A DNA stretch of 32,926 nt, taken from Caenispirillum bisanense (GTDB taxonomy: Bacteria; Pseudomonadota; Alphaproteobacteria; Rhodospirillales; UBA2165). This document shows, one piece after another, positions 1-32,926 of this stretch. The first letter of the stretch is position 1. Each line of letters starts with the position of its first letter. Made by a program: the position numbers and the translations under genes. The DNA lies in contig CAMDWJ010000041.1 in the NCBI GenBank assembly GCA_945877815.1, positions 1 to 32,926 of the forward strand, read 5' to 3'. The notes under the pieces were generated by a model. It saw nothing but the letters and a program-made list of their open reading frames with translations. It was not told where the DNA came from and ran no database searches.

Positions 1-183
1 ATCGAATTCCATGATGTCTTCGGGTTCGACAAGTTCGGGGCTGCGCGAGCGCGACAAGAAATAATGATCGGGATTGTCCGGATTGCGCACGCTGATATGG
101 CCCCAGGCATCGACAATGCCTTCATTGGCGAGGATGCGGTTGCCGGCGACGAGTTCACGGATGAGTGCTGGTAAGTCGGTCAT
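1..183 (-). CDS. Class II aldolase/adducin family protein (N-terminal part, cut by window edge)
   Basis: Only the first 61 residues are inside the window; the gene continues past base 1. The translation carries a GHISVR stretch near residue 28, which fits the start of class II aldolase/adducin domains (Zn-dependent aldol cleavage or decarboxylation of small hydroxy or keto acids, cytosolic). The metal-binding histidines further on cannot be seen. The start ATG overlaps the stop of the upstream binding-protein gene in an ATGA arrangement (4 bp), so translational coupling is likely. The context (isochorismatase-like hydrolase, then TctC-like protein, then this gene) suggests breakdown of an imported organic acid, but the substrate is unknown. 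Confident on family, not on reaction. Confidence 0.8.
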   Translation of the reverse strand, partial: MTDLPALIRELVAGNRILANEGIVDAWGHISVRNPDNPDHYFLSRSRSPELVEPEDIMEFD

Positions 184-1214
184 ATTTTGTCCAATCCCAT
201 TGCTTTTTTGATCTTCTCGACGGTCTCAGGCTTGATGGCCATGATCTCGTCCACGAAATCGCGGATTTCCGTGCCGGTAATCGGCGCGATTTCGAATTTC
301 AGCTTCTCGGCCTCGGCGAGGAATTCAGGATCGCGCAAGTTCGCCATATAGGCTTTTTCCAATGCGGCGACGCGATCGAGCGGCACGCCGGGAGCTACGG
401 CCAATGCACGGTCTTCGATGCCCCATTCGACGAATTTCATGATCTGCCGATCCTCGTCATTGCGCGCGAATGACGACAGCAGCGGCACGTTCGGCAGATC
501 GGGGTGCGGCTTGGAGGCGAACTGGACCAGATGGGCCAACTTTCCCTCACTCACCCACTGCGGTCGGGTGCTTTTCCAGCCGTCATATTGCGCGCATAGC
601 CCGTGGACTTCGTTGCGCTCCATGGCGATGCGCACTTCGTTGCCGCCGGGATAGCCCAGGACCATCTTGAATTTTGTGCCGATCAGATTGTTGGCGGCGA
701 GTGGATAGGTATAGGTCAGGCTGCCTGTGTCGAAGGAGCCGATGATATCTTCCTTCAGCTTGGCATCCGTGACGGTGAGTGTCGGTGCGGTATTGAGCAC
801 CGTGCAGGTGACGACCACTTCGCCCCAACCGCCCAGCCAATGCCATTTCCGCGGATCGTATTTGGGTGCTGCATCGCCCAGCACCACGCGTTTTGCGGTC
901 TGGCTCAACGGCGTGATCAGGACGGTACCGTCCTTGGGCAGTACGTTATAGACATTGTTGAGGGCGACGACGCCGCCCGCACCCAATTGGTGTTCGACGA
1001 CTATGCGCGGGTTACCGGGGATATGCTTGCTCATATAGCGCGACAAGGTCTGCGCGAAGGTGGAATAAAGTCCGCCCGCTCCAACGCCGACATAGATGCT
1101 GAGCGTCTTTCCCTTATAGAAATCCTCGACGGTATCGGCCTGTACGACGCCGGGGGGCGCGATGAAGGCGAACGCGGCGAGTACTGCGAGCGCAGCCGGG
1201 ACTCCCTTGATCAC
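180..1214 (-). CDS. TctC/Bug-type tripartite tricarboxylate transporter substrate-binding protein
   Basis: A 344-residue periplasmic solute-binding protein. It starts with a signal peptide (about residues 1-26, ending VVQA before DTVEDFYKGK). The FYKGKTLSIYVGVGAGGLYS segment and the later GAGGVVALNNVYN segment are typical of the Bug/TctC family, where they line the carboxylate-binding cleft. The start is GTG at 1214, chosen because GGGAGGA lies 5 bases upstream. It follows the isochorismatase-like gene by 47 bp and overlaps the aldolase start by 4 bp. No TctA or TctB membrane subunit lies in the window, so the transport partner must be elsewhere. Ligand unknown; dicarboxylates or aromatic acids are usual in the family. 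Confidence 0.88.
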   Translation of the reverse strand: MIKGVPAALAVLAAFAFIAPPGVVQADTVEDFYKGKTLSIYVGVGAGGLYSTFAQTLSRYMSKHIPGNPRIVVEHQLGAGGVVALNNVYNVLPKDGTVLITPLSQTAKRVVLGDAAPKYDPRKWHWLGGWGEVVVTCTVLNTAPTLTVTDAKLKEDIIGSFDTGSLTYTYPLAANNLIGTKFKMVLGYPGGNEVRIAMERNEVHGLCAQYDGWKSTRPQWVSEGKLAHLVQFASKPHPDLPNVPLLSSFARNDEDRQIMKFVEWGIEDRALAVAPGVPLDRVAALEKAYMANLRDPEFLAEAEKLKFEIAPITGTEIRDFVDEIMAIKPETVEKIKKAMGLDKI

Positions 1215-1261
1215 GGTATCCTCCCTGGATGTCTTGTTTTGACGCGCGTTTAGCGCGCTTG

Positions 1262-1969
1262 TTATTCGGCGGCGTGGGCTTTGACGGCTCCTTGGCGTAT
1301 CAGTTCGATGGTTTCCTCGGCGGTACGCACGTCGCCGAAGGTCTCGAAAACATTGTTGAGCGTGGCCAGATGATGATCCTCGATTCGCGCCGCGTTGGCA
1401 TCTGACACCATAATCATACGAAAATTCATCATCATCGCGTCGATCGCTGTGGTCATGCAGCAGACGTTGGTCAACGTGCCAACAACAACAACGTTTTCGT
1501 TGCCGCGCGCCCTTAGGATTTCGGCGAGATTCGACGATTCCGGCAGAAAGGCGCTATAGCGCCGCTTGGGCACCCACAGGTCGCCGGGTGCCGTGTCGAG
1601 TTCGTGCCACAGCGCATGCATGTGGCTGCCGGCTCGCAATCCGTCGAGATCGCCCTGGGTTCGTTCGGCGGAATTCAACCGTTCATAGAAGACCGACCAG
1701 GATTTCAGATCGTTTTCGTCGTGGGTCATTTGGATCCACACGACCGCGCTGCCGGCGGCACGCGCTGCGGCAGTCAGGCGATTGATCGCCGGTACGATCG
1801 CCCTGGCACTCGCCACCTCGACGGGAGCGCCCGGTTCGACGAAATAATTTTGCATATCGACAACGATCAGGGCCGTCTTGTCGGCGGCGATCCGGCTGAT
1901 GGTATTGAACTGCCCACGCCGCTGTAAAACGCGCTCCGCGACGTCGGGACGGATCGGATTCGATGTCAT
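1262..1969 (-). CDS. Isochorismatase-family cysteine hydrolase
   Basis: 235 residues. The triad expected for this family is visible: Asp38 in VVDMQNYF, Lys135 in VPKRRYSAF and Cys170 in GTLTNVCCMTTA (Cys171 follows directly). Members hydrolyse amides or vinyl ethers of small molecules (N-carbamoylsarcosine, nicotinamide, biuret, isochorismate), so the exact substrate cannot be assigned. The reading frame stays open for about 165 codons upstream, but ATG 1969 is preferred: GGGAAGG precedes it and the conserved domain begins just inside it. This is the first gene of a three-gene minus-strand operon with a TctC-like protein and a class II aldolase, which suggests catabolism of an imported amide or acid. 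Confidence 0.87.
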   Translation of the reverse strand: MTSNPIRPDVAERVLQRRGQFNTISRIAADKTALIVVDMQNYFVEPGAPVEVASARAIVPAINRLTAAARAAGSAVVWIQMTHDENDLKSWSVFYERLNSAERTQGDLDGLRAGSHMHALWHELDTAPGDLWVPKRRYSAFLPESSNLAEILRARGNENVVVVGTLTNVCCMTTAIDAMMMNFRMIMVSDANAARIEDHHLATLNNVFETFGDVRTAEETIELIRQGAVKAHAAE

Positions 1970-2127
1970 GTGGCCTTCCCGATTTTTATCGTCTCGCCGA
2001 TCATATGCGCCGCTTCCCGTCCGTGCAAAGGCGGCAAATGACTTCGTGCGTAGCGAAATCTGAACCGGGGGCTGTACGTAGCGTTCATGGTAAGTTCCAC
2101 TTTCGAAACCTCTCGTCTCGCTTCGGC

Positions 2128-2158
2128 TACAGTTGTAAGGTCGCCCTAACGAACTGTA
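2128..2158. promoter_or_regulatory. Inverted repeat in the divergent intergenic region
   Basis: TACAGTT (2128-2134) and AACTGTA (2152-2158) form perfect 7-bp arms about 24 bp apart (start to start), placed about 30 bp before the CBS-protein start. It lies in the 217-bp region between the divergent isochorismatase-like and CBS genes. It could be an operator or chance; nothing identifies a regulator. The rest of the region shows no gene. Confidence 0.25.
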
Positions 2159-2186
2159 CGGCCTATCGAAGTTTGGGGGAGATAGA

Positions 2187-2588
2187 ATGGCTGATGGCGC
2201 GGCGACCGTGGCTGATTTGCTCGCATCGAAAGAGAAAAAGCAGATTATTGCCACAGACGAGACAGCGACGTTGGCGGAGGCTGCGGGGATCCTCACGCGC
2301 AACCGGATCGGTTTGCTTCTGGTCATCGACAAGAACAAGGGGTTCAGGGGACTGTTGTCGGAACGCGACGTGGTCAAGGCGCTGGCCCAACGCGGCGCCG
2401 AAGCGGCGGCGACGACGGTGGGCGATGTCGCGACCCATACGGTGCGCGCCTGCGACCCGACCCGCACGCTTCAATCCGTTCTTCAAACCATGGAAGAGGG
2501 TCATTTTCGCCACATGCCGGTGGTCGAAGGCGGACAAATCCGCGGTGTCCTCAGCATCACGGATATCCTAAAATTCCTGAAGGGCTGA
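2187..2588 (+). CDS. Two-CBS-domain protein
   Basis: 133 residues made almost entirely of one CBS pair (Bateman module). The first CBS covers about residues 12-65 (ATLAEAAGILTRNRIGLLLV, then FRGLLSERDVVKAL). The second covers about residues 75-133 (TRTLQSVLQTMEEGHFRHMP, then GVLSITDILKFL). CBS pairs commonly bind AMP, ATP or SAM and act as energy-state sensors. There is no attached enzyme or channel domain, so it probably acts on a partner. GGGGGAGA precedes the ATG by about 6 bases. The next gene, 96 bp downstream on the same strand, ends in a cyclic-nucleotide-binding domain, so the two may form one nucleotide-sensing unit (inference). Confidence 0.9.
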   Translation: MADGAATVADLLASKEKKQIIATDETATLAEAAGILTRNRIGLLLVIDKNKGFRGLLSERDVVKALAQRGAEAAATTVGDVATHTVRACDPTRTLQSVLQTMEEGHFRHMPVVEGGQIRGVLSITDILKFLKG

Positions 2589-2598
2589 CGAGGCGGAA

Positions 2599-2663
2599 AT
2601 CTTCGCTGTTTGAGATGACCGTTCGAAGATAAACGTCCAATAAGAACCCGGATTCAAATCCGG
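2599..2663. repeat. Two dyads between the CBS and cNMP-binding genes
   Basis: ATCTTCG (2599-2605) pairs with CGAAGAT (2624-2630). CCGGATT (2648-2654) pairs with AATCCGG (2657-2663) around only two bases. The second is nearly a perfect 16-bp palindrome ending 21 bp before the GTG at 2685. With a 2-base centre it suits a dimeric DNA-binding protein better than an RNA hairpin. The first could be a weak attenuator stem. No known consensus is recognised. Confidence 0.35.
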
Positions 2664-2684
2664 AACATATTAAGGGTGTATGAC

Positions 2685-4607
2685 GTGGCGAAACCATCGG
2701 AGGTCCGGTACGAGGTTCATGTCAACGACGGTGGACGGTGGACCGTGTTCACTGATGCCTCGACCCGGGGGCGCGCAATAAAAGAAGCCCAAGCGCTGCT
2801 CGGCAACGGCAAGTTCGATGCCGCCAAGGTGACCGAGGATCGCGGCCAAACCCGCGAAATTCTGGTTTGGCAGAAAGAAGCGCAGCGCGTCCAAAAAGCC
2901 GAAACGATAACGCCGGTCGAGGACGCGCCGGTTTGCGAAAAACTCGACGATTTTTATGTATTTGAAGCCCGCATCACGGCGGGTCGCTTGCTGCGCCAAT
3001 TCATGGATACCCGCGCGATAACGCCGCTCGAATTTTTCCATGACACTGGATTGATCCGCGAGTTCACGCGCAACGACGACATGAAATTGCAGGCCATGCA
3101 GTGCATTGCCGGCATTCTCGCGCGCAAGACCAAGAAGAAACCCGTCGAGATGATGGATTTCCTCGAGAATATCGCCGACGAGATGACCAAACGCGCCCAA
3201 GCACTGGACGATCTAGACCGCTATTCGGGGACATTGGACGGCGGCATCGGCGCTTCGGTCGCCGAAATCGCAAAAATGGTTGGCCCTGGCGAACGCGACG
3301 TCGCGCTTCGCGGTGTGCTTGCGAGGCGCTTACGCAAATCGCGCGATTGGGAAGGCAAGCTGATCGCGATGCTCGATCTCGCCGATAAAAGTACCGGCCA
3401 GGACGGGTTTGCGCTGATCGACGAGGCGATTGCCGAAATTCTCGACGGGTCCGAAGCGGTCCAGGAATTATTGGGCTATCGGCGCAATTTGGCCACCGCG
3501 CTCGAAGTGATGATCCAGGTGGTGACCGGCGCGCACCGCCAAGGTGGCGACGACGCCCCGACGGTGCTGTCGCGCCTGAGCGCCACGATCGAACGCGGTC
3601 AATTGCCCCGCGCGCGCGCCAGCCTGACCGATCGAGTGATCCGGACGCTCTCCAGTCTGGCGCCTTTGACCAAGGGCGATCGGCGCGTACAACAAGGTGC
3701 GTTCCGCACCCTGGCGCAACAGCTGATCGGCTCGACGATGTTCGTCAATTCCGGCGCACTGTGCGTCGCGGCGACGCTCCGCGCGAAAAGCGTGATGAAG
3801 GACGAATTTGCCGACGAAAGCACCGACGAGGCGATCCAGGTGATGATCGCCTTGCTTCCGACATTCGCGACCAAGTTGGGTTACCTCCTCGATCTCCATG
3901 GAACGGATTTCGGCGCGCGCTCCCAGGAACACATCATTTCGTGTTTGGCCGATCTGCTCGCCAGCATCACCTCGGTCGCACAGATCGAGGAGCGGGGGGC
4001 TTCCAACGAACGGATCGTGCGGGCCGCCGCCGGTATCCGCGATCGGCTGCTGGCGACCACACTGCCGCAGGAATGGCGCCAAAGGTTCGCGAAGCGCATC
4101 TACGATTTGTTGATCACCCACGCCAATCCCAGTGTGGTGGCACAGGCTGCGCCTGCTGCGCGCCAAACCCAATCTGTGGCCCAACCGACAAAATCGGACC
4201 AGGTTGCGGCAAATCGTGCTGTGACGGCACCGGCAAAGTCGGCGGCCGAAGAGGCCAAGCGCACCTTTGCGGCCGGAGAGATTCTTTTCAGCGAGGGTGA
4301 GGCCGGCGACATCGCCTACCTCATCGTGTCTGGCTCTGTGGACATTTTGAAGCGCGCGGGCGAGCGCGATATCGTCATCGGCCAAGTCGGGCCGGGCGAT
4401 ATCATCGGCGAAATGGCGCTCATCGATTCCCAGCCGCGCATGGCGAGTGCTCGCACAACGGTCGAGACGATTGTGAATGTCATCCCGCGCGAGGCGATCA
4501 AGGCGCGCTTGGACAAGCTTGAGAAATTCGATCCGGTCTTGCGCCGTTTGATGGGCACCTTCGTCGATCGGATGCGCGATTTCCGCTATATCTCGGCGGA
4601 TTCCTAG
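2685..4607 (+). CDS. Large helical protein with C-terminal cyclic-nucleotide-binding domain
   Basis: 640 residues. Residues 1-65 look like a small alpha/beta domain (RYEVHVNDGGRWTVF). Residues 80-480 are mostly helical with no family I recognise. A Pro/Ala/Gln-rich linker follows at about 482-525. The C-terminus is a CRP-like cyclic-nucleotide-binding domain with the phosphate-binding cassette GEMALIDSQPRMAS, including Glu576 and Arg585, the usual cNMP contacts. There is no HTH, kinase or cyclase domain and no membrane segment, so it looks like a cytosolic cNMP-responsive scaffold or regulator. GTG 2685 is preferred over GTG 2676 because AAGGG (2672-2676) then sits 8 bases upstream. It is 96 bp behind a CBS-pair gene on the same strand. 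Confidence 0.82.
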   Translation: MAKPSEVRYEVHVNDGGRWTVFTDASTRGRAIKEAQALLGNGKFDAAKVTEDRGQTREILVWQKEAQRVQKAETITPVEDAPVCEKLDDFYVFEARITAGRLLRQFMDTRAITPLEFFHDTGLIREFTRNDDMKLQAMQCIAGILARKTKKKPVEMMDFLENIADEMTKRAQALDDLDRYSGTLDGGIGASVAEIAKMVGPGERDVALRGVLARRLRKSRDWEGKLIAMLDLADKSTGQDGFALIDEAIAEILDGSEAVQELLGYRRNLATALEVMIQVVTGAHRQGGDDAPTVLSRLSATIERGQLPRARASLTDRVIRTLSSLAPLTKGDRRVQQGAFRTLAQQLIGSTMFVNSGALCVAATLRAKSVMKDEFADESTDEAIQVMIALLPTFATKLGYLLDLHGTDFGARSQEHIISCLADLLASITSVAQIEERGASNERIVRAAAGIRDRLLATTLPQEWRQRFAKRIYDLLITHANPSVVAQAAPAARQTQSVAQPTKSDQVAANRAVTAPAKSAAEEAKRTFAAGEILFSEGEAGDIAYLIVSGSVDILKRAGERDIVIGQVGPGDIIGEMALIDSQPRMASARTTVETIVNVIPREAIKARLDKLEKFDPVLRRLMGTFVDRMRDFRYISADS

Positions 4608-4636
4608 GCCCCACCTTCAGATGAAGCTCTAAATGC

Positions 4637-4718
4637 CGTCATTCCCGCGAAGGCGGGAATCCAGGGATGTTTGAAAAGGACTGGTTTCCGGCTCTCGCTT
4701 CGCTCGGCCGGAATGACG
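4637..4718. repeat. Intergenic hairpin repeat (REP/MITE-like) after the cNMP-domain gene
   Basis: The outer arms CGTCATTCC (4637-4645) and GGAATGACG (4710-4718) are perfect 9-bp inverted repeats. Inside them ATTCCCGC (4641-4648) and GCGGGAAT (4653-4660) form a tight hairpin. The CGTCATTCCCGCGAAGGCGG type of sequence is, from memory, a widespread intergenic repeat in Proteobacteria. It lies 29 bp after a stop codon and may also end transcription. Only this copy is in the window. Confidence 0.6.
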
Positions 4719-4779
4719 ACGGAGTAAAAATCGCGATTGATGCAGAGTTTCCCTCTGACTTCGGCCGGCGTGATTTTTC

Positions 4780-4809
4780 TTGACCCAAGGCTGCCTTTTC
4801 AGGCATAAT
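4780..4809 (+). promoter_or_regulatory. Candidate sigma70-type promoter
   Basis: TTGACC (4780-4785), 18 bp, CATAAT (4804-4809): five of six matches to each consensus box. Transcription would start near 4816 and run towards the TctC-like gene at 5191, giving a leader of about 375 bases. That leader would contain the hairpin element at 4853-4916 and the direct repeats at 4953-5122. It could instead drive an unannotated small RNA. This call is by motif only. Confidence 0.5.
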
Positions 4810-4852
4810 GTTCTTGTTTTGTACTATAAATTAGATGGTTATTCCAATAGCT

Positions 4853-4916
4853 CGTCATCGCCCGGTTGATCTGGGCGATCCATCGATGGATGCCCCGGAC
4901 AAGCCGGGGCATGACG
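4853..4916. repeat. Cloverleaf-like intergenic repeat
   Basis: Outer arms CGTCAT (4853-4858) and ATGACG (4911-4916) enclose two hairpins. The first is CGCCC (4859-4863) with GGGCG (4873-4877). The second is GCCCCGG (4892-4898) with CCGGGGC (4904-4910) around the loop ACAAG. The GGACAAGCCGGGGCATGACG type of sequence is, from memory, a frequent intergenic repeat in alphaproteobacteria. The layout, with terminal inverted repeats and inner stems, resembles the neighbouring element at 4637-4718 but the sequence differs. No coding potential was seen in 4608-5190. Confidence 0.55.
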
Positions 4917-4952
4917 GGTGAATGGATAACCCGAGCCGATTACCAAATAACG

Positions 4953-5122
4953 ATGCGAAGAAATACACACTCCATGCACAGTAAATGCCTAGATCATGCC
5001 CATAAGATGCACACAAAATGCGAAGATCATGCCTAGATGAATGTGCATTTAGCCGAGGTTGAGACGGCGGATTTCCTGGCTTTTACCGACGCGATGCCTA
5101 GAAATGTACATAAATGCCTAGA
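4953..5122 (+). repeat. Six direct repeats ATGCNNAGA upstream of a TctC-like gene
   Basis: ATGCGAAGA occurs at 4953 and 5018. ATGCCTAGA occurs at 4985, 5029, 5094 and 5114. All are on the plus strand. Start-to-start distances are 32, 33, 11, 65 and 20 bp, close to multiples of 10.8, so the copies lie on nearly the same helix face. The block ends 68 bp before the ATG at 5191. It may be a cooperative operator array. No known regulator consensus is recognised. Confidence 0.5.
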
Positions 5123-5190
5123 GATTCGCGCAGATTGAGGCTTCGGAAGAAATGAGGTCCAATTCGACGCAGCAAAACAGGGAGGCAAAA

Positions 5191-6225
5191 ATGCGCGCTC
5201 GTTTCGGTTTCAAGCTCTGGCTGTCCGTCTGCTCCGTGCTCATCGGTCTCGCCGTTTTCGCCGACCTGGCTGCAGCGCAGGATGCCAAGTTCTTCTACAA
5301 GGGCAAGACGATCAAATTTCTCGTCGGTTACGGCACCGGCGGCGGGTACGACGCCTATGCGCGCATGCTGGCGCCGCATTTCGCCAAGGCGCTCGATGCG
5401 ACCGTCATCGTCCAAAACCAGCCGGGTGCGGGCGGGCTCGTGGCGCTTAACGGTGTCTATGCCTCGTCCGGCGACGGCACGCAGATTATGATCGTCAACG
5501 GAACCGCGGCCGGCCTCTCGCAGCTCGTCGGCGATTCCAACGTGCGTTACGATCTCACCAAGGTCAGCAATCTCGGCGTCGTGTCCTCCTCGCCCTGGAT
5601 CTGGGTCGCGGGCCCGAAATCCACGCTCACCAAGCCTGCGGATTTCCTCAAGCCCGGCGCCAAACCCATCTGGGGCGGCGGCGGCCAGATCGACGGCCTT
5701 TCGGACGGCGCCGCGATCACGTGTTTGGCGCTCAAGCTCGATTGCAAGATCGTGCGCGGCTATGAGGGCAGCGCCCAGGTGGCACTCGCGCTGGCGCGCG
5801 GCGAAGTCGATGCGCTCTATGTTTCCGACACCTCGGCCAACAATTACGTCAAAGCGGGCAACGCCATTCCAATCCTCACCATGTCGGCCGACAAATCGCA
5901 GTTCTTCCCCAATGTACCCTCGGTATTCGATGCGGTGAAGCTGACACCCGATCAGAAATGGTGGTTCGAATTCCGTGCGACCCTCGACGATCTCGGACGC
6001 ATTCTCGTCGCCCCGCCGAATTTGCCCAAGGAGCAGCTCGCTTATTTGCAGGACACGATCCGCACCGTGTTGGCCGATCCCGAAGTGATCGCCGAGGGTG
6101 CCAAGACCAATCGATATATCGGCTATCGAGATCCGGCGGCGACCGCGAAAATGTTGGGCACGGTGCTGACCGCAATCACGCCGGCGCAGAAGAAGGCGCT
6201 GACCGACGCGGTGATGAAGGAATAG
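5191..6225 (+). CDS. TctC/Bug-type tripartite tricarboxylate transporter substrate-binding protein
   Basis: 344 residues from ATG 5191, which is chosen over an in-frame ATG at 5152. GGGAGG lies 6 bases upstream, and the protein then begins directly with a signal peptide (hydrophobic 10-28, ending LAAAQ). The mature part has FFYKGKTIKFLVGYGTGGGYDAY split over the first beta-alpha unit and GAGGLVALNGVYA, as in the Bug/TctC fold. It binds small carboxylates in the periplasm for a TTT transporter. No TctA or TctB gene is nearby. It is a single-gene unit behind a 580-bp regulatory-looking region and converges on the VOC operon, whose enzymes may use the imported compound (inference only). Confidence 0.88.
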   Translation: MRARFGFKLWLSVCSVLIGLAVFADLAAAQDAKFFYKGKTIKFLVGYGTGGGYDAYARMLAPHFAKALDATVIVQNQPGAGGLVALNGVYASSGDGTQIMIVNGTAAGLSQLVGDSNVRYDLTKVSNLGVVSSSPWIWVAGPKSTLTKPADFLKPGAKPIWGGGGQIDGLSDGAAITCLALKLDCKIVRGYEGSAQVALALARGEVDALYVSDTSANNYVKAGNAIPILTMSADKSQFFPNVPSVFDAVKLTPDQKWWFEFRATLDDLGRILVAPPNLPKEQLAYLQDTIRTVLADPEVIAEGAKTNRYIGYRDPAATAKMLGTVLTAITPAQKKALTDAVMKE

Positions 6226-6237
6226 AAGCGGAGGATT

Positions 6238-6316
6238 CCCCCCCTCCCTGTCCCTCCCCCTGTCGCGCGTTTTCGCGCGCGCGCGCGTGGAGGGGAGGGT
6301 TGGGGGGGGGGGGGGG
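6238..6316. terminator. G/C-tract hairpin between convergent genes, with a 15-G run
   Basis: CCCTCCCC (6252-6259) pairs with GGGGAGGG (6292-6299). The C run at 6238-6244 can pair with the 15-G run at 6302-6316. The loop side is an alternating CG tract (6274-6287). It sits between the stop codons of two convergent genes, so a bidirectional stop signal is likely, although there is no T tract. The plus-strand G blocks could also form a G-quadruplex. A 15-base homopolymer is prone to sequencing or assembly error, so its exact length is uncertain. Confidence 0.5.
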
Positions 6317-6340
6317 TGATCGCGGTTACCGGAATGCCCT

Positions 6341-7282
6341 CTACGCCACCCAGAGCGCTTCGGCGGCGGGCAGTTTGCCGATCGCCGAGAGCGGCTCGCG
6401 CCCCGGCAGGTAATATTGCAGGAGGCTGCCGTTGATATCGCGCACGAAAACGCTGCGCCGCGCACCGTGCTCGGTGACGCGTTCGACATCGACGCCCTTG
6501 GCCTTCAGCCTGCGTTCGATATCGTCGAGATCGTTCGGATCGTTCAATTCGAACGCGCCGTGATGTAGACCGGGCGCCACACCCGCGATCGGCGCGAAGA
6601 TCGAGAGACTTTGTTCGCGCAAAGATCCGCCCAGAATGACAAAGGGCGTATCGGGGCCGCCGACCAACGGCGTCAGGCCGACAAGGTCGGTATAGTGGCG
6701 ATAAAGGACCTTGTAGTCCGAGGCGACTAGGGTCGCGTGCGAGGCCTTCTTGGTATGCAACACCGCTTCATGGACGCGCTCGATCGGCGGATCGACCGGA
6801 TAGCAGCTTTCGGCGACGGGCGGCGTCGAGCCCGGCGTCCACTGATTGCGGCCGCGCGCATCGACGTCGCCGGTGCGGCGCTCGCGCCAATTGTCGAGCA
6901 CGTCGGTATAGACCTCGAAGCGATTGCCGTCCGGATCGCGCCCGTAGCAGCAATGCGCGATGTCGGCCGATAAGGTGAAATCGAACTTGAAGCCGTATTC
7001 GGCGATCCGCTCGTAGCCCTTCACCAGCTCGATCTCGTTTTCGAGTTCGAAGGCGAGGTGGTGCAAGCCCGGCGTCTTGCCTTGGCCCTGCGGCGTGTCG
7101 AGATCGAACACGGCGGAGTCGTGATAGGTATTGCCGTTCGAAAGAAAGGCGCCCTTCAGGTCGGTACGGCGATAGACCTCCTGCAAGCCCGCGATGTCAT
7201 TGTGCCATTTGGCGGCGGCGCGCCAGTCGTCGACCCAATAGTTCACATGGGTGAGGCGGCGCGGGCGAAAGATCGGCTCCAT
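6341..7282 (-). CDS. Two-domain VOC protein (extradiol-dioxygenase/glyoxalase superfamily)
   Basis: 313 residues from ATG 7282, with AGGAGAG 5 bases upstream. Two VOC modules are seen: about residues 8-128 and 178-300. In the first, the HHE metal set is present as His12 (LTHVNYWV), His75 (GLHHLAFE) and Glu123 (NRFEVY). In the second, His182 (SHATLVA) and the His of GLHHGAFE remain, but the third position is Gln (SLLQYYLP). Classical extradiol dioxygenases use the C-terminal module, so the likely active site here is reversed. It is the last gene of a three-gene operon, 11 bp after the dehydrogenase. The likely role is ring cleavage or another metal-dependent step in aromatic catabolism; the substrate is unknown. 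Confidence 0.82.
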   Translation of the reverse strand: MEPIFRPRRLTHVNYWVDDWRAAAKWHNDIAGLQEVYRRTDLKGAFLSNGNTYHDSAVFDLDTPQGQGKTPGLHHLAFELENEIELVKGYERIAEYGFKFDFTLSADIAHCCYGRDPDGNRFEVYTDVLDNWRERRTGDVDARGRNQWTPGSTPPVAESCYPVDPPIERVHEAVLHTKKASHATLVASDYKVLYRHYTDLVGLTPLVGGPDTPFVILGGSLREQSLSIFAPIAGVAPGLHHGAFELNDPNDLDDIERRLKAKGVDVERVTEHGARRSVFVRDINGSLLQYYLPGREPLSAIGKLPAAEALWVA

Positions 7283-7293
7283 TTTATCTCTCC

Positions 7294-8355
7294 TCAGATC
7301 AGGCTTTTGCCTTCGAAACGTTTGCGCCAGGCCGGCAGCGCATCGGGGTTGACGACATGGCGGGGGATTTCGCCGCGAAGAGCGGCGAGCGCCGCGTTCG
7401 TCGCCCATTGGATGTTCTGACCCTGTTGGCCGCCGCCGCTGCCGCCGACCATATGGGGCGTCAGCAGAACTTTGTCGCCGAGGCTGAGCAGGGGCGATTG
7501 TTTGGGCACAGGTTCGACATTGAACGCATCGAGTGCCGCTCCGCCGAGGCGGTTCGCCTCCAGCGCGTTATAAAGCGCATCCTCGTCCACCAAAGGCCCG
7601 CGCGCTGTATTGATCAGCAAGGCCGTGGGTTTCATGAGTTTCAGCGAGTCCGTGTCGATCAGCCCGCGCGTTTCCTTATTGAGATCGCAATGTAGTGTTA
7701 CGACGTCGGATTCTTTGAGCAGCGTGTTGAGATCGGTCGGTGTCGCGTTGTGATGCACGAACTTGGATTCGTCTACATAGGGATCGTAGGCGAGCACACG
7801 TACGCGCCACGGTTCCAGCAGATCGGCGAGGCGCGATCCGATGCGCCCCAACCCGACGATGCCGATGGTGATGCCAGCGTAGCCATCCTGACGGCGGCCG
7901 AGAAAGGTGCCGTTCAACTCAGCCTTGCGCCAGCCGCCGCCCCGAACCTCGCGGTCGAGTTCGGGAAGCCGCTTCAGCATCGAGAGCATCATGGCGAAAG
8001 CACCTTCGGCGACTCCGCCCCAATTCGATTCCACCGGCGCATGGGTGACCAGGATCCCCATCTCGGTGCAATCGTCGAGATCGATATCGTCGTAGCCGAT
8101 GTTGTAGCGCGCGATCACGCGCAGATCGGGGAAGGGGGTCAGGAGTTTGCGATCCATCATCAGCCCTTCCATGCGGGCCCCCAGCATGGCCACCGCGCCG
8201 GGACCTTTGGCCTGAAAGGTCGGGAGTGTCGCGCCCAGTGCCGCGCGCCAAGTCGGATCGCCGAACATCAGATCGCAGCCGACGCTTTCCAATTGCTTGT
8301 GAGAGGCGCCGTCCTTGTCGCTCGGGATGTAGACGTAAACTTTGGGCCGCGCCAT
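7294..8355 (-). CDS. D-isomer-specific 2-hydroxyacid dehydrogenase
   Basis: 353 residues. The NAD-binding Rossmann motif GIVGLGRIGSRLA lies near residue 165. The three family catalytic residues are present in order: Arg in NTARGPLVDEDAL, Glu in FNVEP and His in LTPHMVGG. It reduces 2-keto acids to D-2-hydroxyacids or the reverse, using NAD(P), in the cytosol. The start ATG 8355 is one base after the stop of the alpha/beta hydrolase gene (TGA-C-ATG), so the genes are surely co-transcribed. Length and motifs are complete. The operon context (hydrolase, dehydrogenase, VOC protein) points to a catabolic route and not to serine or vitamin B6 synthesis. Substrate unassigned. Confidence 0.9.
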   Translation of the reverse strand: MARPKVYVYIPSDKDGASHKQLESVGCDLMFGDPTWRAALGATLPTFQAKGPGAVAMLGARMEGLMMDRKLLTPFPDLRVIARYNIGYDDIDLDDCTEMGILVTHAPVESNWGGVAEGAFAMMLSMLKRLPELDREVRGGGWRKAELNGTFLGRRQDGYAGITIGIVGLGRIGSRLADLLEPWRVRVLAYDPYVDESKFVHHNATPTDLNTLLKESDVVTLHCDLNKETRGLIDTDSLKLMKPTALLINTARGPLVDEDALYNALEANRLGGAALDAFNVEPVPKQSPLLSLGDKVLLTPHMVGGSGGGQQGQNIQWATNAALAALRGEIPRHVVNPDALPAWRKRFEGKSLI

Positions 8356-8356
8356 G

Positions 8357-9235
8357 TCAGACCCCGATCATCGACATCATCGCATGGTGCAGTTCGCTAT
8401 CGGCATTGGCGAACTCGCGCGACATGGCGAAATGATGTGCGCCGGGCACGACGATCTCGTTGACCGAAAGCCCCGCCGCCTTCCACGCCTTGGCGAAATC
8501 GGCGCTCTGGCGCTTGAACTCGGGCAGTTCGGGCGCGCCATAGCCAATGATCAGGGGGCCGAACGACTTCGGCAGATGAAAGATCGGGCTGTTCCGCTTG
8601 GCCTCGGCTTCATCCATCTTGAGCGCATCATTGGCACCGCCCGGTCCGGCCAATTGCAGCGCCATCATGTCGTAGACGCCGGACATCGCGCATGCACCCT
8701 TGACCACATTTTCCGGCACGCCGTATTTCGCATGCCAACCAGGCATCAGGGTGGTGCCGGTCAGATGACCGCCCGCCGAATTGCCCGAAACGAAAATGCG
8801 GTTCGGATCGCCGCCGTAGCGCGCAATGTTTTTGTAGATCCAGGCAACGGCCGCGCGGACATGATCGACGATGGCGTCGAGCTTAAAAGCAGGCGCAAGC
8901 CCGTAATCAATCGGGACCCAAGTGACGCCTTTCGGCACGATCGCTTCGGCCGAGAAGGCACGCGCGTTCTTGCTGCCCGCCGTCCAGCCTCCGCCATGGA
9001 TGTCGATCAGGACCGGCGCGTTGGCCGTGCTCGCCGGAAAGATGTCGAGCTTCTGGATTTCGGCCTCGCCATAGGCGACGTTGCGCTCGCATTTCAGGGT
9101 GGCGCTGACGCGTTTGCTCTGTTCGGCGTTCCATTGTTGGTAAGCGCCGAGATCGCTCACCGTCGCGGCCGGATTGTATTGGACGGTCAGTTCCTGCGCA
9201 GTGTAGCCACTATAGATTTTATCGGCGTCGGGCAT
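8357..9235 (-). CDS. Alpha/beta hydrolase, kynurenine-formamidase/carboxylesterase-like
   Basis: 292 residues. The oxyanion motif HGGGW is at residues 80-84 and the nucleophile elbow GNSAGGH has Ser153. The catalytic His is probably in GAHHFAM near the C-terminus. The N-terminus (KIYSGYTAQELTVQYNP) resembles arylformamidase-type proteins, but esterase activity is equally possible. No signal peptide, so cytosolic. The start has GGGAGGA 6 bases upstream, in a leader almost identical to that of the TctC-like gene at 1214. It is the first gene of the hydrolase, dehydrogenase, VOC operon and divergent from the glycine riboswitch/glcB unit. Confidence 0.87.
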   Translation of the reverse strand: MPDADKIYSGYTAQELTVQYNPAATVSDLGAYQQWNAEQSKRVSATLKCERNVAYGEAEIQKLDIFPASTANAPVLIDIHGGGWTAGSKNARAFSAEAIVPKGVTWVPIDYGLAPAFKLDAIVDHVRAAVAWIYKNIARYGGDPNRIFVSGNSAGGHLTGTTLMPGWHAKYGVPENVVKGACAMSGVYDMMALQLAGPGGANDALKMDEAEAKRNSPIFHLPKSFGPLIIGYGAPELPEFKRQSADFAKAWKAAGLSVNEIVVPGAHHFAMSREFANADSELHHAMMSMIGV

Positions 9236-9269
9236 GGTTTCCTCCCTGGATATCGTTCTTATCGCGGAA

Positions 9270-9295
9270 GCATGCCTCCCTCGGAGGGGGCGTGC
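9270..9295. other. Strong hairpin in the divergent region before the glycine riboswitch
   Basis: Bases 9270-9279 pair with 9286-9295 (GCATGCCTCC side with the GGGGGCGTGC side, two G-T pairs) around a 6-base loop. No T tract follows on either strand. It would fall in the 5' leader of the minus-strand hydrolase operon, or upstream of the glcB promoter on the plus strand. Its role is unknown. Confidence 0.35.
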
Positions 9296-9348
9296 AATCC
9301 CCGAGACTGCAAGGGTTTTGGCCGAGGTTGATCGCGTTCAAGCACCCC

Positions 9349-9377
9349 TTGCCCGCTCAATAGAACGGCGATACCTT
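9349..9377 (+). promoter_or_regulatory. Candidate promoter for the riboswitch-glcB transcript
   Basis: TTGCCC (9349-9354), 17 bp, TACCTT (9372-9377). The boxes are only fair, but the predicted start near 9384 is just before the first riboswitch helix, as expected for a riboswitch leader. Confidence 0.35.
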
Positions 9378-9395
9378 AAATTGTCCAATTGACGA

Positions 9396-9592
9396 TGCGG
9401 GAGAGTTCGAGGGCGCGTTGCCATCTCGACGCCGAAGGAGCAACCGCCCCGGAAACTCTCAGGCACCGGAACCGTTTCGTCAGGACGATCTGGAGAGAGG
9501 CACCTGAAAAAAGGTGTCCACCGAAGGGGATGTTTGTCCGCAAGGCGCGCGGACGGCAGAAGCTCTCAGGTACCGTGACAGAGGGGGCGCTG
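9396..9592 (+). promoter_or_regulatory. Tandem glycine riboswitch in the malate synthase leader
   Basis: Two glycine-aptamer cores are readable. Aptamer I (about 9396-9498) has GGGAGAG, CGCCGAAGGAGCAA, AACTCTCAGGCACCGG and CTGGAGAG. Aptamer II (about 9500-9592) has CACCGAAGGGG, AGCTCTCAGGTACCGTGACA and GAGGGGG. They are joined by the usual short linker, with a CACCT/AGGTG stem at 9501-9515. A hairpin GAACCGAA/TTCGGTTC (9595-9602 with 9605-9612) follows, with no T tract. The glcB ribosome site GGGGGA at 9635-9640 lies about 22 bases beyond it, so control of translation is more likely than termination. Tandem architecture implies cooperative or tertiary-contact glycine sensing. Known targets are mostly glycine cleavage or glycine export genes; here the target is malate synthase G. 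Confidence 0.93.
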
Positions 9593-9644
9593 GGGAACCG
9601 AAGGTTCGGTTCGAAGGCGATGCTTGTCTATCACGGGGGAAACT

Positions 9645-11816
9645 ATGAGCGGCTTAAACCATGGCCTGCGGGTCGCGCCGGTTCTTGCTGAACTGATCGA
9701 AAAGGATATCGCGCCCGGAACGGGAATCGCGCCTGATGCCTTTTGGGCGTCTTGTGCGGCGATCTTTACCGATCTCACGCCACGCCTGCGGGCGTTGCTG
9801 GACAAGCGCGATGCGCTGCAGACCAAGATCGATGCGTGGCACCGAGAACGCAAGGGCCAGCCGATCGACGCCGCCATCTACAAGAAATTCCTGATCGAGA
9901 TCGGGTACTTGTTGCCGGAGGGTGGCGCGTTCGCCATCAATACTTCGAAGGTCGATCCCGAGATCGCCGAGATCGCGGGGCCGCAGCTCGTCGTTCCCGT
10001 CACCAACGCGCGCTATGCGTTGAATGCGGCGAATGCACGTTGGGGCAGCCTGTACGACGCGCTCTACGGCACCGATGTGATCTCCGAAGACGGGGGCGCC
10101 GAAAAGGGCAAGGGCTATAATCCGGTGCGCGGCGCAGCAGTGATCGCCTGGGCTGCGGGTTTCCTGGATGAAGCCACACCATTGGCGCGGGGGAAACATG
10201 CCGACGTCGTCTCCTACAGGATCGTGGACGGACGCTTGGTCGCCGATTTCAAGGACAGCTCGGAAACCGCGATCGCGAGCCCCGAGAAGTTCGTTGGTTT
10301 CGTGAAGGACGACACAGGCGAGCTGTCGGCGATCCTGGTGCGCAATAACGGACTGCACATTGAAATCCAGATCGATCGTACCCACCTGATCGGTCGGGAT
10401 CATGCGGCGGGTGTGAAGGATGTGGTCCTTGAGGCAGCGATCACGACCATCCAGGATTTGGAGGATTCCATTTCGGCAGTCGATGCCGAGGACAAGGTGC
10501 TCGCCTATCGCAATCTGCTGGGGCTGTTTAAAGGCGATCTCGCGGCGAGCTTCGAAAAGGGCGGATCGAAGATGGTCCGTAGCTTAGAGCCGGACCGCAT
10601 CTATACCGCACCCGACGGCAAGCAACTGACGCTGGCCGGTCGCAGCCTTCTGCTTGTGCGCAATGTTGGCCACCATATGTGGACCGATGCGGTGACGCTG
10701 GGTGGCAAGCCGGTGCCCGAAGGTATACTTGATGCGATGGTGACCGGCCTGATCGCGCTGCACGATCTTAAAAAATCGAGCGGCCCGCGCAACAGCCGCG
10801 CCGGCAGCTTCTATATCGTGAAGCCCAAGATGCACGGGCCCGAGGAGGTCGCTTTCACGGCAGAGATTTTCAGCCGCGTCGAAAGCATGCTGGGCCTCGC
10901 CCGCGCGACCCTCAAAATGGGCATCATGGACGAGGAGCGGCGCACCACGGTGAACCTCAGGGAATGCGTGCGCGCGGCGGCCGACCGCGTGGTCTTCATC
11001 AATACCGGTTTTCTCGACCGCACCGGCGACGAGATCCATACCTCGATGGAAGCCGGACCTTTCGCGCGCAAGATGCAGCTCCGCAAGGAACCCTGGATCG
11101 GTGCCTACGAAGATTGGAATGTCGATATCGGACTCGCCGCCGGTTTTCGCGGCAAGGCGCAGATCGGCAAGGGCATGTGGGCGATGCCGGACGAGATGAA
11201 GCAGATGATGGACGCCAAGATCGCCCATCCCAAGGCGGGCGCCAACACGGCCTGGGTGCCGTCGCCGACCGCGGCGACCCTGCACGCGGTCCATTATCAC
11301 CGGGTCAGCGTCGCCAACCGCCAACAGGAATTGATGACGCGCGCGCGCGCCAGCCTCGACGCCATCCTGACGATCCCGCTGCTCGGCGGCGTCAACCTCT
11401 CCGACGCAGAAGTACACGCCGAACTCGACAACAACGCGCAAGGCATCCTCGGTTACGTCGTGCGTTGGATCGACCAGGGCGTCGGCTGCTCCAAGGTGCC
11501 GGACATCGATGATGTCGGCCTAATGGAGGACCGCGCGACCTTGCGCATCTCCAGCCAGCATATCGCCAACTGGCTGCACCACGGCGTGTGCACCCAGGGT
11601 CAGGTGATGGAGACCTTAAAGCGCATGGCCGCAGTGGTCGATCGTCAGAATGCGAATGACCGCGCCTACAAACCGATGGCGCCGAATTTCGACGCCTCGA
11701 TCGCCTTCCTGGCCGCGTGCGATCTTGTCTTCAAGGGCAACGCGCAGCCCAACGGCTATACCGAATTCGTCCTTCACGACCGCCGCCGCGAGGCGAAGGC
11801 TGCGCAGGTGCGTTAA
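9645..11816 (+). CDS. glcB: Malate synthase G
   Basis: 723 residues, the same length as the well-known enterobacterial enzyme. It condenses glyoxylate with acetyl-CoA to malate in the cytosol (glyoxylate/glycolate use). Family marks are present: [18 protein letters not shown] with the catalytic-region Arg, [41 protein letters not shown], and near the end [27 protein letters not shown] with the Cys and the general-base Asp region. ATG 9645 is chosen over an upstream TTG because GGGGGA precedes it by 4 bases. No glcDEF or isocitrate lyase is in the window. The upstream tandem glycine riboswitch suggests that glyoxylate made from glycine is the relevant substrate supply. Confidence 0.97.
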
Positions 11817-11832
11817 GCGGGCGAGCGTGCGT

Positions 11833-12523
11833 ATGCGAGGGGGTATTGTCGCCGCCGCGATCTTACTGATGGGGACGAACGTGCAAGCCGAAGATTCGTT
11901 CTTCGTCGCCAATACCGCGAAGGCGCGCATCTCATTGAGCGGACCTTGTCGCGGCGCGGCGTAGCGACGTGAGTTTCCTGATCACGCTCGGCGGGCACGC
12001 AGTGACGGGGGATCGTTTGCTGCGCGAACAGTTCAATGAGTTGCAGGTTCTCTCAGGTGCATCCGCGCAACAGATCGTGCGTAACGGACGCAATACCCGC
12101 CGGCTGATGGATGCCGCGCTGGCGGCGCCCGATGCCCTGCCATGCGAAGCCGAAACGATCCGCGCCGAATTGGGCGAAAGCGCGCAATGGGCGGCGGCGC
12201 AGGCCGCTTTCTTCGGCGCGGCCTGGACGCGTTGGATATTGGCTTACGATCCCGCGCCGACACTGGCGGCGCTCAAGATCCCTGTGCTGGCGCTGTACGG
12301 CGAAAAGGACCGCCAGGTTTTGCCGACATCGAACCGGGGTGCCGCCGAAAGCGCGCTGGCCGGCAATCCTCGTGCGCGTATCGAGGTCGTTCCCGGCGTC
12401 AATCACCTGTTCCAGACGGCCGGGACGGGGCATCCATCCGAATATGCTGCGATCAAAGAAGATATCTCGCCGAAGGTCCTTGAGTTGATCGCCGAGGGGA
12501 TTCGCGCGCTACCCCCGAAGTAG
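11833..12523 (+). pseudogene. Alpha/beta hydrolase remnant with internal deletion and frameshift
   Basis: ATG 11833 opens a signal peptide (MRGGIVAAAILLMGTNVQA) followed by about 20 residues that resemble the first strand of secreted alpha/beta hydrolases, then stops at 11961. In another frame, from 11939, ADLVAARRSDVSFLITLGG continues as the C-terminal half of such a hydrolase to the stop at 12521. The acid is in LALYGEKDRQV and the His in VPGVNHLFQ. The oxyanion and GHSEGG-type nucleophile region that should lie between is absent. A GTG at 11969 could give a 184-residue product, but it would have no nucleophile and would start inside a conserved strand. The best reading is decay by an out-of-frame deletion of well over 100 codons. 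It follows glcB closely and abuts ogt. Confidence 0.65.
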
Positions 12524-13090
12524 TCACAAGCCCAGCAATCCCTGCGCCGGAGGTTCCGGACCGACGCGCACGCCTTCCAACTCAAGCATGCGGAGCTTTG
12601 TCTCCGCGCCGCCCGGCGCCGAGAAGCCGCCGATCTTGCCACCAGCCGCGAGCACGCGGTGGCATGGAATGATCAGTGGCACGGGGTTCTTGCCCATGGC
12701 CTGGCCGACATCGCGGGCACCTTCCCAATCGTCGATGCCCAGTTCTTTCGCGAGTGCACCATAGGTGGTGGTTTTTCCCCATGCGACGTGCCGCAACGCC
12801 AGGTAGATGCGTTTCGAGAAATCGCTCAGGTCACTGAGATCGACCCGGATGTCCGAGAAATCGATCGCCTCGCCGTCGTAGTATCTGTGCACCGCAACAA
12901 TGATCTCGGATATTTCGGGTGTCGGTGTCTCCGGCGCCGCGCCGGAGACACGGCGCAGAAGGTTGCGCGCGGTCGTATCGGCGCTTTGGCTCGGCAACTG
13001 GAAATGCGTGACGCCGATGTCGTTCCAGGCGATGGCGCCAAAGCCATGCGCCGTTTCGAAGACATGGTAGCGGTGATGGGCTGCGGTCAT
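12524..13090 (-). CDS. ogt: Methylated-DNA-[protein]-cysteine S-methyltransferase
   Basis: 188 residues from ATG 13090, with GAGGAG 8 bases upstream. The suicide-acceptor motif IPCHRV contains Cys143. The helix-turn-helix and DNA-contact region TTTYGALAKELG followed by ARDVGQAMGKNPVPLI is complete. It removes O6-alkyl groups from guanine (and O4 from thymine) by transferring them to its own cysteine, giving direct DNA repair in the cytosol. It lacks the N-terminal Ada regulatory domain, so it is of Ogt/MGMT type; ogt is used as the closest symbol. The gene is monocistronic, and its stop directly abuts the stop of the convergent hydrolase remnant. Confidence 0.93.
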   Translation of the reverse strand: MTAAHHRYHVFETAHGFGAIAWNDIGVTHFQLPSQSADTTARNLLRRVSGAAPETPTPEISEIIVAVHRYYDGEAIDFSDIRVDLSDLSDFSKRIYLALRHVAWGKTTTYGALAKELGIDDWEGARDVGQAMGKNPVPLIIPCHRVLAAGGKIGGFSAPGGAETKLRMLELEGVRVGPEPPAQGLLGL

Positions 13091-13305
13091 ATCGCGTTCT
13101 CCTCGCGCATATGAAGCCACGTGGCGCACGTGTTGTCGTTCCGATTCTTGCGCTGCCGGATCAAAACGGCCGGTCTGGTTGATCCGCTGCGAATCGCGCT
13201 AGAGTGACGCCGCGCATCGCGTTAAGTTGCGCAGATAAGCCGCCGAAGCGGTAGCCGTACGTCAAACTGGGGTGGGATTGCAGTCCGCGATAAGGGGGGA
13301 CCGGC

Positions 13306-14136
13306 ATGACCATCGATCTAACGGGTAAGGTCGCCATCGTGACAGGCGGCGGGCGGGGGCTTGGCCGAGCCATGACCTTGGCTCTGACCGAGGCGGGGGC
13401 CGACGTCGTCGTCGCCGGCCATATCCCCCACGATCTCGATCCGATCAAATTCGATGTGGCGCGGCAGGGCAAGGGACGGTGCCATCCCGTCCTTGCCGAT
13501 GTTCGCAAATCGGACAATTGCGAGCGCGCGGTGGGGGCTGCGATCGACCGCTTCGGCCATCTCGATATTCTCGTGAACAATGCCGGTTTGGGGATGACGT
13601 TGGTCAGCCCGACCTTCACCTCGGACCCGCCGAAATTCTGGACGGTCACACCCGATGCATGGCGTTCCATCATGGAGACCAATGCCAATGGGCCCTTCAA
13701 TATGGCGCGAGCGGCGGCGCCTCATATGATGCGCCGGGGCTGGGGACGCATTGTCAATGTGACCACCGGCATCGACACGATGCAGCATCGCGGCTATTCG
13801 CCTTATGGCCCGTCCAAGGCAGCGTTGGAAGCCGCCAGCTATGCCTGGGCCGGCGATCTCGAAGGAACCGGCGTCACCGTGAACGTCCTGACGCCGGGCG
13901 GCCCAACCGACACCGACCTCCTGCCCGGTCGAAAGGGCGATCCGAACCGCGATGGGACTGGGCGCACCCTATTGTCGCCCGACGTCATGAAAGCCCCGAT
14001 CGTCTGGCTCGCCTCGGAGCTGTCGGACGGGGTTTCGGCCTTTCGGTTCAGCGGGCGCGAGTGGGATTCCAGCCTGCCGCCGACCGAAGCGGCCGAACGC
14101 GCGGCCCGGCCGGCCGGGTTCACGGAACGGCTCTGA
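13306..14136 (+). CDS. Short-chain dehydrogenase/reductase (SDR)
   Basis: 276 residues. The cofactor motif TGGGRGLG is at 13-20 and NNAG at 91-94. The active-site pair is Tyr167-x3-Lys171 (YGPSK), with Thr154 where the catalytic Ser usually sits. This is the classical SDR fold: NAD(P)-dependent oxidation or reduction of an alcohol or ketone, cytosolic. A 20-residue insertion (SPTFTSDPPKFWTV, about 101-114) follows the NNAG strand. The C-terminus carries a substrate-loop segment (PTDTDLLPGRKG) typical of broad classical SDRs. GGGGGG precedes the ATG. It stands alone, with an IclR-type remnant 93 bp downstream that may once have been its regulator. Confidence 0.9.
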   Translation: MTIDLTGKVAIVTGGGRGLGRAMTLALTEAGADVVVAGHIPHDLDPIKFDVARQGKGRCHPVLADVRKSDNCERAVGAAIDRFGHLDILVNNAGLGMTLVSPTFTSDPPKFWTVTPDAWRSIMETNANGPFNMARAAAPHMMRRGWGRIVNVTTGIDTMQHRGYSPYGPSKAALEAASYAWAGDLEGTGVTVNVLTPGGPTDTDLLPGRKGDPNRDGTGRTLLSPDVMKAPIVWLASELSDGVSAFRFSGREWDSSLPPTEAAERAARPAGFTERL

Positions 14137-14229
14137 CCGGCCCGAATCCGCATCCGACCCCGGCGGCGCGTTGAAACAGCGATTGATGTAGGTTAAGGAG
14201 CGGTAGGTCCGGTGGGGTAGTATTGCGGC

Positions 14230-14634
14230 ATGCAGGATGGATCGAACGGCATAAAGGGCGCGCCGGTCACCAATGCGTTGGATGACGACGAAGTCGATGC
14301 GGGCGGGGCGTCTCAGCAGGCGGGCGTGCAGTCGGTCGAGATCACCGCGCGTATCTTGAAGGAGCTGGCGGCGGATGGGCGCCCGTTACCGCTCAAAGGC
14401 GTCGCCAAGGTTGCGGGCATGTCGCGGGCGCACGGCGCTGTGATGCCTGGCGTCGATGCGCTCGCGGCGCCGGTGTTCGACCATTCCGGAAAATTGATCG
14501 CAGTCGTCTGTACGTTCGGCCGTGCGGGTGCCTTTGATTCGCGATGGAACGGCCGGTGCGCGCGCATACTTGCGGTGGTCACGGAGGGCCTGTCGCGACA
14601 ATTCGGCTTCGTCGATGCGATTCCGGAGAGGTAG
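14230..14634 (+). pseudogene. IclR-family regulator remnant with in-frame internal deletion
   Basis: 134 codons where the family has about 250. Residues 32-68 (GVQSVEITARILKELAADG, then LPLKGVAKVAGMS) match the start of an IclR winged helix. At about residues 66-70 the sequence jumps to the C-terminal end of the effector domain (PGVDALAAPVFDHSGKLIA, then GRCARILAVVTEGLSRQFG). The recognition helix, wing and most of the ligand domain are missing, yet the frame is intact. It is unlikely to bind its old operator. It may be a recent deletion, or a kept mini-protein. A second internally deleted gene lies 2 kb upstream. The cupin gene starts 8 bp after its stop. Confidence 0.7.
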
Positions 14635-14642
14635 GAAAGACG

Positions 14643-15620
14643 ATGGACATTTCGCATTCCCAGGATGCGGCGCCTTATGGCCTTGCCGATCTGCTGGCGC
14701 CCCTGACGACGCAGGAATTCTTCAATTCCATATACGAGAAGAAGCCGATCCATATTCAGGGGACGGCTGAAAAATTCGCCTTCGCGATGTCATGGGATAT
14801 TCTCAACGGTATCCTCAACCAGTCCTCGATCTGGACGCCTCAGTCGCTTCAACTCGTTCTGGATACGGACACGGTGCCGCCGCAGCAATATACGCGCGAG
14901 GGCCTGGCGCTCAACGGCGGCACGACCTTACAGATCGATTTCGAGAAAGTCCGGGCGCTTGTCGGCAGGGGCGCCTCTTTGGTCCTCAATTCGATCGAGG
15001 GGCTGACGCCCGGGGTCAAGCGGATCGCCGAACTTCTCGGTCGCGAGCCCGGCGGCAAGGTGCAAACGAATTTGTACTGCTCGTGGCAGGCCCATCAGGC
15101 GTTCGACGTGCATTTCGATACGCACGATGTTTTCGCGATGCAGGTGACGGGTGAGAAGAATTGGAGGATCTATCAGCGCCACTTCCAATATCCGATCAAC
15201 CATCCGGCCTTCAAGATGCTGCCGGTCTCCTATCATCATCAACACAAAGGCCCGCTGTTGATGGAGTTCACCATGCGGCCCGGCGATCTCGTTTACATCC
15301 CGCGCGGCTATTATCACGAGGCAATGGCGCAGAGCGACAGTACGGTCCATCTGTCCTTCAGTGTCGTGAAGATGATCGGCGTTGACGTCCTCACGGTCCT
15401 ATACGAACACGGCGTCATGGATGACGTGTTCCGTGCGCATCTGCCGGATCCAACGGCGCGCGAGGGCAAGGCGCTTGATGAGCATTTGATGCGCATCGCG
15501 GGCCGCCTGCGCGAATTGCTGCGCGAGCCGAAGATCCGCACCCAAATCGAATCCGCGATCACCGGCTTCCGCTATCCCGTCGACCGGATCAAGCTGCCGG
15601 ACGACGCCGGCAAGAAGTAA
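14643..15620 (+). CDS. JmjC-like cupin protein (cupin_4/ribosomal-oxygenase type)
   Basis: 325 residues from ATG 14643, with AGGAAAG 4 bases upstream. An Fe(II)/2-oxoglutarate dioxygenase core is visible: His157-x-Asp159 in DVHFDTHDVFAMQVTGEKNW and His225 in GDLVYIPRGYYHEA. The order fits the JmjC facial triad. The N-terminal FFNSIYEKKPIHIQG segment is typical of the cupin_4 group, whose best-known members hydroxylate ribosomal-protein residues. The substrate here is unknown. The C-terminal 80 residues are helical and could dimerise. It begins 8 bp after the IclR remnant and may share its transcript. The next gene is convergent, 8 bp away. Confidence 0.85.
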   Translation: MDISHSQDAAPYGLADLLAPLTTQEFFNSIYEKKPIHIQGTAEKFAFAMSWDILNGILNQSSIWTPQSLQLVLDTDTVPPQQYTREGLALNGGTTLQIDFEKVRALVGRGASLVLNSIEGLTPGVKRIAELLGREPGGKVQTNLYCSWQAHQAFDVHFDTHDVFAMQVTGEKNWRIYQRHFQYPINHPAFKMLPVSYHHQHKGPLLMEFTMRPGDLVYIPRGYYHEAMAQSDSTVHLSFSVVKMIGVDVLTVLYEHGVMDDVFRAHLPDPTAREGKALDEHLMRIAGRLRELLREPKIRTQIESAITGFRYPVDRIKLPDDAGKK

Positions 15621-15628
15621 CCCAGATT

Positions 15629-17017
15629 CTAATGCCGTTTTAGCGTGAGATCGCGCATCCAGCGGCTCATGGCGATAAGGCGTGAGTCCGCCCGGTGGAA
15701 TCCGCTGAGATGCACACCAACGGGTAGGCCCTCGACGGCGAGGAGCGGCAGCGTAACGGCCGGCATGCCGATCACCGAGAAGGCATCGAGGAACGAGGCA
15801 TCGCCGGTCGGCATGCCCTTTGGCGCGGGGGCCGGCACGGTGAGTGTGATGCAGCCGTCCGCAAAAGCGCTCAGCGCCGCATAGGCCTCCTGCATGTCGC
15901 GGCGGCGGCGCAGCGCATCCTCGTAGGATTTCGGCGTAGCCGCAGCGATTTCATTTTCCGTGCGTCCAATGCTTGCAGGCGTGAGCTTGCTCTTGTCGCG
16001 ATCGTAATAGGGGAACATCGGGTAGCGTGCTTCCCAATCGCGAATGCCGTCGGACACTTCCATGATGTCCGCGATCAGGCGCTCGAACCGTTCGACGTGC
16101 GACGAGTCCTTGCGGGTTACGATCTCGACGCCTTGCGCACGAAGATGTGCGAGCAGCCCATCGAACGCCAGTTGAGTCTCGGGCGTCACGCGCGGCCAGG
16201 CGACGGTATCGAGTTTTACGAGGCGCGCTGGTTTCTGCGCGGCCGGCATTTCGGTTTTGCCCGGCAGCGTGGCATGGCCGGGCTCGCCTCCCGCGTTGCG
16301 CGAGATGTAATGCAACGTGAGCCACATATCTTCGAGCGTCGATGCGATGGTGCCTAGGTGATTGATGCCGCGCGAGAACGGCAAGATGCCCTGGTTGGTG
16401 ATGGTGCCGAAGCTCCCTTTCATGCCGTAGGCGCCGCAATAACACGCCGGGCGCAGCACCGAACCGCGCACCTGCGTGCCCAAGCCCACTGGCGCCATTG
16501 TAGCGCCGACGGCGGCGGCCGAACCGCTCGACGAACCGCCCGGCGTGCGGGTGATGTCCCAAGGATTGCGCGTCGGCCCGGGCGGCTGGGTTGCGAATTC
16601 GGTGGTCACCGTCTTGCCCAGAACATAGGCGCCGCCCTTGCGCAACCAATAGACACAGGCGGCATCCCAAGCTGGTCGGTTCCCAGCGAACAATTTGCTG
16701 CCGTGCTCGGTCGGCAGATCCTCGGTCTCGATCACATCTTTGACCGCGACCGGCATGCCGTCGACGAGTGACAGGGGCATTCCGGCCTTGTAGCGCTCGG
16801 TGGCTGCGTCGGCTGATTTGCGCGCGGCACCGAGATCGAGCGCGACGAAGGCCTTGATGTCTTGTTCGCGGACCTCGATCGCCTCGATGCACGATTCGAG
16901 ATAGACGCGCGGCGTGGTTTTGCCCGAGATGAAGTTGGCGATCTCGCTATGGAACGGGCGCAGGCCCGGATTGGCGGGATCGTAGTTACGTTGCTTCGTG
17001 CTCACGGGCGTGTCCAT
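15629..17017 (-). CDS. Amidase-signature family hydrolase
   Basis: 462 residues. The Ser-cisSer-Lys triad of amidase-signature enzymes can be placed: Lys93 in PVAVKDVIE, Ser162 in TPGGSSSGSAAAVGA and nucleophile Ser186 in GTQVRGSVLRPACYCG. Arg184 stands where Ala or Gly is usual, close to the nucleophile. The family hydrolyses amides or transfers the acyl group; GatA is excluded because no gatB or gatC is near and the tail differs. No signal peptide. GGGAGAG lies 7 bases before the ATG. It is divergent from a small VOC gene across 72 bp, so a shared promoter region is likely. It probably belongs to a catabolic set with that gene. Confidence 0.9.
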   Translation of the reverse strand: MDTPVSTKQRNYDPANPGLRPFHSEIANFISGKTTPRVYLESCIEAIEVREQDIKAFVALDLGAARKSADAATERYKAGMPLSLVDGMPVAVKDVIETEDLPTEHGSKLFAGNRPAWDAACVYWLRKGGAYVLGKTVTTEFATQPPGPTRNPWDITRTPGGSSSGSAAAVGATMAPVGLGTQVRGSVLRPACYCGAYGMKGSFGTITNQGILPFSRGINHLGTIASTLEDMWLTLHYISRNAGGEPGHATLPGKTEMPAAQKPARLVKLDTVAWPRVTPETQLAFDGLLAHLRAQGVEIVTRKDSSHVERFERLIADIMEVSDGIRDWEARYPMFPYYDRDKSKLTPASIGRTENEIAAATPKSYEDALRRRRDMQEAYAALSAFADGCITLTVPAPAPKGMPTGDASFLDAFSVIGMPAVTLPLLAVEGLPVGVHLSGFHRADSRLIAMSRWMRDLTLKRH

Positions 17018-17089
17018 CTCGTCTCTCCCTGCGGTTCTATCTTAAAAGATTATGCTCTACGCTTGCGGTCAAGAACAGGGAGGGACGGC

Positions 17090-17572
17090 ATGAGAAAAGT
17101 CCATAATCTGCATCACGTAAACATCGAAACCTCGAAATTCGAAGAGACTCGGGCCTTCTACGAAGATCTGCTCGGCCTCACTGTCGGTCGGCGCGCGCAA
17201 TTTCCGACGCGCGGCTATTGGATGTATCTGCGCAACGAGCCGATCCTGCATCTGCTCGAAATTCCCGAAGGCAAAGGCGCTGTGCCGAACCGCGACAGCC
17301 ATCGGGTGAACCGCGTCGATCATTTCGGCGTGATGGTCTCGGGCTTGCAGGAGAGCGTCGAATTCATGGAAAAGGGTGGTTACAAATACGCGCGAGGGGA
17401 TGTTCGCGACGACCGTATGCTGCGGCTGTTCGTCGAAGATCCAAACGGCGTGATCGTCGAATTGTCGTTCTTGATGGAAGCCGACGGCTTGACCGAGGCG
17501 AAAAGCCGCAGGGACGATTGGTCGCACGGCGCCCAGTTCTTCGACGCCGAGGATCCAACACCGGGGCCGTAA
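17090..17572 (+). CDS. Single-domain VOC (glyoxalase/bleomycin-resistance-like) protein
   Basis: 160 residues from ATG 17090, with GGGAGGG about 4 bases upstream. The VOC fold starts at LHHVNIETSKFEETRAFYEDLLGL, with a candidate metal His at 8-9. VDHFGVMVSGLQESVEFM gives the second module's His, and DPNGVIVELSF gives the Glu that completes the metal site. The tail (SHGAQFFDAEDPTPGP) is polar. It could be a lyase, epimerase or dioxygenase; the substrate cannot be told from sequence. It is divergent from the amidase gene and its stop abuts the convergent decarboxylase-like gene by one base. Confidence 0.85.
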   Translation: MRKVHNLHHVNIETSKFEETRAFYEDLLGLTVGRRAQFPTRGYWMYLRNEPILHLLEIPEGKGAVPNRDSHRVNRVDHFGVMVSGLQESVEFMEKGGYKYARGDVRDDRMLRLFVEDPNGVIVELSFLMEADGLTEAKSRRDDWSHGAQFFDAEDPTPGP

Positions 17573-17573
17573 A

Positions 17574-18515
17574 TTACTCGGTGAAAGCGGCCGCGCCCGG
17601 AACGAACAGATCTTCGACGCTTGGCGCCTTCGAAATCAACCCCTGCTCGTGCACGTAGCGCGTCAGCGCGGCGACCTGCTCTCGATTTTTCGCGGTCAGG
17701 CCGTGCGGCATGGGATCGCCGCCGAAGAATTCCATCGCATTCGCCCAATGGCGATCGCCCCACGGCATCAGCGTGGCGCCGAGCTTGCGCTTGTAGGCCG
17801 CCTTCTTCGCCGCGCCATAGGCCGATATGATCGCACGCGGAAGGTCCGGATGTGTCTCGGCCAAGGCCCGGTCGATGACGACCGTGTGATTTATCGGATA
17901 GAACCCGGTCTTGCCGTAATAGGTGCGTTCCTCGGCCTCCGGGGCTGGCAGCAGCGGACGCAGTTTGCGCATCGCCGGCGACAAGGCATTGTCCTTCACC
18001 TGGACGGCGAGCAACGCGTCGAGCTTGCCGTCCAGCAGCATATCCTCGGGTTCGTCGTCCACCGTGGTGACGTCGGCTTCGCTGGGCGGCGGGAAGCGCT
18101 GCACGCGACCGCAATACCAGTGGATGTCGCGCCAATCGACGCCGTATTCGTCCTTCAGCATGCCGCGGAACCACACCGCAGCCGTTTGCGAATATTCCTT
18201 GGCGCCGACGCGCTTGCCCTTCAGTTCGGACAATTTGGTGAGCGGACTGTCCTTGCGTACCAAGACGACCGCGTGACGGAAAGCGCGGTTCAGAAAGACG
18301 GGTGTGGCGACCATCCAATCGGCGCCGCGGTCGCGCATCATCAGGTAGTTGGCCAGCGAGAATTCGCAGGCCTGGAACGGCTTGTGCTGCAAAATGGTGC
18401 CGAACGAAACCTGCACGCCGGCCGGATTGTAGCGTAGCGCCACTCCGTCGTGGGTGCCGCTTAGTCCGAGCGTGAATTCATAGTCGCCGCCAATGATTTC
18501 GATGGATTCGCTCAT
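17574..18515 (-). CDS. 4,5-dihydroxyphthalate decarboxylase-like / PBP2-fold protein
   Basis: 313 residues of periplasmic-binding-protein fold without a signal peptide. The GGDYEFTLGL start and FQACEFSLANYLMMRDRG resemble proteins annotated as 4,5-dihydroxyphthalate decarboxylase. LSELKGKRVGAKEYSQTAAVWFRGML and DIHWYCGRVQRF follow that family's course. Other members are NMT1-like binding proteins, so decarboxylase activity is not certain; the lack of an export signal favours an enzyme. The ATG overlaps the stop of the upstream MATE gene by 4 bp (ATGA), so the two are probably translated together, pairing an exporter with a cytosolic enzyme. Confidence 0.75.
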   Translation of the reverse strand: MSESIEIIGGDYEFTLGLSGTHDGVALRYNPAGVQVSFGTILQHKPFQACEFSLANYLMMRDRGADWMVATPVFLNRAFRHAVVLVRKDSPLTKLSELKGKRVGAKEYSQTAAVWFRGMLKDEYGVDWRDIHWYCGRVQRFPPPSEADVTTVDDEPEDMLLDGKLDALLAVQVKDNALSPAMRKLRPLLPAPEAEERTYYGKTGFYPINHTVVIDRALAETHPDLPRAIISAYGAAKKAAYKRKLGATLMPWGDRHWANAMEFFGGDPMPHGLTAKNREQVAALTRYVHEQGLISKAPSVEDLFVPGAAAFTE

Positions 18516-19897
18516 GTCATTTTCCGCTCCCCACGGCTGAGAAAATAGAACCGTCCGATCAGGAACGTGGCCGATACCACCGAGGCAATCAAAATGGCAT
18601 CGAGAATGCCGCTGACGCCGCGATTCATATGCAGGGCGAATATCCAGGCGCATGGCGCCAGGACGGCGAAATAGGAAATCAAGTGGGCTGCGACCGGCGC
18701 CCAATTGTCGCCGCGCCCCCGCAGCGCCAGCGCCATGACCGCCTGACAGGTGTCTGGGATGACGACGATCCCCATATAGGCGATGAGGGAGACAGCAATC
18801 CCGATCAAAGCCGGATCGGCGGTGAAGACCGGCGCGATCCAGGGTGCTGCGAGGCTGGTCGTGCCACCGATGCAGGCAACGATGCAGACATTGACCGCGA
18901 GGCCGAGCCACCCGGCGCGCGCCATCTCCGCCGTGTCGCCGCGGCCCCTGGCGTGCCCGACCAGAACAGCCGTCGCCGAGCCGATGCCCAGCGCCACCAT
19001 GAACATGAGGCCGAGAATCTGGAAGGTGATCGAATAGGCCGCGACGGCCAGGGTGCCGAGCAACCCCGCGATCAAGGTGAGCAGGCTGAAGGCGGAGGCC
19101 TCGATCAATTGGCTGGCGCCCGCGCCATAGCCGATCTTGCGTTGCGAACGCCACGACGCCCAGCCGCCGCGCGCGGGCCGGCGGATGCCCAGGCTGTCGC
19201 GGTCGGCGAGGTTCCATATGTAGAGCGCGATGGCGCCCGCGAGGATGACGCGCAGTGCGGTCGTGGCCCAGGCCGAACCGAGCGCACCCATCGCGGGAAA
19301 GCCGAAATGGCCGTAGATCAATATCCAGTTAAAGAAGATGTTGAGGACGTTGGCGAGTAGCATCATCAACATCGGCATCGTCGGGCGCTTCAGCCCTTCG
19401 AGGAAATAGGCCGAATTCATATAGACGATCATGAAGGGCAGGCCGAGTGCCAGGACGCGAACGACCTTGCCGCCTTCGCTGGTGAGCTGTTCGCTCTGGC
19501 CGGAGAAGGCGAGAATCAGTTCGCCCGCCAGCGCGACGAGCAGGCAAATACCGCCGACGCCGAACGCATACAGCACGCCGCGCCGCCAGGTGGCACCGCA
19601 TTCGGCGGGTTGGCCGGCGCCATGCGCGCGCGCCGTCTCGACCAACGTACCCAGCAGAAAGCCGCTCGCTCCTACGAATAGCGGCATGATGACGGCCTGG
19701 GCGATGCTGAGATAAGCAAGTTCCTCGGCCGCGTAATGCCCGACAAGAACCGTATTCACCACGGCCATAACGAGTTGGCCCGAGCGCGACACGATGACCG
19801 GCACCGCCAGGCGCAGCAATTCGGCGATCCGACCGCCGAGCGTGCGCGGCGCCGCGCGCGCGGGCGAGCCCCGCGAGGTGTGGGTCGTGTCGTCCAT
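18512..19897 (-). CDS. MATE-family multidrug/toxin efflux transporter
   Basis: 461 residues with about 12 hydrophobic segments in two pseudo-repeats. LAVPVIVSRSGQLVMAVVNTVLVGHY opens the first half, and GYGAGASQLIEASAFSLLTLIAGLLG opens the second near residue 255. This is the MATE pattern (Na+ or H+ coupled export of organic cations or metabolites, inner membrane). The N-terminal 25 residues are polar and cytosolic. It starts 46 bp after the methyltransferase-like gene on the same strand and overlaps the following decarboxylase-like gene by 4 bp. No regulator is adjacent. Substrate unknown. Confidence 0.9.
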   Translation of the reverse strand: MDDTTHTSRGSPARAAPRTLGGRIAELLRLAVPVIVSRSGQLVMAVVNTVLVGHYAAEELAYLSIAQAVIMPLFVGASGFLLGTLVETARAHGAGQPAECGATWRRGVLYAFGVGGICLLVALAGELILAFSGQSEQLTSEGGKVVRVLALGLPFMIVYMNSAYFLEGLKRPTMPMLMMLLANVLNIFFNWILIYGHFGFPAMGALGSAWATTALRVILAGAIALYIWNLADRDSLGIRRPARGGWASWRSQRKIGYGAGASQLIEASAFSLLTLIAGLLGTLAVAAYSITFQILGLMFMVALGIGSATAVLVGHARGRGDTAEMARAGWLGLAVNVCIVACIGGTTSLAAPWIAPVFTADPALIGIAVSLIAYMGIVVIPDTCQAVMALALRGRGDNWAPVAAHLISYFAVLAPCAWIFALHMNRGVSGILDAILIASVVSATFLIGRFYFLSRGERKMT

Positions 19898-19943
19898 GGC
19901 ATGTCCGCTTCGAGTGCGGCCGAACCTTATAGGGGCACCGGCG

Positions 19944-20411
19944 TTAAAGCCAGCGCCGCACGTCTGACTTGTACTCGTGGTAAAGCTCGCCGAACGTCCG
20001 CTCCAGCTCGGCTTCCTCGTGCGGGATCACTGTACCCGCGACGACGATATGGAACGGTGCCAGCATCGCCAGTAGCCAAAGGCTGTCGATCGCGAAGGCG
20101 AAGCCGAGAAAAGCGATATGCAGCCCGAGATAGATCGGGTTGCGCGAATGGCGGAACACGCCGCGCGTCACCAGAATCGGGATCGAAAATCCGCTTTCAA
20201 GCCGAGTATCGGCATCGCGAAATTCGTGCAGGGCAAGGGCGACGATGCCGAAGCCGATGAGGATGAAGATGCCGCCCGTGGGCACCGACGGAATGTGACC
20301 CGGTATGAAGGGAAGCGGATACAGGAAATCCAAAATCCATCCTACAATGACCAAGCCTAACCAAATTGAGTAGGCGGAGAGGGGTTGATCGGGCGTTTCG
20401 GTTTCGGTCAT
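19944..20411 (-). CDS. Isoprenylcysteine carboxyl methyltransferase-like membrane protein
   Basis: 155 residues with about four hydrophobic segments (16-33, 45-62, 100-118, 118-130). The conserved C-terminal core of the ICMT/phospholipid-methyltransferase group is clear: VTRGVFRHSRNPIYLG, then the paired glutamates in IPHEEAELERTFGELYHEYKSDVRRWL, which form the SAM-binding end. Bacterial members methylate unknown small or lipid substrates at the membrane. It starts 10 bp after the osmC-like stop and so is co-transcribed with it. Specific substrate not predictable. Confidence 0.85.
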   Translation of the reverse strand: MTETETPDQPLSAYSIWLGLVIVGWILDFLYPLPFIPGHIPSVPTGGIFILIGFGIVALALHEFRDADTRLESGFSIPILVTRGVFRHSRNPIYLGLHIAFLGFAFAIDSLWLLAMLAPFHIVVAGTVIPHEEAELERTFGELYHEYKSDVRRWL

Positions 20412-20421
20412 CGGCGCGCCG

Positions 20422-20853
20422 TCAGGCGGAAGGATCGACGATCTCGATCTCGTGAGTGATCTCGGCGACGGCGCCGAGCATGATGGTCGCCGAGCAATAT
20501 TTGTCGGCTGACAACTTTACGGCGCGTTCTACTTTGTCGCGGCTCAGGCCGGTGCCGGTGACAATGTAGCGCACGCGGATTTTCGTGAAAATCTTCGGGA
20601 TTTCGTCGGCGCGATCTCCCTCGATCTCGATCACGATATCGTCGACCGGTTCGCGGCCGCGCTGTAGGATATCTATGACGTCGAAGGCGGTGCAGCCGCC
20701 GAGCCCCAACAAAAGCATCTCCATCGGCCGCACGCCGAGATCGCGGCCGCCAGCGTCGGGTGCGCCGTCCATCACGACCGTATGGCCGCTGCCGGATTCA
20801 CCCAGGAAGGTACGCTGTTCGACCCATTTGACGCGCGCTTTCATCTGCGCCAT
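20422..20853 (-). CDS. OsmC/Ohr-family peroxiredoxin-like protein
   Basis: 143 residues, the normal size. The two redox cysteines of the OsmC fold are present: Cys54 in LGLGGCTAFDVIDIL and Cys120 in SADKYCSATIML. The family reduces organic hydroperoxides as a homodimer in the cytosol; the YhfA-like branch has less clear activity. The text PMEMLLLGLGGCTAFDV fits the YhfA/OsmC branch better than Ohr. It lies 23 bp after typA and 10 bp before the methyltransferase-like gene in a minus-strand operon. Confidence 0.9.
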   Translation of the reverse strand: MAQMKARVKWVEQRTFLGESGSGHTVVMDGAPDAGGRDLGVRPMEMLLLGLGGCTAFDVIDILQRGREPVDDIVIEIEGDRADEIPKIFTKIRVRYIVTGTGLSRDKVERAVKLSADKYCSATIMLGAVAEITHEIEIVDPSA

Positions 20854-20876
20854 CGCAAAAGCTCCTAGCGGGAGAC

Positions 20877-22709
20877 TTAAACCGTTTCGACCTTGCGGCT
20901 ATTGCGCTTGCGCTCGTTCGAATCGAGATGGCGCTTGCGCAATCGAACCGACTGCGGCGTGATTTCCACCAACTCATCCTCGGCGACATAAGAGAGCGCC
21001 TTTTCGAGTGTCATCGTGATCGGCGGAATCAAGGTCACCGCCTCGTCCTTGCCCGACGCGCGGATATTGGTGAGTTGCTTGCTTTTCAGCGGATTGACCT
21101 CGAGATCGCTGCCACGCGCATGCTCGCCGATGACCATTCCGCTATAGACCTTCTCGCCGCCGCCGATGAACAACGGCCCGCGTTCCTGCAAATACCACAA
21201 GCCGTAGGCGACGCTGACGCCGCTCGCCATCGAGATCATGGACCCGGTGCGGCGCTGGTCGATCGCGCCCTTATAAGGGGCGTAATCGTGGAACAGGCGA
21301 TAGAGAACGCCGGTGCCGCGCGTATCGGTCATGAACTCGTTATGATAGCCGATCAATGCGCGCGTGGGCGCCAGGAACCGCAAGCGATTCTTGCCGGCGC
21401 CGGTCGGGCGCATCTCGATCATTTCGCCGCGCCGGCCGCCGAGCTTTTCGACCACAACGCCGGAATATTCCGCATCGACGTCGATCACGACCTCTTCGAT
21501 GGGCTCCAGACGCTTGCCGTCCGCGTCTTCCTTGTAGATGACACGCGGGCGGCCGACGGCGAGTTCATATCCCTCGCGGCGCATGGTTTCGATCAGGACG
21601 GCGAGCTGCAATTCGCCACGTCCGGCTACTTCGTAGGTATTGGCCTCGTTGGTGTCGGTGACGCGGATGGCGACGTTGCCTTCGGCTTCGCGCATCAGTC
21701 GCTCGCGGATCATGCGCGAGGTGACCTTGTCGCCTTCTTGTCCGGCCAGCGGCGAATCGTTGATCGACAGCGCGATCGACAAGGTGGGCGGATCGACTCG
21801 CTGCGCCGCGATCGGCTCCTTCACCTGCGGATCGCATATGGTATCGGCGACCGTCGTCTTCTGCAGGCCCGCGATGGCGATGATGTCGCCCGCTTGCGCT
21901 TCGTCGACCGGCACGCGTTCGAGACCGCGGAAGGCGAGCAGCTTGGTCACCCGCCCTTCTTCGATCTTGTCGCCGCCAAGATGCAGCGAAATGATCGGCA
22001 TGTTGCGTTTGGCGATGCCGCTTTCGATTTTGCCGGTCAGCACACGGCCGAGATAAGGATCGCTCTCCAGCGTCGTCACCAGCATTTTGAAGGGGCCAGT
22101 CGGATCGGCCTTGGGTTCGGGCACGTGATCGACGATGACCTGGAACAGCGGGTCCAGATTGTCCTTCGGTCCGGCCTGCTCGAGTGCCGCCCAGCCCTGC
22201 CGGCCAGAAGCATAGAGGGTCGGAAAATCGAGCTGATCGTCGTTCGCATCCAGCGCGGCGAACAGATCGAAGACTTCGTTGAGGACCTCGTTGGTGCGCT
22301 CGTCGGGGCGGTCCACCTTATTGATCAGCACGATGGGGCGCAGGCCGAGCTTCAGCGCCTTCGCGAGCACGAATTTGGTCTGCGGCATCGGCCCTTCGGA
22401 GGCGTCGACCAGCAAGACCACGCCGTCCACCATGGACAAGATACGTTCCACCTCGCCGCCGAAATCGGCATGGCCGGGGGTATCGACGATGTTGATCCGG
22501 ATGCCCCGCCATTCGACGGAAGTGCATTTGGCAAGGATGGTGATACCCCGTTCGCGCTCCAGATCGTTGGAATCCATGGCGCGTTCGGCGACGTTCTGGT
22601 TCTCGCGGAAAGAGCCCGATTGGCGCAACAAACCATCGACCAGGGTCGTTTTACCGTGGTCGACATGGGCGATAATTGCGATATTGCGCAAGCTTTGCTG
22701 GCTGCTCAT
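20877..22709 (-). CDS. typA: Ribosome-associated translational GTPase TypA/BipA
   Basis: 610 residues from ATG 22709, with AGGA 6 bases upstream; an in-frame upstream codon at 22751 lacks support. G1 is HVDHGKTTL (residues 15-23). Switch II is [16 protein letters not shown] and G4 is [21 protein letters not shown], followed by domain II. EF-G-like domains III and V ([20 protein letters not shown]) come next. The TypA-specific C-terminal domain ends with [23 protein letters not shown]. It binds the ribosome and assists 50S assembly and stress or cold adaptation. It heads a minus-strand run with osmC-like and methyltransferase-like genes and is divergent from a CheW-like gene across 85 bp. Confidence 0.97.
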
Positions 22710-22794
22710 TATATATCCTGGGCTCTGGGAAGGCAGGGGCGAATATCCCAAAGTCGAGATTTTCTCAAGCTTATTGATAAATAATCGCGGAATT

Positions 22795-23193
22795 ATGACA
22801 GAACCAGTATCCCATGAGGCCCTATCGTCCGTCCCGGCAACGTCCGTGGAGCCGCGTTTCGTGACCTGCCGGATCGGCGGGCTCCTCTATGGTGTGCCGC
22901 TCGAAGTGGCGGGCGATATGGTGGTGCTGAGCTCGTTAACCGTCATCCCGTTCGCGCCGTCGGTCGTTTGCGGGGCGGTCAATCTCAATGGCCGGATGAC
23001 GACGGTAATCGATGCGCGGTCTGCGCTTGGGCTGCCGCCGTCCCCCTCGGGTTCGATCATCGGCTTGACGGTCGAACATGGCGGCCATGTTTATGTCCTG
23101 TCGGTCGACGAGGTCGGCGACATCGCCGGTGCCCATGACGGGTCCGCGCCGATCCACCCGCTGAATTTGGGCGCGATGGTCGCAGCCGGGTAG
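22795..23193 (+). CDS. Orphan CheW-like domain protein
   Basis: 132 residues from ATG 22795. Nearly the whole chain is one CheW domain: [24 protein letters not shown], then [27 protein letters not shown] and the closing [15 protein letters not shown]. CheW domains couple receptors to the CheA kinase at the membrane-proximal array. No cheA, mcp or cheY lies in the window, so its partner is elsewhere or it serves a non-chemotaxis signalling complex. No clear Shine-Dalgarno precedes it. It is divergent from typA and convergent with the AsmA-like gene 26 bp away, where a CGCGCCGGCGCGCG palindrome may end both transcripts. Confidence 0.85.
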
Positions 23194-23219
23194 TCGTTAT
23201 CCCGCGCCGGCGCGCGACC

Positions 23220-24053
23220 CTATTTTCCGAACAGGCCTTTGACGGCGTCCTGGGCGCCCTTCACGGCGTCGCCGCCACCGGCGCCACCGACGGCCGGCAG
23301 GCCCTTGGTGGCGGAATCGATGGCGCCCTTGGCAGCCCCCATAAGTTTGTCCGCACCCATCGATTGGGCGGCACGCGCCGCACTTTGCTGGATTGCCGTG
23401 ATCAATTGATCCACGACCTCGGCCGAGGTTGCGCCGCCCTTGGATTTGCCGATGTCCTTGAGGGTGATGGTCGGCAGGCCTTGGCTCATTTGCTGACCGG
23501 CGATGGCGGCGGTCAATTTGGCATCCTGGATGCGCAAATTCTCGATGATCAGTTTCTTACCGCCGTCCGCGGGGGCCGATTTCGCGGCGGGCGATGTCGG
23601 CGATTGGGTGGTCGGTGAGGTCGTGGGCGGCTGGGTCCCCGTATAGGCATCGACGTTGCGCTTAATGGCGTCGATGTTGCTGCCGCCGGTCGCGTATTCG
23701 TAGGTGATCTCGGGGGCCCGGATCAGGATATCCTTGATGACGATGACGTCGTTGGTGATCGTCGATATGTCGATTTTGATCGCGGTCTCGCCGAGCTTCA
23801 TCGCCGACTTCGTGGCGAACCCCTTGGGATTGCCGATCAGTAGTCCTTCGAGCCGGCCTTCGCCGGTCGTCGTCGAAAGTGTGACCTTGTCGAGCTTGAC
23901 CTCAGATTGGGTCATTTTAGGCCCAAGATTTTCGACTGCCGCCTTGATGATCGAATCGATCGAGGCGAAGACCACCACGACAACAATGACGACGGCGACG
24001 ATAAGGCCGGCGATGACGCCGCCGACTATCCAAAGCGGTTTGCGACTGGCCAT
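23220..24053 (-). CDS. AsmA-like membrane-anchored protein
   Basis: 277 residues. One N-terminal membrane anchor (about 8-31, very Val/Ile rich) is followed by a periplasmic part. KLDKVTLSTTTGEGRLEGLLIGNPKGF and IKIDISTITNDVIVIKDILIRAPEITYEY resemble the N-terminal strand pattern of AsmA/DUF748 proteins, which act in lipid transfer and outer-membrane homeostasis. A Thr/Ser/Pro linker covers about 137-160. The C-terminal third is Gly/Ala rich (GLPAVGGAGGGDAVKG) and low complexity. GGAG lies 10 bases before the ATG. It starts 27 bp after the PDZ-protein gene on the same strand. The exact function is unknown. Confidence 0.75.
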   Translation of the reverse strand: MASRKPLWIVGGVIAGLIVAVVIVVVVVFASIDSIIKAAVENLGPKMTQSEVKLDKVTLSTTTGEGRLEGLLIGNPKGFATKSAMKLGETAIKIDISTITNDVIVIKDILIRAPEITYEYATGGSNIDAIKRNVDAYTGTQPPTTSPTTQSPTSPAAKSAPADGGKKLIIENLRIQDAKLTAAIAGQQMSQGLPTITLKDIGKSKGGATSAEVVDQLITAIQQSAARAAQSMGADKLMGAAKGAIDSATKGLPAVGGAGGGDAVKGAQDAVKGLFGK

Positions 24054-24080
24054 TAGAAGAATCTCCGTGATTAGTTGGTT

Positions 24081-25100
24081 TTAGTGGTGCCGCCGCCGGT
24101 CCATGAAGCGATAGCGACTGTCGGATTGCACCACAACATCCATGTCCTCGCCGTCGCGGCGCAAATTTAAGATGACTTTCACACCGGCTTCGCCGAGCGA
24201 CCACATCTGACGGTACATCTCGGTCAACGTGGCGACCGGAACGTCATTAACGCCGGTTACCAAATCGCCGGATTCGATCCCGGCCCGGGAGGCAGGCCCT
24301 TCGGGGACCATGCCGGACACGAAAAGCCGTCCCATTGATTCGGCGGTATGCAGGCCGAGCCAAGGCCGGGTCGGGATGCTGGATCGTCCGAGCTTGATCA
24401 GATCGTCCAAGATGGGTTTTAGAAGGTCGATCGGCACGAACATATTGCCGGGGCTCTCGCGACGGCCGGCTTCGGCATCGTTGACCCAGAGCGAACCCAC
24501 GCCGCACAACGTGCCGTCGCGGCGCAAGAGGGCCGCGCCGCTCCAATTCGGATGGATCGGTGCGGTAAAAATCGCGTTATCGACCATATATTCCCACGAT
24601 CCGGCGAAGACCCGACGCGAGACGACTGTGGCGGAAATCGAATGTTGGGTTCCGCCATAGGGGGCGATGATCACCGATTCCTTTTCGGCCAGATCCTCGG
24701 CAGTACCGATCTGCAACACCGGAATGTCGAGCGGCGACAAAGCGCGTACGATGGCGAAGCCCGATTCATGATTGTAGCCGACCAATTCGGCCTGGATCTG
24801 TTTGCCGCCGCGCGCCGACAGGGTGATCGATTTCGCATCGACGACGAGATAGCCGATGGTCAGGCAATAGCCTTCTTCACCGATGAGGATGGCGTTGCCG
24901 TGCCGCTCGGTCCCGAGTGTGCGTGCGCTATAGGCCGTTTCCGGCACCTCGGAATTGAGCCTCAGCACCGACGCCAAGGTGCCGTCGAGATCGAAGGAGA
25001 CTTCTTCCTGGCGCGGATGAGGCGCCAATTTCAACGAAGGGTCCAATAAATGAAGAAGGCCGCTTGGCCGATGGCCGTTGGCGCGTTCGATGCCTGACAT
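24081..25100 (-). CDS. HtrA-like trypsin-fold plus PDZ protein lacking catalytic His and Asp
   Basis: 339 residues. The trypsin-like fold spans about 55-240 and a PDZ domain about 247-325 (LFVSGMVPEGPASRAGIESG, DLVTGVNDVPV). Against the HtrA pattern, TNNHVV becomes TIGYLV (Tyr84 for His), the Asp site DLAVL becomes SGFAIV (Gly114), and the Ser motif GNSGG becomes NWSGA (Ser187 kept). It is probably not a protease but may still bind peptides. No signal peptide or membrane helix is seen, unlike DegP/DegS, so a cytosolic place is likely, though a more upstream start cannot be excluded. It is followed after 27 bp by the AsmA-like gene. Confidence 0.8.
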   Translation of the reverse strand: MSGIERANGHRPSGLLHLLDPSLKLAPHPRQEEVSFDLDGTLASVLRLNSEVPETAYSARTLGTERHGNAILIGEEGYCLTIGYLVVDAKSITLSARGGKQIQAELVGYNHESGFAIVRALSPLDIPVLQIGTAEDLAEKESVIIAPYGGTQHSISATVVSRRVFAGSWEYMVDNAIFTAPIHPNWSGAALLRRDGTLCGVGSLWVNDAEAGRRESPGNMFVPIDLLKPILDDLIKLGRSSIPTRPWLGLHTAESMGRLFVSGMVPEGPASRAGIESGDLVTGVNDVPVATLTEMYRQMWSLGEAGVKVILNLRRDGEDMDVVVQSDSRYRFMDRRRHH

Positions 25101-25212
25101 GCTTGCCCGATCTGCTTCAGCCGTTGTTTTTCAATACCGAGACTAGTCCCGCGTGCTCCGCTGTGGCCAGCCTTTTTAGGTGTTGGCCGCCAAACCGGCC
25201 CAGCCTCAGCTG

Positions 25213-26145
25213 TTACGGTTGGGCCGTGGCGCGCTTGGCTTTCGCTTCGCGGCGCAGGATGAAGGCCGTTGCGATCACGATCACGGCGGCGCCGATCCAG
25301 GTCGAGGCGCCGGAAATTTCGCCGAACGCGACGTAACCGATAATCGCGGCCCAGAGGAGGCGCAGGTAGTTGAAAGATTCGACGGCTCCGATTTCGGCCG
25401 TGCGGAAAGATTCGACGGTGAGAAACTGGGCCAACGCCACCATGATCCCGACAATCATCATGGCGCCGAGTTGAACGGCACCGGGTGTGGTCCAGACGAA
25501 TAGGGCGAAGACGAAAGAAAACGGGGTCTGAAGCATCGCGACATAGGCGCTACAGGCGAGCGGACTGTCGGTCGCGCTCAGCTTCTTGGCGATGATGCGC
25601 GAGCCGGACGAAAATATGCATGATCCCAGCACGAAAATGTAACCAGTCGAAAATTCGGCGAAGACTGGATTCACGATAATCAGGGCGCCCGTCAATCCGA
25701 CCATGAGGGCCAACCAACGCTGGATCTTCATCGGTTCGCCGAGGATCAGGACGGCACCCAATGTTGCGAACAAAGGTGCGGTGGCCGACAGCGCTGTCGC
25801 GTCGGCGAGCGGCGTAAGCGACAGCGCCCAATACCAGCACGAGATTGACGCGACGTTGAACATGGCGCGCAGAGCGTGAAGCGGAAAACGACGGGTATGC
25901 ATGACGCGAAAGCCGCGCCGCAAAATCCACGGTACGAAGAACAGAGCCGAAAAAAGGTTCGACAGAAACGCCATCATCAGGGGATGCATGCCGCTGCCGA
26001 CCCAGCGCACGATGCCGTGCGAGCCAGTGAAAAGCAGCGTGCCGAGCGCCATAAATCCGGCGGCCGCGAGAAACGAGGTGTCGATCGCGCTGAAGGTGCC
26101 GACTTTGCGATCGTCGTGCGGCGATACGGGCGGCGGCTGGTCCAT
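25213..26145 (-). CDS. EamA-family (DMT superfamily) transporter
   Basis: 310 residues with ten hydrophobic segments in two EamA halves (about 24-145 and 165-300). AMFNVASISCWYWALSLTPLADATALSATAPLF, read across its helices, and the second-half AEIGAVESFNYLRLLWAAIIGYVAFGE are the usual EamA marks at the ends of helices 3-4 and 8-9. Such proteins export metabolites or amino acids across the inner membrane. The Shine-Dalgarno is weak. A short stem (GGCCA 25165-25169 with TGGCC 25184-25188) lies after its stop and may reduce read-through into the PDZ-protein gene 112 bp downstream. Substrate unknown. Confidence 0.9.
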   Translation of the reverse strand: MDQPPPVSPHDDRKVGTFSAIDTSFLAAAGFMALGTLLFTGSHGIVRWVGSGMHPLMMAFLSNLFSALFFVPWILRRGFRVMHTRRFPLHALRAMFNVASISCWYWALSLTPLADATALSATAPLFATLGAVLILGEPMKIQRWLALMVGLTGALIIVNPVFAEFSTGYIFVLGSCIFSSGSRIIAKKLSATDSPLACSAYVAMLQTPFSFVFALFVWTTPGAVQLGAMMIVGIMVALAQFLTVESFRTAEIGAVESFNYLRLLWAAIIGYVAFGEISGASTWIGAAVIVIATAFILRREAKAKRATAQP

Positions 26146-26188
26146 GAAGCCGGTTAGACTCGGCCCGGTCGAGTGTCAAGGTTGCGGG

Positions 26189-26240
26189 ACGTCAAGAGGA
26201 CCCCGCCGCCGTCTTGGGGACGGCGGGGCCGCCTTGACGT
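26189..26240 (-). terminator. Strong GC hairpin after the AMIN-barrel gene
   Basis: Outer arms ACGTCAAG (26189-26196) and CTTGACGT (26233-26240) are perfect. Inside, CCCCGCCG (26201-26208) pairs with CGGCGGGG (26221-26228). It lies 9 bp past the stop of the minus-strand AMIN-barrel gene and before the EamA start, so it probably terminates that transcript. No long T run follows. Confidence 0.65.
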
Positions 26241-26249
26241 GGGCCTGCC

Positions 26250-27545
26250 TTAAAACTTGTAACGAACGCCCATCAGCATCATGTGCGTGGCATATTCGTA
26301 ATTGACCGGAATTCCATTCGAATCGCTGAACTCGGGTTCCTGTGTTTCGAAGTAGCGATAGGAAAGATCGAGCGTCACCCGGTCTGTAATATCGGTTGAG
26401 ACGCCTGCACCGGCTTGCAGCGCAAACACATTGTCGCTGCTGTCGATGGCGGTGCCTCCGCCGGGTGTAGAGATGTTGTTCGCCGAGACGACCGCCAGAC
26501 CCGCGCCACCGAAGATATAAGGCGTAATCGGATAGGCGGTAACGAAGTCGTAGGCGACGTTAGCCATGAAGCCGAGCATGGAGATGTCTCCGGTGGCTCG
26601 GCCGGAATTGACGGCCGCGCCACCCAATGTTCCGGTGATTGCTTTGGCGCTGTTGCTGGCATAGAGAACTTCGCCCTCGATCCTGAAATTGTTCTTGAGA
26701 TCGATGCCGAGGCCGCCGTTCACCATCCAACCGAGATCGGTTTCAACGGCAGCGTGGGTGCCACCGCCTCCGACCGCCGTTGCCTCTTCGAGCATGCCCA
26801 TTCCCGCAGAAGCTTTGACATAGAGCAATCCGCCGAAGGCGGACTTCGGTTCGGCCATCGGTGCGCGCGGTGGCATGGACTGGGCCGGGGGCGGGACGGC
26901 TTGCGCCGTTTGTGAGGGCGCGGTGGGCCGGGCAGGCTGATTGGGCGTCAGGGTATAGGCTTGCGCCACCTCAACAGGTGCGGCCGCTCCGATGTTGGCG
27001 GGGCCGGCCACCATGCGTTGTTCGCGCGCAATATCGACCGGGGGAACCATCGCCGGTGTCGTGGCGGCGGCTTGCGGCGCAGCCGGTTTGGCCGCCGCGG
27101 CTGCCTTGGTCATCCGCGCCATTTCGAGATCGGGGGCGAGATCGATCACGATGCGGTAGCCTTGCGTGCCTTCGGGCGACACGAAAAAGGGTTTCTTGAT
27201 CCGGATCGGATCGCTTGCGATCAGGCTGAGTTGTAAGCCGTCAGGGGTGGACGACTGGCGGAAATCGACCAATAGACCTTTGGCATGTTTCGCGGCAAAA
27301 GTGCCCGCGCGCCAATCTGCTTCGGGCAGGGCGACCACCAAAGTCTTTCCATCCGCCGAGACGTCGAACGTCGCGCCGGTCGGCTGCGTGATGTCGAGCA
27401 CCACACGCGTTGCGTCGGGATGTTCGCCGACGCGCACGTCGCTCACCGTTGCGGGCGCGGCCTGAGCGCCTGCTGCAACGAGCGACAAATATAAACCGGC
27501 GGCCAAGGCAGCCGGGTAGCTATGGCGAACGATCTTCCGAGACAT
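26250..27545 (-). CDS. AMIN domain fused to an outer-membrane beta-barrel
   Basis: 431 residues. A signal peptide ends near AGAQA (28). Residues 30-135 form an AMIN domain (VSDVRVGEHPDATRVVLDIT, then KTLVVALPEADW, GYRIVIDLAPD), the module that directs amidases and secretins to peptidoglycan or the cell pole. A Pro/Ala/Gln linker follows (about 148-232). Residues 235-431 form an OmpA/OMP-type small barrel (GGLLYVKASAGMGMLEEAT, GWMVNGGLGIDLKNNFRIEGE, VAYDFVTAYPITPYIFGGAG, VTLDLSYRYFETQE) ending MGVRYKF, a C-terminal Phe as the Bam complex expects. Thus it would anchor an AMIN domain to the outer membrane. GGAGAGAG precedes the ATG, and a strong hairpin follows the stop. Confidence 0.82.
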   Translation of the reverse strand: MSRKIVRHSYPAALAAGLYLSLVAAGAQAAPATVSDVRVGEHPDATRVVLDITQPTGATFDVSADGKTLVVALPEADWRAGTFAAKHAKGLLVDFRQSSTPDGLQLSLIASDPIRIKKPFFVSPEGTQGYRIVIDLAPDLEMARMTKAAAAAKPAAPQAAATTPAMVPPVDIAREQRMVAGPANIGAAAPVEVAQAYTLTPNQPARPTAPSQTAQAVPPPAQSMPPRAPMAEPKSAFGGLLYVKASAGMGMLEEATAVGGGGTHAAVETDLGWMVNGGLGIDLKNNFRIEGEVLYASNSAKAITGTLGGAAVNSGRATGDISMLGFMANVAYDFVTAYPITPYIFGGAGLAVVSANNISTPGGGTAIDSSDNVFALQAGAGVSTDITDRVTLDLSYRYFETQEPEFSDSNGIPVNYEYATHMMLMGVRYKF

Positions 27546-27666
27546 GTACTCTCTCCGGGATCGAAACGCCTGGGGACTCGTAGAATGCGGGGGTATTGGT
27601 TAAGATATACATAATGCGGTCAAACCGCCGCGAGAGCACCAATTCTAGTAAAATAGGGAGTATTTC

Positions 27667-29322
27667 ATGGCGCGTGCCGCCGATATCTTGGTGGATTGTC
27701 TGACGCGTCACGGCGTCGAACGGGTTTTTTGCGTGCCCGGCGAAAGTTACCTCTCTGTCATTGACGCGATGTACGACGCCAAGTCGATCGATGTCGTCAC
27801 GGTGCGCCAGGAGGGCGGCGGCGCTTTCATGGCGATCGCTGATGCCAAGCTGACCGGCAAACCGGGCGTTATGTTCGTTAGCCGAGGCCCCGGCGCCATG
27901 AATGCGGCGATCGGTGTGCATGTGGCGCAGCAGGATGCGGTGCCGTTGGTTCTGTTCGTCGGCCAGGTGGCGCGCGAGGATCTCGGACGCAACGCGTTCC
28001 AGGAGGTCGATTATCCGCGCACATTCGGCGCGATGGCCAAATGGGTCGTCGAGGTTGCCGACGGATCGAAGCTCTCCGAAACCGTGCGCCGGGCTTTCCA
28101 TCTCGCGCAAAGCGGCACGCCTGGTCCTGTTGTCGTGTCCTTGCCCGAAGATATGCTGGATGACGAGGTTGCTGGCCCCGGGTTTGGCGCCGGCCCACTC
28201 GCCATCCCGTACCCCGATGCAGCGCAGGTGCAAGAGATTGCCGAGCGGATCAAACGCGCGGAACGCCCGATCCTCATTGCCGGCGGCCAGATCGGTCTCG
28301 ATGCCGGGCGCGCCGCCTTGCGTGCCGTCGCTGAGGCCTGGCGCATTCCGGTGGCGCTTTCGTTCCGCCATCAGGACCTGTTCGACAATCGGCACCCGCT
28401 GTTTTCGTGCCATCTCAGCTTCAATATGCCGCCGGTCTTTCGCGACACCTTGAACGAGGCCGATCTTGTGATCGCCGTTGGCACGAGGCTGGGCGATGTC
28501 GTGACCCAAGGTTATCGCATTCCCGAAGCGCCGCATCCGCGCCAGGATCTCATCCACGTCTATCCCGACGCGTCGGAGATCGGCCGTACCTTCGCAACCA
28601 AACTTGCGCTCGCTGCCGATGCGACGGCGACTTTGGAAGCGCTGGCACGGTTGAATGCACCCGAGCCACCCGCTGGACGCGCCGACTGGATTGCGCGCGC
28701 GCATGCGCTGGCGGCCGATCGTATGGTGTGGGATTGGAAAAGCGCCGCAGACGGCGTTGTCTTCGGCAACGTGATCCAGCATCTCGGCGAGGTCATCGCC
28801 AACGATGCTGTTCTCGCGGTCGACGCCGGCAATTTTTCCACTTGGGCGCATCGCCTTTTTCCGTTCCAGGCCTCGCAGCGCCTACTGGGCGCGGTCGCGG
28901 GTTCGATGGGTGTCGGCATCCCGTTCGCGGTGGCGGGTGCTTTGCGCGAGCCGAAACGCCAAGTCGTGTGTTTGGTTGGCGACGGCGGCTTCCATATGAC
29001 CGGCAACGAATTGTCCGTTGCCGTGGAGCGCCGTTTACCGATTAAAGTGTTCGTTTCGGACAATCGCAGCCTAGGGACGATCCGCCTTTATCAGGAACGC
29101 GACTATCCGGGGCGCACGCTGGCCACGAATCTGTATAATCCGGACTTTGCCGCTCTGGCAGAAGCGCACGGCGCCCGCGGCTTCAGGATCGAGCGCGACG
29201 AAGATATCAAGCGTGTCGTTGGCGAGGCTTTGGCCGTTGACGGGCCCGCGTTGGTGCAGGTCAAAACCAGCCTGGAACATATCGCGGCCTATACCACGAT
29301 GACGCAACTCAGGAAGAATTGA
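27667..29322 (+). CDS. Thiamine-pyrophosphate enzyme, acetolactate-synthase-like
   Basis: 551 residues in the three-domain order of the family: PYR domain (1-170) with the cofactor-activating Glu49 in VRQEGGGAFMAIADA, central domain (about 185-330), and PP domain (350-545). The TPP/Mg motif is GDGGFHMTGNELSVAVE, with Asp439 and Asn466 as the metal ligands. It acts on 2-keto acids or related acyl donors in the cytosol. No small regulatory subunit is adjacent, so a biosynthetic acetolactate synthase is unlikely; a catabolic carboligase or decarboxylase is a better guess. GGGAG precedes the ATG. It starts a transcript with the DUF1932 dehydrogenase 22 bp downstream. Confidence 0.9.
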   Translation: MARAADILVDCLTRHGVERVFCVPGESYLSVIDAMYDAKSIDVVTVRQEGGGAFMAIADAKLTGKPGVMFVSRGPGAMNAAIGVHVAQQDAVPLVLFVGQVAREDLGRNAFQEVDYPRTFGAMAKWVVEVADGSKLSETVRRAFHLAQSGTPGPVVVSLPEDMLDDEVAGPGFGAGPLAIPYPDAAQVQEIAERIKRAERPILIAGGQIGLDAGRAALRAVAEAWRIPVALSFRHQDLFDNRHPLFSCHLSFNMPPVFRDTLNEADLVIAVGTRLGDVVTQGYRIPEAPHPRQDLIHVYPDASEIGRTFATKLALAADATATLEALARLNAPEPPAGRADWIARAHALAADRMVWDWKSAADGVVFGNVIQHLGEVIANDAVLAVDAGNFSTWAHRLFPFQASQRLLGAVAGSMGVGIPFAVAGALREPKRQVVCLVGDGGFHMTGNELSVAVERRLPIKVFVSDNRSLGTIRLYQERDYPGRTLATNLYNPDFAALAEAHGARGFRIERDEDIKRVVGEALAVDGPALVQVKTSLEHIAAYTTMTQLRKN

Positions 29323-29344
29323 GATCGCAAGGGAGAATACGGCG

Positions 29345-30241
29345 ATGGCAAATCCGGTGATTGGACTGATGAGCCCCGGCGACATGGGGCACAAGGTCGG
29401 CGGGGCTATCCGCGCAAAAGGATTTCGGGTCGTCACCTCGGTGACGGGGCGTAGCGCGCTAACCAAAACGAGGGCGACGCGCGAAGGGCTTGAGGATCTG
29501 GGTTCCCTCGCGGCCATCGTCGGTGCGGCCGATATCATCTTCTCGATCATGCCGCCGGAAAGTGCGGAAGGTTTCGCCCGCGATGTCGCCGCTGAAATGA
29601 AGCGCCAGAACAAGGCCACGCTATTCGTCGATTGCAACGCGATCGCGCCGGTGACGATGAAAAAGATCGCGAGCCATATCCAGACGGTTGGCGGCAAGTG
29701 CATGGATGCGGGCATCATCGGTTCGCCGCCCGGCGGCAAGGTGGCACCCCGCCTCTATGTCAGCGGCCCACATTTAGATGCGTTGCGGTTTATCGACGGC
29801 GACAGTATTCGCTTCATGGAGATGGGACCCGAGATCGGCCGCGCGTCGGCGATCAAGATGTGCTACGCCGGCCTGACCAAAGGGACCAATGCCTTGCGTA
29901 CCGCCGTCCTGGTGGCGGGCGAGATGCTGGGTGTGGGGACGGAACTGAAATCGGTTCTGTCCGAAACTCAAAAGCAGCAATGGGATGCCATGAATGCGGC
30001 CGTGCCGTTTCTCGCCTGCGATGCGGGGCGCTGGTCGGGCGAGATGGAGCAGATCGCCGAAACCTTCGACTCGGCCGGTGTGACGGACAAGATCCACAAG
30101 GGGGCCGCCGACATTTTTCGGTTTCTCGATTCGACACCATTGGGCGTCGAGACGCGCGAGACGCGGGACAACAGCCGCACGCTCGATCAAACGCTGGCAA
30201 TTTATGCCGAAACCCTGCGAGGCAAAAAAGCCGCCGAATAG
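29345..30241 (+). CDS. NAD(P)-binding oxidoreductase with C-terminal DUF1932
   Basis: 298 residues. The N-terminal 6-phosphogluconate-dehydrogenase-type Rossmann domain begins IGLMSPGDMGHKVGGAIRAKG. The domain continues to about residue 165. Then comes the helical DUF1932 part (SAIKMCYAGLTKGTNALRTA, whose Lys matches the beta-hydroxyacid dehydrogenase catalytic Lys). It probably oxidises or reduces a hydroxy acid, but DUF1932 substrates are largely unknown. GGGAGA lies 8 bases before the ATG. It is 22 bp after the TPP enzyme, and a shared pathway is likely: C-C bond making or breaking followed by a redox step. CoxG follows 76 bp later. Confidence 0.88.
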   Translation: MANPVIGLMSPGDMGHKVGGAIRAKGFRVVTSVTGRSALTKTRATREGLEDLGSLAAIVGAADIIFSIMPPESAEGFARDVAAEMKRQNKATLFVDCNAIAPVTMKKIASHIQTVGGKCMDAGIIGSPPGGKVAPRLYVSGPHLDALRFIDGDSIRFMEMGPEIGRASAIKMCYAGLTKGTNALRTAVLVAGEMLGVGTELKSVLSETQKQQWDAMNAAVPFLACDAGRWSGEMEQIAETFDSAGVTDKIHKGAADIFRFLDSTPLGVETRETRDNSRTLDQTLAIYAETLRGKKAAE

Positions 30242-30317
30242 CGCTCGACTTGAGATATGCGCGGTTCGGACTTAAGTATTCCGTTCGAAGCGCAAGCTAA
30301 GACTTTGGAGTGAAGTT

Positions 30318-30992
30318 ATGGACCTTACCGGCGAATACAGAATCCCGGCGCCGCGCGCCAAGGTGTGGGATGCGCTCAACGATGCCGCCATTCTCAAGCA
30401 ATGCATCGACGGCTGTGAAGAGCTGAACAAGGAAGGCGGCAACGCCTTCACCGCCAAGGTGACGGCCAAGGTTGGTCCGGTTAAGGCGAAATTTGTGGGC
30501 AAGGTCACGCTCGAAAACATGGATCCGCCGAACGGCTATACCATTCGCGGCGAAGGACAGGGCGGCGTTGCCGGTTTCGCCAAGGGCAGCGCCGATGTAA
30601 AGTTGGTCGACGACGGGGCCGGAACAGTCCTCACCTATCTGGCGCGCGCCGAGGTTGGCGGCAAGCTGGCGAGCGTCGGCAGCCGTCTCGTCGAGGGTGT
30701 CGCCAAGAAGACCGCCGACGACTTTTTCGGCAAGTTCAGCCAGATCGTCGGGGATAACGAATCCGCAGGCGCAGCGCCGCAGACCCAGCAAGGTTCGATG
30801 CAAGCGGCTCAGGATGCTCCGCTTGGTATGGCGGCAGTCTCGGTTGCGAGCGATGCGTCCGGCGCATCCCAGACCGTCGCTGCGAGCCAAGCTGGCTCTG
30901 CTCCCGAGGCAAAGTCAGGCGTGTCTCCCTGGGTGTGGGGCGTCGCTCTGGTCGCGGTAATCGGCGTGCTTTGGTACGCGTTCGGCCGCTAG
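30318..30992 (+). CDS. CoxG-family SRPBCC protein with C-terminal membrane anchor
   Basis: 224 residues. Residues 1-150 form the CoxG/SRPBCC lipid-binding fold: MDLTGEYRIPAPRAKVWDAL, DGCEELNKEG, FTAKVTAKVGPVKAKFVGKV, and GGKLASVGSRLVEGVAKKTADDFF. A Gln/Ser/Ala linker follows (150-200). One membrane helix close to the C-terminus (about 203-221) ends YAFGR. CoxG is known to tether aerobic CO dehydrogenase to the membrane and bind quinone, but no coxL, coxM or coxS gene lies here. It may serve another molybdenum enzyme or quinone-linked oxidoreductase. GGAG precedes the ATG by 7 bases. Same strand as the TPP/DUF1932 pair, 76 bp downstream. Confidence 0.9.
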   Translation: MDLTGEYRIPAPRAKVWDALNDAAILKQCIDGCEELNKEGGNAFTAKVTAKVGPVKAKFVGKVTLENMDPPNGYTIRGEGQGGVAGFAKGSADVKLVDDGAGTVLTYLARAEVGGKLASVGSRLVEGVAKKTADDFFGKFSQIVGDNESAGAAPQTQQGSMQAAQDAPLGMAAVSVASDASGASQTVAASQAGSAPEAKSGVSPWVWGVALVAVIGVLWYAFGR

Positions 30993-31000
30993 TCGGACTA

Positions 31001-31060
31001 CATTTGTATAATTATAATAAATAATATAAATATATGAAAATAATTGATAATTTTTCTTAT
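31001..31060. other. Extremely AT-rich patch between coxG-like gene and rpoH
   Basis: Only 5 of 60 bases are G or C, in a window that is otherwise clearly GC-rich. It begins 9 bp after a stop codon and lies upstream of the candidate rpoH promoter. Such a patch could act as an UP element, a bent or easily melted DNA site, or a nucleoid-protein target. The 379-bp gap 30993-31371 otherwise holds the promoter, leader hairpins and short ORF listed below. Confidence 0.6.
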
Positions 31061-31074
31061 CATACAGACTTGAC

Positions 31075-31103
31075 TTGATTTCTGAAGGCCGTTTTTGTAA
31101 TAT
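31075..31103 (+). promoter_or_regulatory. Candidate rpoH promoter
   Basis: TTGATT (31075-31080), 17 bp, TAATAT (31098-31103), directly after the AT-rich patch. Four of six bases match in each box. The start would be near 31110, giving a leader of about 260 bases before the rpoH ATG. Heat-shock sigma genes often have several promoters, and others may exist here. Confidence 0.4.
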
Positions 31104-31134
31104 TCGCTAACTGGAGGGGGTTGCCGAACGGGAT

Positions 31135-31348
31135 ACCCTCCATGCGCACCGGTCCTAATGGAGGGTGCACTGTTAATTCCGTCATATTGCTTCAAGCGAG
31201 GATGTGACCATGACTAAATTCCGACACATTTTCTGTCCCGAATAGCGACTGGGGCCGGACAGATCGTCCGGAACCTTTTCGAGCAGTGCGGATTAAACCT
31301 TTATCTAATCGGCACTGAGAGTTGGGGCATCCCGTGGGACGGGGGCCC
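31135..31348 (+). other. Structured rpoH leader with four hairpins
   Basis: Four stems can be drawn. ACCCTCCAT 31135-31143 pairs with ATGGAGGGT 31158-31166 (perfect 9 bp). CCGGAC 31255-31260 pairs with GTCCGG 31266-31271. AGTGC-x-GATT 31285-31294 pairs with AATC-x-GCACT 31307-31316. CCCGT 31331-31335 pairs with ACGGG 31339-31343, extended by GGGC/GCCC at 31325 and 31345. The last ends 11 bases before the GGGAG ribosome site. This suggests RNA-level control of rpoH (thermosensor, attenuator or RNA target), but the fold is hand-drawn. Confidence 0.5.
31210..31245 (+). CDS. Possible 11-codon leader ORF upstream of rpoH
   Basis: ATG 31210 to TAG 31243-31245 encodes MTKFRHIFCPE. A good ribosome site GAGGA (31198-31202) lies 7 bases upstream, better placed than for many full genes here. 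It sits between hairpins 1 and 2 of the rpoH leader; hairpin 2 starts 9 bases after the stop. It could be a leader peptide whose translation alters the folding of the rpoH leader. It may also be chance. Confidence 0.3.
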   Translation: MTKFRHIFCPE

Positions 31349-31371
31349 ATTAGAACTTCGGGAGTAGAATT

Positions 31372-32289
31372 ATGGCGTATTCATTACCCATTTTATCGTC
31401 AGGTGACGGCGGTTTATCCCGTTATCTTAATGAAATTAAAACGTTCCCCGTGCTGAGCTTGGAAGAAGAATATATGCTCGCCAAGCGTTACACAGAGCAT
31501 GGCGAGAGCGCCGCAGCGCATAAGCTGGTAACGAGTCATTTGCGCCTGGTGGCCAAGATCGCGATGCAATATCGCGGATATGGCCTGCCGGTGGCCGATC
31601 TGATCTCCGAGGGCAATCTCGGCCTGATGAAGGCGGTAAAGAAGTTCGAGCCCGAGAAGGGGTTCCGGCTTTCGACCTATGCCATGTGGTGGATCAAGGC
31701 CTCGGTTACCGAATATATCCTGCGCTCCTGGTCGCTCGTCAAAATGGGCACGATGGCCGCCCAGAAGAAGCTGTTCTTTAGCCTGCGCAAGGCGAAGCGC
31801 CGGTTGGACATCGCGGATTCGCGCGATATCGATCCCGAGCATGCCGCGATCCTGTCCAAGCAGTTCGGCCTGTCGGCGGCCGACATCGTGAATATGGATC
31901 GTCGCATGACGGCGCGCGATATGTCGCTGAATGCACCTGTTTCTCAGGAAGAAGACTCGATCGAGTTCCAGGATACGCTGGTTGATGACGGCCCGTCGCC
32001 GGAAGTCATGATGGCGGACCGCGAAGAATCGACCGTCCGTAACGGGCTTTTAAAAAACGCTCTTAGCGAGTTGACCGACCGCGAACGGCATATCTTCGTC
32101 GAACGGCGCCTGCGCGACGAGCCCATCACCCTCGAGGAACTCGGAAAAAGCTATGGAATCAGCCGTGAACGCGTCCGTCAGCTCGAAAATCGAGCTTATG
32201 AGAAGGTGGAGCGGGCCATTCGCACGGCAGCAGCAGCCATTCCCGCTGCCGCTGTCGCGGCGGCTGCGGCTCGTCAGGCTCACAGCTAA
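31372..32289 (+). CDS. rpoH: Heat-shock sigma factor sigma32 (RpoH)
   Basis: 305 residues. Region 2 is complete ([59 protein letters not shown]). The RpoH box [10 protein letters not shown] at 131-140 separates it from other sigma70-family proteins. Region 4 ends with the [28 protein letters not shown]. It directs RNA polymerase to chaperone and protease promoters. The C-terminal tail is very Ala rich (about 25 residues, [15 protein letters not shown]). GGGAG lies 7 bases before the ATG. The gene follows a long structured leader and is followed by a terminator hairpin and the groESL operon, one of its expected targets. Confidence 0.96.
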
Positions 32290-32309
32290 ACGGCTTTTCC
32301 CAACCGTCG

Positions 32310-32334
32310 GGGCAGGAAAAATATCGTCCTGCCC
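32310..32334 (+). terminator. Terminator hairpin after rpoH
   Basis: GGGCAGGA (32310-32317) and TCCTGCCC (32327-32334) form a perfect 8-bp stem with loop AAAATATCG, starting 21 bp after the stop. Only two T follow, so it may be partial or Rho-assisted. Its 3' arm abuts the candidate -35 of the groES promoter. Confidence 0.6.
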
Positions 32335-32362
32335 TTGACGGGCCTGGGCACTACGAATACAT
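32335..32362 (+). promoter_or_regulatory. Candidate groESL promoter
   Basis: TTGACG (32335-32340) is a good -35. A weaker -10 (ATACAT, 32357-32362) lies 16 bp on and touches the CIRCE operator, so HrcA bound there would block it. CTTG at 32334-32337 could also be the sigma32 -35 core, but no clear sigma32 -10 is seen. Confidence 0.45.
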
Positions 32363-32364
32363 GG

Positions 32365-32391
32365 TTGGCACTCTCGATCCGGGAGTGCCAA
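32365..32391. promoter_or_regulatory. CIRCE operator (HrcA binding site)
   Basis: TTGGCACTC (32365-32373), nine bases, GAGTGCCAA (32383-32391): perfect 9-bp arms and the exact 9-bp spacing of CIRCE, differing from the classic TTAGCACTC only at the third base (symmetrically in both arms). It lies 69 bp before groES. HrcA represses groESL here until heat or misfolded protein titrates GroE. hrcA itself is not in the window. Confidence 0.95.
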
Positions 32392-32459
32392 TTTTTTTGA
32401 CCGTCGTTGTCCGCGCTCCTGGGGTCAGAGGTGCGGAACGACCGGCAGGGGAGAAGAAT

Positions 32460-32926
<467 letters not shown>

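Follow-up and report, generated by a model that had tools for sequence, protein, structure and literature searches.

The stretch of DNA that we analyzed, referred to here as the window, is a 32,926-base contig of the Caenispirillum bisanense genome, a 3.98-Mb assembly in 84 contigs that is rated 100% complete. The window was scanned with cmscan against 4227 Rfam families, and the sole matches at or above the gathering score were two adjoining matches to the glycine riboswitch family (RF00504) on the + strand, with a single gene, malate synthase G (glcB), directly 3′ of them. Aptamer I scores 61.9 bits (E 1.1e-10) and the core of aptamer II scores 41.4 bits (E 2.7e-5), compared with an RF00504 gathering score of 32 bits; in a search of the whole genome the match to aptamer II is longer. 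The gene, which is the next one on the + strand, is identified by two equivalog models, NF002825 (1223 bits against a cut-off of 565) and TIGR01345 (1077.7 bits against 989.15), and 53 bases lie between the end of aptamer II at 9591 and the ATG at 9645. A preliminary description of this locus, made by inspection, had recognized both aptamer cores with glcB 53 bp downstream, and both points are borne out; the element is also where it was placed (9396-9660), except that those limits start 8 bases late and end just inside glcB. Judged from its sequence, this is a genuine and ordinary glycine riboswitch, which would be expected to bind glycine. The features of the leader are as follows.

9388-9484, + strand: glycine aptamer I (RF00504; cmscan, 61.9 bits)
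9431-9464, 9432-9463 and 9433-9462, + strand: three G-C pairs at the base of P3 in aptamer I, the pocket as mapped in this analysis
9447-9450, + strand: CCCC tract within the aptamer I P3 loop, a candidate to pair with G9584-G9587 in a pseudoknot (from the sequence; kept in the sister species)
9480-9591, + strand: glycine aptamer II (RF00504; 46.6 bits in the genome search), with its core at 9489-9582 (41.4 bits)
9489-9492/9579-9582, + strand: P1 of aptamer II (Rfam alignment)
9573-9582, + strand: switching strand, the 3′ part of aptamer II, complementary to 9627-9636 (free fold; identical in the sister species)
9583-9587, + strand: G tract right behind the aptamer II core (GGGGG here, TGGGG in the sister species)
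9595-9612, + strand: hairpin between the switching strands, 7 pairs and a loop of 4 (folding; no terminator-like site)
9627-9636, + strand: complement of the switching strand, covering the first two G of the Shine-Dalgarno (SD) sequence (free fold)
9635-9640, + strand: SD-like GGGGGA, 4 bases 5′ of the ATG (read from the sequence)
9645-11816, + strand: glcB, malate synthase G, 723 aa (NF002825, TIGR01345)

Neither a terminator-like site nor a sigma-70-like promoter site was found in 9200-9760, and because no promoter-like site was found there, the transcript start is an assumed one. The left neighbor of glcB (8357-9235) is on the opposite strand and is transcribed away from it. This neighbor is the nearest part of a set of - strand frames at 6341-9235, divergent from glcB, that includes an alpha/beta hydrolase, a D-2-hydroxyacid dehydrogenase, and a protein of the glyoxalase/dioxygenase superfamily; frames similar in length and order, compared unaligned, flank glcB in the sister species. 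The set looks like a catabolic cluster unconnected with the riboswitch. On the 3′ side of glcB, a 184-aa frame at 11969-12523 matches the dienelactone hydrolase profile (PF01738, 21.6 bits) in its C-terminal part alone and is possibly a broken or mis-started gene.

Glycine sensing and glyoxylate genes in the genus

A search of the whole C. bisanense genome with RF00504 gave no match beyond the pair at glcB; the same search on 14 control genomes gave matches in Bacillus subtilis and Caulobacter vibrioides. The gcvT gene (identified by model, at position 163552 of contig C1) lies 64 bases behind a metH-like frame and is followed by gcvH and gcvP frames, with metH, gcvH and gcvP recognized by eye. 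When the gcvT locus was scanned in each genome of the genus together with 1500 bases of flank, no Rfam family matched at E values up to 1. Taking the genome search and the gcvT scan together, no glycine sensor other than the riboswitch before glcB was detected in C. bisanense.

Malate synthase does not appear to work in a classical glyoxylate shunt here, because the isocitrate lyase model (TIGR01346) has no match over its cut-off in either C. bisanense or the other genome of the genus (G081, 90% complete; hereafter the sister species), the best match reaching 54.5 bits against a cut-off of 275.9. The same model passes its cut-off in 13 of the 24 genomes of the family. Eight weak TIGR01346 matches were seen in C. 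bisanense, four of them within 24 kb of contig C1 (29889-53732) and the rest at C1:144833 and on contigs C3, C11 and C30; three of the eight were inspected, and methylisocitrate lyase is the nearest identity for each, at scores below its cut-off. Genes that could supply or use glyoxylate are present. Both GlcE (300.7 bits, cut-off 284) and GlcF (386.2 bits, cut-off 333) pass in C. bisanense, and adjoining them is a GlcD-like gene that stays below both of its cut-offs, 678.6 against 897 for NF008408 and 524.2 against 567.9 for TIGR00387, the latter a cut-off passed by none of nine genomes searched. An aminotransferase is closest to the L-aspartate-glyoxylate aminotransferase BhcA (432.1 bits, cut-off 650), and the sister species holds a similar one, as recognized by eye. 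Matches to the glycine oxidase ThiO in C. bisanense are all below the cut-off, and the best of them is a D-amino acid dehydrogenase.

The simplest reading of this picture, which draws on gene content only, is that glyoxylate, derived at least partly from glycolate, would go either to glycine or to malate and that glycine would decide between them; glycine may indicate that glycine synthesis has no need of glyoxylate. The preliminary description had instead taken the riboswitch to imply a flux from glycine to glyoxylate. With GlcDEF-like and aminotransferase-like genes present and ThiO matched only below the cut-off, such a flux is possible, but it is not required because control at the branch point explains the wiring equally well. 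The metabolic account to which that flux belongs has glycine serving as a carbon source from which a transaminase or oxidase makes glyoxylate, with the riboswitch inducing malate synthase so that this glyoxylate is assimilated; it is possible but doubtful. It fits the lack of an isocitrate lyase match over the cut-off in both genomes of the genus and the presence of a glyoxylate aminotransferase-like gene; however, aminotransferases of the BhcA-like kind run chiefly towards glycine, the ThiO result points to a D-amino acid dehydrogenase, the glycolate oxidase-like genes are an alternative source of glyoxylate, and the glycine cleavage genes provide the ordinary route for excess glycine.

A predicted helix that competes with aptamer II reaches the Shine-Dalgarno sequence

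In the free fold of the leader, 9573-9582 (CCGUGACAGA) is paired with 9627-9636 (UCUAUCACGG) through 9 of 10 possible pairs, with one C-A mismatch between the segments 9573-9578 x 9631-9636 and 9580-9582 x 9627-9629. We refer to this pairing as the OFF helix. Bases 9579-9582 are common to one strand of the OFF helix and to the 3′ side of aptamer II P1 in the Rfam alignment, so the OFF helix and P1 are mutually exclusive. The helix covers just two of the five G bases of the SD sequence. The same helix appears in the free fold of the sister species, and the rest of the two folds differs; both free folds reproduce the two aptamers incompletely. Forcing both aptamers to form gives -90.9 kcal/mol compared with -123.0 kcal/mol for the free fold, a cost of about 32 kcal/mol in a model that includes neither the ligand nor tertiary contacts. 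For the aptamer II strand against the SD window, RNAduplex gives -15.8 kcal/mol in C. bisanense, a value equalled or bettered in 95 of 5000 dinucleotide shuffles of the window, and -17.2 kcal/mol in the sister species, equalled or bettered in 120 of 5000.

We conclude that the element is probably a translational ON switch for malate synthase G, turned on when glycine is plentiful, and the conclusion draws on the helix that reaches the SD sequence, on features of the aptamers, and on a mechanism described in Neisseria gonorrhoeae. In the absence of glycine, the 3′ strand of aptamer II at 9573-9582 would pair with 9627-9636 and block the ribosome-binding site. In its presence, aptamer II, aided by aptamer I, would retain 9573-9582, the site would be free, and glcB would be translated. 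As described in a 2026 study that includes mutants (PMC13104608), the tandem glycine riboswitch of N. gonorrhoeae works in a comparable manner: without glycine, aptamer 2 pairs just 5′ of the start codon and sequesters the ribosome-binding site, and glycine releases it. That switch controls gcvT and gcvH rather than glcB, and the likeness drawn here is one of mechanism. According to the same source, ON-type switches are marked by three G-C pairs in the pocket of aptamer I and by C and G tracts, located in P3b and behind aptamer II, respectively. Three G-C pairs are present in the aptamer I pocket as we map it, along with a C tract and a G tract that could form the candidate pseudoknot.

Predicted pairing of this kind recurs in gcvT leaders of the order

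RF00504 is found in 215 of 297 sampled genomes of the order Rhodospirillales, and the best-scoring 30 loci of that search have a gcvT motif in the frame behind the riboswitch in 27 cases; two of the other three loci end before the gene, and one (L010) lacks the motif. At L010 (G211:C25:102457-105545), a seemingly shortened second aptamer is followed by a frame that by eye resembles L-serine dehydratase in the place of gcvT. We took the 27 leaders, excluding the other three loci, together with those of two genomes of the C. bisanense family (G168 and G199) in which the riboswitch is placed before a gcvT gene, and set start codons with a minimum spacing. In these 29 gcvT leaders, pairing of the aptamer II strand to the SD window of the same leader has a mean energy of -14.55 kcal/mol, compared with -13.11 kcal/mol when strands and windows are swapped (5 of 20000 permutations). 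The count is 30 of 20000 for 21 dereplicated leaders, from which similar windows were removed, and 0 of 20000 when the two glcB leaders are added to the 29; since related species are not independent, these counts are not exact probabilities. Pairing energies among the gcvT leaders range from -8.3 (L012) to -28.2 kcal/mol (L026). The match between the C. bisanense strand and its window is not unique because better foreign pairings exist: at least 5 of the 29 gcvT leaders have an SD window to which the strand pairs more strongly than to its own, and 1 of the 29 foreign strands beats its own strand at the C. bisanense window. The gcvT leaders thus resemble the glcB leader in having the same tandem aptamers with the 3′ strand of aptamer II pairing to the SD window, but in gcvT leaders the pairing is often made by GGUUCC-like bases after CAGG, whereas the glcB leader uses the bases that come next (CCGUGACAGA).

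This evidence also bears on other ways in which the switch could act. Control of transcription, with the leader ending transcripts at an intrinsic or Rho-dependent terminator, is unlikely. The stable hairpin at 9595-9612 between aptamer II and glcB would suit it, and the tandem glycine switch of B. subtilis has been studied by transcription termination according to PMC13104608. However, 9200-9760 has no terminator-like site, the hairpin lacks a T tract and lies in the predicted OFF helix as its loop region, and the OFF pairing extends to the SD sequence, with similar pairings seen at SD windows in gcvT leaders. The suggestion in the preliminary description that control is probably on translation is therefore upheld, given the competing helix at the SD sequence, the hairpin without a T tract, and the lack of a terminator-like site. 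Its remark that this would be less usual for a tandem form is not: a 2025 survey describes riboswitch platforms in Pseudomonadota as predominantly translational (PMC12452182), and the N. gonorrhoeae switch is itself a translational tandem (PMC13104608). An OFF switch, in which glycine would reduce malate synthase, is quite improbable. Sequence by itself leaves the direction unfixed, but pairing that reaches the SD sequence needs P1 of aptamer II to be open rather than closed, and the three G-C pairs of aptamer I and the C and G tracts are of the ON type as described in PMC13104608.

Conservation in the sister species and the family

Both aptamers are present in the sister species (C26:34617-34820), followed by a glcB match from 34876, and the two glcB proteins are 81% identical. 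The switching strand is identical at 11 of 11 columns (9572-9582), and the SD side is identical at 13 of 14 (9627-9640), compared with 35 of 44 for the linker between them and only 36 of 49 for the flank just 5′ of the riboswitch. All 9 pairs of the OFF helix are unchanged, P1 of aptamer I is maintained despite several changes, and one linker hairpin pair differs at both of its bases between the species, from A-U to G-C at 9596-9611. Because the switching strands are invariant between the two genomes, covariation cannot test them in glcB.

RF00504 matches are found in 4 of the 24 genomes of the family, namely the two of the genus and the two (G168 and G199) with the riboswitch before gcvT, and the other 20 have none. 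In G199 (assembly completeness 78%, contamination 6%), the tandem riboswitch on contig C114 is followed by a gcvT frame that is only 158 aa long and seems to be the start and end of the protein joined together; a full-length gcvT lies elsewhere (contig C6), and the covariance model used in the survey below finds no riboswitch at that locus. It is very improbable that the glcB element is a relic of a gcvT operon that no longer regulates glcB, which would agree with the gcvT riboswitches in two genomes of the family and with the 20 genomes lacking RF00504, given that both aptamers, P1 of aptamer I and the OFF helix have been kept despite 19% divergence of the glcB protein and a flank identical at only 36 of 49 columns.

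Survey of glcB leaders

For glcB leaders we used a covariance model, R1, in place of a pattern of the conserved core. R1 recovered 9 of 9 riboswitch loci outside its training set, an easy control because several of the held-out loci are close relatives of training sequences, and it mostly overlooks aptamer II. In the order, 127 of 297 genomes match the malate synthase G model, 105 of them over the cut-off. From order genomes outside the family we took 80 leaders of 700 bases, comprising all 61 over the cut-off that belong to families other than f1 and f29, 11 from the 29 genomes of f29, and 8 partial matches that hold the N terminus; the family itself supplied 21 loci, 18 of which have at least 250 bases upstream. 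With R1, a riboswitch lies before glcB in 2 of the 98 usable leaders of the order, and both are of this genus. The survey of related glcB leaders that the preliminary description had suggested thus shows both aptamers recurring in the sister species and nowhere else among these leaders. None of the 11 leaders surveyed from the 29 f29 genomes has a riboswitch before glcB by R1. Genomes of f29, G029, G047 and G112 among them, have four RF00504 matches each, apparently representing two tandem switches.

In the sample of the class, the malate synthase G model matches 149 of 386 genomes, 96 of them over the cut-off. Outside the order, there were 102 leaders (30 loci and 72 stretches), 99 of which have at least 250 bases upstream; the upstream length of the 761-base stretches is fixed by how they were cut. 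One of the 99 (L325) has a riboswitch by R1, at 66.6 bits. It comes from a family with genomes of 1.2-1.3 Mb and AT-rich leaders that is probably SAR11, and R1 finds no riboswitch in the other three sampled genomes of that family that bear glcB. At L325, the Rfam search gives a single aptamer even at E values up to 1, and a second core is visible by eye. A further set of 80 named loci, 78 with at least 250 bases upstream and partly overlapping the sampled genomes, has none with a riboswitch. Six weak R1 matches of 13.6-18 bits were treated as chance.

We also considered whether glcB and its riboswitch were imported together from SAR11. This was rejected because the C. bisanense glcB is up to 73% identical to those of relatives outside the genus, compared with 59% to two probable SAR11 genes.

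Discussion

A glycine riboswitch before glcB is not a new finding, having been reported in 2007. Kazanov et al. found a tandem glycine riboswitch before glcB, mostly in SAR11; in their metagenomic data glcB was the second most frequent glycine riboswitch target, at about 20%, and 78 of 94 fragments were assigned to Pelagibacter (PMC2211319). A later paper repeats this result and places 324 glycine RNA sites with glycine metabolism, glycine transport and serine metabolism (PMC3766115). Pelagibacter ubique is described as having one riboswitch before glcB and another before gcvT (PMC2704228), and the glcB mechanism has been termed exclusive for SAR11 (PMC5069720, citing Tripp et al. 2009, whose title calls the SAR11 system glycine-activated). 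Our search of the literature, which mostly lacked subscription papers, recognized no earlier report of a glycine riboswitch with malate synthase outside SAR11. The target is rare and already described, and it occurs here in a lineage said not to have it.

The system in Candidatus Pelagibacter ubique and SAR11 and the one described here share the riboswitch class, the tandem form and the glcB target (PMC2211319; PMC2704228; PMC5069720). They differ at gcvT, where SAR11 carries a further glycine riboswitch (PMC2704228) and our searches of the present genus detected none. The present genus also belongs to a different order, the Rhodospirillales; its 4-Mb genome has no isocitrate lyase over the cut-off, and its glcB most resembles the glcB genes of its own family. 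The same wiring in a 4-Mb genome of another order argues against the claim, as worded in PMC5069720, that it is exclusive to SAR11.

A translational ON switch would probably serve to apportion glyoxylate between two uses at a metabolic branch point. Under glycine shortage, glyoxylate would remain available for transamination to glycine; once glycine is sufficient, glyoxylate and acetyl-CoA would be converted to malate. Taking the lines of evidence together, we tentatively propose, as a conjecture, that a glycine switch for malate synthase may have arisen at least twice in the Alphaproteobacteria, that in this genus it may have replaced glycine control of glycine cleavage instead of adding to it, and that, without isocitrate lyase, glycine may gauge how glycolate-derived glyoxylate is split between glycine and malate.

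In gcvT leaders of the order, aptamer II and the SD window pair in a species-matched way, which suggests that a mechanism of the Neisseria type is general. Since the sensor lies, as far as searched, only at glcB and isocitrate lyase has no match over the cut-off, the genus is an uncomplicated one in which to ask what information glycine carries at the glyoxylate branch point.
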